A stretch of DNA of 64,000 nt from positions 1 through 64,000 of the IMG/VR virus record IMGVR_UViG_3300033388_002987, one strand, 5' to 3'. How positions within the stretch are numbered: the first letter of the stretch is position 1; every line of letters begins with the position of its first letter. Of this stretch, positions 1 to 64,000 are shown piece by piece. Source of the DNA: a virus. The position numbers and the translations under genes are program-made. A model generated the notes under the pieces. That model was not told where the DNA came from and did no database searches. It saw only the letters and a program-made list of their open reading frames with translations.

Positions 1-587
1 TCAATAGTGCTACCATTACTAGTACCATCTCCACCTATCATAGTAGCTAGTAAACCTTCGTCACCAATAGTTTCGTCTACATAACCACCAATAGTAGTTG
101 GATAATTAGTAGTATTAAATAAACTACCAGATACATTAATTTCGTAGTCTGTATCATTTTGAGTAGCCTGATTTATTACTGTGAAAGTATGTGGTAAAGA
201 AACTGCATCAGTATGAGAAGGTTCTCTAACAGAAATATAAACAGTATGCCCAGGCTCATCAGCGGCAACCTCACCAGCTGATACAGTGATAGTACCACCC
301 ACTCTACCAGCTGTACCATTACTAGTTATTGGCTCTCCCCAGATAGCATCTGCCGTGTAACTAGTGTAGTTATCAATAGGAACAACTAACGGTGTATTCT
401 CAAGTACTGTTGTGCCGGCTGCAGGATCTAGTATAGGAATAATAGTAGTATTCCCAATAGATATTACATTACCACTGGCATCTTTAGTAAATAAAGTCCT
501 ATCAGTAAGATTAATAGCAATCTCTGCTTTGTCTAGTTCAGAAGCCTGCGGCTTCAGTCCTGTAGTTTCTAAATGATTATGTGTCAT
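1..587 (-). CDS. Fibre- or collar-like structural protein, 3' end outside window
   Basis: An open frame runs from ATG at 587 to the window edge; the C-terminus is missing. The N-terminus has the layout often seen in phage fibre and decoration proteins (a Pro, then Leu-x-x-GlyGlu/AlaGlu-IleAlaIleAsn, then LeuPheThrLysAsp and a Gly-Asn-Val-Ile pair). Further in it is rich in Thr, Gly and Val in beta-type patterns, as in Ig-like or adhesin modules. Its ATG overlaps the stop of the 587-2287 gene (TAATG), so the two are translationally coupled. The virion role is inferred from composition and position in the late block. Confidence 0.6.
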   Translation of the reverse strand, partial: MTHNHLETTGLKPQASELDKAEIAINLTDRTLFTKDASGNVISIGNTTIIPILDPAAGTTVLENTPLVVPIDNYTSYTADAIWGEPITSNGTAGRVGGTITVSAGEVAADEPGHTVYISVREPSHTDAVSLPHTFTVINQATQNDTDYEINVSGSLFNTTNYPTTIGGYVDETIGDEGLLATMIGGDGTSNGSTI

Positions 588-2287
588 TATACTGGTTCTC
601 CTGTAAGTAATAATCCGGTAACACTAGCCACTAAAGTGTCTAGGTTTACATCTTGTGTTGCTGTTATATGTTGTAATGTTACTAGCTCTGCATTAGTTAA
701 GTGGTTATGCTCACCAGGAGCTCCACCAGTAATTCCGGATAAATTCTCATGATCTCCAGTACCACCACTGCTAAATGTATTTAAGGATGCATCTGTATTA
801 TCTATCTTAATGATAACTGCCCCACCTTCTTGTGTAATAACTCTACCAAGTAGAACACCATGTCCTGCTAAAGATGCTGGGAGTGTTGGAGGCAGATCAT
901 CTAAAGCCTCAGCCTCAGTTGCAAACTCAGCTGTACCATATATACCTACAATCTCAGCAGCCTCACCAACTCTAAAGTAAATCCAAGATATTGTAAACCA
1001 CCCAACAGTTAATGCGATTAAATCTGTACCATTATCATACTGGGTATTGTTAATTGCTGTAAGAGTACCCGTCGTAAGTACACCACTAACATTCCTATAA
1101 AAAGGCATAACAGTGGCTGAGTTCCATGCTGCACCACCATACTCTTTTAATTGAAAGAAGTAACTTGGAGCAGATACATCTATCTCAAGACCAGTACCTG
1201 CTGAAATAATCCCACCGCCTTTACGAATAAATGGGCTAGTGTAGAACTCTCTAACTTGCTCCTTACCAGTTCTATTTACATTTTGTGCCCTAATATCAAT
1301 AATTGATAATGTATTACCTTCTCTAGTAATAGAGTATGCCGCAACTTTATCTCTCATGTTAACAATAGCTGGAGTAGTAGTAGCTGCCCATGTAATAGTT
1401 ACACCATCATTATAATCTATATATATAGTGCTAGTAGCATTATCCGATACAGCTAATGCAGTTGCAGTAGGTACCTCGGCTACAAATAACTCACCATTAC
1501 CCTCAGTATCTGTATTAGCCCTAATAAATGCTTCACCTGTAGTAATGTCAACTGTACCATCCAAATTATCAGTAAGCGCACAGCCAACCATGATACCAGA
1601 TGTGTAAGTATGATTATAAACTTCTTTTAAGGTAGGTATTGTAACAGGATTGCCTATAAGGCTTGTATTAGTAACCTCTGCTAATGTAATAGGGTTGTCT
1701 TGCCAAGTAGTTCCATTAAAATATCTAGTCTTATTAAGACTTGTATCGAAGTACATATCACCAGTTACCATAGCATCACCAGAAACTCTGGTAGTAGGCT
1801 CAACAGCAGAAGCTCCGTAGTAAACATCTGCAAAGTTAGTAACATCATTTATATTCGTAGCAATAGTAGTAATAGCATTAATCTCCGCAATAAGAACATC
1901 AAATGCTGCCTTATCTGCGTACAGTGAATCAAGTGTAGCTTTATCAGTATACAAGCTGTCGAGCGTAGCTTTATCAGCAAAGATTGAATCCAGTACACTC
2001 TTAGAATTATATATAGATTGTAACTGAACTCTATCATTGTAGATACTACCTAGTTCAACCGTCATTGCACCAAGTGCAGCCAGTTCATCCGTCATTGGGA
2101 TTAGTGGCCCTGATAGATTATACATTTCTTTAATAGATCCGTATATACCAGCTCCAAGCCTTACTGTCTCATTATCTTCGTCTGTTAGTTTAGCAATAAT
2201 ATCAAAGTATATACCATCTGTATACTCTGCTTCAGGTGCCCCTGTCCCACGTATTTCTCTAAGTACTTTTAGTAAGTCACTAGCCAT
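587..2287 (-). CDS. Tail fibre-like structural protein with decapeptide repeats
   Basis: 566 residues; the start at 2287 has a good TAGGAG site. Residues 81-130 are five copies of a 10-residue repeat (S-[I/L]-[Y/F]-x-D-K-x-x-L-D), suggesting a fibrous or coiled segment. About residues 170-200 follow the phage-fibre pattern Gly-Asp-Met-Tyr-Phe-Asp ... Tyr-Phe-Asn-Gly-Thr-Trp. The C-terminal part is beta-rich, with a Gly/His-rich tail near residues 515-545. It lies in the leftward late block and is coupled to the next fibre-like gene. Probably a virion fibre or appendage; the receptor is unknown. Confidence 0.65.
   Translation of the reverse strand: MASDLLKVLREIRGTGAPEAEYTDGIYFDIIAKLTDEDNETVRLGAGIYGSIKEMYNLSGPLIPMTDELAALGAMTVELGSIYNDRVQLQSIYNSKSVLDSIFADKATLDSLYTDKATLDSLYADKAAFDVLIAEINAITTIATNINDVTNFADVYYGASAVEPTTRVSGDAMVTGDMYFDTSLNKTRYFNGTTWQDNPITLAEVTNTSLIGNPVTIPTLKEVYNHTYTSGIMVGCALTDNLDGTVDITTGEAFIRANTDTEGNGELFVAEVPTATALAVSDNATSTIYIDYNDGVTITWAATTTPAIVNMRDKVAAYSITREGNTLSIIDIRAQNVNRTGKEQVREFYTSPFIRKGGGIISAGTGLEIDVSAPSYFFQLKEYGGAAWNSATVMPFYRNVSGVLTTGTLTAINNTQYDNGTDLIALTVGWFTISWIYFRVGEAAEIVGIYGTAEFATEAEALDDLPPTLPASLAGHGVLLGRVITQEGGAVIIKIDNTDASLNTFSSGGTGDHENLSGITGGAPGEHNHLTNAELVTLQHITATQDVNLDTLVASVTGLLLTGEPV
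1898..2047 (-). repeat. Five tandem 30-bp coding repeats in the fibre gene
   Basis: These repeats encode residues 81-130 of the 587-2287 protein. Units 3-5 are the most alike at protein level (DKATLDSLY-type units), while the DNA has drifted at third positions, so the array is old rather than recently amplified. Confidence 0.75.
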
Positions 2288-2295
2288 CTAATCTC

Positions 2296-2733
2296 CTATG
2301 CTCTTGTTAATGTTTTATTCCACTTATGATTTTCATCATAACTGCGTTCTACTGTTGGATGGTCTAGTTCTTGTATTTCATCTACTAACCATTTGTCAAG
2401 TTTTAATATAGCAACTAGTAAATCTCCACTCTTAGAAGTACCGTCAACCCACTCATTATAATCTGTATAAAACTGTAACTCTACTTTACCAAAATTTGAT
2501 ACACCATCTTCAATATCACCACTTAACTGCTTACGCATCTCAGTTAAGAAGTGATACGTTATAAACATATCAAAACCATCAGTATTATATTCTTTATAAA
2601 AAGGACTACTCTCTTTGAATAAGTCCTTTGCACCATAAACAGCTGCAGTCTGTATTGATATAACATTCTCTAGGTCACCATACCTAGAAACTGGTTTTAG
2701 TGTACCTCCACCAAGCGCTCCGGCAACGGTCAT
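2296..2733 (-). CDS. Unknown late protein, 145 aa
   Basis: I place the start at ATG 2733, which overlaps the TGA of the upstream gene as ATGA; an ATG at 2742 is less likely. The N-terminus is Gly-rich (AGALGGGTL), and the rest is a mixed helical protein with a conserved-looking Tyr/Asp/Trp-rich middle. I do not recognise the family. Its place between terminase/lysis genes and fibre genes suggests a virion or morphogenesis role. Confidence 0.7.
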   Translation of the reverse strand: MTVAGALGGGTLKPVSRYGDLENVISIQTAAVYGAKDLFKESSPFYKEYNTDGFDMFITYHFLTEMRKQLSGDIEDGVSNFGKVELQFYTDYNEWVDGTSKSGDLLVAILKLDKWLVDEIQELDHPTVERSYDENHKWNKTLTRA

Positions 2734-3182
2734 AGTGTCCACTCAGTAGAACCAGGGTTATAATCAAGATCTCTAATACCAGCCTCGTCAGCTTCCAACT
2801 CCATTTGTTCAAGTATCTCATAAGTCTTAGCATTATAGTCAAGTATAATTCTATCAGCGGCTTTAACATGAATACCACCTTTTTCACTACTAATGTAGCT
2901 AGCTAAATATCTTGCAACTGCAGGTACTAGCTCTTCGTCAATATCAATCTCATCAATGTCATCTTCTGGGAGTATAGGATTACGTATAAGGTAGTCACCT
3001 TGCGATAGTCTAAGAATATCAGCTGTGGTACTAAGTGTCATTAAATGCAGAGAGTCTGCTTTTGTAGCTACTGTAGTAAGTGCATATTTTAAAAGCCCTA
3101 ACAATACATCAGGATCTGCTGGTAAAGCGTTGTCACCAGTAAGTAATCCTTTTGTTAGATTCTGCAACATTTCATAAGTCAA
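2730..3182 (-). CDS. Unknown late protein, 150 aa, TTG start
   Basis: The frame begins at TTG 3182, seven bases after an AAAAGGA site; the first in-frame ATG lies four codons later. The protein is acidic, with an Asp/Glu/Ile-rich run near residues 75-85, and largely helical. It is translationally coupled to the next gene (ATGA). No family is recognised; it is probably a virion or head-completion accessory protein. Confidence 0.65.
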   Translation of the reverse strand: MTYEMLQNLTKGLLTGDNALPADPDVLLGLLKYALTTVATKADSLHLMTLSTTADILRLSQGDYLIRNPILPEDDIDEIDIDEELVPAVARYLASYISSEKGGIHVKAADRIILDYNAKTYEILEQMELEADEAGIRDLDYNPGSTEWTL

Positions 3183-3226
3183 GTCATATCCTTTTAATTA
3201 ATAGTGTAATAATAGTAGGATTCAAT

Positions 3227-3514
3227 TTATTTGTCAACAGGCTTATCAGTAAATTTAGAATTATAAATATCTATCTGCTTTATGTAATACCTCTCTGATT
3301 TCCTTAACATAGTAGCTCCTTGTAGTAGTGTAGGAAGTGACTCACACATTACAGTACCATTAGTATCAGTTATCACAGGTATTGGGGGAACTACTTTAAC
3401 AGTAGCTATAGCAGGACATGTACCTTCTATATAGTAAGGCACTTCAATATACTTGGTGCAGCCACTAATTAATAACACGCTAGTTAGTAGTATTGAAATA
3501 ATTATTTTCTTCAT
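3227..3514 (-). CDS. Outer-membrane spanin lipoprotein (Rz1-like)
   Basis: 95 residues with a lipoprotein signal: Met-Lys-Lys, a hydrophobic stretch, and lipobox Leu-Ile-Ser-Gly-Cys at residues 15-19. The mature part is short and Pro-rich (VVPPIPV), as in o-spanins. It directly follows a single-TM coiled-coil protein (3517-3783) and a holin-like gene, the usual holin/i-spanin/o-spanin order. The role would be fusing inner and outer membranes at lysis. The call rests on architecture and context. Confidence 0.7.
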   Translation of the reverse strand: MKKIIISILLTSVLLISGCTKYIEVPYYIEGTCPAIATVKVVPPIPVITDTNGTVMCESLPTLLQGATMLRKSERYYIKQIDIYNSKFTDKPVDK

Positions 3515-3516
3515 TA

Positions 3517-3783
3517 TTATATATAAAACTTAGAGTCTGGTGAGTACTTTGTTGAAACAGGGCTCTCTGCATCCACTTTTGCCACTCTATTATCTGCAAC
3601 AAATTGTGCAGCTTCTTTTTCATTCTTATTTACCTTAGCGGCAATAGCTTTATCTTTAGCAGCTACTTCAGCTTCTTTTTCAAGATTCTCTATCTTATTA
3701 CCACGAGCTTCAAAGATAGTATATATGATACCAATAACAACAACACACCCTGTAATTAAATACCCTTTAATTGTGCTAAACAT
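3517..3783 (-). CDS. Inner-membrane spanin (Rz-like)
   Basis: One transmembrane segment near residues 5-24 is followed by a charged Lys/Glu/Ala coiled coil (residues 25-70), the i-spanin layout. I place the start at ATG 3783 (88 aa): the AAAGG site is 7 nt upstream of it but only 1 nt from the ATG at 3789. The gene starts inside the holin-like gene and ends 2 bp before the lipoprotein gene, so the three lysis genes are coupled. Confidence 0.65.
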   Translation of the reverse strand: MFSTIKGYLITGCVVVIGIIYTIFEARGNKIENLEKEAEVAAKDKAIAAKVNKNEKEAAQFVADNRVAKVDAESPVSTKYSPDSKFYI

Positions 3784-3991
3784 TGTCATCCTTTGGTGCG
3801 GTTCCGAAGAACCCTATTATAATAGCTCCAAATGTGATTGAAGAAGTACTAAAGATACTATTAGCAGAAGAAGGATCTACTCCAATAAGCAGTAATCCTA
3901 GTGATAGTAGTGGTATAAGCAGTAACGACCCAAACGCAAGATACACCATTCTGTACCTAATTGCTTGTTTCTCATCTAACGATTTTCCCAT
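3776..3991 (-). CDS. Holin-like small membrane protein
   Basis: 71 residues with two hydrophobic segments (about 16-37 and 46-63), a basic N-terminus and an acidic C-terminus. This is the size and topology of a class II holin. An AAAAGGA site precedes the ATG. It heads the spanin pair and follows the terminase, so a lysis role is likely. No endolysin gene is visible in this block. Confidence 0.55.
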   Translation of the reverse strand: MGKSLDEKQAIRYRMVYLAFGSLLLIPLLSLGLLLIGVDPSSANSIFSTSSITFGAIIIGFFGTAPKDDNV

Positions 3992-4038
3992 ATTAATTCC
4001 TTTTTATTTTGGAAGTCTACTATTACTTAACTTAATTG

Positions 4039-5778
4039 TCAAGTGTAGCTTGAATAAGCGGAGTCACCATCATCATCTGAATACGCTGAATCTCCCCATA
4101 TAGAACTCTTACCTCTATTGGCACTATTGTGCTCTGCTGAGGTAAATCCACCAACTGCAACCATCGGGTATAAGATCTCCATCATACCAAGTTGACTAAC
4201 AACATCACAGAAATCATCATGTCCACCAAAGTTCTCCCAAGTAGTATACTTAAGTTGTTTCCTAGCCTCAATCATATCAGGTGTGCTCTCAAGCTCTGTT
4301 GGGAAGTGTATTTTATGATTCTGAAACTGTGGTAACATCATTCTAAAACGTGAATGCTTATTACCACCAGTGGCTTTACTAAGAATACCTTCAGCACCGT
4401 ACTTAGCACCCTTCTGTCTAGCAAACGAGAACCACTCGGTTCTCTTAACCATCATTTCTTTAAGCGCAAAGATATGTGCTTTCTGTTGACCATCTACTTC
4501 AATACCTACCTCAACACTTTTACCATGACTGGACCAGAAATTAACCATTCTGAATAACTCATCGTACTGCTCTCCAATACCCTGACGCTTCACACATAAG
4601 TCTACTAAGTAGAAGTCCTTATTACTATTAACAGCCCATACAGCTAATGCAGAGAAGTCTGACTTAGCTTCGGATGTAGTAGTAAAGTCTGTGGTTATAT
4701 AGATATTGTAAGATTGCATCTCTTTGATAAGGTCTTTTCTACTATACCACTCAATCATATCATCTGATATCATTCTATCCTCGTCAGAGGATATACGGAG
4801 CATACGTTCCTGGTTGAACTCTCTAGTAGCATTAGATGCCACAGCACTTTCGTACTGCTCAATAACAGCATGATAAGGATGCATAGCTGTCCACGCACCT
4901 TTATACTCACTCTCAGGCATGCCTTCATATATCTTCTCACATATAGGTATAGCAACAGGAGTGTACGCACCTTGTGTTAACATCTCAATAACAGGATCTA
5001 AAAGGTGGAATGGTGTAGCAACTGAAAATATCTTACCTTTACCACCACCACGCAATGCATTAATAGCATCTGCGTTAATAGTATTACGTAAACTGCTCAT
5101 AATAGTATCTGAGTATGCAGTATCTGAATTAAGAATAACATCATCAAATATAATATGGTCAGGTCTCTCTGCACCTATATTAGAACGAACCCCACGAATA
5201 CCTCCACCGATACCAATGTATCTACAAAGGAACACTCTATTCTTAACTTTACCAGTACCTTTACGGATAAACTCAGACTCAGTCTCAGTAAACCTCATGC
5301 TCTCAAAGTAATTTTGACAGAATACACTATCTTCACATAAAGACTGAACAGCCTTTGCCATAACTCTACCACCACCTTGTTGTGATGCTGCCACTAATAA
5401 GTGAAACTCAGACTTAACACCGTCTGGAGTAATTCCCTTAATAGCACAGTATACTGGATAAAATGCGGTAACAACCGTTGACTTAGCAATACCCCTTGAT
5501 GCAACAATGCATATACGCTTGACATTAATAGTAATAGTATCTCGCACCTCCTTAGAATAAGGGTAATTATCCCTAGTAATATTTCCGAACATTAAGTCCA
5601 CTAACCAATAATGAAATAATGGTGTATCAAATTCAAAGTCTTCACCTTGAACCATTCGCATAATAGCAAAGAACTCAAGTGAGTCCTCTGAAGGTATGTA
5701 ACCGTTAAATGATAAATCAATAGAATCTAGCGCAGCATCTAAGTCAAACTTCTTAAGATTCTTCTTTATATCACTCAT
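4039..5778 (-). CDS. terL: Large terminase subunit (DNA packaging ATPase/nuclease)
   Basis: 579 residues. The ATPase domain has a deviant Walker A at residues 93-101 (ASRGIAKST) and a Walker B at 208-213 (HIIFDD). The RNase H-like nuclease domain has Asp364 in ITTDF, an acidic IEVD near 427-429 and HDDFCD near 520-525. It packages DNA into proheads as a motor with the small subunit. It overlaps the upstream gene by 8 bp. Among families it resembles the N4 gp68 / Terminase_6 group. The C-terminal 40 residues are Ser/Asp-rich and probably disordered. Confidence 0.93.
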   Translation of the reverse strand: MSDIKKNLKKFDLDAALDSIDLSFNGYIPSEDSLEFFAIMRMVQGEDFEFDTPLFHYWLVDLMFGNITRDNYPYSKEVRDTITINVKRICIVASRGIAKSTVVTAFYPVYCAIKGITPDGVKSEFHLLVAASQQGGGRVMAKAVQSLCEDSVFCQNYFESMRFTETESEFIRKGTGKVKNRVFLCRYIGIGGGIRGVRSNIGAERPDHIIFDDVILNSDTAYSDTIMSSLRNTINADAINALRGGGKGKIFSVATPFHLLDPVIEMLTQGAYTPVAIPICEKIYEGMPESEYKGAWTAMHPYHAVIEQYESAVASNATREFNQERMLRISSDEDRMISDDMIEWYSRKDLIKEMQSYNIYITTDFTTTSEAKSDFSALAVWAVNSNKDFYLVDLCVKRQGIGEQYDELFRMVNFWSSHGKSVEVGIEVDGQQKAHIFALKEMMVKRTEWFSFARQKGAKYGAEGILSKATGGNKHSRFRMMLPQFQNHKIHFPTELESTPDMIEARKQLKYTTWENFGGHDDFCDVVSQLGMMEILYPMVAVGGFTSAEHNSANRGKSSIWGDSAYSDDDGDSAYSSYT

Positions 5779-6556
5779 TATCTTTACCTACATCAGAAAA
5801 GTCAAGCCCTATTTGCTGTACATCAATTATATCCTCACCATCTACAAGACGTTGTCTCTGGTTAGCAACAATACTCTTCAACTGCTCATTCATCTCTGAC
5901 TGCATGCTCATAGCTGCTTCGCCAGGATTAACACTTATACTAAGCTTCTGCTCCTCAGGCTGCTTAGTAAGTACAGCTAACTCTTTAGCGGCAAGATGCT
6001 GCACCATTGGAGATACTTTATCAGCATTCCCGTACTTATCCTTAGTAGTGGTAGTACCATTCATTAATTCAAATTGCTTCTTAACAGCGGCATGGAAATA
6101 AGGAGCGTACTGTAAGTGTACTGGTATCAGCATCTCTTTATCTATTATAGTAACAAGTTTACTACCATTATACATACTTACATGGTTATCTATTTGCTTA
6201 TTACCAGCAGCTAGAGAGTTATACTTCTCAGGGAATACTATAGACCATGATTCTTTATTATCATAATTCCTTTTAAGATTACAGAACTTAATAGCATTTA
6301 TCAAGTCCTTCATACCTACACCTTTCATACCACCAAGGATATGAGTGTAGGACATGAGGTCTTCTTCTAATAACTCTTGTGGAAGGCCAGTATCAGTCTC
6401 CATATTGTTGATTAACTCAACAATCTCCTGTGTAACAACTATATTAGTCTTATTAGGTAGTAAGGCCTTAATCTTATCTATTGTAACAAACTGTCCAGTG
6501 GCAGGCACTATTTTACTAGCTGCTGCATGAGACTCATTTAATAACTTCTTTGACAT
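5771..6556 (-). CDS. Putative small terminase / packaging accessory protein
   Basis: 261 helical residues directly upstream of terL, overlapping it by 8 bp. The C-terminal third is Gln/Glu/Met-rich and coiled-coil-like (around residues 205-245), which would fit oligomerisation. No DNA-binding motif is obvious. The small-terminase role is inferred from position; a scaffold or other head protein is possible. Confidence 0.5.
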   Translation of the reverse strand: MSKKLLNESHAAASKIVPATGQFVTIDKIKALLPNKTNIVVTQEIVELINNMETDTGLPQELLEEDLMSYTHILGGMKGVGMKDLINAIKFCNLKRNYDNKESWSIVFPEKYNSLAAGNKQIDNHVSMYNGSKLVTIIDKEMLIPVHLQYAPYFHAAVKKQFELMNGTTTTKDKYGNADKVSPMVQHLAAKELAVLTKQPEEQKLSISVNPGEAAMSMQSEMNEQLKSIVANQRQRLVDGEDIIDVQQIGLDFSDVGKDNE

Positions 6557-6818
6557 TGGATTCCTTTTATTTTGGGAAGTATAGTGGATAATAGGTTAAA
6601 AAGTCAAGTTATTGAAGTGGTTTGTTATTATATAAGGTTTAAAGTAGAGGCTAGTTAGGCCTCTGGAGAGATAGTTTTATCAATCAAATCAAATTTAAAA
6701 GTGGAGGGTTATTTAGACGCCTCCTATATATACCGATACTTTAAGGTGTATCGATTGACCTAGCGACATTGTACTAGGTTATTATTAATTAAATCTTAAT
6801 GTAAGGTATTTTTTATGG
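6557..6818 (-). other. Gene-free spacer with four strong hairpins
   Basis: No ORF lies between the terminase block and the tRNAs. Four perfect stems occur in a row: 6646-6651/6659-6664 (AGAGGC), 6703-6707/6720-6724 (GGAGG), 6734-6739/6748-6753 (CGATAC) and 6758-6763/6774-6779 (ACCTAG). None has a clear T-run, so they are not classic terminators. They could be processing sites between the tRNA cluster and the terminase messages. Confidence 0.5.
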
Positions 6819-6892
6819 TGGTACGGATATTAAGAATCGAACTTAAGCTACTTGCTCCCAAAGCAAGCGTGATACCACTTCACTATATCCAT
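6819..6892 (-). tRNA. tRNA-Pro (anticodon TGG)
   Basis: Cloverleaf read on the minus strand: acceptor ATGGATA/TATCCGT, D stem GTGA/TCAC, anticodon stem CTTGC/GCAAG with loop TTTGGGA, T arm TTAAG-TTCGATT-CTTAA, discriminator A and an encoded CCA at 6821-6819. Its 5' end directly abuts the CCA of tRNA-Gln. It would read CCA/CCN Pro codons. Confidence 0.92.
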
Positions 6893-6966
6893 TGGATGCT
6901 CTGCTAGGATTCGAACCTAGGTTATCACAGTCAAAGTGTGAGGTCCTGCCGCTAGACGACAGAGCA
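6893..6966 (-). tRNA. tRNA-Gln (anticodon TTG)
   Basis: Acceptor TGCTCTG/CAGAGCA, discriminator T and encoded CCA; anticodon stem TCACA/TGTGA with loop CTTTGAC gives TTG. The T loop is TTCGAAT. It abuts tRNA-Pro without a spacer. Confidence 0.93.
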
Positions 6967-6975
6967 GTATTTAAA

Positions 6976-7052
6976 TGGTGCCCAGAGTAGGAATTGAACC
7001 TACGACCCCTAGCTTTTCAGGCTAATGCTCTTACCGACTGAGCTATCTGGAC
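6976..7052 (-). tRNA. tRNA-Phe (anticodon GAA)
   Basis: Acceptor GTCCAGA/TCTGGGC with one G-U pair, D stem GCTC/GAGC, anticodon loop CTGAAAA giving GAA, T arm GTAGG-TTCAATT-CCTAC, encoded CCA. It abuts tRNA-Asn; nine bases separate it from tRNA-Gln. Confidence 0.93.
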
Positions 7053-7128
7053 TGGCTTCGTATCCTGGGCTCGAACCAGGGACATGCGCATTAACAGTAC
7101 GCCGCTCTACCAACTGAGCTAATACGAA
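7053..7128 (-). tRNA. tRNA-Asn (anticodon GTT)
   Basis: Acceptor TTCGTAT/ATACGAA, discriminator G and encoded CCA; D stem GCTC/GAGC; anticodon loop CTGTTAA giving GTT. It is the first gene of the tRNA run in transcription order. Confidence 0.93.
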
Positions 7129-7401
7129 ATATAATATAGTACTAGGTAGTACTTATACAGTAAGTTTGTTATGAAGAATATCTGTGATTATTTTAAGCCA
7201 CTCTCAGATAAACACCTGAGAAGACTTAAGGAAGTTCTCTAAGGTATCTAGCTGTTGTTAGTCCACTGACTAAAATTAGCATTACTCGGCTGGGGTTGAT
7301 TATTAAACTGATTACAATAAGATGTAGTAGTGTGTATAATCATCGCCGAGTCCTTAAATTTTATTTATGTAGCAGTATAGTATGCTAATCTTAATCTAAC
7401 C
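7129..7401 (-). other. Gene-free spacer with structured stem-loops upstream of the tRNAs
   Basis: No coding frame. A 5-bp stem with an 8-nt loop lies at 7203-7220 (CTCAG/CTGAG). A larger two-part stem-loop covers 7285-7350: outer CTCGGC 7285-7290 with GCCGAG 7345-7350, inner GATTAT 7298-7303 with ATAATC 7336-7341. It could be a small structured RNA or a processing signal ahead of the tRNA cluster. Confidence 0.45.
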
Positions 7402-7440
7402 TTATTTCTTACCTGGTTTCCCTTTTTTCTTACAAGCCAT
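7402..7440 (-). CDS. 12-residue Lys/Gly-rich micropeptide
   Basis: Reads MACKKKGKPGKK then TAA. An AAAGGA site lies 7 nt upstream of the ATG, 18 bp after the stop of the upstream gene. Eight of twelve residues are Lys or Gly. The site and spacing match the real genes around it, but a peptide this short cannot be confirmed from sequence alone. Confidence 0.4.
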   Translation of the reverse strand: MACKKKGKPGKK

Positions 7441-7457
7441 TTTTACATCCTTTCATA

Positions 7458-7820
7458 TTATTCCTTTAACCAAGTAGGGACTAAATAATCCCCTTCTGTT
7501 GCATCTAATATCCCCATTTTAATCTTTAGTAGGAACAACCTTTTATCAATAGACCTGTAGTAAGCTTTCTCTTCAGCCACTATACCACCACGCTTCGCAT
7601 TGAAGGTCTCATTCTGCAGAACAACAACTTGCATCCTTGTAAGTGTAAGATCCATCTCAGCAACATTACTTTTCAAGGCATAATTACTAGCCTCTACTTT
7701 AGTAACGAAGTGATCGGTAATAAAACTACCACCAGTGTACACTAGACTAACTACAAATATAATACTCATAGCAAACTTCTTAATATCATCCATCCTAGTA
7801 GCAATCCACTTAAATGTCAT
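7458..7820 (-). CDS. Single-pass membrane protein with coiled coil, 120 aa
   Basis: One transmembrane segment near residues 16-33 is followed by a helical, coiled-coil-like ectodomain. This looks like an i-spanin or a holin-associated protein, but a better spanin pair exists at 3227-3783. The ATG lies a few bases from the stop of the preceding gene. Function unknown; inner-membrane location inferred. Confidence 0.65.
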   Translation of the reverse strand: MTFKWIATRMDDIKKFAMSIIFVVSLVYTGGSFITDHFVTKVEASNYALKSNVAEMDLTLTRMQVVVLQNETFNAKRGGIVAEEKAYYRSIDKRLFLLKIKMGILDATEGDYLVPTWLKE

Positions 7821-8031
7821 TAGCTATTGCCTTCATTGCAGTACAAAACCTTGCAGTCTTTTCCTCATGCTCCTTATGCACATTAGATATAGCAGTCTCT
7901 ACTTCCATTACATTAAGCATAGATTCTCTAGAAGCTACCTTTAACTCTCTTATAGCAACATCTAAATTCTTTAATGCCTTATCCACATCTACACAATATG
8001 GCCTAGCGTTACATCCAGCACATTTATTCAT
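7810..8031 (-). CDS. Small Cys-containing helical protein, about 73 aa
   Basis: Four Cys lie in the N-terminal Cys-x-x-Cys ... Cys region plus one near the C-terminus, followed by a long amphipathic helix. The start is ATG 8031 or GTG 8034 (both have the AAAGGA site in range). It overlaps both neighbours by a few bases. Family not recognised. Confidence 0.6.
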   Translation of the reverse strand: MNKCAGCNARPYCVDVDKALKNLDVAIRELKVASRESMLNVMEVETAISNVHKEHEEKTARFCTAMKAIANDI

Positions 8032-8464
8032 CACTAAAATCCTTTGTGAAAAGTTCTTCTTCTTTTATATCTGGTGCCACATAAGTATGGTCTGGGACCA
8101 TACCATCTATTACCGCTTCATATGCTTGAACTACATCATCTAAGTGCACACAGAAACACTCAGTAACTCCATCCCACTTATGTGTAGTGGTATACTGACA
8201 GTCTGAAAAGAATCTATGTAATATAGTCTCATATTCAAATACCTTATCAGCAGGTACTTCCCTATCTCTCTTAATCTTAATTTTAGCAGTACATCTAAAC
8301 TTATCAAAAATACTGCTATTAATTTGTAGCATACGTTCTTTTGAATTAGCACCACTTGATTTACCTATTTTAGTAATACGCATACCAGAAGGCAGCTCTA
8401 TATCCATTATATAAAGGCGTTGCTTTTTAGCAGGAGGTTTCCCGCCTACCTTAAGGAATGCCAT
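8024..8464 (-). CDS. GIY-YIG-superfamily (T5orf172-like) domain protein
   Basis: 146 residues. The core reads Tyr-Ile-Met-Asp ... Ile-Thr-Lys-Ile-Gly-Lys-Ser ... Glu-Arg-Met, then an acidic residue in FEYETILHRFF, matching the T5orf172/MUG113 branch of the GIY-YIG fold. A nuclease is possible, but many such phage proteins are uncharacterised. The ATG overlaps the upstream stop as TAATG. Confidence 0.55.
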   Translation of the reverse strand: MAFLKVGGKPPAKKQRLYIMDIELPSGMRITKIGKSSGANSKERMLQINSSIFDKFRCTAKIKIKRDREVPADKVFEYETILHRFFSDCQYTTTHKWDGVTECFCVHLDDVVQAYEAVIDGMVPDHTYVAPDIKEEELFTKDFSDE

Positions 8465-8622
8465 TACAGTTCGTAAACCTCACACTCTTTAGCACAAGCT
8501 TTCTCCTCGGCTTCTACTATATCAAACAACTTGCACCACAAAGCCCACGCTTCATGCCTAACATTGAAAGGCAATTCCATACTATATATAGTATCTACCA
8601 ACTCATTCATTTCAGTAGTCAT
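8464..8622 (-). CDS. Small acidic protein, 52 aa
   Basis: Starts MTTEMNELVD with an AAAAGG site and ends in TAATG coupled to the 8024-8464 gene. One predicted amphipathic helix and a Cys-containing C-terminus. No family recognised. Confidence 0.6.
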   Translation of the reverse strand: MTTEMNELVDTIYSMELPFNVRHEAWALWCKLFDIVEAEEKACAKECEVYEL

Positions 8623-8639
8623 TACTAACCTTTTTTCCA

Positions 8640-8653
8640 AGAGAGTTCTCTGG
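8640..8653. repeat. 14-bp repeat, copy 1 (inverted-repeat type)
   Basis: AGAGAGTTCTCTGG; its core is a near-perfect inverted repeat (AGAGA-GT-TCTCT). An identical 14-mer lies at 18015-18028, also within 75 bp of a copy of the 25-nt TCTGGGCAA element. Confidence 0.6.
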
Positions 8654-8696
8654 GCACATTTGACTAAACCGTGTAATCATCGTTATTAGAGAAGGG

Positions 8697-8721
8697 TCTC
8701 TGGGCAAATAATTGCACACAA
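8697..8721 (+). repeat. 25-nt TCTGGGCAA/TTGCACA element, copy 1
   Basis: Reads TCTCTGGGCAA, then four variable bases (ATAA), then TTGCACACAA. Further copies at 17940-17964 and 36871-36895 differ mainly in the four central bases, so GCAA-N4-TTGC can form a small hairpin or bind a dimeric protein. It lies between two minus-strand genes. Confidence 0.65.
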
Positions 8722-8725
8722 ACCT

Positions 8726-8959
8726 CTAACTATTCTTAGCTAATCCACAATCAGCACATACCTTACTAAGGCCACGTCTATTTCTCGTAACAACCACTGC
8801 ACCACTACATGCACACTTAGTATTGCTAGAAGCTTTCCTAATGATCTTTTCAATCATTTCTTTACTAGAGCTAGGCTCTTTAATAACCTCAACTAATTTT
8901 TCTTCTTTAATTTTCTTAGGCTTTTTACCCTTAACTACTTCATCTTTCTTTTCAAACAT
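8726..8959 (-). CDS. Lys-rich protein with C-terminal zinc-ribbon-like motif, 77 aa
   Basis: The N-terminal half is Lys/Glu-rich (KKPKKIKEEK). The C-terminal part has Cys-x-Cys at residues 48-50 and Cys-x-x-Cys at 68-71, which could bind one zinc. It is the first gene of the leftward block in the window. Possibly nucleic-acid binding; no family recognised. Confidence 0.6.
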   Translation of the reverse strand: MFEKKDEVVKGKKPKKIKEEKLVEVIKEPSSSKEMIEKIIRKASSNTKCACSGAVVVTRNRRGLSKVCADCGLAKNS

Positions 8960-9126
8960 AAATATCCTTTATTTTCAGCATTATATATAGATATATCTTT
9001 AAGTAACCTTAAGGAATTAACTTCGACTTCGTCTCGTCAACACCCGCTCTACGATCAAGTGGTTAGCCTATCGGCTTCCCACTCGCTCGTATTCGCTTGA
9101 TTTCCTTGCTCTCTTTGCCTAGGAGG

Positions 9127-9149
9127 TATTCGCGCAGCGGATAGCGACT
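9127..9149 (+). promoter_or_regulatory. Candidate virion-RNA-polymerase promoter hairpin A
   Basis: A 7-bp stem (TATTCGC/GCGGATA, one T-G pair) with a 3-nt GCA loop at 9134-9136; GCGACT starts 8 nt after the loop and AGGAG lies just upstream. N4 virion RNAP promoters are 5-7 bp stems with 3-nt loops upstream of the start site. Hairpin B has the same loop and downstream spacing but a different stem. Polymerase assignment is inference. Confidence 0.5.
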
Positions 9150-9247
9150 GGCTAAAGGACTCTATTGGGACGGGCTGATAATAGCAATCTGTTGGTAGTG
9201 AGGGATTGGGTAGTACTGGAGTTGCCTTGAATTTTTATATAGGAGCC

Positions 9248-9268
9248 TTTGCGCAGCAAATGGCGACT
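9248..9268 (+). promoter_or_regulatory. Candidate virion-RNA-polymerase promoter hairpin B
   Basis: A 5-bp stem (TTTGC/GCAAA) with the same GCA loop (9253-9255) as hairpin A. GCGACT again starts exactly 8 nt after the loop, and AGGAG again precedes it. The stem bases differ from A while pairing is kept. Confidence 0.5.
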
Positions 9269-9292
9269 AAGCTTTCTTAAATGGGAGCTTAG

Positions 9293-9316
9293 GGCTTTAA
9301 GGCTTTAAGGCTTTAG
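9293..9316. repeat. Three tandem 8-bp repeats
   Basis: GGCTTTAA, GGCTTTAA, GGCTTTAG in direct succession. Short tandem repeats near phage genome ends can mark packaging or termini processing; here that is only a suggestion. Confidence 0.6.
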
Positions 9317-9568
9317 GGGATATTTTTAGATTTTGTGAGGGGAGTGCAGTATATGTCCCAAAATCTTACTATCCTGCCTACACCCCCCGGTGCCTACAGC
9401 TCAAGGGGGACCCATTATTTCTGCCCTTAACTATTATCTCTCCTCTCATCCAGTACGCTCCTTCGTACCTCAGTTGCTCCTACCAATAGCAATGAGAGAT
9501 GCTCTCTCAAACTCTGCGCTCCTTACTCAAGTAGTGATAGACATAGCCATAGTGTGTATAGGCATGTA

Positions 9569-9587
9569 CTTTTACTTTAGTAATGAT
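9569..9587 (+). promoter_or_regulatory. 19-bp promoter-like motif, copy 1
   Basis: CTTTTACTTTAGTAATGAT. Copies at 11148-11166 and 14742-14760 differ by one base each. All three are in non-coding DNA 26-35 bp upstream of the start codon of a small plus-strand gene. Likely a promoter for a phage or host polymerase. Confidence 0.6.
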
Positions 9588-9613
9588 AGTCAATCTATAT
9601 ATAAGGATTTACC

Positions 9614-9703
9614 ATGATACCAATCTGTAACCACTTACTAATAGAGATATCAGTACTAATACTTTCTATAACTACTTCAGTGCTTGTACTACAGCTCTAT
9701 TAA
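9614..9703 (+). CDS. 29-residue membrane peptide
   Basis: ATG after an AAGGA site. After a short N-terminus the peptide is one hydrophobic helix (Ile/Leu/Val-rich, about residues 8-27). First gene downstream of the early leader. Very small early membrane peptides are common in N4- and T7-like phages; the function is unknown. Confidence 0.5.
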   Translation: MIPICNHLLIEISVLILSITTSVLVLQLY

Positions 9704-9771
9704 ACTACCTTGAGGGATTTAAACACCTCACTCCGTTGACGCTGATATGGCTACGGCCACTAAAAATAAGT

Positions 9772-9785
9772 TGTACTATAGTACA
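9772..9785. promoter_or_regulatory. 14-bp perfect palindrome upstream of the first larger early gene
   Basis: TGTACTATAGTACA is self-complementary over 14 bases and sits 36 bp before the ATG at 9822. It may be an operator or an mRNA hairpin. Confidence 0.35.
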
Positions 9786-9821
9786 TTAACTCAACACAAC
9801 AAACATCCGTAGGAGGATTAT

Positions 9822-10169
9822 ATGACATACGAAAGAAAAGTGGGCTTCTTTGGCTCTATCAAAGCATTAGGTACAAATACAGTTAAAGGTGCAGACCTTG
9901 TAGTAAACGACGCAATCGGTATTACTACAGACATCACAGGCGGTACTCGTGTAGTATCAACTGTTGCCCGTCAAGCTATGAGTATTTGGGGAGACAACCT
10001 ACTTGCAGATTTAGAAGCTGATAAAGCTATTGACGGTATCCACCGTGAAATAGCTAGTATCCAACAAACTAGTGAGTTAGACGCTTTAAAAGCAGAACTT
10101 GCTAAGGCAAAAGTAGTCCAAGGTCGCCCAAAAGGGTCAAGAAATAAACCTACGGAAAAGGTAGCATAA
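9822..10169 (+). CDS. Early protein with AT-hook-like tail, 115 aa
   Basis: Preceded by the strong leader CCGTAGGAGGA (9807-9817). The N-terminal part is Gly/Thr/Val-rich, the middle (residues 60-95) is helical and coiled-coil-like, and the C-terminus has GRPKGSRNKP, an AT-hook-like DNA minor-groove motif. A DNA-binding early protein is plausible; no family assigned. It is probably highly expressed. Confidence 0.75.
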   Translation: MTYERKVGFFGSIKALGTNTVKGADLVVNDAIGITTDITGGTRVVSTVARQAMSIWGDNLLADLEADKAIDGIHREIASIQQTSELDALKAELAKAKVVQGRPKGSRNKPTEKVA

Positions 10170-10231
10170 TGCCTGAAGTAGATTATCCAGACTTCCCAAC
10201 ACCTTCGGTGTTGTGGGACGAACAAAACTAA
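10169..10231 (+). CDS. 20-residue acidic peptide (tentative)
   Basis: ATG overlaps the previous stop (TAATG); the peptide is Pro/Asp-rich. Its DNA contains a perfect 7-bp stem with a 3-nt loop at 10197-10213 (CAACACC-TTC-GGTGTTG), so the stretch may be selected for RNA or DNA structure instead of protein. Confidence 0.3.
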   Translation: MPEVDYPDFPTPSVLWDEQN

Positions 10232-10246
10232 ACTGAAAGGTTCACT

Positions 10247-10396
10247 ATGAAAACTGTAGTAATTAAATATAAACTGCACAATAAGACTTACAAAGTTCGT
10301 GTTGCTTATAGAAATTCTGCACATATCATAGCAGGACTTTTAGTAGCAGGTGCTAAGGTAACTGCAGTGGGCGAATCAATCGTCCCGAAAGGTTAA
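10247..10396 (+). CDS. Small basic protein, 49 aa
   Basis: Starts MKTVVIKYKL after a GAAAGG site. A basic beta-strand-like N-terminal half is followed by a hydrophobic AGLLVAGAKVTAVG segment. Part of the closely packed early gene run. No family recognised. Confidence 0.55.
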   Translation: MKTVVIKYKLHNKTYKVRVAYRNSAHIIAGLLVAGAKVTAVGESIVPKG

Positions 10397-10398
10397 CG

Positions 10399-10506
10399 AT
10401 GAACTACCTAGAAATATTCAAACAATTCCACAAGCGTTTCCCTAACGGGACAGTTAGTGACTTCGCTCACTATTTAAATGCTCTTAAGAGTATACAAAAA
10501 CTATAA
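10399..10506 (+). CDS. Small protein, 35 aa
   Basis: ATG 2 nt after the previous stop, with an AAAGG site inside that gene's end. Basic and aromatic-rich amphipathic helix (YLEIFKQFHKRF). Unknown function. Confidence 0.5.
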   Translation: MNYLEIFKQFHKRFPNGTVSDFAHYLNALKSIQKL

Positions 10507-10522
10507 TCCTTAGGAGGATATC

Positions 10523-10840
10523 ATGGCATACCAAAATAATAAAACTCAAAGAGCAGTAATCTCAGCACCAGCTAACTCAGACGCAAAGCACAGAGACGCA
10601 GTCTTTGCAAGTTGCTACAACCACTTCAGTAAAGTATTAACACCAGAACTAATAATAGCAAACCGTAAGGCATGCTACGCTACTATCATCAACGCTAAAG
10701 ATACTAATGGTATTAAACTTGAAGCATTAGTAGGCTCAGTCCACGCTAAAGATATAACTGAAGCAGTAATAGACAGTATCACAACTACTATGTCTACAAT
10801 ACCTGCCGTAGAGTTACAATCATCTAACTACCAAACATAG
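10523..10840 (+). CDS. Early protein, 105 aa
   Basis: Strong TAGGAGGA site 5 nt upstream. Helical, with Cys near residues 30 and 50 and a Thr/Ser-rich end. Strong translation signals mark it as a highly made early protein; no family recognised. Confidence 0.7.
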   Translation: MAYQNNKTQRAVISAPANSDAKHRDAVFASCYNHFSKVLTPELIIANRKACYATIINAKDTNGIKLEALVGSVHAKDITEAVIDSITTTMSTIPAVELQSSNYQT

Positions 10841-10844
10841 TATC

Positions 10845-10964
10845 ATGGACCAAACTATAATAGCTCTATATTTACAAGGCACATCACTACACACTCTTTC
10901 TAAAGATACAGGTGTCAGTATACATCGCATTATATCTTTGGTTCATCACCATCTTACTAAATAG
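10845..10964 (+). CDS. 39-residue HTH-like peptide
   Basis: The pattern Leu-Gln-Gly-Thr-Ser-Leu ... Leu-Ser-Lys-Asp-Thr-Gly-Val-Ser-Ile-His-Arg-Ile resembles a single helix-turn-helix of the resolvase/sigma type. No strong SD, but it lies 4 bp after the previous stop and its own stop merges with the terminator stem at 10963. Confidence 0.45.
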   Translation: MDQTIIALYLQGTSLHTLSKDTGVSIHRIISLVHHHLTK

Positions 10965-10990
10965 CTCCTTCGGGAGTTACCTTTTTTTTT
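10963..10990 (+). terminator. Rho-independent terminator with UUCG loop
   Basis: A 6-bp stem (10963-10968 with 10973-10978, one G-T pair), TTCG loop, then ACC and a run of T residues. It closes the first early transcription unit. Confidence 0.85.
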
Positions 10991-11201
10991 CTCAAGAGCA
11001 CCCTAGTTCGCTTCGCTCACTTTCTTACTAGCACACTTAGCTCGTACCTCACCTCTCCTCAAGCACACTAGAAGACAGGACGCCGAAGGCAGAGTGTCTA
11101 CCTCACGCACAACTAACTAAATCTCCCAAGCTCTCTGTCAGTTCTAGCTTTTACTTTAGTCATGATTACATCTTCAAATAATTTAACCATAAAGGATTTA
11201 C
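10991..11201 (+). other. Gene-free spacer after terminator, with second promoter-like motif
   Basis: No gene. An imperfect hairpin with a 3-nt TTC loop lies near 11009-11025. Mixed inverted repeats lie near 11084-11112. It ends with the 19-bp motif ahead of the 11202 gene, so it probably restarts transcription after the terminator. Confidence 0.45.
11148..11166 (+). promoter_or_regulatory. 19-bp promoter-like motif, copy 2
   Basis: CTTTTACTTTAGTCATGAT, one base different from copy 1, ending 35 bp before the ATG at 11202. Confidence 0.6.
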
Positions 11202-11426
11202 ATGAATAAACTACTAACACTAGCAATAGCTCACATTAAGGGAACTAGTGGGCTTACGCACGCTATGTTCACTCAGCCCTTTGACAAGGCCTTAAAGGAC
11301 TCATCATTAGCAGATAAGCGTCAGCTTATCAGCGTATTAAGCAAGACATTAAAGGATAGTCAAGACATCGATACAATCCGTACAGCGTCAGCTGTTCGGG
11401 ATATGACATTAAGGGCACTTCGTTAG
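11202..11426 (+). CDS. Small helical early protein, 74 aa
   Basis: AAAGGA site 6 nt upstream. Basic, mostly helical (two or three helices), ending in Arg. First gene after terminator 1 and the second promoter-like motif. No family recognised. Confidence 0.65.
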   Translation: MNKLLTLAIAHIKGTSGLTHAMFTQPFDKALKDSSLADKRQLISVLSKTLKDSQDIDTIRTASAVRDMTLRALR

Positions 11427-11671
11427 AGTCCATATAAAGCTCTTGAAGCCTTCGACTTCAATAGTGAGGTCAGACGTAGTCTGAGCGAAGTTATTGCCTT
11501 TAAGGGGTAGTAATGGGGCTCTGGGAGGCACAAGTGCTGTACTCCTACAACATCCCAACCAAACTCCAACACAATATACAACAAACTCGATACAATCAAT
11601 GTACATATTAAGCTTACTTCAAGCCTAAGTACAATACACTACCAAACCAATAAATGACATAAAGGCCTTTC
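11427..11671 (+). promoter_or_regulatory. Gene-free spacer with two hairpins
   Basis: 245 bp without a gene. Hairpin 11443-11448/11456-11461 (TTGAAG/CTTCAA) is followed by a 6-bp stem with 3-nt loop at 11470-11484 (TCAGAC-GTA-GTCTGA) and then GCGAAG, similar to the GCGACT downstream of the two early leader hairpins. May be a promoter or an RNA processing site. Confidence 0.4.
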
Positions 11672-12145
11672 ATGTACTACCAACTAATACAACAAGACAT
11701 TATAGTAGCCACTGATAAGAAATGGCTTAAACGCCATGAGTACCATTCAATGGCAATAAAACTATACGGCGTACTAGCTAAACAACAGGAACCTCTTGAC
11801 TTATCAGATGAAACAATGACGAACACTTGTGTAACATCTAAAGTAACTTACCAAGAAGCCAAGCGTCAGCTTGTCTACTCTGGACTACTAGAGATACACA
11901 AGATAAACTCTACTACAATAGTATTCGTACTAGGGGATAAAGCAATACGCTCTTACGCTAGACGTATACTAGCTAAAGAAGACCAACGCCTTACCCGTAA
12001 AACAATAGAAAGCCTAGAGCTCCCTGGTTCAACTGAGCCTTTAGAAGAGGATGATACTATGTCAGTCTATACCAACGAGGACTTACAAGCCTTATACGAT
12101 AAAGTACAAAGGCCTAAGCCCTTAGACTTACTAGACATTCTATAG
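11672..12145 (+). CDS. Winged-helix-like protein, 157 aa
   Basis: Residues about 22-90 have the layout of a winged helix (helix, helix, recognition helix SKVTYQEAKRQLVYSGLLEI, then a two-strand wing ending STTIVFVLG), as in phage transcription regulators and replication initiators. The tail is acidic. Preceded by AAAGG. The DNA-binding role is inferred from the pattern only. Confidence 0.55.
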   Translation: MYYQLIQQDIIVATDKKWLKRHEYHSMAIKLYGVLAKQQEPLDLSDETMTNTCVTSKVTYQEAKRQLVYSGLLEIHKINSTTIVFVLGDKAIRSYARRILAKEDQRLTRKTIESLELPGSTEPLEEDDTMSVYTNEDLQALYDKVQRPKPLDLLDIL

Positions 12146-12323
12146 CCAAGTATCGCCTTGGGAACTCTAGACAAACTTCGTTTGTCTTTAGCAATACAAC
12201 ACCATGTGTTATATAGTAAGATAGAAGACCATAGTAAAAGAGGCAAATACAGCCTTAAATCTACCAGTCTCACGGGGTTTAACCGTGTACAACTAAACTA
12301 ACCAAAAGGCACGGGAAACCGTG
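12146..12323 (+). promoter_or_regulatory. Five-hairpin array between genes
   Basis: Perfect stems occur one after another: CCAAG/CTTGG 12146-12161; AGACAAAC/GTTTGTCT with TTC loop 12169-12187; AACAC/GTGTT with CAT loop 12198-12210; CACGG/CCGTG 12271-12287; CACGG/CCGTG with GAAA loop 12310-12323. The last two have the same stem. No T-tract, so not a terminator. Probably an mRNA leader or processing region for the 12343 gene. Confidence 0.55.
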
Positions 12324-12342
12324 TACTATTAAAGGAGATACA

Positions 12343-12663
12343 ATGACAATACTAGGATTTCACCTATGTAATACAGAGGATGTGTACGACATGTCTTTCC
12401 AAACATACCGTGGTAAACAAGTACGATACGAAGTAGACACTCACCGTGTCTGTACAGAATGTGGAAAGATGGAGAAGTTTGTCTACGGATATGACTGTTG
12501 GTGGGAAGAGCTTAGCTCAATACGAGCAAAAGTACTTATAGTAGACTTAATAGTAATGAATGGTAAATACTATTTAAAAGACTACAATAGTTCTGTAGAT
12601 AAATCTACTATAAAACCAAGAAGTCCGGCTTACGCTCCTATACTACAACAACCTCAGCACTAA
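12343..12663 (+). CDS. Cys-motif protein, 106 aa
   Basis: AAAGGAG site upstream. Contains Cys-x-x-Cys (CTECGKMEKF, residues 38-41) and a later Cys-Trp-Trp, possibly a degenerate zinc knuckle. No family recognised. Confidence 0.65.
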   Translation: MTILGFHLCNTEDVYDMSFQTYRGKQVRYEVDTHRVCTECGKMEKFVYGYDCWWEELSSIRAKVLIVDLIVMNGKYYLKDYNSSVDKSTIKPRSPAYAPILQQPQH

Positions 12664-12671
12664 GGAACTGT

Positions 12672-12824
12672 ATGAAAACTAAGGTACACCAAGTCTTCCA
12701 CATGGACAAATACGGTAAACACCACATCAGCTACTTCTACAGCACAGTCACAGAAGCTAAACGCTTCAGAAGTAAATGTCAAGCCTCTGGTATGACTCAT
12801 GTAATGGTTAAGAGCCGTTACTAA
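12672..12824 (+). CDS. Small basic protein, 50 aa
   Basis: Starts MKTKVHQVFH after AAGGA; His/Lys/Tyr-rich and beta-like, ending in a basic tail. It fills the gap between two larger frames. Confidence 0.55.
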   Translation: MKTKVHQVFHMDKYGKHHISYFYSTVTEAKRFRSKCQASGMTHVMVKSRY

Positions 12825-12847
12825 AAAATTGACATAAAGGAAATCCT

Positions 12848-13069
12848 ATGCAACAACTCCACGACCTACCTTACTTCAAGCCTCACGGCTCTAGTAAGAT
12901 ACACAGGAAACAATACCATAACGGTACAGGCATCCTAATAATAGACAACAACGGCCTCTACGAGTCCGTAGTACACACTCCCACAAAACCAGATATTATT
13001 ACTAGTAAACAAACACTTGAGCAAGTTAACACCTTGCTAGAGCAACTTCATAAGGATAATCATGAGTAA
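12848..13069 (+). CDS. Small protein, 73 aa
   Basis: AAAGGA site; His-rich N-terminus, a beta segment and an amphipathic C-terminal helix (ending LEQVNTLLEQLHKD). Overlaps the next gene by 8 bp. Unknown function. The next protein has a similar ending, so the pair may be distant paralogs. Confidence 0.6.
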   Translation: MQQLHDLPYFKPHGSSKIHRKQYHNGTGILIIDNNGLYESVVHTPTKPDIITSKQTLEQVNTLLEQLHKDNHE

Positions 13070-13274
13070 CTTTATAATACTGTCACTACTAGACCACACT
13101 AGTTCAGAAGTTGCTATCCGTAAAGATTTAATAATCCGCCTATGGAAAAACGGCAACACCACTCATGTATATTACCTATCAACACCTAAAAGTACTACAA
13201 CCTTAGATATTACAGTGGCTAAACCACTAGAAGAAGTACTTAAGCTTCTAGACACAACCAAATCCCTACCATAA
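13062..13274 (+). CDS. Small protein, 70 aa, possible paralog of its neighbour
   Basis: The C-terminal part (TKSxLDIT...PLEEVLKLLDTT-like) echoes the 12848-13069 protein. ATG 8 bp inside that gene with an AAGGA site. No family recognised. Confidence 0.6.
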   Translation: MSNFIILSLLDHTSSEVAIRKDLIIRLWKNGNTTHVYYLSTPKSTTTLDITVAKPLEEVLKLLDTTKSLP

Positions 13275-13283
13275 GGAAACAAT

Positions 13284-13412
13284 ATGAAAATGTACACCAA
13301 AACATCCCGTTCACTTCGCCCAAGACACGCCCATAAACCGGCTCAGCCTATTAAAACTAGAGCAGAAATGCTTACTAATGGCAAGTTTACAGTAATTAAA
13401 ATAAAGGCTTAA
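13284..13412 (+). CDS. Small basic protein, 42 aa
   Basis: AAGGA site; Arg/Lys/His-rich N-terminal half (SRSLRPRHAHKP). Might bind nucleic acid. Unknown. Confidence 0.5.
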   Translation: MKMYTKTSRSLRPRHAHKPAQPIKTRAEMLTNGKFTVIKIKA

Positions 13413-13413
13413 G

Positions 13414-13524
13414 ATGACTGGAGTTTACCTACTATTAACAGCAATCCCACTACTAATAATAGCTTTAGGCTGTATCCTTTACTGGGGAATTAAGTATAGT
13501 AAAGATGAGGACTTATACCCTTAG
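13414..13524 (+). CDS. 36-residue membrane peptide
   Basis: One long hydrophobic helix (about residues 4-25) and a charged tail (KYSKDEDLYP). ATG 1 nt after the previous stop. Early membrane peptide of unknown role. Confidence 0.5.
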   Translation: MTGVYLLLTAIPLLIIALGCILYWGIKYSKDEDLYP

Positions 13525-13627
13525 AGTAATTCTATGGTACCTAACACTTAAAGTTATCCTTAACAGGACCAAATGTATACCTGAAGACACTTCGTGGCTT
13601 CTACCTACCTTAAAAGGGTTCACATGA
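13505..13627 (+). CDS. Small basic protein, 40 aa (tentative)
   Basis: Starts inside the end of the previous gene and ends with TGA overlapping the ATG of the next gene (ATGA), which favours a real, coupled gene. It has only a weak SD. Hydrophobic and basic residues are mixed. Confidence 0.35.
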   Translation: MRTYTLRVILWYLTLKVILNRTKCIPEDTSWLLPTLKGFT

Positions 13628-13974
13628 AAAGTATAAGCATTAAAACAAAAGCACAAATAATTACTCAATATAATATCACCGCCGATGATTACGTTGCCTA
13701 CAACCTGGCTCAAGCTACTAGACAGCGTACTAACCTTATACATTACCACCACGGCACAGCTCTTAGAAACATGTCTAATGGTAAGAAACAAGTCACTACC
13801 TTTAAAATGCTAGGCAATCAATACACTACTAACCATAATCGTACTAAACAATATTGCCTTGATGCTAAATGGAAACCAATACCTTTAGGAGTATTTACTA
13901 GAGCTATGATGGTACTACGTGGTAATGTGCACAAACTAAACCCAGCTAAGAAAGCCATCCTGGCGGGAATATAA
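13624..13974 (+). CDS. Basic protein, 116 aa
   Basis: Start chosen at ATG 13624, 5 nt after AAAAGGG, in preference to a GTG at 13594. Rich in Lys, Arg, Asn and Thr, with a basic C-terminus (KLNPAKKAILAGI). Probably nucleic-acid binding; no family recognised. Confidence 0.6.
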   Translation: MKSISIKTKAQIITQYNITADDYVAYNLAQATRQRTNLIHYHHGTALRNMSNGKKQVTTFKMLGNQYTTNHNRTKQYCLDAKWKPIPLGVFTRAMMVLRGNVHKLNPAKKAILAGI

Positions 13975-13983
13975 GGAATAACA

Positions 13984-14265
13984 ATGACCGACAGTAACAA
14001 ACACGAAGAACTGCTCAAGCACTTCACAGCTCACGCTGGCTACAAGCTTGACGACTACTACGGAGTTACAATGATGACCGTGAAGAAGGACAGGTCCTTC
14101 TCCATTCAGCTCCAATACGGCTATAACAAACGAGCTCAAAACTCAAGTAGCTTAATAGTACATGGTATTACTAAGGCATTAGATGTATATAGAATACTAA
14201 TGAACTTTGCGGTACAATTACCATTGCAAAGTAAAACGCCTGATTTAAGCTTTATGGAGGAATAA
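13984..14265 (+). CDS. Unknown protein, 93 aa
   Basis: AAGGA site upstream. Basic beta-type middle (VTMMTVKKDRSFSIQLQYGY) followed by a helix. Its stop directly precedes the ATG of the GIY-YIG gene. Confidence 0.6.
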   Translation: MTDSNKHEELLKHFTAHAGYKLDDYYGVTMMTVKKDRSFSIQLQYGYNKRAQNSSSLIVHGITKALDVYRILMNFAVQLPLQSKTPDLSFMEE

Positions 14266-14595
14266 ATGTCTAAACAATGCTGGCCTAAAAAGCCTATACG
14301 TAACAGGAAAGGTGTATACCTTCTCTATAATAAAGATGAGATAGTTTATGTTGGTAAGTCCCATAAATGTATGGCAAATAGACTAACTGATCACCAACGT
14401 AGTAATAAAGTATTTACTAAAGTGCATGCTTTTATTATAGAAAATGACGCCAATCTAGCAGTTGCTGAAATATACCTAATAGGTAAGTACAAGCCTAAGT
14501 ATAACGAGGAATCCATGACAACCGATGAGCTAACTATACACATAGATAATTTAGATAAAATTATACATGAAGAGGTTATCCTCCGTCCTTACTAG
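14266..14595 (+). CDS. GIY-YIG endonuclease, compact form, 109 aa
   Basis: Almost only a GIY-YIG domain: GVYLLY (residues 17-22), VYVGKS (28-33), Arg in NRLTDH, Glu in AEIYLI, and Asn in PKYNEE are all present, so the active site looks intact. The tail LTIHIDNLDKI is shared in pattern with the endonucleases at 18126 and 15308. No separate DNA-binding region, so specificity is unclear. AT-rich compared with its neighbours, consistent with horizontal gain. Confidence 0.8.
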   Translation: MSKQCWPKKPIRNRKGVYLLYNKDEIVYVGKSHKCMANRLTDHQRSNKVFTKVHAFIIENDANLAVAEIYLIGKYKPKYNEESMTTDELTIHIDNLDKIIHEEVILRPY

Positions 14596-14741
14596 TTGCC
14601 TCATTCTGCCATGGGGGATATTGGGTCTACTACCTTACCAGTACCCTTACCTAATACCTATACCAGTATACCTATAATACCTGTACCAATACCTCTTTAT
14701 ATTACTTTCTAAAACAGTCATGGGCTTACTAGCCTCAATAT
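14596..14741 (+). repeat. Gene-free TACC-rich degenerate repeats
   Basis: About 14630-14695 consists of irregular TACC/TACCNNTACC units (ACCTTACC, ACCCTTACC, ATACCTATACC and similar). No ORF. It separates the GIY-YIG gene from the next promoter-like motif. Confidence 0.5.
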
Positions 14742-14760
14742 CTTCTACTTTAGTAATGAT
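14742..14760 (+). promoter_or_regulatory. 19-bp promoter-like motif, copy 3
   Basis: CTTCTACTTTAGTAATGAT, one base from copy 1, ending 26 bp before the ATG at 14787. Confidence 0.6.
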
Positions 14761-14786
14761 TTACTAATTAAACTTAAAGGATACTT

Positions 14787-14963
14787 ATGGACATCTTCAA
14801 CTTAGGACTAGCACTTATGCTAATACTTCAGGCAAATAATATGCTTAGAACCGATTATCATAACATATTAACATCTATTATAAGCTATATCCTAACACTA
14901 ATGCTAGCGACACTAAGCGCGTTCAACGCAGATATATACATCACATCACTAATACAAGGATAA
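14787..14963 (+). CDS. 58-residue membrane protein
   Basis: AAAGGA site. Two hydrophobic segments (about 5-15 and 28-46), short polar turns. First gene after promoter-like copy 3. Unknown role at the inner membrane. Confidence 0.55.
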   Translation: MDIFNLGLALMLILQANNMLRTDYHNILTSIISYILTLMLATLSAFNADIYITSLIQG

Positions 14964-14966
14964 CCA

Positions 14967-15218
14967 ATGAGCTTCAAAGAAAAACCAACTGCAAAGCAGT
15001 ATAAAATAGTAATGACTTCACCTAATGGTAACACAGTTGCATTTGTAAACCTTACCAAGCAATTCTCAAAGGTAGCTGGTATCACAGAGAATACTACTGC
15101 TGAACAAGTTAATGATATGGTAATAAACAAGCAGACTATGATTGACTACTTGTACACTTTAGACATGTCAATTGAAGAAGTTGAAGAAACTCAACAAGTT
15201 TCTATAGATAATTTCTAA
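14967..15218 (+). CDS. Member of a three-copy phage protein family, 83 aa
   Basis: Shares a plan with 16183-16437 and 23257-23517: Met-Ser/Ala-Phe start, a Lys/Gln/Phe basic segment, a hydrophobic strand, an FxN/FNP or FHMT motif, VTEVT-like or TTAEQV segment, and an acidic end in AspAsnPhe/AspAlaPhe/AlaAspPhe. This copy is the most divergent. Probable single-domain early protein; function unknown. Confidence 0.65.
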   Translation: MSFKEKPTAKQYKIVMTSPNGNTVAFVNLTKQFSKVAGITENTTAEQVNDMVINKQTMIDYLYTLDMSIEEVEETQQVSIDNF

Positions 15219-15307
15219 CCATTTACCACATTTTCACCATAGGTGGAAAGTGGATGGCCTTCAATACGAGCTCTAAAAAATACTTCAACTAATCTCAAAG
15301 GACTAAT

Positions 15308-15751
15308 ATGCCCGAAACTCTATTAAAAATAGCGAGAGAGTACGACTCTGAAGCAGAATTTCGTGAGAAAAACCTGCCAAAGTACTTACTTGCAAAAAAG
15401 AAGATGTTATTAAGACAAGCTTTTCCAGAGCAAGTAGTAAACCCTAAAAATGACATAAAGGGAATTTACTACCTCTACAAAGGTAACAAAGTTGTCTACA
15501 TTGCTCAATCAGTAAACTGCTTAGAAGCAATTAACACACATACCGAAGATACTATGACATTCGATAGCTACCGTATCTTCCAACCATCAAGTGACTCAGA
15601 CCGTGCGGTCTTAGCACTTTACTTAGCCAACAAGTACCGTCCACGGTACAATACTAATATAGGCATCAATGAATTATCATTTGATATACCTAATGTAAGT
15701 ACTATCCTTGGCAAAGATATAAAAGGAACAATATGTTTAAAAGATTATTAA
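15308..15751 (+). CDS. GIY-YIG-fold protein with lost catalytic residues
   Basis: 147 residues. N-terminal 45 residues match one copy of the DNA-binding repeat in the 18126 endonuclease (IAREYDSEAEFREKNLPKY). The GIY-YIG region keeps GIYYLY but reads VYIAQS where intact copies read VYVGKS. The catalytic Arg is missing (EAINTH), and the Glu position reads LALYLAN. The frame is fully open and has its own SD. A dead enzyme kept as a DNA-binding protein is likely. Confidence 0.65.
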   Translation: MPETLLKIAREYDSEAEFREKNLPKYLLAKKKMLLRQAFPEQVVNPKNDIKGIYYLYKGNKVVYIAQSVNCLEAINTHTEDTMTFDSYRIFQPSSDSDRAVLALYLANKYRPRYNTNIGINELSFDIPNVSTILGKDIKGTICLKDY

Positions 15752-15909
15752 TAACCGCCCTATTTATTCCAGCCATAACGGCATGCATTATAGGAATTAT
15801 ACTAAGCATGATGTTATGCCCATTAACTTATATACTACTCAATATATCACTTGATGAGCTTTTAGAAGAAGTAGTGAGTCATACATTAGAACCAGTGATG
15901 GAACTATAA
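15733..15909 (+). CDS. 58-residue membrane protein
   Basis: Overlaps the previous gene by 19 bp; AAAAGGA site. One or two hydrophobic segments (about 5-36), then an acidic amphipathic tail (SLDELLEEVV). Unknown. Confidence 0.55.
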   Translation: MFKRLLITALFIPAITACIIGIILSMMLCPLTYILLNISLDELLEEVVSHTLEPVMEL

Positions 15910-16067
15910 TGGCCATCATAAGAACATACAATAGTAAGACAGGCAGATATGAAGTAGACAGGCCTAAGTTTATCTTTACCAACGCTCAGGCACAAGTACT
16001 AGCCTCTCAAGTAGCTAAACTATCTAAACGAGTTGCTACTCTTGAAAAAACTAGCCATACTCATTAA
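15909..16067 (+). CDS. Small protein, 52 aa
   Basis: TAATG coupling with the previous gene. Basic N-terminus (IIRTYNSKTGRYEVDRPKF) and a coiled-coil-like C-terminal helix. Unknown. Confidence 0.5.
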   Translation: MAIIRTYNSKTGRYEVDRPKFIFTNAQAQVLASQVAKLSKRVATLEKTSHTH

Positions 16068-16092
16068 CTTTTACTAAAGCTATGAAATAGCA

Positions 16093-16113
16093 AAGGCACT
16101 CTCAGAGTGTCTT
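16093..16113 (+). promoter_or_regulatory. 9-bp stem with 3-nt loop
   Basis: AAGGCACTC-TCA-GAGTGTCTT (one G-T pair) in a 115-bp spacer, 70 bp before a strongly translated gene. No T-tract. Confidence 0.45.
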
Positions 16114-16182
16114 ATGGTGTCTCATCAGTCGCTTAAGTCAGCTCACACAACCAACCCACCATTCCGTAGGAGGAAACAACCC

Positions 16183-16437
16183 ATGTCATTCGAAACTAAC
16201 AAATCAAACAAGAACAAAGCTCAATTCACAGCAAGACTAGTATCAAAAGTATCAGGTAAGGCATTCGGCTTCTTCAACCCAACTCCAGAGTTCTGTCGTG
16301 CAGTTATGGGTAAAGATATTACTGAAGTAACTGCTGAAGAACTTATTGTTAAGACTATCTCACTATTACAGCAGTCAGAACTTGTTATCACAGATACTAC
16401 CGTACCATTAGAAGTAGTCTCTCCAGACGCGTTCTAA
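16183..16437 (+). CDS. Member of the three-copy phage protein family, 84 aa
   Basis: Start at ATG 16183 because CCGTAGGAGGA (16164-16174) lies 8 nt upstream; a longer frame from 16114 lacks such a site. Shares with 23257-23517 the pattern Lys-Asn-x-x-x-Phe-x-Ala-Arg-x-Val-Ser-Lys, Phe-Phe/Trp-Phe, Val-Met/Phe-Gly and Thr-Glu-Val-Thr. Probably abundant early protein. Confidence 0.75.
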   Translation: MSFETNKSNKNKAQFTARLVSKVSGKAFGFFNPTPEFCRAVMGKDITEVTAEELIVKTISLLQQSELVITDTTVPLEVVSPDAF

Positions 16438-16520
16438 TGTTGCCTATTAAGATACCAGACGCTCCACTAGCTTTAGCAGTACTAGCAATACTACTTTACT
16501 TACTAATACAAGGGAAATAA
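16437..16520 (+). CDS. 27-residue membrane peptide
   Basis: TAATG coupling to the previous gene; hydrophobic helix (residues 8-24, LALAVLAILLYLLI). Its stop directly precedes the next ATG. Confidence 0.5.
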   Translation: MLPIKIPDAPLALAVLAILLYLLIQGK

Positions 16521-17114
16521 ATGTACTCAACTCAATTACTTACAGAAGCAACCCTAGGTAAGCACAACATAACGGACTGGGTCCGTGATGAAATAGCTTC
16601 AATCAGACAAGAAGATATAGACTCAGCCCTTAATAGAGCTCAGTTATTCCTTACAAAAGAACGCTCAGATCTTGAACAAAAAGGCCGTGTAGAAGAGCTA
16701 CTGCTAATATATGGATTACAAGACGCGTGCCAACTTATAGTAGATTCTCTACTAAAAGCAGTAATACTTATCAAGCCAGACTTATTAATGCGTGGAGGTA
16801 AAGAAGTAGCCTTTCCAGGTGTTGCACCTATACAAGCTATTGCTACACAAATAGGCCTTGCACTACACCACGACCAAATAGACGCAGTACAAACAGGCAT
16901 CGAAATCCTCTCCGAGTTTAACGACATGGGTATCTTCGAAGTTCGTGTCGTAAAAGAGGCAGACCGTGCCGTTAACCAAAATGGCCATGTAGAAGTTCAT
17001 GGAGACTCAGCAGTAGTAATACCAAGTATGAGAATCTCAGTAGAGTTATATAGTAAGATTAATGCAACTCAATATCTACCACCAATGCTTGTAAAGCCGT
17101 TGGATTATACTTAA
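16521..17114 (+). CDS. RNA polymerase II subunit 1 (N4 gp15-like, T7-type N-terminal part)
   Basis: 197 residues. The C-terminal end (SMRISVELYSKINATQYLPPMLVKPLDYT) corresponds to the T7 RNAP segment around its ProProMetVal/PCVVPP-type motif just before the palm. The first 150 residues are helical, as in the T7 N-terminal domain. In N4 the phage RNAP II is a heterodimer of gp15 and gp16 that transcribes middle genes. The order gp15 then gp16 is the same here. Assignment rests on motif and order. Confidence 0.65.
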   Translation: MYSTQLLTEATLGKHNITDWVRDEIASIRQEDIDSALNRAQLFLTKERSDLEQKGRVEELLLIYGLQDACQLIVDSLLKAVILIKPDLLMRGGKEVAFPGVAPIQAIATQIGLALHHDQIDAVQTGIEILSEFNDMGIFEVRVVKEADRAVNQNGHVEVHGDSAVVIPSMRISVELYSKINATQYLPPMLVKPLDYT

Positions 17115-17122
17115 GGATTAAC

Positions 17123-17938
17123 ATGAGCAAAAGAGTAACTAGCCACCTATTAACGAAAGATATCGACTCTTTAATACTAGGCCGTGGTAATGACATAGGT
17201 CAACACATCAACAAGAACGCTATCAATAGACTACAATCAGTCCCTTGGTCTATCAATGAAGAAATCCTACCATTCCTTCACGATACTCTTAAGCCATCAG
17301 AGGAAACTCTAACAGTATTCGAAACCACTGAACGCCTAAAGGCGTACAAGCTTCGTGACAAAGAGACAGACAATACCATTGACTACCTCTTAGAAAATGG
17401 TAACCAGTTTTACTTCGGCTGGAAATTTGATAAAAGAGGGAGGCAATATTCTCAAGGCTACCACATCAACCCACAAGGGAACGAATATCGCAAAGCAATG
17501 TTATCCTTTGCTAACAAGAAACTACTTACAGTAGAAGGCATGGGATACCTTAAAATAGACATCGCAAACTGCATGGGCTATGACAAGCTCACTTGGTTCG
17601 CTCGTAAAATGAAAGCAGGTGCTATCATTGCAGATGTTTTCAAAGACGGTCGCTCAACAGACCGTAAAATCCGTGAGTATTCAGAACAAGCTGATACTCC
17701 TCTACTCTTCATCAAAGCTATGTACGCTTGGAAAGAGGGAGTTATCAACGGCAACCCTATAGGACACAATATGGGTCTAGATTCGACGGCATCGGGTTTA
17801 CAGTACCTTAGTGCATTAAGCGGTTGCTGTGTAACTGCTCGTCATGCGAATGTACACGCCTTAATTGAGAGAACTTATACGGAAGAAGCGCAGAATCGTT
17901 TAGAGGAGTTAGAGGCAGAACTAAAACTTCTAGATTAA
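17123..17938 (+). CDS. RNA polymerase II large subunit, N-terminal fragment (gp16-like)
   Basis: 271 residues. LQSVPWSINEEIL matches the T7 helix with AWRINKKVL. FDKRGRQYSQGYHINPQGNEYRKAMLSF matches T7 DWRGRVY...FNPQGND. Catalytic Asp220 lies in GLDSTASGLQ (T7 Asp537 motif). The frame then stops after a coiled-coil-like tail (EEAQNRLEELEAELKLLD) with no palm or Tyr motif. Those follow 960 bp later in 18897-19646. The intervening DNA holds a GIY-YIG gene and no recognisable intron core. Confidence 0.85.
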   Translation: MSKRVTSHLLTKDIDSLILGRGNDIGQHINKNAINRLQSVPWSINEEILPFLHDTLKPSEETLTVFETTERLKAYKLRDKETDNTIDYLLENGNQFYFGWKFDKRGRQYSQGYHINPQGNEYRKAMLSFANKKLLTVEGMGYLKIDIANCMGYDKLTWFARKMKAGAIIADVFKDGRSTDRKIREYSEQADTPLLFIKAMYAWKEGVINGNPIGHNMGLDSTASGLQYLSALSGCCVTARHANVHALIERTYTEEAQNRLEELEAELKLLD

Positions 17939-17939
17939 A

Positions 17940-17964
17940 TCTCTGGGCAACTTTTTGCACACAA
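17940..17964 (+). repeat. 25-nt TCTGGGCAA/TTGCACA element, copy 2
   Basis: TCTCTGGGCAA, CTTT, TTGCACACAA: 21 of 25 bases equal copy 1, differing only in the central four. It begins 2 nt after the stop of the RNAP fragment, at the border of the endonuclease insertion. Confidence 0.7.
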
Positions 17965-18014
17965 CTTTCAGAATTTAGGCCTTTCAAATCCCTATAAATA
18001 GGCATTCACTTTTC

Positions 18015-18028
18015 AGAGAGTTCTCTGG
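18015..18028. repeat. 14-bp repeat, copy 2
   Basis: AGAGAGTTCTCTGG, identical to 8640-8653; with the preceding C it forms CAGAGA-GT-TCTCTG, a perfect inverted repeat. It lies between element copy 2 and the endonuclease gene, in 187 bp of otherwise gene-free DNA. Confidence 0.6.
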
Positions 18029-18125
18029 AGTTTACGTCAGTTAAATAATGTAGGTACCTAATAAGGCATATTTAAGGTACTTACTGTATACTACCACATT
18101 CAAACAGACACAAAAAGGAGAGTAC

Positions 18126-18881
18126 ATGGCAAAACTAATATGGACAGAGGATAGTATAAGGGTAGAAGCCTTAAAATATTCTACATTTGTAGAATTTAAT
18201 AAAGGGGCTCCAGGAGCATATAGGAAAGCTCAGCGAGATAAGTCTATTAAGAGGCTAGCACCACATTTAGTAGCTTCTACATGTATAAAGTACACAGATA
18301 CTGATATACATAATGTAGCCCTAAAGTTCAAGACTAAGAAAGAGTTTGAACTGGCAGAATCATCTATTTATAGTATTATGCACCAACGTAAAATAGTGGC
18401 ACAATGTTGTTCCCATATGACTGGACTAACATTATGGAATGAAGAATCAATCCGTGCAGAAGCTCTAAAATATACAACTCGTAAAGATTTTAAAGCCAAC
18501 GGTAAAGGAGCTGTAGGAGCATCCGTACAACTTGGTATATATGATGAAATTTGTGCACATATGAAGGCTAAGCCAAAAGCATTAGCTCCTTCTAACTTAA
18601 AAGGTATATATTTATTGTATAAAGATACAAATATAGTATATGTAGGTAAATCAAATTGCTGTATGCTTAGTCGTATACGCTCACATAAACAGGATAAGGA
18701 GTTTAATACAGTTGAATTTTATGAAATTGCAAATCAACCAGACATAGATGTTATAGAGTTATACCTTATTAACTTATACAGCCCTATACACAATAAGGAA
18801 TCTAATAGTAATGGTATTCTAACTGTAACTATAGATAATATAGATAATGTAGTCACTAAGAAAAGTGTCTACGAGATATAA
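18126..18881 (+). CDS. GIY-YIG homing endonuclease splitting the RNA polymerase gene
   Basis: 251 residues. Three degenerate 40-45 residue repeats (about 10-47, 60-97, 107-145; pattern A-L-K-[Y/F]-x-T-x-x-[E/D]-F) probably bind DNA. A C-terminal GIY-YIG domain follows, with GIYLLY, VYVGKS, Arg in LSRIRSH, Glu in VIELYLI and Asn in PIHNKE, so the active site is intact. It is AT-rich with different codon choice from the flanking polymerase fragments, and inserts exactly between them. Free-standing homing endonucleases that split essential genes are known in T4-like phages (mobE/nrdA). Confidence 0.85.
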   Translation: MAKLIWTEDSIRVEALKYSTFVEFNKGAPGAYRKAQRDKSIKRLAPHLVASTCIKYTDTDIHNVALKFKTKKEFELAESSIYSIMHQRKIVAQCCSHMTGLTLWNEESIRAEALKYTTRKDFKANGKGAVGASVQLGIYDEICAHMKAKPKALAPSNLKGIYLLYKDTNIVYVGKSNCCMLSRIRSHKQDKEFNTVEFYEIANQPDIDVIELYLINLYSPIHNKESNSNGILTVTIDNIDNVVTKKSVYEI

Positions 18882-18896
18882 TCCGTAGGAGGAATC

Positions 18897-19646
18897 ATGA
18901 AAAGAACTAAATCACAAATACTAGCAGAAATACGCCTACTAAAGGCTAACACAGACAATTACTCTGAAACAGTAGTCCGTGCCGACCCTTACAAACTAGT
19001 TGCAGACCGTATGCTTGAAAAGCTACCAGACTGTGAAATCTTCCACGGCATGACGCCTAAACAAGTACGCTCATACTGCAAAGACCCAGTTATGACTTAC
19101 TTCTATAACTCACGCGCCGAGCCTGTTAAGGCATTCGGCGAAGATACGCCAGAACTACACGCCTTCTATGACACTCTCCAAGAACTGTTCCCAGGCGCAG
19201 TAAACGTTATGGAAGCTCTCAACGACCGTTGGGATAGCTCAGCTATGTTCCACGAACACCCCTTACCAGACGGCCACATATCCCATGTAAAAGTAATGGA
19301 AGATATCGACGGCATCCTTACCAACGAAGGTCTCAACCTTCCTTATCGCTTCAAGAAGAACCAGCCATCAGAAAATGGTACACCACTCCCAGCTAACTTC
19401 ACTCACGCCTTCGACGGCTTCGGCCCTCGCCACATAGCCACTAACGTAGACTTCGACTTCGCTCACATCCACGATGAGTTCCAAGCTCACCCTAACGATA
19501 TGGGTGCAGTACGCACTCAGTTCGTAGACTCACTTCGTATAATAGCTCAAGGCAACTACCTTGAAGACTTCTGCGAGAAAGACTTCGGCATAGAACACAC
19601 AGCATTCCTAGAGGGACTTGACTCGTCAAGTTACGCAATATGTTAG
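18897..19646 (+). CDS. RNA polymerase II large subunit, C-terminal fragment (gp16-like)
   Basis: 249 residues, with its own strong CCGTAGGAGGA site. Lys62 and Tyr70 in KDPVMTYFY match T7 Lys631 and Tyr639 with equal spacing. Asp193 in HIHDEF matches T7 Asp812. The end of the T7-like fold follows. The first 30 residues form a helical Lys/Leu-rich lead-in that could pair with the helical tail of the N-terminal fragment. Together with 16521 and 17123 the enzyme would be three polypeptides. Confidence 0.85.
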   Translation: MKRTKSQILAEIRLLKANTDNYSETVVRADPYKLVADRMLEKLPDCEIFHGMTPKQVRSYCKDPVMTYFYNSRAEPVKAFGEDTPELHAFYDTLQELFPGAVNVMEALNDRWDSSAMFHEHPLPDGHISHVKVMEDIDGILTNEGLNLPYRFKKNQPSENGTPLPANFTHAFDGFGPRHIATNVDFDFAHIHDEFQAHPNDMGAVRTQFVDSLRIIAQGNYLEDFCEKDFGIEHTAFLEGLDSSSYAIC

Positions 19647-19792
19647 TAACAATAGTGTTCTTCGATGACGGCTATGGTAAAGCTATCGCCGAAGTATTCG
19701 GCTCAGTAGAAAAAGCGGAAGAGTATGTTGAAGAACATAACTCAGGACCTAATGACTGGCACTACTTTGCCGAGTCATTTGCACTTAAATAA
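19640..19792 (+). CDS. Small acidic protein, 50 aa
   Basis: ATG overlaps the end of the polymerase gene. Pattern MLVTIVFFDDGYG with an acidic helix (VEKAEEYVEEH) suggests a small alpha/beta fold. Unknown. Confidence 0.55.
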   Translation: MLVTIVFFDDGYGKAIAEVFGSVEKAEEYVEEHNSGPNDWHYFAESFALK

Positions 19793-19889
19793 GGAACAAT
19801 AGACACAACTATTCTACCAAAAAGCACTTATAACAAGTGCTAACCTATCAACTAGAGCGTCTAACAACAAAGCAGTAAGACGCAGACTT

Positions 19890-20045
19890 ATGCGTAAACT
19901 ATGTACAGACCTTAACTTCAAAGCAGATACTTGGGAGTTATCGAATAAGCACTCAGTACTACTCCAACTAGCAATAGCCAGAGTTGCTTTCGGTTCATTA
20001 ACCCTCAAACAAAAAGAGTATGCTTCAAAATTACTCAACTACTAG
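19890..20045 (+). CDS. Small protein, 51 aa, start uncertain
   Basis: The frame is open from 19803 and looks coding throughout, but the first ATG is at 19890 and no good SD precedes it. Helical, with a basic N-terminus and LLQLAIARVAFGSL. Its stop forms part of the terminator stem at 20043. Either a non-standard start lies near 19803-19890 or the N-terminus has been lost. Confidence 0.4.
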   Translation: MRKLCTDLNFKADTWELSNKHSVLLQLAIARVAFGSLTLKQKEYASKLLNY

Positions 20046-20073
20046 TACCTTCGGGTACTACCTCTTTTTTTTT
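20043..20073 (+). terminator. Rho-independent terminator with UUCG loop
   Basis: TAGTACC-TTCG-GGTACTA perfect 7-bp stem followed by CCTC and a run of nine or more T. Closes the RNA polymerase unit. Same UUCG design as the terminator at 10963. Confidence 0.9.
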
Positions 20074-20308
20074 CCGCCTAGTTCATTGCTTAACGCTCCG
20101 TCCCGCGGGGACTCCACTACAATGCCATCATCTATTTATATCCGCTACCGCTCGGGTCTCTGCTGAGAGCTCTCTTGAAAACATCCTGATTTATTAAACG
20201 GAAATAACTTCTGTTACCTTCATAATCCTCTTAAACATTTGGATAAATGAAACGGAAAATCTTCTATAACTTTTTAAAGTTGAAGAAGGAAAAACAAAGG
20301 AAAAATAA
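20074..20308 (+). promoter_or_regulatory. Gene-free spacer after terminator
   Basis: 235 bp with no gene. GTCCC-GCG-GGGAC (20100-20112) is a 5-bp stem with a 3-nt loop, 27 bp after the terminator. A GAGAGCTCTC palindrome lies near 20165-20174 and an AACTTTTTAAAGTT palindrome near 20269-20282. Probably restarts transcription for the accessory cassette. Confidence 0.4.
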
Positions 20309-20503
20309 ATGAAATTTGTAATATTAACTACACTTACATTACTAACGATAACTGGGTGTAGTAATGAAATGACTACAAAAGAAATAGTGGCTGCTATTAA
20401 AGAATGTAAAGATAACAACTTAACAGTTTATAGCTTCAGGAATGGGTTTAGTAGGGCTGGCTCTACCACTGTAATATTTTGTCAAATAAAGGAAACTAAA
20501 TGA
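20309..20503 (+). CDS. Small lipoprotein, 64 aa
   Basis: Lys-containing N-terminus, hydrophobic stretch and lipobox Thr-Ile-Thr-Gly-Cys at residues 13-17, then a short mature domain with two more Cys. AAAGGA site. Exported and membrane-anchored; might act at the cell envelope, for example in superinfection exclusion, but that is speculation. Confidence 0.65.
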   Translation: MKFVILTTLTLLTITGCSNEMTTKEIVAAIKECKDNNLTVYSFRNGFSRAGSTTVIFCQIKETK

Positions 20504-20886
20504 GATGTATAAGATTAACAAACTGCGCAAAGACTAAATTACGTAAAATAACGGATGGTGTAGTAATGGTGATTGCGGCTATAGTTATAATACTTGGTGT
20601 AATGTTAATCCTTACAGCCTTTATTGGTATAATAGGTTTAATTACTCAAGCAATAGCCGTAGCCTTAACAGGTACAATAACAGGTGTTGGTATTAATATA
20701 ATGGACGCAGCAGCGGTAGCCTTACTTACTTTATTCTTAACAGCGGCAGGTGGATACCTTCTTTACTTACTACTAGGTGTATCTTTACTAATAATAATAG
20801 CATTGTACAACGGTAGTAAATCAGTAATTGAAGCTTCAATAGGCATTAAGCCTTTTGAATGTAAGATCTTCGAATGGTGTGACTAG
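20500..20886 (+). CDS. Multi-pass membrane protein, 128 aa
   Basis: Overlaps the previous gene as ATGA. Three hydrophobic spans (about 19-50, 52-66 and 70-103) rich in Ile, Leu and Ala, with Cys at both ends. No family recognised. Confidence 0.65.
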   Translation: MRCIRLTNCAKTKLRKITDGVVMVIAAIVIILGVMLILTAFIGIIGLITQAIAVALTGTITGVGINIMDAAAVALLTLFLTAAGGYLLYLLLGVSLLIIIALYNGSKSVIEASIGIKPFECKIFEWCD

Positions 20887-20887
20887 T

Positions 20888-21292
20888 ATGACACCGGATC
20901 AAGCCAAGCAACTCTGTATAAAAGCACATACTGGACAATTTCGACTAGATGGTATAACCCCTTACTCCTCTCACCCAATCGCAGTAGCAGACTTACTGGA
21001 GACTGACGACGAAAAGATAGTAGCATATTTACACGATGTTATTGAAGACACTAAGGTTACTGCTAGTTATTTATCTTCCATAGGTTTTAAATACGTAGTT
21101 ACCAAAGCAATATTACGCTTAACAAAAGAACAAGGGCAGTCCTATGATGATTATCTAGATAGAGTTGTCACAGATCCTCTAGCCACTAAAGTAAAACTAG
21201 CCGACATGTTTCACAACTTATCAGACACGCCAACACCAAGGCAGAAAGCTAAATACCTAAAAGGTATTAAAGTCTTACTAAAATCATTATAA
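20888..21292 (+). CDS. HD-domain hydrolase of the SpoT/MESH1 (alarmone hydrolase) type
   Basis: 134 residues from ATG 20888, just after the previous stop. Motifs in order: AHTGQFR with the first His (residues 11-17), SHPIAVA (second His), LHDVIEDT (HD pair plus Glu-Asp, the signature of (p)ppGpp hydrolase domains), and ATKVKLADMFHNLSD, equivalent to the VKLADRLHN stretch. The length fits a small alarmone hyd​rolase without synthetase domain. It could remove ppGpp or toxic nucleotides made in host defence; activity is inferred from motifs. Confidence 0.75.
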   Translation: MTPDQAKQLCIKAHTGQFRLDGITPYSSHPIAVADLLETDDEKIVAYLHDVIEDTKVTASYLSSIGFKYVVTKAILRLTKEQGQSYDDYLDRVVTDPLATKVKLADMFHNLSDTPTPRQKAKYLKGIKVLLKSL

Positions 21293-21300
21293 GGAATCTT

Positions 21301-21759
21301 ATGATTGAAATACTATCAACATTATTAAAAATAATAATTGGGCTAGCAAAGCTACCATTCTTATTTCTTATAGCAATACTAGAGATAATAACAGGTAAAA
21401 ATATAATACCGAATGAGGAGATATATAACCACGATACACTTATTACTGCTCAAAAACGTACAGAACAATCATGGGAGATTGCTTCAAAAGTAGAGACAGT
21501 GGACTACAACATATATATAAACTCGCCTGCCTGGAAATATAGTGCAGCACGACTTGCTGCTATCACTAGAGATAACAGAGAATGTTCTATGTGTAGTGAT
21601 AAAAATTCTTTAGAAGTACATCATACAACTTATGAGCGATTAGGAAATGAATTAATAACAGACCTCATAACATTATGTAAAGACTGTCATATACATACAC
21701 ATAAAATAGCTGGCAAAGGTGCCAGCACCTATCCACCAATCAAACATCCGGAGAAATAA
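21301..21759 (+). CDS. Membrane-anchored HNH nuclease
   Basis: 152 residues. Residues 1-30 form a hydrophobic membrane anchor, followed by a linker. The HNH domain covers about 78-140: CSMC (zinc pair), EVHHTTYERLGNE (catalytic His pair with Asn), CKDC and HIHTHK. This is the compact 5-methylcytosine-type HNH layout. Fusion to a membrane anchor is unusual for a phage HNH and suggests action on DNA at the inner membrane, for instance incoming DNA of a competitor. Spacing 8 bp from the HD gene. Confidence 0.75.
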   Translation: MIEILSTLLKIIIGLAKLPFLFLIAILEIITGKNIIPNEEIYNHDTLITAQKRTEQSWEIASKVETVDYNIYINSPAWKYSAARLAAITRDNRECSMCSDKNSLEVHHTTYERLGNELITDLITLCKDCHIHTHKIAGKGASTYPPIKHPEK

Positions 21760-21760
21760 A

Positions 21761-22237
21761 ATGCAAATATACACACACCAGCCAAGTATTAAGAAGCTTG
21801 TAAGTATTACTACATTAGATACATTAGACACCTTCAGACTCTACAAACATAACCAAACTATTGAAAAAGACATCATCAATCAAGAGTTATACATTAAATG
21901 TAGAACTAATACTGACGTAACGTCATACTTTCAAGTAGGGCAAGATTATGGATTTGTACACCGTACTGGTCCTATAATGGCTTACAAAGTAAAAGCCTCT
22001 ATAACAATAACAATTGATGACTCAGAGAAAGAGTACTGCTTCTTAAATGAATGCACCTATGGTGATGTAGTAAGATACTACAACGAAGATATCAGTACAT
22101 CTTACATTATAGTCAATGACCCAATTGAAACTAAGAAACGAACTACACTTATCAATCTGGTATCTGGAGCTGTAACTAAAGTAGATAGTGATGTACTTGT
22201 GTACTTACTTAAAGCAGCACTGGTGCTAGATAAATGA
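21761..22237 (+). CDS. Unknown protein, 158 aa
   Basis: Start at ATG 21761, 8 nt after CGGAG; a longer frame from 21719 has no SD. Beta-rich with a Thr/Ile-rich N-terminus. ATGA overlap with the next gene. No family recognised. Confidence 0.65.
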   Translation: MQIYTHQPSIKKLVSITTLDTLDTFRLYKHNQTIEKDIINQELYIKCRTNTDVTSYFQVGQDYGFVHRTGPIMAYKVKASITITIDDSEKEYCFLNECTYGDVVRYYNEDISTSYIIVNDPIETKKRTTLINLVSGAVTKVDSDVLVYLLKAALVLDK

Positions 22238-22464
22238 AAAGAATCTTATTAATACTATCCTTCACTTGGATGGTACTATGGGCTTACGACCCATACACTC
22301 CACTACTGCCTTCAACAGACCCGTGGGACACAATCCCAGAACCAACTGAAATCATATATGATGAACCTCCAGCAGACTACCCTACTCAAACGGAAGCACC
22401 TGCTATGCACGACTACCGTGCACCAACATATGATATCTACAATTACGAACTCGCAGAGGAGTAA
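22234..22464 (+). CDS. Secreted Pro/Tyr/acidic-rich small protein
   Basis: A signal peptide (MKRILLILSFTWMVLWA, cleavage likely near residue 17) is followed by a Pro-rich, acidic, Tyr-rich disordered tail of about 59 residues. Periplasmic location is likely. No lipobox. Confidence 0.6.
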   Translation: MKRILLILSFTWMVLWAYDPYTPLLPSTDPWDTIPEPTEIIYDEPPADYPTQTEAPAMHDYRAPTYDIYNYELAEE

Positions 22465-22466
22465 TA

Positions 22467-22592
22467 ATGTTAAAACTTATACAAAACAACGGATTAGGAC
22501 TACTAGTAGGAGCCATTATAGGCTTTATTTTACCAATTTATATAGTGTTACCGGTACTATTAATAGTAGGATGGTTAACACTTAAAGACTAG
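22467..22592 (+). CDS. 41-residue membrane protein
   Basis: Starts 2 nt after the previous stop, with a GAGGAG site inside that gene. Two hydrophobic stretches (about 9-24 and 25-37), charged end KD. Last gene of the envelope-linked cassette 20309-22592. Confidence 0.55.
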   Translation: MLKLIQNNGLGLLVGAIIGFILPIYIVLPVLLIVGWLTLKD

Positions 22593-22594
22593 TA

Positions 22595-22722
22595 GCCGAT
22601 AAACCGGCCAAAAGAACGCTATAGCCGAATGGCTATACAACCTCAGGCAATCTGCTGAGGTAGTCCAGTACAACGAAGAAGTTGTACCAAAAAATAAGGT
22701 TACTAAGCCTTCACATTTAAGG
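22595..22722 (+). promoter_or_regulatory. Array of five hairpins after the envelope cassette
   Basis: GCCG/CGGC (22595-22608), TATAGCC/GGCTATA with GAAT loop (22620-22637), CCTCAG/CTGAGG (22641-22660), GTACAAC/GTTGTAC with GAAGAA loop (22668-22687), and AAGG/CCTT (22696-22711, with a second AAGG at 22719). 137 bp contain no gene. The stems differ from one another but the spacing is regular (roughly 20-27 bp). No T-tract, so not a simple terminator. Confidence 0.6.
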
Positions 22723-22729
22723 TAATAAT

Positions 22730-23191
22730 ATGTACCCAGGATTTTTTAAACGCAGTGATAGGGACAATGATGTGGTGTTGTTCTTACTTGGTAGTTGTAA
22801 AGGTTATTGCATAATTGGTAAAGGTAACTATTCAGCTATGGAGTATAGTGAGAACTGGCTCAGTACATTCACTGAAAAAGTAGAACCTACAGATAAGCTT
22901 TTAAAAATACTTGAAGCAGGCGATACTAAGCATTCAGCACTTATTACTAAGTTTATAGCCACACATGCAGTCCCAACTGAGTTCACATTAACAGGTAAAT
23001 ACGTCTCGACAGACACTACCATATTCTCCTTAGATAGCATTGTGAGATTAACCTTTACTAAGAACTATATGACCTTCCACTTCAATACTGGTGAGGAATA
23101 CACAATACATATCCTTACAGAACAGTTAGCTGCAGTACGTGCAGCTTACACTAACACTCAAAAAAGAACCCTCGACAATCCTAAGTCGTAA
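22730..23191 (+). CDS. Unknown protein, 153 aa
   Basis: Preceded by AAGG. N-terminal MYPGFFKRS resembles MVIPGFYRY of 24546-24995, and both are beta-rich, so the two may be distant paralogs. No family recognised. Confidence 0.6.
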   Translation: MYPGFFKRSDRDNDVVLFLLGSCKGYCIIGKGNYSAMEYSENWLSTFTEKVEPTDKLLKILEAGDTKHSALITKFIATHAVPTEFTLTGKYVSTDTTIFSLDSIVRLTFTKNYMTFHFNTGEEYTIHILTEQLAAVRAAYTNTQKRTLDNPKS

Positions 23192-23256
23192 ACAATGGAG
23201 GCATTAGGTATCCTACTACCTAAATTAAAAAGACCCACAGGGCATAAGGAGTTTCA

Positions 23257-23517
23257 ATGGCATTTGACCAAAACACTAAAAAGAGTAAGAACCAATTCTC
23301 AGCTCGTATTGTATCTAAAAAAACAGACGAAATGGCTGGATGGTTTCACATGACAGACAACATGGCTCGTAAAGTATTCGGCGTTACATCAGTAACTGAA
23401 GTAACATACGCTGCTGCTGCTGAAAAGCTACCTCAAATTCTAGATAACGAACGTACATCTGTAATTATTACAGACATGACGGGCGAGATTGTTACTGTAG
23501 ACGTAGCAGACTTCTAG
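23257..23517 (+). CDS. Member of the three-copy phage protein family, 86 aa
   Basis: AAGGAG site. Shares with 16183-16437 the basic segment KSKNQFSARIVSK, the aromatic strand GWFHMT, VFGVTSVTEVT and the acidic ValAspValAlaAspPhe end. Codon choice is similar between the copies, so an old duplication within the phage lineage is likely. Confidence 0.75.
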   Translation: MAFDQNTKKSKNQFSARIVSKKTDEMAGWFHMTDNMARKVFGVTSVTEVTYAAAAEKLPQILDNERTSVIITDMTGEIVTVDVADF

Positions 23518-23564
23518 AAAACTCTCCTTAGGGAGATTACATCTCCCACAAAGGAATCACGACA

Positions 23565-23612
23565 ATGTTTCACATTGACGACGCTGGATTAGACCCAGAT
23601 CACAACTACTAA
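23565..23612 (+). CDS. 15-residue peptide (tentative)
   Basis: AAAGGA site 9 nt before ATG; reads MFHIDDAGLDPDHNY. It lies at the very start of the structured non-coding block and may be a leader peptide or chance. Confidence 0.3.
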   Translation: MFHIDDAGLDPDHNY

Positions 23613-24056
23613 GCTTTGCTTGGTAGTATCATAAAGCTCTAATGAGCATATCATGTACTCGCAAGGTACATTCAGCCACACTGGTGGACCAACTGTGTAA
23701 GAGGTCTAGAACTCTTTCTGGTATGTTCTTTAGAGTTTTACAAATGTAGTGGCGGAATCATTGTTCGTAATTTACCCATTTATGGTTGAACAGAAAAGAC
23801 GCACTTGAATAAGTAACGCTCGACAATAAGATTACTATCCACAGGTGGAAGTCCTGTGGCTACATAAACCACTGTATCTCCAAATTCACAATATGTTCCA
23901 CATATTGAAATATCGTTGTACCAAGCACGTGGTGGTGCTGGTACTTTCATTGAACAGTCTATATAGAACACTTATAATATTTATAAATATAACTTATCCT
24001 CCTACGGTAATTTATAGGCTGTTCAGTGAGAGTACTCAAACCTCAAAAGGAAAAAC
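23613..24056 (+). ncRNA. Structured non-coding RNA candidate with covarying hairpin and anti-SD loop
   Basis: 444 bp without a plausible gene. Features in order: TGTAC/GTACA hairpin near 23651-23668; the motif hairpin CCACAGG/CCTGTGG at 23839-23859 with loop TGGAAGT, followed by GGCTAC (matching motif at 43268-43288); CAATATGT/ACATATTG with 3-nt loop at 23889-23907; a 10-bp stem with one bulge at 23918-23944. A long-range pair TGAACAG 23951-23957 with CTGTTCA 24019-24025 encloses an AT-rich loop bearing TCCTCCTACGG at 23997-24007. The strand is inferred from that anti-SD and from the flanking genes. Confidence 0.6.
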
Positions 24057-24230
24057 ATGAAATTCGGAATATCTATAATTGCACTATTGGCAACGTTCTT
24101 CGCTGCCTGGCTCACACACATTGTTCACTGTCTTATGGCAGCTAAATATCTATTACTAATAGCAGGAGCTATTATTGCACCAGTTGGGGTAATTCACGGA
24201 ATAGGTTTATGGTTTGGCGTAAGCTGGTAA
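24057..24230 (+). CDS. 57-residue membrane protein
   Basis: AAAAGGA site. Two hydrophobic helices (about 3-20 and 28-52) with His/Cys in between. Unknown role. Confidence 0.6.
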   Translation: MKFGISIIALLATFFAAWLTHIVHCLMAAKYLLLIAGAIIAPVGVIHGIGLWFGVSW

Positions 24231-24246
24231 TTAATAAAGGAAAAAC

Positions 24247-24543
24247 ATGCAACAAGAAAACAACTCAATAGGCCCCTTTAAAGCAATGGGGAAAGTACTA
24301 AATACAGTTGGTACAACAGCAAATGTACTAGATGATACAATCACACAAACAGGTAATGTACTGTCTACATCTTTACAAGGTGTAAACGTAATAACAGCTG
24401 GTGGCTTAAAAGCCCTCGAAATAATCACAGCAGGTGCCTTAGAAGACCTCAAAACAGATAATGTGGTAGATACTGCACATCGTAAGGTTAGAGCCGCTCA
24501 AGCCAAGCTAGAGGCTAAGAAGATCTTAAACGAGCTTAAATAG
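24247..24543 (+). CDS. Helical protein, 98 aa
   Basis: AAAGGA site. The first 70 residues are Thr/Gly/Val/Leu-rich with heptad-like spacing; the last 30 are Lys/Ala-rich coiled coil. The composition resembles 9822-10169 and 27864-28094 in having a Thr/Asp/Val segment (GADLVVNDA; NVLDDTITQTG; DIASTVLDKGA), so a loose family is possible. Confidence 0.6.
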   Translation: MQQENNSIGPFKAMGKVLNTVGTTANVLDDTITQTGNVLSTSLQGVNVITAGGLKALEIITAGALEDLKTDNVVDTAHRKVRAAQAKLEAKKILNELK

Positions 24544-24545
24544 CT

Positions 24546-24995
24546 ATGGTAATTCCTGGATTTTATAGGTATGGTAATAATGGTAGTGTGGTATTTAAAT
24601 TTAGTAATGGTAACTATATAATGATTAAACCTTCGACTGGAACTAGTATATCTGAAGGCAGTTTCAGGAATTCTGGAGATAATTTTACTATACCAATACA
24701 AGATACTGTAGAGTATACAAGTATATTAATTAATTATACTAGCATCTTACCGCCAGCTGAATTAAATGAAACATATTCGTTCACTAATGCCGCAAAAATT
24801 ACTATAACTAATACGGTAGTACGTACTTACAATGCAATATTTAACATGGTAAATGTAGATTTTATAGTATTAAATGGAAATATTGTTACTATAACAACAA
24901 AGCTATCCACTATAACAACTTGGATGTCACCAGAACACTTCGAAGAAGTTGTCCAGTTATATATTAAAACAAGGTCCGGTAGAACTCTACCATAA
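24546..24995 (+). CDS. Beta-rich unknown protein, 149 aa
   Basis: Start 2 nt after the previous stop. Almost entirely Thr/Asn/Ile beta pattern; N-terminus similar to 22730-23191. AT-rich codon choice. Unknown. Confidence 0.55.
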   Translation: MVIPGFYRYGNNGSVVFKFSNGNYIMIKPSTGTSISEGSFRNSGDNFTIPIQDTVEYTSILINYTSILPPAELNETYSFTNAAKITITNTVVRTYNAIFNMVNVDFIVLNGNIVTITTKLSTITTWMSPEHFEEVVQLYIKTRSGRTLP

Positions 24996-25060
24996 CAACT
25001 TTACAGTACTAGAGCCTACATACGTAGGTTCGTGTATTTTAAACAAACAAAGGAATCAAT

Positions 25061-26131
25061 ATGTCAACAGAATTACCAGAAGAAGTAGAAGTAGAAATAG
25101 TAGATAACTTAACAATACTAGAAGACTCAACAATCGTAGTTGGTAACATAGATGACCTTGAAAAAGAATTTGGTGCATTTGTATCTGAAATAGAAAACAC
25201 TACCTCTAATATTACAACCAACATAAACATGGACGAACTAAATGAAATTGGTGACGAAATTATTAAAGCACGTGAGTACCTTACTTCTTTCGCCTCTGGC
25301 GAAAAGAAGTCTACTCGTGAGAAAGTTTACAACCAAGTTGGGAATATCCCAATGCTTGGAAACTGGGCAAAAGGTAAAATAGAAGAAGTACACCTGCAGC
25401 ACGTTAAAGACTCAGGCGTCAAAGACGTCCTTAAATCAATGTTTGATAATTTTGACATAAAGAAAAAGCGCTTAGTAGAGCTGACTGGCCTTGCTATAAC
25501 TATTAAAGAAAACCTTCTAACACAAGAAGGACAGTTACAAAACTATATAACACAGCTTGACGGTATCATTGATAACACTGATAACCCTCAAGATAAAATG
25601 CGTGCCCTTGACATGAGTATTCAAGCCCAATCTTCTGATAAAATAATTAAAGATCAAGTACATAACAAGCTACACTATATTGTCAGCATGATGGAAGCAC
25701 TGCATCTTCGTATGAGTAAAACAATCCCTACTTTAAAAGCGCAGCTTTTAAATGAAACAAGTATTGCTGGTATGATTACATCAATTGCAGACTCTGTTAA
25801 AATGATGGACAACCTCCAAGAACTTACTAATAATATAGCTAGAACCTCTACTGAAAATATTCAAGACCTTATAATAGACGTTACTAAGTCTTTAACAGAC
25901 GGAGTTGACATGGAGTTCTATAAAAACTCTGCTGCTACAAACAAAAAATTCGAAGATACTATAAACAACTGTAATGTTAAATACATACAAAGTGTTCAAA
26001 ATTCTTATAATACCCTAAAAGAAATTGGTGTAGATGTAAGTAACCAACTAGAGCATCGTAAGGACGTTACTAGAATAGCCTTAGGAATGGAGCTAGACTC
26101 TCAAAAAGAAGCAGTATCAAATGTTGACTAA
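25061..26131 (+). CDS. TelA/YaaN-like (toxic anion resistance family) helical protein
   Basis: 356 residues, almost all helical. Layout resembles TelA/KlaA: acidic N-terminus, a basic PMLGNWAKGKIEE-type segment around residues 95-110, then long helices with heptads. The family is linked to tellurite or antimicrobial tolerance in bacteria, but its biochemical role is unknown. Followed by three smaller genes with short overlaps, so it may head an operon (25061-27854). Confidence 0.5.
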   Translation: MSTELPEEVEVEIVDNLTILEDSTIVVGNIDDLEKEFGAFVSEIENTTSNITTNINMDELNEIGDEIIKAREYLTSFASGEKKSTREKVYNQVGNIPMLGNWAKGKIEEVHLQHVKDSGVKDVLKSMFDNFDIKKKRLVELTGLAITIKENLLTQEGQLQNYITQLDGIIDNTDNPQDKMRALDMSIQAQSSDKIIKDQVHNKLHYIVSMMEALHLRMSKTIPTLKAQLLNETSIAGMITSIADSVKMMDNLQELTNNIARTSTENIQDLIIDVTKSLTDGVDMEFYKNSAATNKKFEDTINNCNVKYIQSVQNSYNTLKEIGVDVSNQLEHRKDVTRIALGMELDSQKEAVSNVD

Positions 26132-26336
26132 TATCCATGACATAGTTGAAATAAAGCAATTCTCATCATGTGATACTTTAAAAATGCCAAAAACCACTAT
26201 TACCAATATAAACAATTTATTAAACAGTGGCTGGGTGTTAATAGATACACATTCAGCTATAAGATCTAGAGACGACTACTCTTGTGTAATGACACTAGGT
26301 AAACTACGCGAAATTAAGAATAAGGAACTATCATGA
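26121..26336 (+). CDS. Small protein, 71 aa, paralog of 27651-27854
   Basis: Overlaps the TelA-like gene by 11 bp and the next by 4 bp. Shares with 27651-27854 the pattern Asn/Glu-x-x-x-x-x-Gly-Trp-[V/I]-[L/P]-Ile-[D/T], then Ser-rich loop and a final strand Val-x-Leu-[G/K]-Lys/Leu. This resembles short DUF1737-type proteins. Function unknown. Confidence 0.55.
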   Translation: MLTNIHDIVEIKQFSSCDTLKMPKTTITNINNLLNSGWVLIDTHSAIRSRDDYSCVMTLGKLREIKNKELS

Positions 26337-26881
26337 AAATACTCTACTCATTAGCAGAACTTAAAAAACTTACACCAAAAGAACTTGATGAAATCATGTT
26401 CTTCGGAGAAGACTTTTCTGCCTCATATGGAGAAATAAAAGAATTTACAACCACCCCTTCATTTACAATGAAAATGTATGATAATACAGAGTATAACATG
26501 AGTTCAAAAGAACACTACAATTACTACAAGCAACGTAAGATGAGGTATGACCTTGTAATTACAACAATACAAGGTAATAGTGCTGATATTAAGTCTAAGC
26601 AAGAATTTAGAGATGAGTTACTGTCACTAGTATCTGAACAAGTATCCTTACTACAAGATACATATAATCAAAACACTATTAAACTTACACAAATAGCAGC
26701 AGATATCAGAGACGAAGCTAAAACAGCTATTTCATCACTTGGTGATGAAATATCAGAAGTAAGTAGCATATACAACAAAAAACTAAAAGACTTTGATACT
26801 TTTAATATTAACGCTTATAACTTAAACATGAAAAACATGGAAAAAGTTGTAGACGCTTTTAAAGAGCTTCTTAAAGATTAA
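26333..26881 (+). CDS. Helical protein with coiled coil, 182 aa
   Basis: ATGA overlap with the previous gene. Residues 75-175 are continuous heptad-like helix. Probably a partner of the TelA-like protein given the operon. No family recognised. Confidence 0.55.
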   Translation: MKILYSLAELKKLTPKELDEIMFFGEDFSASYGEIKEFTTTPSFTMKMYDNTEYNMSSKEHYNYYKQRKMRYDLVITTIQGNSADIKSKQEFRDELLSLVSEQVSLLQDTYNQNTIKLTQIAADIRDEAKTAISSLGDEISEVSSIYNKKLKDFDTFNINAYNLNMKNMEKVVDAFKELLKD

Positions 26882-26909
26882 GGGAAATTATATTTTTAAA
26901 GGCACCAAT

Positions 26910-27641
26910 ATGTTTAAAATAAGCACATTATTCAAAAGTGATGAAGACCGGATATATGAAGAGTTTGTTAAACTAAAAGCACTTTACAAGGCTGCTTCTA
27001 CAATAGAAACTAACAACGATCCAGTTATGGAGGAGATGAAAGCTACTCAACTATCTATCCTTCAAAATAACTACGCAGCTATATCAAGAGCATTTAGAAA
27101 ACACTGTAAAGAATTAACACCAAATAAAAGTCAAACCTTGTTTAACATGCGAGGCTCAAAGCCTCGTGTATCATGGTCAGGAGCTGACTTTAAACATGTT
27201 GTTACACATCTACCCACTAACTCTGACATCTCAATAACTACAGTATCTAAAAGCTCTTATACTCCCATAATAGCACTAGAAGAAAACTTCACAATGCTAG
27301 ACTACTCAAAATTACGTAGAGATATGTTTAAAGCTATAGACAAACTTAACACTAGTAAAATAATCAAACGAGTCACGACATATGCCTTGAATTTTAAGTG
27401 TATCAGCAACGCACCACTTGTAAAGGATTTCATCCTTCACAATGGTACTAAAGACCTTAAATCAATCAATGACCGCTATAACTTAGTACGAGGCTTACAA
27501 TTAACATGTGGACTTCAAGACACTACTATAAACATACTGCCTAAAACAATTGTTAATATAGACTTTACAGATATACCTAAACACGACGTGGTTGTGTTTC
27601 TACAATCATTAAACATCACACATTGTGATTTTTTAATATAA
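26910..27641 (+). CDS. Unknown protein, 243 aa
   Basis: Basic N-terminal helical half and a mixed C-terminal half. AAAGG site. In the TelA-like operon. No family recognised. Confidence 0.6.
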   Translation: MFKISTLFKSDEDRIYEEFVKLKALYKAASTIETNNDPVMEEMKATQLSILQNNYAAISRAFRKHCKELTPNKSQTLFNMRGSKPRVSWSGADFKHVVTHLPTNSDISITTVSKSSYTPIIALEENFTMLDYSKLRRDMFKAIDKLNTSKIIKRVTTYALNFKCISNAPLVKDFILHNGTKDLKSINDRYNLVRGLQLTCGLQDTTINILPKTIVNIDFTDIPKHDVVVFLQSLNITHCDFLI

Positions 27642-27650
27642 GGATACTAG

Positions 27651-27854
27651 ATGTTTAAACCCATTGATGCTGCGCTAATTATTGAACAAAATACAATATC
27701 ACATTCTAGTATTGATAGGTTTGAAAGTTCAGTTGAGAAATCCTACCAAGAAGGTTGGATACCAATAACAGCTCCAGAATCTACAAGTCATGAAGATAAG
27801 GTATTTACTAGACAGACTTTCGTAAGACTTAAACTACCAAAACAACTTTCATAA
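27651..27854 (+). CDS. Small protein, 67 aa, paralog of 26121-26336
   Basis: See the shared pattern EGWIPITAPES with SGWVLIDTHSA of the other copy. AAGGA site. Confidence 0.55.
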   Translation: MFKPIDAALIIEQNTISHSSIDRFESSVEKSYQEGWIPITAPESTSHEDKVFTRQTFVRLKLPKQLS

Positions 27855-27863
27855 GGATAAACT

Positions 27864-28094
27864 ATGCTAAACAAAATAACTAAAGCAATGCTTGAACAAA
27901 CTCTAAAAACTGCGGCTACAACTGCTTGCGACATAGCAAGCACAGTACTAGACAAAGGTGCTGAATACTCAGACAACGCTAAAAAGTATATTGAGTCGTT
28001 AGACTCAATTGACACAACTAAACGTGACACTCGTAATGAAGATCGTGAACCATTAAAATGGCCTAGCTTTTTTAATGATAGAGGGAACGAGTAA
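27864..28094 (+). CDS. Small helical protein, 76 aa
   Basis: AAGGA site. Ala/Thr/Lys-rich helix, then a charged tail (DTTKRDTRNEDREP). Unknown. Confidence 0.55.
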   Translation: MLNKITKAMLEQTLKTAATTACDIASTVLDKGAEYSDNAKKYIESLDSIDTTKRDTRNEDREPLKWPSFFNDRGNE

Positions 28095-28121
28095 GACTTG
28101 AATCTGTTAAAAGGATAAACA

Positions 28122-28946
28122 ATGACACAACAAGAAACATATGAGGCTAACCTAAATGATTGGGTGGTGATATATAGAGGTTATGGTGAGAAGAGAAGAG
28201 TTATAAGTTTACCTATGTGGAATGATGAAGATGAACATTACCAACTAATAGCCAAAGAACACTCTTTTATAGCTGATGCTGTAATAGCTAATCCTAATGT
28301 TGAAGTGGAATTTTTAATGCCAAATATGACAGATGATTTTAAGAGAGATTATAGCTTCTTTGATACCTATGACTATGAAAATACCTACAGACTAGCACCA
28401 ACAGAAGATAAACAAGACTTCAATGGTGGATTTATTTCAGCATCACACGAAGCTTATGATTTGTTGATTGAACTAGATTATATAGCTTCTGATGGTGTAG
28501 CTGAAATGTATTCATTATACATTGTTCATGAACAATCATTTATGGGTTCAGATAACTCAAAAGGCTACAAACAATTCTACATAAACAACCATAAATTAAG
28601 TTGGGATAAGCCAACAGAACAAGGAGAAGAAGATGACAAAGTTTCAAGCAGAACTGAAAGCTTGGTGGTGGTTTCTGAAGATAGTTCTTCTAGCATCAAT
28701 GACAGTAATACCGATAGTAGTAACAACTTGGGTACTATCTCAATAACAGACGAACAAGGTAAAACTTATAAGTTTGAGAAGCCTGAGTTTGAATGTGAGT
28801 TGTTAAAGATACAAGGTGGCTTTATATATGGAGTATGTGATTTAGTTGCAAATCAATGGTTTCCACAATCATGGCTACTTAATGGTGGAGCAATATATGG
28901 TGATTACCCATCTAATTTTAACCTCACACCTATACAAGAAGAGTAG
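28122..28946 (+). CDS. Unknown acidic protein, 274 aa, in a compositionally distinct island
   Basis: AAAGGA site. N-terminal alpha/beta domain, a Ser/Asn/Asp-rich linker (about residues 180-205), then a C-terminal domain resembling small phage/plasmid modules (KTYKFEKPEF...QSWLLNGG). Codons here favour GAT, AAT, TAT and GGT more than neighbours, a sign of recent gain. The frame continues open after its TAG stop. Confidence 0.6.
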   Translation: MTQQETYEANLNDWVVIYRGYGEKRRVISLPMWNDEDEHYQLIAKEHSFIADAVIANPNVEVEFLMPNMTDDFKRDYSFFDTYDYENTYRLAPTEDKQDFNGGFISASHEAYDLLIELDYIASDGVAEMYSLYIVHEQSFMGSDNSKGYKQFYINNHKLSWDKPTEQGEEDDKVSSRTESLVVVSEDSSSSINDSNTDSSNNLGTISITDEQGKTYKFEKPEFECELLKIQGGFIYGVCDLVANQWFPQSWLLNGGAIYGDYPSNFNLTPIQEE

Positions 28947-29117
28947 TATGGATGTGAAGATAATTTCCCCGTATTGGTGGTCAATCTAAAAGATAACCAA
29001 GAACGGATAATTAGAACACAAGGACACTTAACTGGATTTGGTATTCTCAACGAAGATTGGCGACTAGCTACTAAAGAAGAAGTTATGAGCCTCTATTGGC
29101 TAGATAAGGAGGAAGTT
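28947..29117 (+). pseudogene. In-frame remnant domain after a TAG stop
   Basis: After the TAG of 28122-28946 the same frame continues with YGCEDNFPVLVVNL ... GFGILNEDWRLATKEEV, which looks like a real domain but has no ATG or SD; the only starts are GTG/TTG near 28971-28974. It runs in frame into the YopX-like gene. Either a decayed gene, a readthrough extension, or a GTG-started longer form of the next gene. Confidence 0.35.
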
Positions 29118-29546
29118 ATGAAAACTAATATACCGCAATATAGAGCAAAAAAGATAGATAATGATGAGTATGTTGAGGGTCAATTATCACACTATATTTC
29201 TCAAGATGGAAGCATTTGGGATGATGAGGGTTTAATAATCCATACTAGAATATTTTATGATATTGACGATAAAGAACAAGGCTATTATTATTCACTAGAC
29301 AAAATAGACCCATCAACACTAGCAATACACTTCCCTGATATGAAAGATAGTGAAGGCACAAAGATATTTGCTAGTCTTAGTGAAGATGGTAAGGGTGGAG
29401 ATAGAATAAAATGGCTTCATGGTGATGATGAAGAATATTATGTATATCATAACACACAAGGAACATTTAATAAAGGGTTGGGATATCACGAAGTAGAAAG
29501 CTTCGGTGTTCCTCAAAATATGAAAGTAACAGGAATACAGGAGTAA
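29118..29546 (+). CDS. YopX-like protein, 142 aa
   Basis: Start at ATG 29118, 6 nt after AAGGAGG. MKTNIPQYRAKKIDNDEYVEG and the later IDPSTLAIHFPDMKDSEG...FASL follow the YopX family plan (a beta-rich protein common in phages of low-GC hosts). A longer GTG-started form from 28974 is possible. Function of the family is unknown. Confidence 0.65.
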   Translation: MKTNIPQYRAKKIDNDEYVEGQLSHYISQDGSIWDDEGLIIHTRIFYDIDDKEQGYYYSLDKIDPSTLAIHFPDMKDSEGTKIFASLSEDGKGGDRIKWLHGDDEEYYVYHNTQGTFNKGLGYHEVESFGVPQNMKVTGIQE

Positions 29547-29549
29547 GTG

Positions 29550-29693
29550 ATGAAATGGGTAATGAAACTAATAAACTTATTTAGGGAAGAATGTATATTC
29601 TGTAAAGGTCATAATGTTTCTCACAGAAAAGCAGATTTATTTGACCATTATAAATGTAACAATCCTAAATGTTTGCAACAGTGGAAAACATGA
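29550..29693 (+). CDS. Zinc-finger-like small protein, 47 aa
   Basis: AGGAG site. Cys15-x-x-Cys18 and Cys36-x4-Cys41 in CIFCKGH...YKCNNPKC fit one zinc. The stop overlaps the next ATG (ATGA). Confidence 0.6.
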   Translation: MKWVMKLINLFREECIFCKGHNVSHRKADLFDHYKCNNPKCLQQWKT

Positions 29694-30028
29694 TTATCTT
29701 TAGTGGAGAAAAGATAGATAGTGATGAAGTGGTAGAGGGTTATTGCTATGAGTATAAAACTTATAAAGGTAATAGACAATATATAAAAGATACTAATGAT
29801 ATTGAAAGAAACTACCAAATCAAACCATCTACCTTAAAAGTATCATTTGATGGTAAGGTGTTTTATACAGAAAGCTTTATTAATGCTTGTATAGACCAAA
29901 CCAAAAGAAGAGACAATAGAAGTTGTGGTAATTGTGATTGGTATATTGATAATCAATGTGAAATTATAGATAAATACATAGGTGAAGAGCATTATTGTAG
30001 TTTATGGAAGGAACTAGACAATGACTAA
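29690..30028 (+). CDS. YopX-related protein with Cys-rich tail, 112 aa
   Basis: Start at ATG 29690 in ATGA overlap. KIDSDEVVEGYCYEY and YQIKPSTLKVSFDGKVF match the YopX-like neighbour; the C-terminal part adds CGNCDW...C...C, a probable zinc site. Same unusual codon choice as 28122-29693. Confidence 0.6.
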   Translation: MIIFSGEKIDSDEVVEGYCYEYKTYKGNRQYIKDTNDIERNYQIKPSTLKVSFDGKVFYTESFINACIDQTKRRDNRSCGNCDWYIDNQCEIIDKYIGEEHYCSLWKELDND

Positions 30029-30470
30029 TATGCAACCTCCACTTTACATAGAAGCAGGCAACCACTTGGTTGACGTCACCACAATAAAATCTGTAGAATT
30101 ATCAATACTCACTACTTCAAATGACGGTGAATATTTCATATGGAATGATAAGGAGTATCATAAGTATAGGGAAATACACGGCTATGGAGTGACTTTTACT
30201 CCTTCATTACCTAAAGCGGACATTGCAATACTAGAATATACACCTATAGATTACTACACTAAACATACAATCACACCTATAGTACATGTTCATGGAGATA
30301 CTACATTTGATGTGGAATTCCCACTTATAAAGTACTCTTCATTAGATGCAAACCCCTCCCATGATAAGATAACAGCTGACTTAAAGGCTTATATGAAAAA
30401 TATCATGGATGCTAAACAAAGTTACGTACATTCCTCACGAAATCTACGTAAAGAATTATCCCCATACTAG
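30021..30470 (+). CDS. Unknown protein, 149 aa
   Basis: Overlaps the previous gene by 8 bp. Beta-rich, with a basic C-terminal helix (NLRKELSPY). Codon use returns to the phage norm. Unknown. Confidence 0.6.
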   Translation: MTNMQPPLYIEAGNHLVDVTTIKSVELSILTTSNDGEYFIWNDKEYHKYREIHGYGVTFTPSLPKADIAILEYTPIDYYTKHTITPIVHVHGDTTFDVEFPLIKYSSLDANPSHDKITADLKAYMKNIMDAKQSYVHSSRNLRKELSPY

Positions 30471-30478
30471 GAGTTTAA

Positions 30479-30664
30479 ATGAATGTATTAACACACGAAC
30501 AACACGAAGCACTACTACAAAAGAATTTAAAAGAATGTCTATCCTGGACTATTCCAATATGTATCACTATAGGCATAGCGATAGGAGGCATTGTAGCCTC
30601 TCTTAGCTATCAATCAATACTACAAGATACCTGCCAACAAATAGAAGCCCTAAAGGCACGCTAA
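30479..30664 (+). CDS. 61-residue single-pass membrane protein
   Basis: AGGAG site. Charged N-terminal helix, membrane span around residues 22-45 (ICITIGIAIGGIVASL), short C-terminus. Unknown. Confidence 0.6.
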   Translation: MNVLTHEQHEALLQKNLKECLSWTIPICITIGIAIGGIVASLSYQSILQDTCQQIEALKAR

Positions 30665-30724
30665 CACCAATCCCTTCACGGTTATGAACTGTTCAACAAT
30701 CAAATCAAATTAAGGAGACATAAT

Positions 30725-31048
30725 ATGTCATTATCAATTGCTATAAAAACAAAAGACTTAAAAGTTCTAGAAGAAACAGTTGCAAAAGCTGTAAAAATCT
30801 ATGCCGCAGAAAAACCTGCTGAAGTCAACGTAGATACTATTCACGGAAGCCTTCCATTCTCATCACTATGGGATGAAGACACTAAATGGGCAGTTATCAC
30901 AGCTGCATATGCTGAGATCTTACAACAAGTAAGCTCAATCAAAAAGGGACTTGATACTAGAGTTGAAACTGCTAGAATCATTGCTATGAACGCTGTAATG
31001 CGTAACGTAAGTTCAAAAACTGAGTCTGGTAAAGACGACTTAATCTAG
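30725..31048 (+). CDS. Helical protein, 107 aa
   Basis: AAGGAG site. Mostly helical, Lys/Ala/Val-rich, similar in composition to the 10523-10840 protein. Followed by a strong stem-loop. Unknown. Confidence 0.65.
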   Translation: MSLSIAIKTKDLKVLEETVAKAVKIYAAEKPAEVNVDTIHGSLPFSSLWDEDTKWAVITAAYAEILQQVSSIKKGLDTRVETARIIAMNAVMRNVSSKTESGKDDLI

Positions 31049-31056
31049 TACTTATA

Positions 31057-31076
31057 AGACGGCACACGTGCCGTCT
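31057..31076 (+). terminator. Strong stem-loop without T-tract
   Basis: AGACGGCA/TGCCGTCT perfect 8-bp stem with CACG loop (palindrome core GCACACGTGC) between two genes. No T-run follows, so it may be a processing or mRNA-stability element instead of a terminator. Confidence 0.45.
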
Positions 31077-31105
31077 ACTTAAATACTAAAATACAAAGGA
31101 ATATA

Positions 31106-33262
31106 ATGTCATTCAAAATCGGCGATAAAGTAAGAGTTAAATTTAAAGAAGAAATGGTAAAGGAGTTTGGAAGTTTAGACAGAGTACGTTGTGGGTTTGC
31201 TCCAAAGATGTATAATGCATGTGGAGCTGTTGATACTATCATTGATATATCAAAAAACGAAAGTATTATTTTAGATAATGGTACATTGGCTCGCTATGAT
31301 GTATCAACTGACATGATAACACACTACAAACCTGTACCAACTCTTACTAACCAAGTCATTGACATGATTTCAATGAAAATTCCAGGGCGCCAAGAATTGC
31401 AAAAGTTTCTTACAAGTATTGGAGAAAAATTATTCCCTGGCCAGGCATTTACAAGTACCGAGTACAGTCGTTTACATTATGGTTCTAAAGGCTGGTGTGG
31501 GATAAATAGACCTACAGCATCTATCACCTTTCAAGAATTTAAAGATCTATATAAAAATGAGGTAATAAAAATGAATATAAGTGCAGACATAACAGAGTAC
31601 TGTATAAAAGTAGGCAAACTACAAACTTCTACTTTAGAAGCTTTTAAAGAAAAACTTACTACAGCTGGATACTCAGTATCTTTTACCCCAAACCAACCAG
31701 GTAAATATATAGTTTACAAAGTCGATACTTGGTGCTACACTGATAAGTACATAAGAGATAAAACTATCACTTACACAGCAGCATTAGAATACATAAAAGG
31801 TGCTACTCTTAAAGCTGTTCCTGTAAATATTACTAACTTACGAAAAGACACTGTAAACTTAACAAATGGAAGTAAATCCCAATTAGAAGCATTACAAGCA
31901 TTATTTGAGTCCTATAAAGAAAATATAATTACATTGGGTAGCAGCTACCCACAACCTACTTTCTTAAGATATTATGAAAGTACAAAAAGATGGTCAACAG
32001 TTGCAGACCAACCAGATGATTATTTGAACATAGATGGTTTTATTTCAGAACATCAATCTACTACTAAAAACTCAGTAAAACCAGTAAAGTTACCTGCAGC
32101 TCCAATTGTAAAATGGAGAAACCCTTCACCAAAAATAAAAAATACATTATCTCTTGATGTAGGGGATAAAGTGTTAATAACAGGTATGACACTACCCTCT
32201 ATAATACAGTCAGTAGATGCCACCACTATAAAAATTAAAGGCTCAAAACGTAGCTTCTTAAAAACTAAAGTGTACCCTTTATTGTCACACTCGATAGATA
32301 ATATAAGAGTTGGGGATATTATAAATGTTTACCACACACCTTCCAAAACCTTAATCTATGATCAAGTAGTCGAGATTAATAATGATCAGCTAACTACCAT
32401 TACATCATTATATAGCATTTTTGATGTACATCGAGTACACTCAAATAGACTTTTACCAGGCACAGTTACTAAATATAAGTGTGATACTTTAGTATTCAAT
32501 AGTAAAAAATATGCTAGCCTAGCCACTTTACAAAGAGCTAATCCTACATTCGATATGGAAATAGTACCCTCTGTAATAACATATGACCATTCTAAGATAA
32601 CTACACATTATAATGTTACTGAAGACCAATTAATCGCAAAAGATATCACTATAGACCAGGAGTTAAATACAGCACTAGATCACCCATTAAACGCTGAAGC
32701 TAAAGAATGGGCGCTACTAGTAGGTGCATCTGGTACAGGTAAAACTGAAGCATGTATTAAATACGCTGCTTCTATAAAACGTCCTTATGTAAAACTACAA
32801 GGTAGTGCTCAGCTAACAGTAGATGATCTACAAGGTTATAAATCTATCACTACAGGTACATACTTCCCATCTCTACTACGTGACGCAGTAGAGACTGGTA
32901 AGCTATTTATTCTAGACGAAATCGATGCTTGTAACCCTAACACCTTACTATCCTTAAATGGCCTAAAACAATCACACTACCAGTTTCCAGATAAACTAGT
33001 AGCGGTTCACCCTGACTTTAGGTTTGTTGCTACAGCAAATACATTAGAGTACAATGAAGTCTACAATGCTCGTAATCCAATGGATAAAGCAACTATTGCT
33101 AGATTCAAGGTTATTAAGTACGAGATGGAACCACATCAATTAGCACTACGTTACGGATTAAAATATATAAAAAGTATAGCAGGTATCGAAAAACTAACAG
33201 CTAGAGAAGTTGCTAGAGAAGTAACTGGCTTAAAAATTAAAGAAATGAAGGAAACTAAATAA
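31106..33262 (+). CDS. AAA+ (MoxR-like) ATPase with SH3-like N-terminal domains
   Basis: 718 residues. N-terminal FKIGDKVRVKF is an SH3/KOW-like start, repeated in spirit near residue 350 (DVGDKVLITGM); the middle is unassigned. The C-terminal AAA+ module has Walker A at about 537-545 (GASGTGKTE), Walker B at about 600-608 (LFILDEIDA) and sensor 1 FRFVATANT. MoxR-type ATPases usually act with a VWA-like partner. The following gene overlaps its stop and is a good candidate partner. Confidence 0.8.
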   Translation: MSFKIGDKVRVKFKEEMVKEFGSLDRVRCGFAPKMYNACGAVDTIIDISKNESIILDNGTLARYDVSTDMITHYKPVPTLTNQVIDMISMKIPGRQELQKFLTSIGEKLFPGQAFTSTEYSRLHYGSKGWCGINRPTASITFQEFKDLYKNEVIKMNISADITEYCIKVGKLQTSTLEAFKEKLTTAGYSVSFTPNQPGKYIVYKVDTWCYTDKYIRDKTITYTAALEYIKGATLKAVPVNITNLRKDTVNLTNGSKSQLEALQALFESYKENIITLGSSYPQPTFLRYYESTKRWSTVADQPDDYLNIDGFISEHQSTTKNSVKPVKLPAAPIVKWRNPSPKIKNTLSLDVGDKVLITGMTLPSIIQSVDATTIKIKGSKRSFLKTKVYPLLSHSIDNIRVGDIINVYHTPSKTLIYDQVVEINNDQLTTITSLYSIFDVHRVHSNRLLPGTVTKYKCDTLVFNSKKYASLATLQRANPTFDMEIVPSVITYDHSKITTHYNVTEDQLIAKDITIDQELNTALDHPLNAEAKEWALLVGASGTGKTEACIKYAASIKRPYVKLQGSAQLTVDDLQGYKSITTGTYFPSLLRDAVETGKLFILDEIDACNPNTLLSLNGLKQSHYQFPDKLVAVHPDFRFVATANTLEYNEVYNARNPMDKATIARFKVIKYEMEPHQLALRYGLKYIKSIAGIEKLTAREVAREVTGLKIKEMKETK

Positions 33263-34086
33263 TGCAAGAATTAAACTTTAACAAATGTGAGGTACCCTAC
33301 ACTATAAAAGGGTGCACAGATACAGATTTTGGCGAGACTATATACAACCATTTTGAAAATCCTATTGATTTTATGAACGCAGTTGTAGCATGTAAAGACC
33401 ATACAAGTACATCACTCAAAACAAAAACATACATAGAAGAAGGTATTGAAAAATACTCTCAAATAGATTCAAAAGATACATCATATGACAAACTATTCGA
33501 GGATGTTAGTGTAACAGTTAAATCAAAGCTTTTAGCTAGAGGTTTTACAACAGCTATGCTGTACTCGTCGGTTAACTTTACAACTATTAATACAGGCCTC
33601 ATGTCAAAACAACGTGCTATGCTAGGACGCAGAGACTGTTATTATGAGAATGCCTCAATAGGTGATGGAAAATTATTTCACGACATGTACATCAATATGT
33701 CTTACAGCGCTAGAATTGACGACAAAGTAATCACTAAAAACTCTTATGCCTTATACGCCTTAACTAGAGAACTTGCTAAAGTTATACCTATGCGTATTAT
33801 TATAGTTAATCATGTAGGCACAGATATCCCTACATGCTACTCATACGTCCTTAAACGTTTTGGATTACCAATCAAACCAAAAAAATTTCTTTTCTTCACA
33901 AGTGATAGTAAAAGAACATTCGGCTGGGCTACATACGATTTATTAAATAATGGTAAATCTAACAGGTCTACAGTAGGATACCCTGATAACTCAGTCAGCA
34001 TAGCTGCCTTCAATTTAGATAAAGAAATAGACACTATATTTGAAAAAATTAAATTAGTATCTCCTGACTTATTTAAACAGAAGTAG
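33262..34086 (+). CDS. Probable partner of the upstream AAA+ ATPase, 274 aa
   Basis: Overlaps the AAA+ stop by one base. The C-terminal half has alternating strands and helices (ALTRELAKVIPMRIIIVNHV, KKFLFFTSDSKRTFGWATYDLL) consistent with a VWA- or Rossmann-like domain, though no clear DxSxS metal site is seen. Families with this gene order occur in other large phages. Function unknown. Confidence 0.6.
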   Translation: MQELNFNKCEVPYTIKGCTDTDFGETIYNHFENPIDFMNAVVACKDHTSTSLKTKTYIEEGIEKYSQIDSKDTSYDKLFEDVSVTVKSKLLARGFTTAMLYSSVNFTTINTGLMSKQRAMLGRRDCYYENASIGDGKLFHDMYINMSYSARIDDKVITKNSYALYALTRELAKVIPMRIIIVNHVGTDIPTCYSYVLKRFGLPIKPKKFLFFTSDSKRTFGWATYDLLNNGKSNRSTVGYPDNSVSIAAFNLDKEIDTIFEKIKLVSPDLFKQK

Positions 34087-34092
34087 TATAAA

Positions 34093-34749
34093 ATGGCTTA
34101 TATATATAAAGATATCAAAGATGTTAAGCCTGGTGATGTACTAGAAGCAGCAGTTAATTCAGATACTATTACTAAAGGAAAACTATACTATGTGCTCAAA
34201 GATGGCTCTCCAGCTGGAATGACTTATTGCAGAGACGATGGTGAGATATCTGAAGGATTTAACCCTAGTCCAGATTACTGGAAGCTGATAAAAACATCCC
34301 CTGGTAATGTCGCTGCAATAGGTGATAAAGTTTTTTGCTACACCTACAACAACGCACATAGTGGTGCAAACTGGGTAACTGGTACGATATATACAATTGA
34401 GAGATGGTCTAGTGATTATAACACTGCTAAAGCTTTTGGAAATAATTGGAATAACCCTTCAACTTTTATAACACTTCATACAGTCCAAATTAAATTCAAT
34501 AAAAGTATATTAGAATACGATATACCAGTAAATTGTACTACAAACGAACAGGCAGTAGCACTCACAACATGGGCACACAATAATGGTAAAAAATGGGCTA
34601 GTGGAAAGTCCTATAAAGATTGCACCGATTGGGAGGATTATAACACTGCCACTGTTTATCTAGTTAATAAGGGTACACACAGTGGTATATCTACTCACAA
34701 CCACCATAATGAAAACATTTGGTCTTACCAAGACGCGTTAAAGGAATAA
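34093..34749 (+). CDS. SH3-like repeat protein, 218 aa, paralog of 39864-40625
   Basis: Shares with the N-terminal part of 39864-40625 the start MAY-x-Y, a PGDV turn near residue 14, WKLIKT-x-PG and AxxGDxxxCxxW segments. These are two SH3/Mib-like beta domains. Unknown function. Confidence 0.65.
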   Translation: MAYIYKDIKDVKPGDVLEAAVNSDTITKGKLYYVLKDGSPAGMTYCRDDGEISEGFNPSPDYWKLIKTSPGNVAAIGDKVFCYTYNNAHSGANWVTGTIYTIERWSSDYNTAKAFGNNWNNPSTFITLHTVQIKFNKSILEYDIPVNCTTNEQAVALTTWAHNNGKKWASGKSYKDCTDWEDYNTATVYLVNKGTHSGISTHNHHNENIWSYQDALKE

Positions 34750-34750
34750 C

Positions 34751-35260
34751 ATGAACATAGTAACACTTTCACTGAGACTACAATACGACGATGCAATCGC
34801 TGTATTGCAACTACTAAAAGATAAGGGCTTAAACGCTCATATCTCTCCTGTAGAGCCTAAAGAACCAAAAGGGGATGTAGTACCTACCAACCAAGTAGAA
34901 GACGTCAGAGAGTCTCTAGTAGAGCCTGCAGTAATACCTCATCACGCTCACCAGGACGCAGCTGTAACAACTGCACCAACCGCTGGTAAAACTGTAAAGA
35001 TGCCTGGATTCATGCGCACTCAAACACAAATAGACAACTACACTTCTAGCGAAGCTAGTCGTGTAGAAGCTCTAGATGAAGAAGCAGAACTACGTGAACA
35101 ACGACGCCAAGAGCGTTTAGCTAAAAAAGAAGAAAAAGATGCCGAAGCCTTAGAGAAAAAAGAAACTAAAGCAAAAGCAGACAACGAAGTTGCCGCAATC
35201 AAAGAAGCAACTTTAACTACTACAGCCCAAACTTCCATAGTGAAACCGTGGGAACTATAA
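34751..35260 (+). CDS. Coiled-coil charged protein, 169 aa
   Basis: After a short N-terminal domain and a Val/Pro/Ala linker (residues 35-80), residues 95-160 form a Glu/Lys/Ala/Arg-rich continuous helix. Starts 1 nt after the previous stop. Unknown. Confidence 0.6.
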   Translation: MNIVTLSLRLQYDDAIAVLQLLKDKGLNAHISPVEPKEPKGDVVPTNQVEDVRESLVEPAVIPHHAHQDAAVTTAPTAGKTVKMPGFMRTQTQIDNYTSSEASRVEALDEEAELREQRRQERLAKKEEKDAEALEKKETKAKADNEVAAIKEATLTTTAQTSIVKPWEL

Positions 35261-35506
35261 ATGTATGTTACTAAAATGAAACCTATTATTATAGAAGCTA
35301 TGAAATACACACTTGTTAATATCGAAACCAAAACAGGTTACGATAAAGACGATGTACTACTAATAACTTTTAAAGACATAGGTGTAGCAATAAAAATAAG
35401 AGACTACGCTAGAGGCCTTGGTGCAGAAGCAACAGTTAAACAAGAAACATCTCAACTAGTCTGTGTATTTATACATACTACTGATGTGTACAAATTAAAG
35501 GGTTAA
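35261..35506 (+). CDS. Unknown protein, 81 aa
   Basis: ATG directly follows the previous stop; alpha/beta pattern with a Thr/Lys-rich middle. Unknown. Confidence 0.55.
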   Translation: MYVTKMKPIIIEAMKYTLVNIETKTGYDKDDVLLITFKDIGVAIKIRDYARGLGAEATVKQETSQLVCVFIHTTDVYKLKG

Positions 35507-35507
35507 T

Positions 35508-35705
35508 ATGATTTACAGTGAAAATCCCGTCATAGACACACTTATAGCAGCCCATTCTTCAAAGGACTTTAAAAATAAGTATTTCGTAGAAATGGCTTCA
35601 TATGGTAACTACCTACTAAGAGACTTAACTGGTGAACTCATATCAACTCACAGCAGTCAGGACGAGGCCTTCGCAGCTAAAAAGGAGCTAGAATGCAAGA
35701 AATAA
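35508..35705 (+). CDS. Unknown protein, 65 aa
   Basis: Starts 1 nt after the previous stop; ends with a Lys/Glu helix containing the SD of the next gene. YFVEMASYGNYLLRDLTGELIST resembles a short beta-hairpin module. Unknown. Confidence 0.55.
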   Translation: MIYSENPVIDTLIAAHSSKDFKNKYFVEMASYGNYLLRDLTGELISTHSSQDEAFAAKKELECKK

Positions 35706-35863
35706 ATGAACCTATAAATACACCCTTATTCTGGAGAATTTTCTATAAATGCCAGCAAGATGTACTAAAAAAGTACCCTGCAGCTACATTTGTAGAAATA
35801 ACTAATAAAGCTACTAAAATGGCAATGGAGGAACATAATGAATACGTACAAAGTCACGCTTAA
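35693..35863 (+). CDS. Small protein, 56 aa
   Basis: AAAAAGGAG site inside the end of the previous gene; ATG at 35693. Mostly helical (FWRIFYKCQQDVLKKYPAATFVEI). Overlaps the next gene by 26 bp. Confidence 0.5.
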   Translation: MQEINEPINTPLFWRIFYKCQQDVLKKYPAATFVEITNKATKMAMEEHNEYVQSHA

Positions 35864-35963
35864 CGGGTACAAATTAAATATAATACAAGCTGTTAACTAC
35901 GATAAGGCATTACAAAAAGCCATATACCTATATGGCTTAGAAGTAGATATTGAGAAAATATAA
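35838..35963 (+). CDS. Small protein, 41 aa
   Basis: ATGGAGGAACATA before the ATG gives a GGAGG site. Basic, mixed fold; ends TAATG with the next gene. Confidence 0.5.
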   Translation: MNTYKVTLNGYKLNIIQAVNYDKALQKAIYLYGLEVDIEKI

Positions 35964-36058
35964 TGTCTGTAACTAAGTGGCTTATTATTAATACCTTCAT
36001 CTGTGAATGGTTTATTATATTAAATGCAATGAACAACTTCGGTTGGATAAATTTATAG
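35963..36058 (+). CDS. 31-residue hydrophobic peptide
   Basis: TAATG coupling; Trp/Ile-rich sequence (WLIINTFICEWFIIL) likely membrane-associated. Confidence 0.4.
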   Translation: MSVTKWLIINTFICEWFIILNAMNNFGWINL

Positions 36059-36079
36059 GGAAATCCCTAAGGAGAAACA

Positions 36080-36643
36080 ATGACAAAAATAGACCTAGAA
36101 TTAGAGAAACACTTTAAAACAGTAGGCAGTAGACCTCAACGTAAAAACGAAGAAACACTTACTTCATTTGATCGCGACATATTTTGGTATGACAAAGACA
36201 CTAAACATCGCCAAACACCTTCTACCACCAAAGTCACTTACGAACATCATCGTAAAGCAATAGAAACAGCCGTTAACTTTATGCGTAAAGATACACAACA
36301 TACTATTGCTATGTGTATATTAACACATCGCCACTTCGAAGACTATCGAAACTCAGTCTTCTCAGGAGAAGGCAACTTCACAGCAGACTATTCTTTTATT
36401 GTGAAGAAAGTGCATATGTTATTCAACCCTACAACAAGTAGAATAACTACTTCTAGTATCAGTACTAAACTTAAAGAGTTTACAACACCTACCTTAGTAC
36501 AAGTAAACCACGTAGTCGGCGAAGTAACTCCAGTAACAGTACCTGATACTGGAGAAACACTTAATGAATGGGCAATCAAGTTTAACGAGAATGCCAACGA
36601 GACAACTACATATCACGTAGCTGGCCTTAAAATAGGTGCCTAA
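36080..36643 (+). CDS. Unknown protein, 187 aa
   Basis: AAGGAG site. Basic N-terminal half, Thr/Val-rich C-terminal half. No family recognised. The next gene starts by GTG inside its end. Confidence 0.6.
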   Translation: MTKIDLELEKHFKTVGSRPQRKNEETLTSFDRDIFWYDKDTKHRQTPSTTKVTYEHHRKAIETAVNFMRKDTQHTIAMCILTHRHFEDYRNSVFSGEGNFTADYSFIVKKVHMLFNPTTSRITTSSISTKLKEFTTPTLVQVNHVVGEVTPVTVPDTGETLNEWAIKFNENANETTTYHVAGLKIGA

Positions 36644-36884
36644 ATCAAGCCCTTGGTACCCCAATAGAGAACTGACCTATGGTCAGATCTACCACTTCAT
36701 ACGTGCCAAGACCTACAACTTATCACCATTCGACAAAGACTCAATCCAAGAAGCTAAAAAGCTAACACTAATGGAAGCACGTGATGCTTCTCCAAACTAC
36801 AAGATGTTCCTTAAAGCCGCTGTACTTGCTACAGGGCTTAGTGAGAGAACTATAAAAGGGATTTTATATAGTTCTGGGCAATAA
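36636..36884 (+). CDS. HTH-like protein, 82 aa, GTG start
   Basis: GTG 36636 overlapping the previous gene by 8 bp. The C-terminal segment ALATGLSERTIKGILYSSG has a helix-turn-helix look. Its last codons and stop (SerGlyGln-TAA) lie inside the 25-nt element copy 3, so the gene may have been cut there by the insertion that left the 36899 remnant. Confidence 0.5.
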   Translation: MPKSSPWYPNRELTYGQIYHFIRAKTYNLSPFDKDSIQEAKKLTLMEARDASPNYKMFLKAAVLATGLSERTIKGILYSSGQ

Positions 36885-36895
36885 ATTGCACATAA
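36871..36895 (+). repeat. 25-nt TCTGGGCAA/TTGCACA element, copy 3
   Basis: GTTCTGGGCAA, TAAA, TTGCACATAA. Central four bases differ again from the other copies while GCAA...TTGC is kept. It abuts a GIY-YIG gene remnant. Confidence 0.65.
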
Positions 36896-36898
36896 ATC

Positions 36899-37147
36899 AC
36901 AAAGTCAAAATCCTCTATTAGAGGTAGGCTAATTAGCCACTATAAAGATAAAGAATTTGATACAATTTATACTTTAAAGTTTAAGTCTAAAGCAGATATA
37001 GATGTAATGGAGGTATACTTCATTAATAAGTTACAACCAGTTCATAACAAAGACAGTAATAGTAGCACCACATTAACAGTGGAAATAGCTAACATGGGTG
37101 AAGTCATCATCTCAACATTAATACACACTAAATCAAAGGATACATAG
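36899..37147 (+). pseudogene. 5'-truncated GIY-YIG homing endonuclease remnant
   Basis: The frame TKSKSSIRGRLISHYKDKEFDT ... MEVYFINKLQPVHNKDSNSS ... LTVEIANMG matches the C-terminal half of the 18126 endonuclease (RIRSHKQDKEFNT ... IELYLINLYSPIHNKESNS ... LTVTIDNID). The GIY and YIG motifs and the DNA-binding repeats are missing and there is no start codon. It begins 3 bp after element copy 3 and ends 1 bp before the next ATG. Confidence 0.8.
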
Positions 37148-37148
37148 A

Positions 37149-37964
37149 ATGGAAAATAACCAAACAGAAACTGGAGTAGTACTTCCGGAGGATAATATAA
37201 TAGATACTAATTGGGCAAGAGAACAATTAGCCAGAGTCGACGTTTTTTCGCAAGAACTCCTTAACTATGGACGTGGTGAGATCATGTTCATGCTTCAAAC
37301 AAACCTCTCAGCCCAAGGCTATGAACAGTCAATCAACGACTTAGGATACACGGTAGAAACTTCTACTACGTACATCAACTATCTCCAAAAGAGAACGGTA
37401 CTAGAAGCCATAAAGGCTAAATACTACGTAGCACTCTCACTAAGCGCAGCTGAGTACATCCCTGATAACATCGAAGATGCTACTGCATTGATAGATATCT
37501 GTCTTGCTAAATTTGGACGTCCCACAGCAGACAACCTTAAAAAAGCGGCTGAGACTAGCGGTGTACTCCCTAAGAAGATGTCTGAAGCCGCTATAGGGGT
37601 AGAAGCTCTTAAAAAGAAAGCACTTAACGATTGGTTAAGTAAAGAACACTCTATGTCAGAATCTGATATCATAGATGCTCAGAAACTTCATCCAGAAGGT
37701 CTTAAAGAGTTCACGGAAAAAATGGCTCAAGCCTACTTCCTACTAGAAGACTGGAAAGACTTCTACAGCATCATCGCTAAACCAGTACATGACTCTGAAA
37801 ACGCTAAAGCACTACGTTTCTTAGCCGACATTCAAGACGCGTCAGCGTCTATTGAGGAATACCTCTCAGCAGAGTCTGCTAATAAGAAACTCAATAGCCT
37901 TAAAGATCTGTTTGAAAACGAGGTGTACCCTGAACTAAGCTTCTCTAAGGAAACATTAAGTTAA
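37149..37964 (+). CDS. Unknown helical protein, 271 aa
   Basis: SD AAAGGA lies in the remnant's end. All-helical; the N-terminal pattern (ELLNYGRGEIMFMLQTNLSAQGY...LGYTVETSTTYINYLQKR) loosely resembles DUF3102-type phage proteins. Directly downstream of the endonuclease remnant, so it may once have been part of the interrupted gene. Function unknown. Confidence 0.6.
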   Translation: MENNQTETGVVLPEDNIIDTNWAREQLARVDVFSQELLNYGRGEIMFMLQTNLSAQGYEQSINDLGYTVETSTTYINYLQKRTVLEAIKAKYYVALSLSAAEYIPDNIEDATALIDICLAKFGRPTADNLKKAAETSGVLPKKMSEAAIGVEALKKKALNDWLSKEHSMSESDIIDAQKLHPEGLKEFTEKMAQAYFLLEDWKDFYSIIAKPVHDSENAKALRFLADIQDASASIEEYLSAESANKKLNSLKDLFENEVYPELSFSKETLS

Positions 37965-37997
37965 ATTTGCATATAATACTGTATTAAAAGGACTTAC

Positions 37998-38912
37998 ATG
38001 CATAAATCAACTATAAAAGCTAAGGCAAATTTTCCATTCAAAGCAGGTGTACTTCATAAGTATAAGTATGACTACACTAACACTACTTACACAGGAAACC
38101 AGCATAAAATTGATATAAATTGTCTAGTACATGGAGTGTTTAGTACAACACCTCAACAGCATTTACAAGATAAATCTGGATGCCCGCAGTGCAATATGTA
38201 TAATAAAAAGTGCACCACTGCTGAATTTAAAAAAGTTGTTAACACTGTTAATGGGTACGAATTAATTAGCACTTACACCAACGCATTAACTAAGGTAGAA
38301 ATTAAACATCTGCATTGTGGTAATTCGTGGTATATAACACCGAACAAGTTTAAACTAGGTAGACGGTGTCCAGTTTGTGCTACAACAAATTATCCTAAAA
38401 CTACCAGTGAATATATTAGGGAATTATTTTTAACTACTAATGGGGACTTAATCTGTAACTCTCCATATATTAAAAGCCATGTAAAACTATCCCACACTCA
38501 CTCATGTGGCCATACATGGGATATAACTCCAGCCAATGTGTTAAATGGACAAAGCTGTCCAAAGTGCAGAAGTACTTCTGATAATGACATATTATATATT
38601 TGGAATGTCCCACATACTTCTATATACAAAATAGGAGTCACATCAGAGAGACTTGGGTTAAAGAGACTATTAGAAGTCCATAATAGGGTAACAGTTGATA
38701 CACTTTTATCATTAGTGGCCTATACCCCAACATTTAATGCTTCTAAATTAGAAAGGTACCTACTTCGTACATATACTAGTACCCCATCATGGGACTACAC
38801 AGGTGACGGTATGACTGAATTTAGAGTGTTAAGTAGCGTAGATTTAGTAAATATACTAAAAATAATAAATGTATTAAAGGAACCCCATGAAGAAATTAAA
38901 AAGAGTGTATAA
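37998..38912 (+). CDS. Homing endonuclease: zinc-ribbon repeats plus GIY-YIG-like domain
   Basis: 304 residues. Three zinc-ribbon-like repeats of the DUF723 type: CLVHG...CPQC (about 47-73), HLHCGNSW...CPVC (about 105-126), HSCGHTW...CPKC (about 169-191). The C-terminal part has LYIWNVPHTSIYKIGVTS...RLLEVH, a GIY-YIG (T5orf172/MUG113) variant. AAAGGA site. AT-rich codons. Located between unrelated phage genes, next to thyX. Confidence 0.75.
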   Translation: MHKSTIKAKANFPFKAGVLHKYKYDYTNTTYTGNQHKIDINCLVHGVFSTTPQQHLQDKSGCPQCNMYNKKCTTAEFKKVVNTVNGYELISTYTNALTKVEIKHLHCGNSWYITPNKFKLGRRCPVCATTNYPKTTSEYIRELFLTTNGDLICNSPYIKSHVKLSHTHSCGHTWDITPANVLNGQSCPKCRSTSDNDILYIWNVPHTSIYKIGVTSERLGLKRLLEVHNRVTVDTLLSLVAYTPTFNASKLERYLLRTYTSTPSWDYTGDGMTEFRVLSSVDLVNILKIINVLKEPHEEIKKSV

Positions 38913-39193
38913 TGTACACTAAAACAGCCTTACAAGACACATGTAACTCCGTTCCATGCCCCTCTCCTGTAGAGCCAACTATTTGCCTTTTAGGTAAACA
39001 GTTCTCATTAGACAATGACTGGAGACATTCTCTCAGATACTTTAACAACTCACATCTACTTCAAATAGTGGAAGACTCACTCAAAGGTAAAGCCTTTGAA
39101 CTTGAGTTCAGTCAAACTGACAGCGACGGCAACGTAACTATCAAAGGTATGGACATAACAATCCCCCTCATGATCTTAAAGGAAGTTAAATGA
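38912..39193 (+). CDS. Unknown protein, 93 aa
   Basis: ATG overlaps the endonuclease stop; the stop overlaps the thyX ATG (ATGA). Two Cys near the N-terminus, then alpha/beta pattern. Its tight coupling to thyX suggests a nucleotide-metabolism link, unproven. Confidence 0.55.
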   Translation: MYTKTALQDTCNSVPCPSPVEPTICLLGKQFSLDNDWRHSLRYFNNSHLLQIVEDSLKGKAFELEFSQTDSDGNVTIKGMDITIPLMILKEVK

Positions 39194-39864
39194 CAGTTAA
39201 ACTACTACATCACACACCTCTATGGGTATCCTCCACGGCGATACGCAAATGCTGGGCATCAGAAGGTAAGAGTGATACTAGAGAATACCAAAATACATTA
39301 AATACCGATGCTATCTTAGAAGATAACTACGGCTTTGATGCTAGTAAACTAACAGGCCCTAAAGACAAAGAACTTATTCACCGCATCGGTAATAAGTTCA
39401 AACACGCCTCTACCTTAGAACACCTTACTTATAACTTCGACATAGACGGCATAAGCCGTGCATGTCTACAAGAACTAGCTAGGCATCGTATAGCAAGTAT
39501 CTCGGTTAAGTCATCACGTTACACTCTTAAAGAACTTAAAGCAACTGAAACTCTGGAAGAGCTAAAACAATTCCTGGTAACAACTAAGGATGCACTAGTA
39601 GATGACATCTGTCTAGGAAACCTTCACGGTGTACGCAAGGCCTTACAAGCAGGCAAGTCAAATGACATTGCCAAATACTGCCTACCAGAAGCTTACAAAA
39701 CCTCCCTAGTGTGGTCAGTAAACGCTAGGTCTCTTCAGAACTTCTTATCACTACGTACGGACAAGGCAGCCCTTTGGGAAATCAGAGACCTAGCTAATGA
39801 AATCCACAACCAACTTCCAGAGGAACATAAATACCTCTTCACGGAATTCATAAAGGAGCCTTAA
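39190..39864 (+). CDS. thyX: Flavin-dependent thymidylate synthase
   Basis: 224 residues. The ThyX signature RHR-x2-S-x4-S-x-R is complete at residues 98-110 (RHRIASISVKSSR). It makes dTMP from dUMP using FAD, NADPH and methylene-tetrahydrofolate, without needing ThyA or dihydrofolate recycling. ThyX phages often infect ThyX hosts, which include Campylobacterota. Overlaps both neighbours by 1-4 bp. Confidence 0.95.
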   Translation: MTVKLLHHTPLWVSSTAIRKCWASEGKSDTREYQNTLNTDAILEDNYGFDASKLTGPKDKELIHRIGNKFKHASTLEHLTYNFDIDGISRACLQELARHRIASISVKSSRYTLKELKATETLEELKQFLVTTKDALVDDICLGNLHGVRKALQAGKSNDIAKYCLPEAYKTSLVWSVNARSLQNFLSLRTDKAALWEIRDLANEIHNQLPEEHKYLFTEFIKEP

Positions 39865-40625
39865 TGGCATATCAATATAGACCAATCAAACAGGCGCAGC
39901 CTGGAGATGTAATAGAGTATCAAAGAACTAGCAATTATCCTTTAGATAATGCTGATAGAGTTGGTAAAAACTGTCTAGTACCACTTATCAGGGTGGAAGA
40001 GTATAATAAACTATACTTTACTAATCGGAGGGGTAACGAAGATTGGATGGCAGGACATGGTACATGGAAACTCCTTAAAACCAAACCTGGCTCAGAAGCC
40101 AAGGTAGGAGATACTATTATATGTATTGAATGGAGTGGTAGTAGCCACCATGTAGGAGAAACTTTAGTAGTAACTCCTGTGAATCTATATGCTACAATAA
40201 CAGCAGGCAAATGGCTAGTCCTCTGCGAAGCAGATGGTATACTAACATCCACTGGGGCAACTGCCTCTTATACACATGATGATATGCCAGACTCATTCTG
40301 CTATTTAGCACTAGAACCAGACATAAAACTAACAAACCAAAAGGAAACAACAATGAACTCAGATAAATTAGCAAAAGCTATTATAGATGTATGTACACCA
40401 GAAGTAAAAACAGTTAAGGTCAAAACAGACCTTCAAAAACGTAAGAAATTCTCAGGAGTTATTTATACAACAAGTGGTAAATATAACACTACAGTATACT
40501 CTAACAGTGAAAAGAAACTACGCAAACTAATGCAACTCCCTCACAACCTTGGTATGACTATGGTTACTCATGAGGCTAAATCAGTTATCACTACTAATAT
40601 ACCGGTAGTTACTACTAAAGCCTAG
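39864..40625 (+). CDS. SH3-like repeat protein fused to a small C-terminal domain, 253 aa
   Basis: Residues 1-155 parallel 34093-34749 (MAYQYRPI...PGDVIEY; WKLLKTKPGSEAKVGDTIICIEW). Residues 164-253 look like a separate protein: its DNA has AAAGGA plus ATG at 40353 in the same frame (a 90-aa product starting MNSDKLAKAI). The linker LTNQKETT is just the translated SD region. A lost stop codon seems to have fused two genes; the internal start may still make the short form. Confidence 0.65.
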   Translation: MAYQYRPIKQAQPGDVIEYQRTSNYPLDNADRVGKNCLVPLIRVEEYNKLYFTNRRGNEDWMAGHGTWKLLKTKPGSEAKVGDTIICIEWSGSSHHVGETLVVTPVNLYATITAGKWLVLCEADGILTSTGATASYTHDDMPDSFCYLALEPDIKLTNQKETTMNSDKLAKAIIDVCTPEVKTVKVKTDLQKRKKFSGVIYTTSGKYNTTVYSNSEKKLRKLMQLPHNLGMTMVTHEAKSVITTNIPVVTTKA

Positions 40626-40654
40626 TAATCTAGGCTACCCCACTAAGGATACTA

Positions 40655-40834
40655 ATGAACTCACAAGAACTGCAAGAGCTAGTATCTTATATCAGGGAAT
40701 CACTTCGATACTCTGTTATAGGATTAAATATTCAAGAAATACAACAACTAAATCAACGACTAGACTCAGACGCTTATCAAGCTGCCTTAGCAGTTGAAGA
40801 GTTCTTTGAAATGAAACGCCAGGAGCAATCATGA
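40655..40834 (+). CDS. Small helical protein, 59 aa
   Basis: AAGGA site. Glu/Gln/Leu-rich amphipathic helices; ATGA overlap with the next gene. Unknown. Confidence 0.55.
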   Translation: MNSQELQELVSYIRESLRYSVIGLNIQEIQQLNQRLDSDAYQAALAVEEFFEMKRQEQS

Positions 40835-41034
40835 TTGATATCGAATATCAAGCAACACAGCTAGTAGAAGAAGTACTAGAATTCCTAGAGGACTCTCCAG
40901 TAAAACTTACAGAGCTTCTATACCATGACACGCTCTACGAGCGTTGCTACCAAGAAATAATCGACCGCTTAGCGGACGAGTGCGAAGCACGAGCTGACGA
41001 AGAAAAACTAAAGGACTACAATGAGTGCAATTGA
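40831..41034 (+). CDS. Small acidic helical protein, 67 aa
   Basis: ATGA overlap. Strongly acidic (VEEVLEFLEDSP, DECEARADEE). Overlaps the next gene by 14 bp. Unknown. Confidence 0.55.
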   Translation: MIDIEYQATQLVEEVLEFLEDSPVKLTELLYHDTLYERCYQEIIDRLADECEARADEEKLKDYNECN

Positions 41035-41341
41035 AAAACTATACGCTGAGATAAACAAAATAGAAGAAGAGGCTGGTCAACTAGACCCAACAGACTACGA
41101 GGCTTTATATAAGCTTTTAGCAAGTGCTTACTTTAAATCTAAGGACATCAACGAGTACTACTACGGTGGCAACGAACAAGTGCAAACTCCTCCAGATGAC
41201 TCTGAGGTTGTAGCCTTAAAAGAACAAGTACGTGTCTTAGAGGCTTATAAGGATGGTGCTGAACTATCTGAAGTAGAACATAAAAAAGTTATCTTAGAAC
41301 TATCTGCTAAATTAAATCAAGTCCTTAAGGTAGTATCATGA
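41021..41341 (+). CDS. Coiled-coil acidic protein, 106 aa
   Basis: Glu-rich N-terminal helix, a short loop with Tyr-Tyr-Gly-Gly, then a long heptad helix (residues 65-105). Overlaps the next gene (ATGA). Confidence 0.55.
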   Translation: MSAIEKLYAEINKIEEEAGQLDPTDYEALYKLLASAYFKSKDINEYYYGGNEQVQTPPDDSEVVALKEQVRVLEAYKDGAELSEVEHKKVILELSAKLNQVLKVVS

Positions 41342-41523
41342 TAGCTTATCTAGTAATATCAGTACTTATATTTACAGGATTTACCTACCTACAATATAGA
41401 GACCAAGCTCTACAAACAGAAGCTTATGGGTTATCAGCTCCTGTAATTACAATATTAGTAGCATTAGCATGGCCATTTGTACTGATACTATTATTAGCAC
41501 TATTTATTGCAAGTGAAACTTAA
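41338..41523 (+). CDS. 61-residue membrane protein
   Basis: Two hydrophobic spans (about 2-17 and 37-57) around a Gln/Arg-containing loop. ATGA overlap with the previous gene. Unknown. Confidence 0.55.
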   Translation: MIAYLVISVLIFTGFTYLQYRDQALQTEAYGLSAPVITILVALAWPFVLILLLALFIASET

Positions 41524-41532
41524 AGGTTAGTT

Positions 41533-42354
41533 ATGATACCTAAATGGCTCTGGAATAAAACAATAGCAGTATACGATCTCGAAACAGACCGTATACCAAC
41601 GACCTTAATATATATGATGGGTGTATCAGTAGTAACTATCAACGCCAGAGGCGTTGCTACCTCAACTCCTAGTAAAGTCTTCACACACACCTGGACCTCT
41701 TACTCCAACGGAAGCCTTATGCAAGGCATCTCCTTAGTAAACTCCTGTGATTTCAGAGCTGGTCACAACTCCGTCGGATTTGATGACTACGAAGTTCGAA
41801 GGTATCTTAACATCCTACTTACTAAGCCAGCTCTCGACACTATGATACTCTCCAAGATAATCTTTTCCAAAGATGATCTCTTTGCTATGGATCCTCAACT
41901 AAAGATTGATAAAGACTTATGGGGAGGCTACTCGCTCAAGGCCTTTGGTCAACGACTAGGCGACTTTAAAATCTCCTTCGATAACTTCAACAAGATGAAC
42001 GAGGAAATGGCAGTATATTGTAATCAAGATGTAAATCTCACCAGTAAACTCCTACTTTTCCTTCTAAACAAAGAGAACTTCCCACTAGAACCTGTCGTAA
42101 CAATTGAACATCAGGCTGCTGCTATAATAGCTGAACAAACTGCCTTTGGTTTCTATATTGATATAGACTTAACTAGGAAGCTTAATACTAAGCTCCTTAA
42201 AGAAAAACTAGAACTATCTACTGAGCTCTCTAAGATCTTCTCTCCTAAGTTCTTAAAAGATGGTCCAGTTAAATCATACAAGAAAACAAGCAAGGTTAAG
42301 AAGTACCTTCCTAACACTCACTACATACCACTAATAGGAACTAATTATGACTAG
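41533..42354 (+). CDS. DNA polymerase (family A) 3'-5' exonuclease domain, separate gene
   Basis: 273 residues. DnaQ-type exonuclease motifs: ExoI VYDLETD (Asp15, Glu17), ExoII GHNSVGFDDYEV, ExoIII YCNQDVNLTS. The protein continues a little past the domain, into the segment that in T7 DNA polymerase links exonuclease and polymerase (LSTELSKIFSPKFL...KKYLPNTHYIPLIG), then stops. The matching polymerase domain starts at 58314 right after that linker region. It would proofread in trans if the two halves assemble. Confidence 0.85.
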   Translation: MIPKWLWNKTIAVYDLETDRIPTTLIYMMGVSVVTINARGVATSTPSKVFTHTWTSYSNGSLMQGISLVNSCDFRAGHNSVGFDDYEVRRYLNILLTKPALDTMILSKIIFSKDDLFAMDPQLKIDKDLWGGYSLKAFGQRLGDFKISFDNFNKMNEEMAVYCNQDVNLTSKLLLFLLNKENFPLEPVVTIEHQAAAIIAEQTAFGFYIDIDLTRKLNTKLLKEKLELSTELSKIFSPKFLKDGPVKSYKKTSKVKKYLPNTHYIPLIGTNYD

Positions 42355-42511
42355 AGATGAAGCTCAAGGACTATCATTCTTCACAGAAGACGATGTAACT
42401 AAAAGTCTTGATAAACTTTATGACTTTTTTGGGAGTGATATTAAGAAACTAGAACAGCAAGTAGCTTATTGGAAGCTTAGCTTCCAAAAGCAATGTGAAG
42501 CGACAAGGTAA
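42347..42511 (+). CDS. Small acidic protein, 54 aa
   Basis: ATG inside the end of the exonuclease gene; helix-rich (DVTKSLDKLYDFFGSDIKKLEQQVAYWK). Could be a small partner of the truncated exonuclease, by position only. Confidence 0.5.
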   Translation: MTRDEAQGLSFFTEDDVTKSLDKLYDFFGSDIKKLEQQVAYWKLSFQKQCEATR

Positions 42512-42514
42512 GTA

Positions 42515-42976
42515 ATGAACCTCTCAGACGATTCCATAGATCAAATCTATGAGTCCCTAGATTTATCCTGCTACCACTTCACTTGGTCCATTATAAACAA
42601 AGGCTCCAAAGGAGACTTTGTACTAGAATACATCCACCAAGAACTACTTCAAGACAGCTCTTTAACACGCTGCCTTGCATTAGTATTATGGGATAGTATG
42701 GACTGGAATGATGCTGTAACAGCTTATAATGATGAAGATTATCTAGTATTAACTACAGAAGAAGTAGACGATGAAATGCTAGAATCTGCCCAGAGTTATT
42801 TATATGAAGTAGTACTTCCAGAAATCCCGGAGTACCTACACTATTACTTCAATGAAGATACCTATATTAAAGACTACATTAATGATACAGTTCCCGGTGA
42901 AGTTATTGCAGACCATGATGGTGCGGAGCACTCTGTAGATGTAGATGGAACAACTTATTATATTTATAGAAAATAA
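42515..42976 (+). CDS. Very acidic protein, 153 aa
   Basis: Starts 3 nt after the previous stop with an AAGG site. Asp and Glu dominate over Lys and Arg throughout, with many Tyr and Trp. Such composition occurs in DNA-mimic anti-restriction proteins (Ocr-like), but no motif ties it to one. Last gene before the large gene-free block. Confidence 0.55.
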   Translation: MNLSDDSIDQIYESLDLSCYHFTWSIINKGSKGDFVLEYIHQELLQDSSLTRCLALVLWDSMDWNDAVTAYNDEDYLVLTTEEVDDEMLESAQSYLYEVVLPEIPEYLHYYFNEDTYIKDYINDTVPGEVIADHDGAEHSVDVDGTTYYIYRK

Positions 42977-44473
42977 TACGCTCGTCTCTATAAGACGTCG
43001 GGTTTGTGAAGCGAGGCTAACAAAACCAGTAAATGAAGTTTGCTGTACAAATAAGTCTTGAGATAGATAGTGACTGCCTGCTAAAGTACACGGCTATAAA
43101 ATGCAATCAACATCTACTAGTAGTGATGGAATCAGTGACACCTTAAGTGGTCTGCGGATTCGCGGTAAACTTTATTCTAGATAAAGGGTACTTGACCGCT
43201 ACTTCGGTAGTAACATATATGGTGAGTACAGTTACATGAGACATTTTGAGTCTAAGGAACTTGACATCCCAGGGTCGAAGTCCCTGGGCTACTAAAAGTC
43301 TAAACGAGACTGTAAATTGTACCGAACCCTTTAAGTAGGGCTAAATTGCAGGTTGCGGCCAACAGTCCGTACTAATAAATAGAATGATGCAGAAATGTAG
43401 AAATAGAGACTTACCTGTTCCACCACCTTATCTAAGGGCAACACCGTGAAGCCGGGGAACGACCAGTACGATTTATCGCTGACCCTAGACGGTCTTCAGC
43501 TGAAGAAAGCGTCCAGCTTCCACTCCATTTGCCTTCATTGGAGTATAACATTAAGACACCGGGATTTATACACCTTGGTTAATACAAACGTATGATATGA
43601 GCAGTAGGCTGCCTGTGTAAGTCAGGCCTGGGACACCAAAAGTCACGTAGGACCACTAGACTATAAAATCCATGGTGCTTGCTGGGATGCAAGGTGTAAA
43701 CCGTCTGACCGCTGTAGAGGACGTTAAATAGGCAGATACTAGTGAATCTAAGCAATCATTAGTAGCTAGTAACGTCAATGACAGAATAAGCTACGGCTTA
43801 GGAATCTTCGTTATGAAGGTGCCCACTACCTTAAGTGTGGGAGCTATGTTGTACCCATTCGGAGGGAACCTGACGCAGGCATAGTGAGTTCGAAACCGTC
43901 TAGTTGTGACTACTAATTAAAGTACAGACAATCCCTGTGAGCATACATAGTGGTGCAGGCCACAGCTTATTCCCTGGTTTGGGGTACAGTCCGTTCAAAT
44001 CGAGACTGGGTAAGTCCTGTTAATGTATGTTCTTAGGGGTCGTCGCAGCATGCAAGCGAATGACCGCTAATCATAAATAAACATGTACCATTATTTGTCA
44101 GTTGCGTAAATTCGAAAGAAACTGTCTGGTCAAACATATAGCTGAGGGATGTAACCTTTCAAAGTATATCTCAGCACAAACAAATAAGCTTATGGAGCTA
44201 ATAGACTAGGTAGGGAATCCTGCACTATTGGTTCTAGTAAGTTTATCGGGTCAAGCAAATGCCCCTCACAGCCCACGCCAGTATGATTGGATTCAAAGGG
44301 AGTAGTAAAATAATATGTGCCAAACAACGTGTATGAGAGTAAATACTACCGTTATTGTGATGGGTGTGCCTAGCCAGGACCTGTAGACTACCAATTCACA
44401 ATTAAAACAAAGAATAATAACGTTATGGTGCCCAGCAAACCTGGGTACTAGTAACGACTATTAAAGGAATTAA
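42977..44473 (+). ncRNA. Large gene-free, hairpin-rich block: candidate giant structured RNA
   Basis: About 1.5 kb with no ORF of 60 codons on the plus strand, in a genome that is otherwise packed. Many perfect stems, including CTAC-TTCG-GTAG near 43199-43210, CCCAGGG/CCCTGGG 43268-43288, GACG/CGTC enclosing TCTTC-AGCT-GAAGA near 43488-43513, GCCTG/CAGGC near 43610-43626, CTTGC/GCAAG near 43678-43693 and CCCAC/GTGGG near 43822-43841. A closed multi-branch domain lies at 43939-44032 (10-bp closing stem). GCTGAG/CTCAGC 44141-44175 and GTGCCCAG/CTGGGTAC 44428-44448 follow. It ends just before the SD of 44474. I read it on the plus strand by context. Confidence 0.6.
43939..44032 (+). ncRNA. Closed multi-branch RNA domain within the large block
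   Basis: The ends pair over 10 bp (GAGCATACAT 43939-43948 with ATGTATGTTC 44023-44032, one G-T). Inside are GTGG/CCAC (43950-43963), CCC/GGG, and ACAG/CTGT enclosing GACT/AGTC. This nested layout is what a folded domain looks like and is not expected from random AT-rich DNA. Confidence 0.55.
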
Positions 44474-44851
44474 ATGAACTTCAAAATAGGTGATTCAGTA
44501 CGTATTAAAACATTAGCAAACCTAACAGAACAGTACGGAGTGTATGGCGACGGTGATATAAGGTGCTCCCCTTACTTTAAACCATCTCACAAAATATACT
44601 GTGGAAGATCTGGTACTATATCATCAATAACTGATAATGGGATTGCACTTACAGAAGCAGCTTTTGATAATAACGTATTCTCCTCGAAAGTATTAGAACG
44701 AATAGTTGAACTTACACTAGTTAAAGGGCATATACTTATATGTGATTTTGATGCATACTCAATAAACATTAATATAAATAAAGGGTACACTATACGTGAA
44801 TTTCATGATAACAAATGTATAATGGTGTATTCCCCTATAAATACTTTATAA
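44474..44851 (+). CDS. SH3-like domain protein, 125 aa
   Basis: AAAGGA site. FKIGDSVRIKTLANLTEQYG...CGRSGTISSI matches the N-terminus of the 31106-33262 ATPase (FKIGDKVRVKF...GFAPKMYNACGAVDTII). Single SH3/KOW-like module; unknown function. First gene after the large RNA block. Confidence 0.65.
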   Translation: MNFKIGDSVRIKTLANLTEQYGVYGDGDIRCSPYFKPSHKIYCGRSGTISSITDNGIALTEAAFDNNVFSSKVLERIVELTLVKGHILICDFDAYSINININKGYTIREFHDNKCIMVYSPINTL

Positions 44852-44859
44852 GGTAATCT

Positions 44860-45405
44860 ATGAAACAATATGGAATAATACTAGGACGCATGCAACCAAT
44901 ACATATAGGCCACCAATCACTAATAGATAAAGTCATCTCCGATGACTTTACTCCTATAGTAATTCTTGGAACAGCTCAAGAATTTGGTACTAAGAAAAAC
45001 CCTTACCACCCTCTAGAACGTATCCATATGGTAAAATTAGTCTACCCTGACATCAGAGTATACGCCATGGACGATACTGAAGACTGGGATAAGTGGTTTA
45101 CAAACTTAGTAGATATCATCAAACTAATAGCTACTACTAACCTCTCCGAGGTTACAATATACACTCACAACAAACCTGAAGACCTTATGGACTTCACGTT
45201 CAAAGGTGTTGATTACACTAACGAGTACTACAGCAAATGCTACGAAATACTTGGTATCAATACAGAAAACATCAAAACATCTCACGTCCCTATAAGAGCC
45301 TCATCAATAAGAGCGAACTTAGAAATAAACAAACAATTCCTAGACCCTAAAGTCTACAACTACATAAAGGGCTGTAATGCTAAAACCAGTAACAATAATA
45401 TCTAA
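44860..45405 (+). CDS. nadM: Nicotinamide mononucleotide adenylyltransferase (NMNAT)
   Basis: 181 residues. Nucleotidyltransferase HIGH-type motif GRMQPIHIGH (residues 8-17), HPLERIHMV, a TEDWDKWF segment, and the C-terminal IRASSIR motif. It joins NMN and ATP to give NAD. In phages such as KVP40 it is fused to a Nudix domain; here the Nudix gene follows separately with a 29-bp overlap. Works with the NAMPT at 45960. Confidence 0.85.
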   Translation: MKQYGIILGRMQPIHIGHQSLIDKVISDDFTPIVILGTAQEFGTKKNPYHPLERIHMVKLVYPDIRVYAMDDTEDWDKWFTNLVDIIKLIATTNLSEVTIYTHNKPEDLMDFTFKGVDYTNEYYSKCYEILGINTENIKTSHVPIRASSIRANLEINKQFLDPKVYNYIKGCNAKTSNNNI

Positions 45406-45958
45406 AGAAAAATTAACAAACCCTAGATTCATCAGTACCTCAGCTCTTAACATCATTAGAGACAGCCACACCATGCAATGGGAAATGATTAACTCATTAC
45501 CAACAGTTCACATACTTGTAAACAAAGTAGACTCTCAAGAAATCTTACTAGTTAAACAAGTACGCCCTCCTGTTCTCTACAACAACAATGCACCACATGG
45601 TGAGTGCATCGAGGTATGTGCTGGACTAGTAGATAAGTACAGTAGACACCATGAAGATTCTCAAACTGCTTTAGTTGCTAAAGAAGAAGTACTTGAAGAA
45701 CTAGGTTACACTACAAGTTACATCCAAAGACTACAACCTATTCTAGGTTCTGTAGGAACAGCTGGCACTAAATTACATCTATTCTACACTGAAGTAACTG
45801 ATGCCAACTTCGTTGGCCAACAATTGGAGCCAACTGAGGATATCGAAGTAGTTAAACTATCTTACGAAAATGTATTAAATTTTATTAATACAACATCAAA
45901 CACAGACTCTACAACAATTATGTTATTACAATGGTTCTTATTAAATAAAAGGAAATAA
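45377..45958 (+). CDS. Nudix hydrolase (ADP-ribose-type)
   Basis: 193 residues. Nudix box in GLVDKYSRH...AKEEVLEELGY: Gly, then the x-E-E-x-x-E-E-x-G core, with Lys replacing the usual Arg. Large ADP-sugar pyrophosphatase-like plan (long N-terminal strands with VKQVRPPVLY). It may hydrolyse ADP-ribose, clearing the product of defence NADases. Overlaps the NMNAT gene; 1 bp before NAMPT. Confidence 0.8.
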   Translation: MLKPVTIISKEKLTNPRFISTSALNIIRDSHTMQWEMINSLPTVHILVNKVDSQEILLVKQVRPPVLYNNNAPHGECIEVCAGLVDKYSRHHEDSQTALVAKEEVLEELGYTTSYIQRLQPILGSVGTAGTKLHLFYTEVTDANFVGQQLEPTEDIEVVKLSYENVLNFINTTSNTDSTTIMLLQWFLLNKRK

Positions 45959-45959
45959 A

Positions 45960-47360
45960 ATGCAATCAATACTAAGCCTTGGAGACTCTTACAAGTACTC
46001 TCACAGTTCTCAATACCCTTCCAACACAGTCTCCATGTACTCTTACATGGAATCTCGTGGAGGAAAATACGAGGCAACTGTATTCGTAGGCCTACAATAC
46101 TACTTAGTAAAGTACTTAACAATCCCTGTAACATTACAAGAACTTGAAAAGACTAAACTCAAAGCGGCTGCCCATGGCATCCCCTTCGACTACGATGGCT
46201 GGTTACACATAATAAACAACCACAACGGTCTATTACCAATAAAAATTAAAGCAGTAAAAGAAGGCTCACTAATACCTGTAAAACATGTCCTATTAACAAT
46301 TGAATCAACTGACCCAGCTGTCCCTTGGATTGCTGGCTTCGTAGAAACTCTTCTAATGAAGATATGGTACCCAACAACTATAGCAACTAAGTCTTACTAT
46401 GTAAAACAAATGCTAACTAAATATGGCTCACCTGGATGGGCTCAATTTGCATATCATAACTTCGGAGATCGTGGAGCTACATCAGTTGAAGCCGCTGCAA
46501 TAGGTGGCATGGCCCACCTAACACAATTCAGCGGAACTGACAACTTTAACGCTTTAGACCTATGCGAGGACTTCTACGAAGAACCTATGGCAGGCTATTC
46601 TGTATACGCAACTGAGCACTCTACAACTACGTCCTATGGACGTGACGGTGAAGAACAATTCGTATACAACCAACTATTAGCAAATCCTGATAAGCCTATC
46701 ATGAGCTTCGTAGCTGACTCTTACGACGTGTACAACTTCACTGAATTCTGTACGGCTCCTGGTAGTCGTATTAGAAACCTAGTTGAATCTCGTCCACACC
46801 AAAAACTAGTCTTACGTCCAGATAGTGGCAACCCTTTAGAAGTACTACCTAAAATGCTAAATATAGCATTCCACAATGGCGCCATTACTACAGGCCCTAA
46901 AGGCGCTTACATATTTACTGATTTTGCGTTTCTTTGGGGTGACGGTATTACACCTGAAACTATAGAACTAATTCTTAAAGCACTTATTGAACTTGGTTAT
47001 GCAGCTGAAAACTTCGTTTTCGGCTCTGGTGGGGACTTAATGCAAAACATCAACAGAGACACTCAACGCTTCGCGATTAAGTGCTCTAATATTACAGTAG
47101 CTAAATCCTCAGGACAAGGCTTGCAACGTACTCACTACAATGAAGACATCGACGTCTACAAAGACCCTATTACCGACCCTGGTAAAGCATCTAAACGTGG
47201 CAAAGTAACTACTTGGTATGACACCTTATCAGGTGAAATAACCCAAGGACTGGTAAACACTCCTCCAAACTTAGACTGTATTTGTTTACTACAAACTGTC
47301 TTTGAAAATGGTAAGGTAGTTAAACCCACTATATTAGCTGAAATTAGAGAGGCAATATAA
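45960..47360 (+). CDS. nadV: Nicotinamide phosphoribosyltransferase (NAMPT)
   Basis: 466 residues, full family length. Key motifs: YSYMESRGG near the N-terminus, NFGDRG, the catalytic His in YATEHST, LRPDSGNPLEV, and FGSGGDLMQN. Makes NMN from nicotinamide and PRPP. With the NMNAT this is a complete two-step nicotinamide-to-NAD path (NARP2-like). Confidence 0.95.
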   Translation: MQSILSLGDSYKYSHSSQYPSNTVSMYSYMESRGGKYEATVFVGLQYYLVKYLTIPVTLQELEKTKLKAAAHGIPFDYDGWLHIINNHNGLLPIKIKAVKEGSLIPVKHVLLTIESTDPAVPWIAGFVETLLMKIWYPTTIATKSYYVKQMLTKYGSPGWAQFAYHNFGDRGATSVEAAAIGGMAHLTQFSGTDNFNALDLCEDFYEEPMAGYSVYATEHSTTTSYGRDGEEQFVYNQLLANPDKPIMSFVADSYDVYNFTEFCTAPGSRIRNLVESRPHQKLVLRPDSGNPLEVLPKMLNIAFHNGAITTGPKGAYIFTDFAFLWGDGITPETIELILKALIELGYAAENFVFGSGGDLMQNINRDTQRFAIKCSNITVAKSSGQGLQRTHYNEDIDVYKDPITDPGKASKRGKVTTWYDTLSGEITQGLVNTPPNLDCICLLQTVFENGKVVKPTILAEIREAI

Positions 47361-47692
47361 TGGAACTACTCTTAGTAATCTCACTACTACTAGTCATCCA
47401 CTTCGTGGCTGACTTTCTACTACAATCTAATTGGATGGCTCAAAATAAATCTAAAAACAACAAGGTATTACTATATCATGTATCAGTATACTCACTACCG
47501 TTCATGGTCATCATAAGTCCCCTATATGGACTTATTAATGGTGCCCTTCACTTTGCTGTGGACTACTACACTTCACGCTATACAAGTAAGCTATGGAACT
47601 CTGGTGAGGTACATTGGTTCTTCGTTGTAATTGGTCTTGACCAATTACTACATATACTGTCCTTAATATGGACTTACCACTTATTATTTTAA
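47360..47692 (+). CDS. DUF3307 membrane protein, 110 aa
   Basis: Overlaps the NAMPT stop by one base. HFVADFLLQSNWMAQNKSKNN near the N-terminus is the DUF3307 signature, followed by HFAVDYYTSRYTSKLW; three or four membrane spans. Function of the family is unknown; coupling to the NAD genes is a clue. Confidence 0.8.
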   Translation: MELLLVISLLLVIHFVADFLLQSNWMAQNKSKNNKVLLYHVSVYSLPFMVIISPLYGLINGALHFAVDYYTSRYTSKLWNSGEVHWFFVVIGLDQLLHILSLIWTYHLLF

Positions 47693-47701
47693 AGGATTAA
47701 T

Positions 47702-48493
47702 GTGACTAAAGAACAAGTAGAGACACATGGAGAAGTAATTAAGTGGTTTTGTGATAATGCAGATAAAGGTGCATGGATGGCACACGAAAAAGGTTCATGG
47801 TCTTTAAGAATAGAACCTACATGGGACACTAATTGTTTTTACGTTCAAAACGACCAATATGCTGTCCTTCGTAAAGCTCAAGCAGATGGTAAGGCCATAC
47901 AAATAAGACAGAATCCTCATGCTAATTGGGTGGATGGTAACACCAAAGCATTCTCTTTATTATATGAATGCTATCGTATCAAACCAGATGAACCTAAATT
48001 TAAAGACTTACTTATACTTGGTGATTACTACAAGGCAGACACAGAAGGTAATATTCACTCCAAAAGAACTGGAAAGATATTGAAACCATACCTAGAAAAG
48101 AATGGCTATCTAACAGTAACCTTGTTTCATAAAGAGCAAGGCATAAAGAAAACTAAAACAGTACATAGACTAGTTATGGAAGCTTTCAATGGAGAAAATA
48201 CACTTGATGTAAACCATATAGATGAAGACAAGACTAACAATAAGCTGTCTAATCTTGAGTGGATGACAAGAAAAGAAAATGTAAATCATGGTACTGGTAG
48301 GGCAAGACAAGTTGAAGCTAATTCAACTCGAGTAAAAGCTACCCACCTAAAGACTGGAGAAGAGTTAGAATTTATATCATGTGCTGAAGCTATTAGACTT
48401 GGTTATGCAACATTAGATGTATATGAATATCTTAAAAGCAATACAAGATTATCACACAAGGGGATGAGATGGGAACTTCAGACAGATTCGTAA
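47702..48493 (+). CDS. HNH homing endonuclease with NUMOD modules
   Basis: 263 residues, GTG start after AAAGGA. N-terminal domain (1-95) unassigned; [21 protein letters not shown] is NUMOD4-like; [11 protein letters not shown]...[27 protein letters not shown] is a classic [19 protein letters not shown]...AIRLGYA is NUMOD1-like. AT-rich codons. Inserted between the NAD cassette and the RNA ligase. Confidence 0.85.
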
Positions 48494-48900
48494 CAATATG
48501 TACTCAATGTAGGTTGATTGATTACAACTGTAAATGTGGGGATGAAAAAACAAGTCCTTTTAAAGTAGGAGATTGGGTAAGAGTTACTTGTGAATTTTCC
48601 ACTACAATACAAAAGATATACAATATAACTCATGCTGCAATTAATTTTGAAGAGTTTTCTACCAAGAATATTAACACTAGGAGTTTTGCACCATTAAACG
48701 ACAGAGGGTTTAAAATTGAACTATGGCAACCAACTGAAGGTGAATGGTGTGTGTTTTGGGATAGAGAAACAACGGATAGATATTCAATTAGAAAATACAG
48801 AAATAAAGTTCCACAAGGGTATTTTGATGTAACATCAAAAGTATGGACAAACATAGCCCCACTAGAATTTATACAAACACTAAAGGACACGCATGCGTAA
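48469..48900 (+). CDS. Cys-motif protein, 143 aa
   Basis: Overlaps the HNH gene by 25 bp; AAGGGG site. N-terminal [13 protein letters not shown] could bind zinc, followed by [10 protein letters not shown] (SH3-like). Codon choice matches the HNH gene, so they were probably gained together. Unknown function. Confidence 0.55.
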
Positions 48901-50023
48901 ACTTGTAACAACAAGAACAGTAGACAAGCTAATACCAATCCCTAAAGCAGACCGCATAGAAATAGCCTTAATAGGTGGCTGGTCATGTATCGTTAAAAAA
49001 GGTGAGTTCTCTGAAGGAGATCAAGGCATCTTCTTCGAAATAGATTCTTGGATTCCTGAAACAGACTCTAGATTCTCTTTCCTAGGTTCTACTAAAGACT
49101 ACCTTGGTAACCAAGGTTGGCGTATACGCACAATGAAGATGCGTGGTGTAATCTCTCAAGGATTACTACTACCACTAGCATCATTCCCTGAGTTAAACTT
49201 GTCTAACGAATCTCACGAGGACGCACTTGGCGTACTTAAATGGGAACAGCAAACTGGTGATGACTCTCGTCTTGGTATAAAAACTTCAACTAAAGTTCCA
49301 AAGTTCCCTAGCTTCATCCCTAAGACTGATCAAGAACGCATTCAAAACTTAATGCACTACTTCAACACTCACAAGGAAATGCAATTCGAAGAGACACTAA
49401 AACTAGATGGCTCATCAATGACTTGTTATAAGATTGATAAAGAGTTTACTTTACTACAAAGGCTTGCAAATAACTTCGCCCTACACTTCAGAATCAAACC
49501 ATTCTTTAAAGGTGAACACTTTGGTGTATGTAGTAGGAACTTAGAGCTTAAGTCTACTGCTAACTATGAAACAACTTATGATAACGATGGTAAAACATCA
49601 ACCCATTCTCAAGGAAACTTCTGGAGAACAGCACTCAAGTATGGTATCCACACAGCACTTCCAGTAGGCTTCGCCATACAGGGAGAGCTTATCGGACCAT
49701 CAATCCAGGGCAACCACGAAAAGGTAGAGGAACTGGAGTATCATATCTACGATGTGTTTGCTATTAAACTAGGCCGTTATCTAACTCCAGAAGAACGCGT
49801 AGCGTTCTGTAAAGTCACACTAGCAGGAGTACCTCATGTACCAATTATCGGAACTTCAAAGGTATTCTCAGATGTAAACTCATTTGATGAACTACAAGCA
49901 AGAGTAACTGGAGAATCAATTAACCCTAAAACAGTATCAGAAGGTCGTGTCTACAAATCAATATGTGGCACAACAACCTTCAAAGCTGTATCAAATCAAT
50001 ACCTCCTTAAAGGCGGTAATTAA
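48893..50023 (+). CDS. RNA ligase (DRB0094 / Rnl-type)
   Basis: 376 residues. N-terminal OB-like domain (LIPIPKADRIEIALIGGWSCIVKKGEFSEGDQGIFFE), then nucleotidyltransferase motif I Lys-Leu-Asp-Gly-Ser-Ser near residue 170, later motif IV-like IQGELIG and motif V FKAVSN. This is the plan of the DRB0094 RNA ligase family. Likely repairs tRNA or other RNA cut by host anticodon nucleases; the phage also carries tRNAs. Confidence 0.85.
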   Translation: MRKLVTTRTVDKLIPIPKADRIEIALIGGWSCIVKKGEFSEGDQGIFFEIDSWIPETDSRFSFLGSTKDYLGNQGWRIRTMKMRGVISQGLLLPLASFPELNLSNESHEDALGVLKWEQQTGDDSRLGIKTSTKVPKFPSFIPKTDQERIQNLMHYFNTHKEMQFEETLKLDGSSMTCYKIDKEFTLLQRLANNFALHFRIKPFFKGEHFGVCSRNLELKSTANYETTYDNDGKTSTHSQGNFWRTALKYGIHTALPVGFAIQGELIGPSIQGNHEKVEELEYHIYDVFAIKLGRYLTPEERVAFCKVTLAGVPHVPIIGTSKVFSDVNSFDELQARVTGESINPKTVSEGRVYKSICGTTTFKAVSNQYLLKGGN

Positions 50024-50031
50024 GGACTAAA

Positions 50032-50679
50032 ATGGAACTCTGCTGTATCAGTGACACTCACAGTAAACACGCTCAACTAGACCTCACACAATACCCAGCA
50101 GACGTCCTAGTCCACGCAGGGGACTGGACAAGAAGTAATGACCTAGAGCTATCTGAGACTATTAATTTCCTTGAATGGCTTGAGAACCAACCCTATAAGC
50201 ACAAAGTGCTTATAGCTGGTAACCATGAAGTACAAGTAGAAGCTGATATTGAAAACTTTAAAAGAGTCTTAGCTATAATAGCTCCGTCAGTGACATTCTT
50301 AAACGACTCTGCTGTAATAATATCCGGCATCAAGTTCTACGGTTCACCTTACTCTAATGAGTTTTTTAACTGGGCTTTTATGGAAGACGAGTTTTACTTA
50401 AAGCATCGCTGGGATAAAATCCCAGACGATACTCAGGTACTAATAACACATGGCCCTGCATACGGCTGTAATGACCTAGTGAAACACTATAGAGGAGCTG
50501 ACCCTCATGTAGGTAGTAAGTCTTTACACTATCGTAAACTTACTATACAAGATTCTTTAAAGTTACACATAAGTGGGCATATACATGAGGCCTACGGGGT
50601 AACTGGTAATAGTGTCTGTGCTAGTGTACTTGATGAGAAATATCAATTGGTTAATAAGCCAATAGTAATGGAGATTTAA
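50032..50679 (+). CDS. Calcineurin-like metallophosphoesterase
   Basis: 215 residues. Metal motifs in order: SDTHSK (Asp8, His10), HAGDW, AGNHE, ITHGP and SGHIHEAYG. The layout is the small MPPED/YfcE-like class. 2',3'-cyclic phosphodiesterase activity would suit RNA repair with the upstream ligase, but the substrate is not shown by sequence. Confidence 0.85.
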   Translation: MELCCISDTHSKHAQLDLTQYPADVLVHAGDWTRSNDLELSETINFLEWLENQPYKHKVLIAGNHEVQVEADIENFKRVLAIIAPSVTFLNDSAVIISGIKFYGSPYSNEFFNWAFMEDEFYLKHRWDKIPDDTQVLITHGPAYGCNDLVKHYRGADPHVGSKSLHYRKLTIQDSLKLHISGHIHEAYGVTGNSVCASVLDEKYQLVNKPIVMEI

Positions 50680-50888
50680 TGAAAACTACACACATGTTCC
50701 CTGATAGAATGGGTAATGATATAACTATAGGCTGCACAGTAGCCGTAGTTGTTAAACGAGGGTGGGTTGCTGCATTAGCTTATGGAGAAGTACTTTCTGT
50801 AGACTCTAAGATAAAAGTAAAAGGATTTGGAGCTAAGCGTACTTGTAAAGAAGTACTAGTTCTAAAAACATTAAATGAAAACCAATAA
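50679..50888 (+). CDS. Small SH3-like protein, 69 aa
   Basis: Overlaps the phosphoesterase stop (A of TAATG-type junction). DITIGCTVAVVVKRGWVAALAYGEVLSVDSKIKVKGFG is a five-strand SH3/KOW-like pattern. Unknown. Confidence 0.55.
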   Translation: MKTTHMFPDRMGNDITIGCTVAVVVKRGWVAALAYGEVLSVDSKIKVKGFGAKRTCKEVLVLKTLNENQ

Positions 50889-50904
50889 AACAAAGGAAAA
50901 CAAC

Positions 50905-51192
50905 ATGGCAAAAACAATCAGAAACGGAAGAGCATTTCCAAAATCAGTAAAATCAGCAGTTCTAGATGAACTAAGAAACGGTGTTAAATCACAAGTATCG
51001 ATTGGAGCTGCTCACAACGTGAGTAGCGTAACAGTATCCGCATGGGGAGCAGCTGCAGGTATTGCACCAGCAATCTCACAACCAGTTCAACTAGCAGCAC
51101 ATTGTGCACGTCTTAAAACAGCAACTGCTTTCAATACTCCTATACCACAAGCTGACGGGTCAATCCTATTCAAGGGTAAGTCTTACAGATAG
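50905..51192 (+). CDS. Small HTH-like DNA-binding protein, 95 aa
   Basis: Start at ATG 50905, 7 nt after AAAGGAA; a frame from 50875 lacks an SD. FPKSVKSAVLDELRNGVKSQVSIGAAHNVSSVTVSAWG has the transposase-type HTH pattern (helix, Ser-x-x-x-Ala, turn, Ser-x-x-Thr-Val-x-x-Trp). Directly precedes a gene-free structured block. Confidence 0.6.
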   Translation: MAKTIRNGRAFPKSVKSAVLDELRNGVKSQVSIGAAHNVSSVTVSAWGAAAGIAPAISQPVQLAAHCARLKTATAFNTPIPQADGSILFKGKSYR

Positions 51193-51598
51193 TCAACTAG
51201 GTTACGGTATTAGGCCGTTTATAAATAGCAGGTCGCTTACCTATTACTCCTCTTATAGTAACGCTCAACTTAGGGCGGTACCTGCTTGCAGAACTGTAGT
51301 GGAGGCCAATGCGACATGCCTAATAAGTACTAGCAGTCTGTCAAGACTATAAACTTGTCTGACATAATCTCTCAGAAGTATCTCTACCCATACTAATTGA
51401 GGTAGATGCAAAAAGACACAGCAACTGTATAAGGCTAGAGCAGGGTGGATCCTGCTTACATTTAGTACTCCTAAGAGCATCAACAGCACCATGTAAGGGG
51501 TGCGTTGTAGCAGAGAAGGTTTACACCTTCTCGGTACCGAGCAGGTACATGCAACAGCTGATGTTCTAAGGAATACTAATAAATTTTAAAGGAATAAC
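51193..51598 (+). ncRNA. Structured gene-free block, third RNA candidate
   Basis: 406 bp without a gene. Stems include AGCAGGT with ACCTGCT (51218-51224 / 51281-51287, long range), AGTCT/AGACT near 51333-51346, TCTACC/GGTAGA near 51383-51406, AGCAGG/CCTGCT 51439-51456, GCACC/GGTGC near 51486-51504, GAGAAGGT/ACCTTCTC (8 bp, loop TTAC) near 51513-51532, and GTACC/GGTAC near 51534-51548. No T-tract. Plus strand assumed. Confidence 0.5.
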
Positions 51599-52579
51599 AT
51601 GACAGGTTTACAAGAATTAATTAATAAGATAAAAGCTGAGGATCACTCAGCGTACTTAGCACTGCTAAATAAGATAAATGGTGAGAAAATGGACAGGTAC
51701 GCCATTGGTAAATTATTTGCAAGTGCTACATTCACAAAAATAACTAATAATCAGTTACTACTACTACGCTCTATGAGTTTTAAAGGTGGTGATACTATCT
51801 GGCTTAGCACGTATAACCGTACACTTTCAAGCTTTGAAAATAGGTTTCAGAATACGCGTGGAGACTACCAGTTGAAATATGGTATTGATTCTCTACCAAA
51901 AGTTGATACTAAATTTATAACTACCTACCACAGAACTCAATGGCGTAAAGCTAACCCGTCTACTCGTAAGAACGGTCCTGCTAAAGGTACTCAATTTACA
52001 TTTAAAATGGATATGTTCTCACTAACCATCTTTAAAAATAGTATAAAGAACGAGTTCCTCCGCACCGAGGGTAAGAACTTTATAATGAAAGTCAATAAGG
52101 CTTTCAGTGAGTCAGAAGGTAATGATTCCCATACTAAGATACGTAATAAATTTTATGCACTGATACTTGATAATACTCCAGTACATACTAAAGCTATGAT
52201 AAATGAATTAAGTCCAACTGCTTTAAAAACTAATGGTACTTACTACATACCTGATGCTGATGAAGCAATAATAGTAGGATTCCGTTGGGGAGGTGATAAC
52301 GAAGTTAGCTACGCTACATCCTATAGCATGGACACATACTCAACTGACTTACCACTAGTAACACACAACATCGGATCAGAAGATGAACGTCACAATAATA
52401 GGTTACTATCAGCCAGCTCTATGTTACTAACAGCACACGCCTCGACAGATTGTGAAGCTTATAAGTCTGCAGCTACACGTATGGTAAAACACTTACCAAG
52501 AACTATAGTCACAGCTGCTTTAGCAAAAACACAAGCCGTAGCGACACTACGCTCAATCTTAAAGGAATCAAATGAATAA
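51599..52579 (+). CDS. Unknown protein, 326 aa, in front of the AAA+ gene
   Basis: AAAGGA site. Mixed alpha/beta with a basic middle (WRKANPSTRKNGPAKGTQF). Overlaps the AAA+ gene by 8 bp, so likely works with the AAA+/VWA pair. No family recognised. Confidence 0.65.
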   Translation: MTGLQELINKIKAEDHSAYLALLNKINGEKMDRYAIGKLFASATFTKITNNQLLLLRSMSFKGGDTIWLSTYNRTLSSFENRFQNTRGDYQLKYGIDSLPKVDTKFITTYHRTQWRKANPSTRKNGPAKGTQFTFKMDMFSLTIFKNSIKNEFLRTEGKNFIMKVNKAFSESEGNDSHTKIRNKFYALILDNTPVHTKAMINELSPTALKTNGTYYIPDADEAIIVGFRWGGDNEVSYATSYSMDTYSTDLPLVTHNIGSEDERHNNRLLSASSMLLTAHASTDCEAYKSAATRMVKHLPRTIVTAALAKTQAVATLRSILKESNE

Positions 52580-52769
52580 TACAATCACAACAATACTCTC
52601 TACAAACATTAAAGGGCAATTAGCCGGAGCAGACATAGGTGGAGGTATCTGTATAGCTGGGTCACCAGGTATCGGTAAAACTCAAACTATGTACAAGATA
52701 GCTAAAGACTTAAACATGGAGATTGTGCAAGTATCAATCCCAGAAGTATCCACTGAAAACCTTTCGGGT
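52572..52769 (+). CDS. AAA+ (MoxR-like) ATPase, exon 1
   Basis: Residues 1-66: the Walker A GSPGIGKTQ lies at about 32-40, ending in ValSerThrGluAsnLeuSerGly. The frame would stop three bases later inside the intron. Spliced at 52769/53852 it continues with IleProAspPhe, as expected for MoxR-type ATPases. The full protein would be 399 residues, like N4 gp24. Confidence 0.85.
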
Positions 52770-53851
52770 TAACAAACAATTGAACATTACACTTAAAACC
52801 TACCACGATGAGAATATAAAAATGATAATGGTAGTCTAAAGTAATAATGTTTAATTTGTTACAGCCCCTCTACACAGTAATGTGTATAGCAAATCCCTTT
52901 AATTGCTGGGAACTCTTGTAAGTTTTAATACTACAATAACCGTGAAAACAGGTTATGAATGTTTAACAAATTAAAAATAGAGACAATCAGCAGCCAAGCT
53001 CCGTATAGGAGAAGGTTCAACGACTAGTGCATTGTGCACGTACACCTAAGTAGGTGGAAATGGGGGACATCTTTAAACTAACTTTAAGAAATTTCTCGGT
53101 ATACTTACTTATCTAATTTAAGGAAGTACAATGGGAAATAAAGAAATTTTCAAACCAGTCAACTCTAAATACGGTACTCGTTACGAAGTGTCAAATCAAG
53201 GAAGACTGAGAATAACAACTAAGTGTGGAACAAAGCTCCGAACAGGTAGCTTACACCCTCAAATGCATACTACATATGTAAAAGCATCATTATCTAATAA
53301 TGGTATAAACTACACAGTACATATGCACAGACTAGTTGCCGAGGCATTCATACCGAATCCTGACAATAAACCATTCGTAAATCATAAAGATAAGGATGGT
53401 ACTAATAATAATGTATCTAATCTAGAGTGGACAACTCCCTCAGAGAATATGCAACATTCCGCTGATAATCTAGCCCTTAATAGTAAAGCTAAAAGCACAA
53501 AGAAACGTATAACTACGGTAACTCTTGACAGCTTTGAAGATTACTTAACATATATAGGCAAAGACATCGGAGGACGTACTATTATTGGTGTACAGTATAA
53601 GAAACTAACAATAGGCAATAAGCCTGTATTTAAGTGGTTTGGTGTTTATACTTGTAACAATTGTCAAGACGAAATAAGTAGCCCTTGGAATCAAACAATG
53701 AGAAGATCACTAGAAGGACGTAAGCAATTTTGCTTACAATGCTCTAGAAAGTTAAAACCTAAAGATGAAGATATAGTCTAGCCTACACAGAGATGTGTAG
53801 CTGCAGGTAATGCTGCGGACACAGCCTAACGAGCTGTGTTGAATATAAGCG
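52770..53851 (+). other. Group I intron with HNH gene in the AAA+ gene
   Basis: About 1082 nt. The 5' exon ends in T and the predicted intron in G, the group I rule. Core elements seen: AATCAGCAGCCAAGC near 52985-52999 (P4/Q-type), GGTTCAACGACTAG near 53013-53026 (R / P7 5' strand) and AAGATATAGTC near 53768-53778 (S / P7 3' strand). The HNH gene sits between R and S, so in the P8 region. I could not identify the P1 guide pairing with certainty, so borders may shift by a few bases. Confidence 0.8.
53131..53781 (+). CDS. Intron-encoded HNH homing endonuclease
   Basis: 216 residues with AAGGA site. NUMOD4-like start (YEVSNQGRLRI), HNH core VHMHRLVAEAFIPNPDN...VNHKDKDGTNNNVSNLEWTTPSEN, and a C-terminal zinc-ribbon (CNNC...CLQC) as DNA-binding addition. 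Its last codons overlap the intron S element. It would cut intronless copies of the AAA+ gene and spread the intron. Confidence 0.9.
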   Translation: MGNKEIFKPVNSKYGTRYEVSNQGRLRITTKCGTKLRTGSLHPQMHTTYVKASLSNNGINYTVHMHRLVAEAFIPNPDNKPFVNHKDKDGTNNNVSNLEWTTPSENMQHSADNLALNSKAKSTKKRITTVTLDSFEDYLTYIGKDIGGRTIIGVQYKKLTIGNKPVFKWFGVYTCNNCQDEISSPWNQTMRRSLEGRKQFCLQCSRKLKPKDEDIV

Positions 53852-54853
53852 ATTCCAGACTTCCTTGACGCTCAACATATGGATGCTTACTCAGTAACTG
53901 GTACAACTGACTCACAAGCTACTAAATGGTCTGTACCTCAAATTATTGAAACAGTAAACCGCTTAGCTGCTACACCCGGCAAAGCCGGTTGTATCTTATT
54001 CATAGATGACTTGCACCGTGTAAACATGGCAGTAGCTCCCTACTTATACGGTCTCCTTGGAGAACGTAAACTAGGCTCTTATAGACTTGACGGAAAAGTG
54101 GCTATCATGGGCGCAATGAACGACTCTGACGAAGCAGGCTTCTCAGGAGTAGACAGCCCTATTAAAGATAGAATTGGTATTTTACCAGTTCCATTCGACT
54201 TTGAATACTGGTTTGATAACTTTGGTAAACACCTACACTTCTATGTAAGTTCATTCTTAAAAACTCATTCTAGCTATGTACAAGAAGATGAATCAACTAT
54301 GATTGAGCAATTTGCTACACCGCGTTCGTGGTCACACCTTGCAAATGAGTTTGAACTATACGACTTGGATTTCATCCAAGCACATACTACCTTACTTGCA
54401 AAACAAAAGGTATCTATTGCAGCTGCAAATGAACTTCAAAAACACATCGCATACGTTGAGGCAATTGACTTCACAGCTAAAATCAAAGCTAAGCAACCTA
54501 TCAATATAGCTGGACTTAAACCTATTGACCAGATCTTGTATGCATACATCATTAACTATGTTACTGATATAGAAGATGCAAAATACGTTATGAGTCTTAT
54601 TGATGGTAATATTGATTCAGCTAACTTCATTGGCTTCATAATAGGAGAGCTTTACAACAAGTTCATCGCTAAAGAAGGTGGCAAGCATATCAACGACGGC
54701 CTTACAATTATCTTAGAAAAATTGCTTAAATCAGATTACAACCCAGAATCTTATAATAAACCTATGAGTAAGGCTGTAAAAGAAACTTATGACAAGTTAT
54801 CATTCGCTGAACACGATAAGTTGTTCGCTGTAGCGTCAGAGTTTATACATTAA
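53852..54853 (+). CDS. AAA+ (MoxR-like) ATPase, exon 2
   Basis: 333 residues: IPDFLDAQHMDAYSVTG at the junction, Walker B CILFIDDLHR, sensor 1 AIMGAMNDSD, then helical lid and C-terminal domain. An unspliced product would start only at ATG 53879. Partner of the VWA protein at 55928; N4 gp24/gp25-like pair, role in DNA replication or stability not fully defined. Confidence 0.85.
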   Translation: MPDFLDAQHMDAYSVTGTTDSQATKWSVPQIIETVNRLAATPGKAGCILFIDDLHRVNMAVAPYLYGLLGERKLGSYRLDGKVAIMGAMNDSDEAGFSGVDSPIKDRIGILPVPFDFEYWFDNFGKHLHFYVSSFLKTHSSYVQEDESTMIEQFATPRSWSHLANEFELYDLDFIQAHTTLLAKQKVSIAAANELQKHIAYVEAIDFTAKIKAKQPINIAGLKPIDQILYAYIINYVTDIEDAKYVMSLIDGNIDSANFIGFIIGELYNKFIAKEGGKHINDGLTIILEKLLKSDYNPESYNKPMSKAVKETYDKLSFAEHDKLFAVASEFIH

Positions 54854-54855
54854 CA

Positions 54856-55092
54856 ATGGTTGGTAGAGTAGTACTTCCTGGTAGTACTTTAACACTACAG
54901 TGTATCATAGACGCTACTAGGTCAATGGACTACCCAAATTACGGTAAACTTAAACGCCAGGTAGAAAGTATTCGCAATCCAATTGAACAACTCTTTCGCC
55001 TTAAAGCCCTTATTGATAATCCTATGCTTGATATTAGTACTCGTAATGCAGCTACCTTAATACTAAAGGACTTACAAAATGGACAAATTTAA
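54856..55092 (+). CDS. Small helical protein, 78 aa (run of related small genes)
   Basis: Starts 2 nt after the AAA+ stop. C-terminal pattern LKALIDNPMLDISTRNAATLILKDLQNG resembles 55279-55497 and 55490-55681 (VIQSLLDSD...VKHILLDLRTKNG; LDKVLKDINNG). Overlaps the next gene. Confidence 0.55.
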   Translation: MVGRVVLPGSTLTLQCIIDATRSMDYPNYGKLKRQVESIRNPIEQLFRLKALIDNPMLDISTRNAATLILKDLQNGQI

Positions 55093-55294
55093 ATGGAAAA
55101 TATTCATTGAAGTACTAGAAAATAGCCCTACTGAACTATCACTAGACCTCTTCGAAGAGTCCCTACTAGCTCTTCCTACGGAAGACCTAAACTCAGTTGC
55201 TGAAGCACTTAAATGCACCACATCAACACCTTCAGACGTCAAAACAGCTAAGCATGTTATAGAAATGCTGCAAATATTATGGCACTACCAGTAG
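55079..55294 (+). CDS. Small helical protein, 71 aa, MDKF-type
   Basis: Begins MDKFKWKIFIEVLENS, like 55674 (MDKFQRELMIVTICNTS) and 57376 (MDKFKLIILENLANNT). Acidic and Leu-rich. The SD AAAGGA lies inside the previous gene. Confidence 0.6.
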   Translation: MDKFKWKIFIEVLENSPTELSLDLFEESLLALPTEDLNSVAEALKCTTSTPSDVKTAKHVIEMLQILWHYQ

Positions 55295-55497
55295 CGCTAG
55301 TAAATACTTTACGTAGTGGCTCTATAGGGGTTGCAGGACTTGCATTAAAGAACTATATAATAAGTTTACAAAAGTTTGAGCAGGTATTTGTAATACAAAG
55401 TCTACTAGATAGTGATTTAAAGAAACTATGTGGTAGAAGTGGGGTATCCCTTTATGTTAAGCATATACTACTAGATCTAAGGACTAAAAATGGGTAA
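55279..55497 (+). CDS. Small protein, 72 aa
   Basis: Overlaps its neighbours at both ends (16 and 8 bp). Basic, Leu/Lys-rich; C-terminal helix similar to 54856-55092. Confidence 0.55.
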   Translation: MALPVALVNTLRSGSIGVAGLALKNYIISLQKFEQVFVIQSLLDSDLKKLCGRSGVSLYVKHILLDLRTKNG

Positions 55498-55681
55498 ACA
55501 GTATAACCCTTGGGACCCATGTTATCAAATGTGGAAAAGCTTTATTAATACAACTTGCTTAGGATGCTCAAAGATGCAAATACTATTTAAAGTACAAGCC
55601 TTTAGGAATAATAAGCACCACAAATATTTAGATAACTTAGAATGTCTTGATAAAGTACTAAAAGATATTAACAATGGATAA
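55490..55681 (+). CDS. Small Cys-containing protein, 63 aa
   Basis: Three Cys (residues 10, 22, 25) with Cys-x-x-Cys in CLGCSK. C-terminal LDNLECLDKVLKDINNG matches the family ending. AAGGA site inside the previous gene. Confidence 0.55.
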   Translation: MGKQYNPWDPCYQMWKSFINTTCLGCSKMQILFKVQAFRNNKHHKYLDNLECLDKVLKDINNG

Positions 55682-55928
55682 GTTTCAACGTGAACTAATG
55701 ATAGTTACAATATGTAATACTAGCACTATTACTGAAGAGCAAGCATTAGCATTCACTACACAGCTTGACCATGAATTTAAGCATAATGCCTATACCCTTA
55801 CTTATCCTATGGTACGCCTAGCTAGACTATTAGACTACGATAAGTACCCTACTGAAGTTCATGCATTTACAACACATGTATTACTAAAAGCGGACATACA
55901 AAAATATAACAATAAAAGGGAGACTTAA
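55674..55928 (+). CDS. Small protein, 84 aa, MDKF-type
   Basis: MDKFQRELMIV start; helical. Overlaps the VWA gene by one base. Confidence 0.55.
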   Translation: MDKFQRELMIVTICNTSTITEEQALAFTTQLDHEFKHNAYTLTYPMVRLARLLDYDKYPTEVHAFTTHVLLKADIQKYNNKRET

Positions 55929-57373
55929 TGAATACACAAGACTTTATAAAAGAAGCAGAAAACCTTATCTATAAAGAAGTAGCTAAAAATACTAACCTTA
56001 TTTTAGGTAAGGCCAAGACTGCCTCACTAAGTACAGGACTATTCCTTAAGCTTCCAATAGAGGTAGTAGTTGAAAAAACTAGCGAACCAGTACCTAAATT
56101 ATATAAAGAACTAAAGTCTTTCATAAACTACTTTGGCGCTTACGTAATGCACGGTAATAGCTCTAAAGCTTACTTCAAATTCATGTATCATGATGAGAAA
56201 GATTTAACTGTTATATCAAATCACTTACATCGTCACGGTATGTTCTTTGCTTTTGTGTACTTACACGAAATCCAACACATAATAAGAAAGCATAACACCA
56301 GCTCGTATGAAACTATGATGACCCGTATATGTGGCGACACCGCATTCCCACATGAAATAATCAACATAGCAGAAGATCATGCTATTAACTATAGCCTTAA
56401 AGATTTATTCATAGCAGCAAAACTTAATCGTCAATGGACTCCTATTGAAGAAATTGGTATGTACAATCAAACATACCACAACGACCAACTATCAGACATT
56501 GATATCCTTAAAGACCTATTAAAGAAGAACCCTCCAATTACTAAGACACAAATCTCAGACATGATGTCTAAGATAACATGTGACGGTAAGGAGTCACTCC
56601 AACCTACTGACCCAGGAGGTAGCACACCTGCTGCCTCGAATAACGGTAAAGTAGATAAAACAAGTACATCGTCTGACGACGCTGACATAGCACTTTCAGA
56701 CCTATCTGAGTCAATACAAGATATCATACGTACCAACACTAAAGGTACTACAGCTGGCGACCTCTTCGAACAACTATTTGATTCAATTAAAGTTGAAACA
56801 GGTTGGTTCAAGAAGATCAAAGCATCATTCAAACGTCAAGTCTACTATAAGACTCATGACTACACAACTAGCTGGGCTAACCTTAACAACACATTTAGAC
56901 GTATTTACAAGTCACCTAAGAAGACCTTCATTGATAACAAGATTAATATCATATTATCAGTGGACCACAGTGGCTCTATGAGCACTGAAGACCTTCAAAA
57001 GTTACTCTACCTAGTCGAGTCTGAGTCAAACCGTATAGCATCTCTAAAGGTACTTATACACGATACTCGTGTAATTAAAGAGTTCTTAATAGAAGATGAT
57101 TATGACATAGCTAACAACCCTGAATTTAAGGAAGCCCTAGCGACTCGTTACACCTCCGGTGGAACTAGTCATAAATGTGTATTTGAACATATCCAAGACT
57201 CTAAACTAGTAGACCCTAATATGGTAATCTATATGAGCTTCTCAGATAACTATTCTGACATTGAGCAATGCTTTAAGTCTTATCCAGTAATGCGAAAGCT
57301 AACTAATTACTGGATCTGTGCTGGAGCTAATAACCCTGTATCAGTTCCTGGTACTAATATAATGATGGTATAG
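55928..57373 (+). CDS. Metallopeptidase-like plus VWA domain protein (N4 gp25-like)
   Basis: 481 residues. N-terminal DUF2201-type domain with zincin-like HEIQH at residues 113-117; a Ser/Asp/Gly-rich linker (about 200-265); C-terminal VWA domain with MIDAS start DHSGS near residue 344 and the conserved Thr in YTSGGTSH. The pair AAA+ ATPase plus VWA protein is typical of MoxR systems and of N4-like phages (gp24/gp25). Likely remodels a replication or transcription complex; target unknown. Confidence 0.85.
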   Translation: MNTQDFIKEAENLIYKEVAKNTNLILGKAKTASLSTGLFLKLPIEVVVEKTSEPVPKLYKELKSFINYFGAYVMHGNSSKAYFKFMYHDEKDLTVISNHLHRHGMFFAFVYLHEIQHIIRKHNTSSYETMMTRICGDTAFPHEIINIAEDHAINYSLKDLFIAAKLNRQWTPIEEIGMYNQTYHNDQLSDIDILKDLLKKNPPITKTQISDMMSKITCDGKESLQPTDPGGSTPAASNNGKVDKTSTSSDDADIALSDLSESIQDIIRTNTKGTTAGDLFEQLFDSIKVETGWFKKIKASFKRQVYYKTHDYTTSWANLNNTFRRIYKSPKKTFIDNKINIILSVDHSGSMSTEDLQKLLYLVESESNRIASLKVLIHDTRVIKEFLIEDDYDIANNPEFKEALATRYTSGGTSHKCVFEHIQDSKLVDPNMVIYMSFSDNYSDIEQCFKSYPVMRKLTNYWICAGANNPVSVPGTNIMMV

Positions 57374-57375
57374 TA

Positions 57376-57642
57376 ATGGATAAGTTTAAGCTAATTATTT
57401 TAGAAAACCTTGCTAATAATACTAATCCTACCTTTGTAGGTGTAAGTACTTGCTTAGATTATTTATTAACCAAGAAGATTTGCATATGGTCAGAGACTAT
57501 AGAATATCTCTCATTTAATAAACCTAGTGGTCGAACTAAGCGTATAGCGAAAGCTTTACATAGAAATACTAAAGGCCTTGTAGGGCATAGCCACTATTTA
57601 GTATTCTTTAAAAATCATATGGATAAATATTTCAAGGATTAA
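57376..57642 (+). CDS. Small basic protein, 88 aa, MDKF-type
   Basis: Starts MDKFKLIILENL; basic, ends KNHMDKYFKD. Same N-terminal module as 55079 and 55674, now after the VWA gene. Confidence 0.6.
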   Translation: MDKFKLIILENLANNTNPTFVGVSTCLDYLLTKKICIWSETIEYLSFNKPSGRTKRIAKALHRNTKGLVGHSHYLVFFKNHMDKYFKD

Positions 57643-57643
57643 C

Positions 57644-58336
57644 ATGAACCAATTCCAATACACACTAGCTATGAATAAAATACCTACACTTAAAACTCAT
57701 AAAGCGAAAGAAGAATTTGCTAGGGAGATCTACGAAGTATTAGAGCCTCATGGTAAATGCTATTCTATGGATGTTAAAGACGACAACATACAAACTATAG
57801 TAAACGGGTATAAATGCCTTTGTGTAATAATACCTTTATGTACCAGTGCTAAAGGTTTACCACAATTTATAACTACCATACATGAGAACTGTCGTATAAG
57901 TTTACTAAGACGATGCACTAATACTAATAATATTACGTACGATGAGTATATTGATATGTTTCAATATGAGACTAATGAATTAAATTTTAGTAATGGGTAC
58001 CCTAGTAGTAGACAGCCATTTATTGACTTAATTGGAACTAACATTCAACCATATAAAATAGATCTAAATTTACGTGCAACAAATCAAGGCACTTATAGTG
58101 TACCATCATTTGATTTGTATACCCACAATCAATTACTGACTCTAGAAATGTATAAAGACCTAGCACTAAAAAGTAAAGTATTAACAGTAGTAGAAGATGA
58201 GTTAAAACGCCTTTATAGTCTAGTAGCTTCCCTAGACACTGCAGCTATGTTAACTGACTTAGACGATATAACACGCTCAGCTAATCTAATAACTAGTACC
58301 ATAAAGGCTCGCAATGAACAAGTTGGCACCATATAA
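57644..58336 (+). CDS. Unknown protein, 230 aa
   Basis: Starts MNQFQYTLAMNK, similar to 60020 (VNQFDYIVAVEK). Mixed fold with a helical end (LKRLYSLVASLDTAAML). Overlaps the polymerase gene by 23 bp. In a split-polymerase context it could be an accessory factor, by position only. Confidence 0.6.
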   Translation: MNQFQYTLAMNKIPTLKTHKAKEEFAREIYEVLEPHGKCYSMDVKDDNIQTIVNGYKCLCVIIPLCTSAKGLPQFITTIHENCRISLLRRCTNTNNITYDEYIDMFQYETNELNFSNGYPSSRQPFIDLIGTNIQPYKIDLNLRATNQGTYSVPSFDLYTHNQLLTLEMYKDLALKSKVLTVVEDELKRLYSLVASLDTAAMLTDLDDITRSANLITSTIKARNEQVGTI

Positions 58337-59687
58337 GATACCATACGGACGCTACCTGAAATCAGGTGAGTACAGACCTCCAGGTAAGAAATCACTAAAG
58401 TGGTTCACAACCCCTCACAGAACTATTCACGTCACCCGTGAGGGTGACTACCAACAAGTAAAATACGAAGCCTTCAACCCTGGCTCACGCCATAACATCC
58501 GTCAATGGATGGAAGAGGACTTCGGCTATACATTCCCTTACTACACTCCCAAAGGTAACCCTAAAGTAGATGTAGATTCCCTAGAGAACATGCAACATCC
58601 TTCAGGTAAGCTCCTTAGACGTTACCTGAAGGTAACGAAAGACCAATCTCAAGTGGGAGGAGCCGACGGTTCACTAGTTAAAAACTACAATGAAACTCAG
58701 CGTACTGTAAAGTCAAGGACTGACACTAATGGAACGGTAACAGGCAGGTTCACTAGTAGCTCAATTAACTTAGCACAGATACCTGCACAACAAGAGTTCC
58801 GAGAACTTTTCAGGGCACCTCAAGGCTGGTCCTTCTTAGGAACAGACTTTAGTGGACAAGAGAACGTCAACCTAGCAGAAATGCTCTACCCATACGACGA
58901 TGGACGCCTAGCGGACATCATCGCCTCAGGTAACAAGGACGATGGTACAGACCTTCACTCCCTAAACGCTAAAGCCTGTGGCATCTCCCGTGGAGACGCT
59001 AAACCACTTTGGTTTGGATTCCTATACGGATCCTCTCCAACCTTAACAGGCTACACGTTACTAAAGCATGGCTTCTTTGCTGACTACACTCCTAAAGAGT
59101 TTACTGCTATGGAGAAGAAACTTAAACGTAGAGTAATCTCGCTAGACACTGGTGAATTCTACCCAATCAAGAAAGACGCACTAGTACCATTCAATAAACA
59201 GCTTATTATACAAGCGCTCTTTGGTGCTAAAGTACAAGCAGACCTTATTGCATCAACACATGGACTTGCAAGCCTCATTAAGAACTTAACTATGACAGCT
59301 AAGGCAAATGGGTATGTAACTATGTTTGGCGGCCGCAGGGTACCTATACGTCACGCTCACGCTACACTTAACTCACAACTACAAGGTATGGGTGCTGAAG
59401 CAATGAAGCACTACCTAGTATTCTATCACGAGGAAGCTAAGCGCCAAGGTTTACACCATGGCCAACACTTCAAACAAGAAGCTTGTATTTACGATGAGGT
59501 AGACTTAATAGTACGTGATGATAAACGCTTTGAAATAGCTGATATCCTCCAAGGTACTTACGAAAAGGTCTCCACACACTTAGGTATGAAATGTACTTAT
59601 ACAGGCGAGGTCCTCATAGGAGGTCACTCTAAAGACAAGCATGGCCCTAACGGCCTTGCTGATAACTCGTGGCAAGGATGTCACTAA
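58314..59687 (+). CDS. DNA polymerase (family A) polymerase domain, separate gene
   Basis: 457 residues; AAAGG site 6 nt before the ATG. FNPGSRHNIRQWMEEDFGY matches the T7-type FNPSSRDHIQ start of the polymerase region. T/GR/SS motif near 140-150; motif A TDFSGQE (Asp178); motif B RGDAKPLWFGFLYG (226-239); motif C IYDEVD (Asp394). Thumb and fingers are complete, but there is no exonuclease domain; that lies in 41533-42354. N4 gp39-like. Confidence 0.92.
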   Translation: MNKLAPYKIPYGRYLKSGEYRPPGKKSLKWFTTPHRTIHVTREGDYQQVKYEAFNPGSRHNIRQWMEEDFGYTFPYYTPKGNPKVDVDSLENMQHPSGKLLRRYLKVTKDQSQVGGADGSLVKNYNETQRTVKSRTDTNGTVTGRFTSSSINLAQIPAQQEFRELFRAPQGWSFLGTDFSGQENVNLAEMLYPYDDGRLADIIASGNKDDGTDLHSLNAKACGISRGDAKPLWFGFLYGSSPTLTGYTLLKHGFFADYTPKEFTAMEKKLKRRVISLDTGEFYPIKKDALVPFNKQLIIQALFGAKVQADLIASTHGLASLIKNLTMTAKANGYVTMFGGRRVPIRHAHATLNSQLQGMGAEAMKHYLVFYHEEAKRQGLHHGQHFKQEACIYDEVDLIVRDDKRFEIADILQGTYEKVSTHLGMKCTYTGEVLIGGHSKDKHGPNGLADNSWQGCH

Positions 59688-59708
59688 CATTATTTAATAG
59701 GATATAAC

Positions 59709-60023
59709 ATGATAAGTAAAGAACTATTTAGTGCAGTAACCGGTATCCAATTAGAAAATGGTTTTGCTTATGATGGGTATAGTGATTTTCATCATATTAG
59801 TAAATGGAACATCCACGAACTTGCACACAAGTGCAAGGAGTGGGCTGCTAACAAAGGTTACTATATATCGTCATTCAGTGATTATACAGAAGACTGGTTC
59901 TGTAATATTAGATTCCCTGGTAAGGTTCCGTTTAGACAAACATTTATACATTTAAATGAGCCTGAAGCTATATTCGCAGCATGCGAATATATACTAAAGG
60001 AACAAAAAAAGGAATTACCGTGA
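59709..60023 (+). CDS. Unknown protein, 104 aa
   Basis: AGGA site. Aromatic- and Lys-rich (HHISKWNIHELAHKCKEWAANKGYYISS). Stop overlaps the GTG of the next gene (GTGA). Confidence 0.6.
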   Translation: MISKELFSAVTGIQLENGFAYDGYSDFHHISKWNIHELAHKCKEWAANKGYYISSFSDYTEDWFCNIRFPGKVPFRQTFIHLNEPEAIFAACEYILKEQKKELP

Positions 60024-60385
60024 ACCAATTTGATTACATAGTAGCTGTCGAGAAGATGAAGTCATTAGTTACCATTAAAAGTAAATCAATCTTTATTAAG
60101 GATATAAAAATTATTTGGAGCAACGTTAAAGGCATTACACCTTATAACATCCTTCTTATGGATACAGTAATGAATGAGTTTTTACCTGAAAAGATACCAG
60201 GAGCAGCTTCCTTACGAAATGCTATAAATGAATATGCTGGAAGGCTTACAGGTGACACCTCTATTTTAGATAACATAACTAAAACACCAGTTACTGGTAG
60301 TAATGATTACCACAGCTTCATGAGTAGCCCTGGAATCCCAGCTTATTTAAAACTAGCAGTATTAAAGGCAGAACATGGCAATTGA
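60020..60385 (+). CDS. Unknown protein, 121 aa, GTG start
   Basis: GTG 60020 has AAAGGA at good distance and overlaps the previous stop; a longer ATG frame from 59981 has no SD and overlaps 43 bp. N-terminus similar to 57644-58336. Unknown. Confidence 0.55.
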   Translation: MNQFDYIVAVEKMKSLVTIKSKSIFIKDIKIIWSNVKGITPYNILLMDTVMNEFLPEKIPGAASLRNAINEYAGRLTGDTSILDNITKTPVTGSNDYHSFMSSPGIPAYLKLAVLKAEHGN

Positions 60386-60605
60386 TATACACTCAATGGA
60401 GCTACACGAGGTAGCTCACGAAGAAAAAGGTAATATTGAAATTACCCGCGTAGCTGGTGGGTGGCTATACTACTACTTATTTCGAAAAGAAACAATATTT
60501 GTTCCACGGCAAGATTCACAAAGCCCCATTCCCATGATCGACATCTACGGTGTGGAAAGTGTACTACGCGAAATCAAAGACATCATGTATCAAAGGACTT
60601 ACTAA
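60375..60605 (+). CDS. Unknown protein, 76 aa
   Basis: Overlaps the previous gene by 11 bp. Beta-rich centre (VAGGWLYYYLFRKETIFVP). Stop overlaps the next ATG. Confidence 0.55.
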   Translation: MAIDIHSMELHEVAHEEKGNIEITRVAGGWLYYYLFRKETIFVPRQDSQSPIPMIDIYGVESVLREIKDIMYQRTY

Positions 60606-60760
60606 TGACACCAACTAAAACAGCTCAAGAAACCTTCGAGCAGATGACACCACAAGAGTTTATGCTAAACCCGCAACTACACGCTTGGTTCGTTGAAAAC
60701 GATGTACAAGAGTGTTTCAAAAACCATCCGTGCAACCAAGCACGTATAAAAGGAGCCTAA
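60605..60760 (+). CDS. Small acidic protein, 51 aa
   Basis: Start at ATG 60605 (TAATG). Reads MTPTKTAQETFEQMTPQEF..., acidic and helical. Directly followed by the exonuclease ATG. Confidence 0.55.
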   Translation: MTPTKTAQETFEQMTPQEFMLNPQLHAWFVENDVQECFKNHPCNQARIKGA

Positions 60761-61717
60761 ATGGCAAAGACTAATAAGAGAACTAAAAATATACTAAATA
60801 GTAACTGGAAAGATATCCTTACACGTAAAGCTGCTGGAGAGTCAACTACTAGTATAGCACAGCTATACGGTATCTCTAAACAAGCGCTAAGTGCTAGACT
60901 TAAAAAACAAGTAGTAACTACATCAATAGCTAATCCAACTCTAAAGATACTAACACTAGATATCGAGAACGCACCAATGATGTCATATCACTGGGGCTTA
61001 TGGCAACAAAATATAGGTCAACCAATGCGTCTAGACGGAGATCGTTCTTACATGATGACTGTAGCTGCAAAGTGGCTACACGAAGACAAGGTACATTACT
61101 TTGAAACTCGTAATGAAGACGATTCCAGCATAACTGCTGAAATCTTAAAGCTAGTTGATGAAGCTGATATTATAGTAGGGCATAACGCCCAGAAGTTTGA
61201 TATGAAGAAGATTAACGCTTACGCTATTCTTAACAAAATCCCACCACCATCCCCATACCGTGTAGTAGACACTATGCTAATTGCTAAGAAGCACTTCGCA
61301 TTTGAACGCAACACTCTAGACTACTTATCACACGCATTATGTTCTGAAACTAAATCAGCACATAAAGAGTTCCACGGCTTTGAGCTATGGAAGGAATGTA
61401 TGAAGGGCAACGACGCTGCTTGGGCCGAAATGAAGCACTACAACATCCAAGACGTTAGAGTAACAGAAGAACTATACCTAATCCTTCGCCCATGGGCTAA
61501 AGGCCACCCAAGTATTGTTACTACTACAGACTCTACTGTCCACAGATGTACATCATGTGGTTCTAAGAACGTTAGTACTGACGGTTACTCTATAACAAAT
61601 GTTAGTAAGTTCCAGAAGTACAAATGTAATGACTGTGGAAGTTTCTCACGTGGACGTAAAAACCTAGTAAGCAAAGCAGCTAGAGAAAAGCTACTTACTC
61701 CTGTAGCTAATGGCTAA
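60761..61717 (+). CDS. DnaQ/RNase H-like 3'-5' exonuclease with HTH and zinc ribbon
   Basis: 318 residues. Residues 15-50 are an HTH (TSIAQLYGISKQALSARLKK). The nuclease core is DEDD type: LTLDIEN (Asp67, Glu69), IIVGHNAQKFD, YNIQDVRVTEELY. A C-terminal zinc ribbon CTSCGSKN...CNDCG at about 262-292. Similar proteins lie next to the N4-type replication genes. Probably acts on phage or host DNA/RNA ends. Confidence 0.8.
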   Translation: MAKTNKRTKNILNSNWKDILTRKAAGESTTSIAQLYGISKQALSARLKKQVVTTSIANPTLKILTLDIENAPMMSYHWGLWQQNIGQPMRLDGDRSYMMTVAAKWLHEDKVHYFETRNEDDSSITAEILKLVDEADIIVGHNAQKFDMKKINAYAILNKIPPPSPYRVVDTMLIAKKHFAFERNTLDYLSHALCSETKSAHKEFHGFELWKECMKGNDAAWAEMKHYNIQDVRVTEELYLILRPWAKGHPSIVTTTDSTVHRCTSCGSKNVSTDGYSITNVSKFQKYKCNDCGSFSRGRKNLVSKAAREKLLTPVANG

Positions 61718-61916
61718 TTATGAAAAAGCAATTAAAGCTAGGATAAAACCTATAATCAACAAAGCTATTGAATTAATAGAACGTCAGGATGATGAGGCCT
61801 TCTTAGGAAGAATGCATATCCTTGCAGCGCAGATTCAAGGGGACGAAAGTGTTGATGCTGCAGTAGAGCTGGCTATTCTAGCACTTACCGCAGAAGAATT
61901 TGGTAAAATTAAATAA
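61710..61916 (+). CDS. Small helical protein, 68 aa
   Basis: Overlaps the exonuclease by 8 bp. Ala/Ile/Glu-rich helices. Unknown. Confidence 0.55.
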   Translation: MANYEKAIKARIKPIINKAIELIERQDDEAFLGRMHILAAQIQGDESVDAAVELAILALTAEEFGKIK

Positions 61917-61925
61917 GGAAATAAA

Positions 61926-63332
61926 ATGCTAGACATCTACAAAGACAGTCTTGAAAAAGACGGGTGCTTCGACGTAACATACCCAAAGGTATTCGACGCA
62001 GCATCCAAGGTCATCCCTAGCAATATCCCAGAGAAAATGCGTATGTTAATGACCGCAACTGAACTAACAGTATTTGCTGGGCACTTACGTAAACCAATAA
62101 ACTGGCATGGTGCTAAGATACCAATCAACATCATAGCCTTCCTAGTAGGAGGCTCTGGTGCCGGTAAAGGCCTTTCAATTAAGAGTATCTCCTCTATCCT
62201 AGATGGAGGCAATAAGCAAATCAACACCAACAGAGAAGCCCACGCTAAACTCCTAGCAGTAGAAGACGCTGAAACTGACGGCAAGAAAGCCACTGACTGG
62301 CGTAAGTACTACTCTAAACCTCGCGACCTTAAATCAGCAATCTCTACCCTTCCAGGAACAATGAAGCATTTAGCGGCACTGGAACGTGGTAAACAAGGTG
62401 CTGGTTACATGTACGTCGATGAAATAGGTAGTGAACTTATTAGCAACAAAGACCTCTCTGAAAACATCATTGCCCTAGCCGTTGGCTACGACACTGGTGA
62501 AATAGCCCCTAAGATCCTTAAAGACGATAATAACCAAGTTGAAGGCATCAAAAACCTTCCATACTCTGCGTTAATGTTTGGTTCACCTATGAACATTATC
62601 TTTGATGAAGCTGTTAAACGCAAATTCAAAGAAGAGTTCTCAACTAAGCTATCTCGTAGATGCCATTTCTCCTTCATAACTGAAGAGACTAAAAGGCCTA
62701 CATTCAACTCAATAGAAGAGTCTCGTGAGTATGCTAAAGCAGAACGCATGCGCGTTCAGACAGCGTCAGCTGGCTTAGAGCCTTGGTTCACCGCATTAGC
62801 ATCTTCAACTACAAACATCCCTCTAGAAGTAGAAGAGGAAGTAGAAGAGTTATTCAGTGATTACCACGGCTACAATGAATGGTATGCAGATACTATCCCA
62901 AACCAATTTGCTATGACTAAACTCCACCGCTTACATTTACAATGGAAAAGCCTTAAAGTAGCGGGTGCAATAGCAATCCTAGAAGGTGTAGAAGTAATTA
63001 CTAAGCAACATCTCATCGAAGCAATACGCTTCTCTGAGATTTACGCTAATGACATTTATAACTTCGAGCAGGAACTTGAAAAGGAACCTTACGAATTATT
63101 TGCTGACTATATGATATCAATAGCTGAAAAAGGCTATGCTAATATATCCATCCATAAGCTTCGTAAAATGGGCTTTGTAAAGGGTACTGGCTCTGCTCAG
63201 AATAAGATGATTGAACTAATTGATCTTGCTAGGTCCTACGACGATCATAACAGATATCAATACGCGGAAGGCTACATCCACTTCTACGAAGAGGCATCTA
63301 TATCAGATGCTGACAGAGATGAGCTAGCATGA
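61926..63332 (+). CDS. P-loop ATPase, helicase-like (N4 gp42-like)
   Basis: 468 residues; AAGGA site. Walker A GGSGAGKGLS at 75-84 and Walker B-like YMYVDEIG near 160-166, as in DUF3987/D5-type helicases associated with phage primases. Lies just before the primase gene, in the gp42-gp43 order of N4. Confidence 0.75.
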   Translation: MLDIYKDSLEKDGCFDVTYPKVFDAASKVIPSNIPEKMRMLMTATELTVFAGHLRKPINWHGAKIPINIIAFLVGGSGAGKGLSIKSISSILDGGNKQINTNREAHAKLLAVEDAETDGKKATDWRKYYSKPRDLKSAISTLPGTMKHLAALERGKQGAGYMYVDEIGSELISNKDLSENIIALAVGYDTGEIAPKILKDDNNQVEGIKNLPYSALMFGSPMNIIFDEAVKRKFKEEFSTKLSRRCHFSFITEETKRPTFNSIEESREYAKAERMRVQTASAGLEPWFTALASSTTNIPLEVEEEVEELFSDYHGYNEWYADTIPNQFAMTKLHRLHLQWKSLKVAGAIAILEGVEVITKQHLIEAIRFSEIYANDIYNFEQELEKEPYELFADYMISIAEKGYANISIHKLRKMGFVKGTGSAQNKMIELIDLARSYDDHNRYQYAEGYIHFYEEASISDADRDELA

Positions 63333-63481
63333 TACAATTTAATAAACTAGTAGCATACGTTGAAAGTCGTTTGACCACTTCTGGGTTAACACTGTCAACC
63401 TATGGTAAAGGGGAAATGCTTAAACGTTTCAACAAAAAAGAATCTGAGGGTGGTTACTCTCAATACTGGAAAGAGTTATGA
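63329..63481 (+). CDS. Small basic protein, 50 aa
   Basis: ATGA overlap with the ATPase gene. MIQFNKLVAYVESRL start recalls the MDKF/MNQF module of nearby small genes. Unknown. Confidence 0.55.
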   Translation: MIQFNKLVAYVESRLTTSGLTLSTYGKGEMLKRFNKKESEGGYSQYWKEL

Positions 63482-63529
63482 CAGTTGCCAAGAAACCATA
63501 TACACTAATAGTTTACTAAAGGAGCCATC

Positions 63530-64000
63530 ATGCAACACGGAGTAAGCTTCTTAGAAGTAGACAACTCAGCCATTCAGCAAGCAATTGCTGATAAGGCATC
63601 AAAAGACCACATAAGTTACCTTAAGCAATCAGTTGCGTTTAATGCAGTTTATGGGTTTCAATACCAAGAAGTCAGCTTCGCAGACTTATCTAATATCCTA
63701 GATCACGACTACGGGTTTACTCCTTTCAAATATCGCTCCGTAGAAGAAGGTGCTATCTACAACGTAGAAAAGCATCCTGAAGCATGGGGACGAGTTCGTG
63801 GACGTGACAACGTTAATGACTCAGTCACATGGCTCTGCCTCGATATAGATGAGACAACAATCACTGATGAAGAGCTTCACCAAATACTGGGTAAGCTTAA
63901 CCATCATATAGCTCGTACGTCAGATAAAACAAACCCATACAAATACCGTGTACTCTTAGAACTGGACCGTCCAGTTCATATGACTCATCATACTTGGAAA
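63530..64000 (+). CDS. Primase N-terminal part (N4 gp43-like, AEP type), 3' end outside window
   Basis: GGAG site before the ATG; the frame is open to the window edge (157 codons). WLCLDIDETTITDEEL carries an acidic Asp-x-Asp as in archaeo-eukaryotic primases, followed by NHHIARTSDKTNPYKYRVLLELDRPV, the strand-loop typical of phage replication primases. Position after the ATPase supports the call. Confidence 0.7.
   Translation, partial: MQHGVSFLEVDNSAIQQAIADKASKDHISYLKQSVAFNAVYGFQYQEVSFADLSNILDHDYGFTPFKYRSVEEGAIYNVEKHPEAWGRVRGRDNVNDSVTWLCLDIDETTITDEELHQILGKLNHHIARTSDKTNPYKYRVLLELDRPVHMTHHTWK

Follow-up and report, generated by a model that had tools for sequence, protein, structure and literature searches.

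A gene-free block at 42977–44473 of the 64,000-nucleotide window analyzed here is, by comparison with related phages, a previously undescribed structured RNA composed of separate folded modules. The plus strand of the block very probably encodes a functional noncoding RNA. Alignment identifies an orthologous noncoding locus in two N4-like phages, the window's own and L002, with islands 1 and 2, M2, M1 plus its tail, and M3 as its conserved modules. An earlier note had nominated the block as a candidate giant phage RNA. Homology, covariation, and a model that recovers a held-out copy uphold the structured RNA locus, but not the single giant RNA, because other intergenic intervals, far shorter ones, contain M1 alone, and in relatives it is mixed with tRNAs and tRNA-like bodies.

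The virus record containing the window is 117,954 bases long. In the rest of the record, one encoded protein is a virion RNA polymerase (PHROG 2206, E 5e-99) and another is an N4-type portal. By gene content, the source phage is N4-like. The polymerase is only ~22% identical to those of cultured N4-like phages, which places the phage on a deep uncultured branch. ORFs of 153 and 125 aa border the block, which is part of an early-type gene cluster. On the 5′ side of the block, a polA-type exonuclease gene precedes two small ORFs; on the 3′ side, the 125-aa ORF is followed by an NMN adenylyltransferase-like gene, an ORF of 193 aa, and NadV. All of these are on the plus strand. The genes from the adenylyltransferase-like one to NadV span 44860–47360 and are a probable phage NAD salvage cluster, in which the 193-aa ORF looks Nudix-like by eye. 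The polA-type 3′–5′ exonuclease (41533–42354) and a polymerase-like protein (58314–59684, a label that rests on similarity to L002) are separate genes 16 kb apart. A group I intron with an HNH-like ORF (53131–53781) splits an AAA-ATPase-like gene at 52770–53851; its Rfam match (52847–53135) scores barely above the gathering threshold. The relative L005 has an uninterrupted version of this gene, and 53820–53848 is identical to a stretch in another relative, L045. Further window intervals without an ORF of at least 85 aa are 8465–9970, 10841–11671, 12664–13593, and 22590–22725. Several strong hairpins are seen by eye in the last of these, and it may hold further RNAs.

The block is gene-free on both strands, as the earlier note had stated. 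No listed ORF exceeds 58 aa, and stop-to-stop frames reach 65 codons at most, compared to a mean of 94 in shuffles. The G+C content by codon phase is flat (0.427/0.425/0.437), in contrast to the flanking genes, and block-derived peptides had no match in the relatives. The overall GC content is raised (0.43 versus about 0.37). The objection raised in advance, that the block is a decayed coding sequence, fails; a protein gene or pseudogene was rejected because an open frame, codon periodicity, and a protein homolog are all absent. Dense structure across the whole block, which had also been claimed, was not found. The 11 perfect hairpins present (stem of at least 5) are at chance level: dinucleotide shuffles average 9.2 hairpins and 28% of them reach 11. 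Local folding energy is likewise at chance level, with a mean sliding-window z of −0.30 in the block compared to −0.84 in the flanks, and a z of −1.1 for a 991-nt piece. Exceptional folding is confined to 43.9–44.05 kb and 44.18–44.25 kb. The closed multibranch domain noticed earlier is present at 43931–44040 (z −3.9, 0/200 shuffles as stable), and the UUCG loop was found as cUUCGg at 43202.

Relatives were collected using NadV and the exonuclease as baits; the flanking orphan ORFs used as bait found nothing. L002, a 111-kb record, has a noncoding block of about 2.6 kb in the same syntenic position, a length that leaves out the first 270 bases, which resemble two small ORFs by sequence reading. 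L003 and L004 have 0.8-kb noncoding blocks at comparable positions. The true orthologous locus is that of L002 only, and the near-identical contig L018 adds no information. The window and L002 blocks have common islands of 35 nt (91% identical), 33 nt (91%), and 20 nt (100%). Island 1 (43491–43564, plus strand) is a hairpin, CUCCA..UGGAG, followed by UAUAACAUUAAGA, and it aligns with L002 6040–6115 (74% over 77 nt, E 1.6e-8), including a 35-nt core that is 91% identical. Island 2 (UACACCUUGnUUAAUACAAACGUA; 43560–43592, plus strand) is 91% identical over 33 nt to L002 6178–6210. The islands, M1 plus tail, and M3 follow in the same order in both blocks, and the L002 block is ~1.7 kb longer between the second and third islands. 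Much of the block, for example 43000–43220 and 43600–43900, is without demonstrated conservation. DNA similarity searches of 50,697 phage records gave no match to three window intervals and only weak tRNA matches to the L002 block. Pattern scans of viral contigs with island 1 or the motif of the M1 closing helix gave true matches in the L002 phage only; L014 also has the helix motif, but it was collected through NadV and not by the scan. The pattern matches in L008–L010 and L020–L025 were rejected as chance (for example, the L021 match overlaps an ORF end).

M1 (43931–44040, plus strand) consists of a helix on the scale of 18 bp, P1, that closes a multibranched, apparently pseudoknotted interior. 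The domain has a fold z of −3.93, covariation, and a model score of 72.8 bits. P1 has about seven outer pairs, a 1x1 mismatch that is a pair in two of the copies, and about nine inner pairs with GAGCAU/AUGUUC. A second copy at 23632–23740 (plus strand; 71.2 bits, E 4.7e-16, z −4.32) sits in a noncoding interval of ~0.4 kb (about 23615–24056). A third at 51462–51579 (plus strand; 51.9 bits, z −8.0) is in a 406-nt noncoding interval and ends 20 nt upstream of the gene start at 51599. Four copies are found in L002 (6542–6638, 6845–7028, 7906–7999, and 8197–8298) and one in a third phage, L014 (371–445). All eight, three in the window and five in these relatives, are in noncoding intervals and in gene sense, and the folding z of seven of them ranges from −1.8 to −8.0.

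The P1 helix is supported by compensatory change. In the eight-copy alignment, 94.5% of cells are paired, a figure biased upward because several copies were picked via the motif or helix pairing; double changes are found in 11 of 16 pairs (0/500 shuffles), and slid controls collapse. The M1 orthologs at window 43931 and L002 8197 differ by seven double changes, of which P1 accounts for five, and no pair is broken. A covariance model, R1, built on seven M1 copies recovers the held-out eighth (L002 6850–7024, E 5e-5). R1 gives exactly three matches in the window's 118-kb record and no further convincing match beyond the eight copies over 560 kb. We did not detect M1 with R1 in phages N4 and LIT1, and four pattern matches in the scanned bacterial genomes all have chance-level R1 scores. 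One G-U pair of P1 is invariant in 8/8 copies, and R1 scores M1 43931–44040 at 72.8 versus 22.1 bits on the two strands. The invariant pair and the strand-specific scores point to M1 as an RNA of one strand, and the G-U pair to an RNA helix of the plus strand only. The covariation that the earlier note had looked for in a family alignment is present in M1, M2, and M3, in few sequences.

A CAGG/CCUG hairpin lies inside M1 in the L002 6542, 7906, and 8197 copies and in the window 43931 copy. In all four, the 3′ part of its loop is complementary to the segment immediately 5′ of the P1 3′ strand, the complements being, in that order, GACUG/CAGUC, ACCG/CGGU, CACUG/CAGUG, and GCUUAUUC/GGGUAAGU. The shuffle p values (0.11, 0.18, 0.05, and 0.02) are individually weak. 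The consistent position of the complements together with a different sequence in each copy suggests a pseudoknot, and the M1 interior is likely to form one. The M1 tail (44038–44077, plus strand) is a hairpin, GGUCGUC..GAAUGACC, plus GCUAAUCAUAAA. Its 20 nt identical in L002 have flanks that cannot be aligned, and the tail adjoins M1 in both orthologs.

A cloverleaf-shaped domain is predicted at 43226–43322 (plus strand; fold z −2.56) with the closing helix GUACAGUUACA/UGUAAAUUGUAC, and the M2 hairpin (43266–43290, plus strand) is one arm of this fold. M2 has the form UCCnnnGG, a T-loop-like 7-nt loop UNGAAGU, and CCnnnGGCU. The second M2 copy (23836–23860, plus strand) is 3′ of the second M1 copy, and the third is at L014 42–66. 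All cells are paired and double changes are found in 3 of 7 pairs, over these three sequences only. M3 (44184–44246, plus strand) is a long hairpin with a bulged A close to the 3′ end of the block. Compared with L002 8449–8512, M3 has 24 pairs with six double changes and none broken, and its folding z is −5.2 in the window and −8.4 in L002.

The tRNAs of the window are 36 kb from the block and on the opposite strand, and a search of the block for a tRNA-like body (a T arm adjoining a 7-bp acceptor stem) gave no matches. The acceptor-stem plus T-arm pattern was found in the L002, L004, L011, and L014 blocks. The only tRNA-model match over the family cut-off in the L002 record falls inside its block. 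L002 6264–6352, 7440–7513, 7747–7820, and 7829–7898 are tRNA bodies with an acceptor stem, a T arm, and an anticodon arm that is odd or extended; ARAGORN detects none of the tRNA bodies in this block and Rfam finds 7747–7820 only. The L004 block has a tRNA-Met and a tRNA-Leu, both normal. At L011 2767–2913 (identical in L013), a complete tRNA (2799–2872) with a 6-nt anticodon loop is nested in the anticodon loop of another, and the outer tRNA is itself built of acceptor, D, anticodon-stem, and T arms. At L011 6571–6684, the anticodon loop of a tRNA body contains ~38 nt of inserted, structured sequence.

The block matches no recognized RNA family; the earlier note likewise could not match it by eye. 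An Rfam search of window 42700–44700 at E ≤ 10 returned nothing but two chance snoRNA matches, with no GOLLD or ROOL, and searches of the L002 and L003 blocks at permissive thresholds gave no GOLLD or ROOL match and no family for the block. The absence of a group II feature is borne out by Rfam, which finds no intron in the block. Group I and group II introns were rejected since there is no Rfam match and no interrupted gene, and the same search finds the 52847–53135 intron. The judgment that the block is not a retron also holds; PF00078 is absent from the 117,954-base record, which may be incomplete. A retron noncoding RNA was rejected on the lack of an RT in this record and of an msr/msd layout in M1. 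At L014 2067–3553, a phage carries a retron-type RT with two retron-like noncoding RNAs in tandem after it, each RNA consisting of an inverted repeat, then AGC and the common hairpin TAGAGAGWCGTTTCGWCCTCCTA. An RT of similar type, at L004 17766–19180, precedes long inverted repeats. The RT of the L002 phage (L029 3321–4319, minus strand) is among tail-fiber-like genes, which suggests a diversity-generating retroelement.

The block is most likely a cluster of compact stable RNAs resembling a tRNA operon. The number and order of modules vary between phages, with M1 found singly at 51462–51579, and the occurrence of M1 in separate short intervals favors modules. We tentatively propose that these compact modules with long closing helices mature from an early transcript and act in trans. 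The block would be cotranscribed with the neighboring genes, and the long helices that close M1 (about 110 nt) and other compact RNAs would serve to release or protect them. The host RNase III could plausibly cut at or near P1, which is a guess; no RNase III gene is encoded by the phages. The released RNAs would act in trans early in infection, and the company of tRNAs and tRNA-like bodies in relatives raises host translation or the tRNA machinery as a possible target. A new modular RNA family, in which M1, a pseudoknotted domain recognizable by the invariant G-U pair and fixed mismatch of P1, was copied between loci and inserted with tRNA-like bodies into a growing giant RNA of interchangeable structured parts, is conceivable but somewhat doubtful.

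The main rival, one continuous GOLLD/ROOL-type giant RNA (~1.2–1.5 kb here and ~2.6 kb in L002), is unlikely. Such an RNA would fold as a unit and might self-assemble, with M1, M2, and M3 as its domains and the tRNAs as linker passengers. The order of islands, M1 plus tail, and M3 kept despite ~1.7 kb extra in L002, and the tail fused to M1, favor such a larger unit, and the L002 block holds tRNA-like bodies as GOLLD linkers do (PMC12286853). However, global folding is at chance level, M1 is alone in ~0.4-kb intervals at two other places, no conserved long-range pairing is shown, and there is no Rfam match to GOLLD or ROOL. It is rather improbable that M1 and its neighbors are cis-acting mRNA elements that control stability, processing, or translation from the 5′ or 3′ UTRs of polycistronic transcripts. 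The third M1 copy ends 20 nt upstream of a start codon, every copy is in gene sense, and processing sites are typically long helices, whereas every other copy is separated from the nearest start by hundreds of nt, the block at 43 kb far exceeds the needs of a UTR, and one L002 interval contains four copies.

A functionless graveyard of inserted repeats, decayed tRNA genes among them, is highly improbable. The broken anticodon arms of the tRNA-like bodies in relatives and the lack of conservation over most of the block fit such decay, but the compensatory changes in M1, M2, and M3 with almost no broken pairs contradict it, the 20-nt tail is identical although its flanks are unalignable, and the window's own block lacks a tRNA-like body. 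N4-type virion RNA polymerases are a class that uses hairpin promoters, and this phage has one; even so, there is very little likelihood that the block consists of DNA-level elements such as these promoters or sites for replication or packaging. The invariant G-U pair and the two-strand difference in R1 score indicate an RNA of one strand, and a promoter reading of islands 1 and 2 was ruled out because neither has a second copy elsewhere in the window.

The preferred cluster of stable RNAs shares features with several known systems. The relatives L014 and L004 have retron-type RTs beside inverted-repeat RNAs, and the L014 stretch directly after the RT is similar (73% over 62 columns) to the inside of the M1 copy at L002 7906–7999; this stretch has the CAGG/CCUG hairpin and the downstream complement but not the P1 motif. 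Like tRNA-like structures, M2 has a T-loop-like 7-nt loop and the blocks of relatives hold tRNA bodies, whereas the window block lacks the acceptor plus T-arm combination. Phage tRNA operons can carry extra stable RNAs, such as T4 RNA C and RNA D. The block is syntenic to tRNA clusters of relatives, and RNAs of ~110 nt among tRNAs are a further point in common with these operons; unlike them, it has no normal tRNA, M1 is also alone elsewhere, and its processing is hypothetical.

GOLLD, ROOL, and similar large phage RNAs are widespread and unexplained. If the present reading is correct, the N4-like lineage has an independent large phage RNA with a repeated, separable domain of ~110 nt. At its size M1 would lend itself to probing, pull-down, and deletion, which would make the binding partners of such RNAs directly testable, and the growth of the locus by addition of structured modules, including a tRNA nested in a tRNA in a relative, bears on the origins of giant RNAs. 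GOLLD and ROOL are phage-encoded and often near tRNA islands, and the GOLLD linker sometimes holds tRNAs (PMC12286853). The locus is like them in being a probable long, multidomain phage noncoding RNA with likely pseudoknots and no known protein partner; tRNAs or tRNA-like bodies lie inside the blocks of L002 and L004, and the tRNAs of the window 36 kb from its block. It differs in having no sequence or model similarity to them at E ≤ 10, an unexceptional global fold, and an architecture built from a domain that is repeated both within and between loci.
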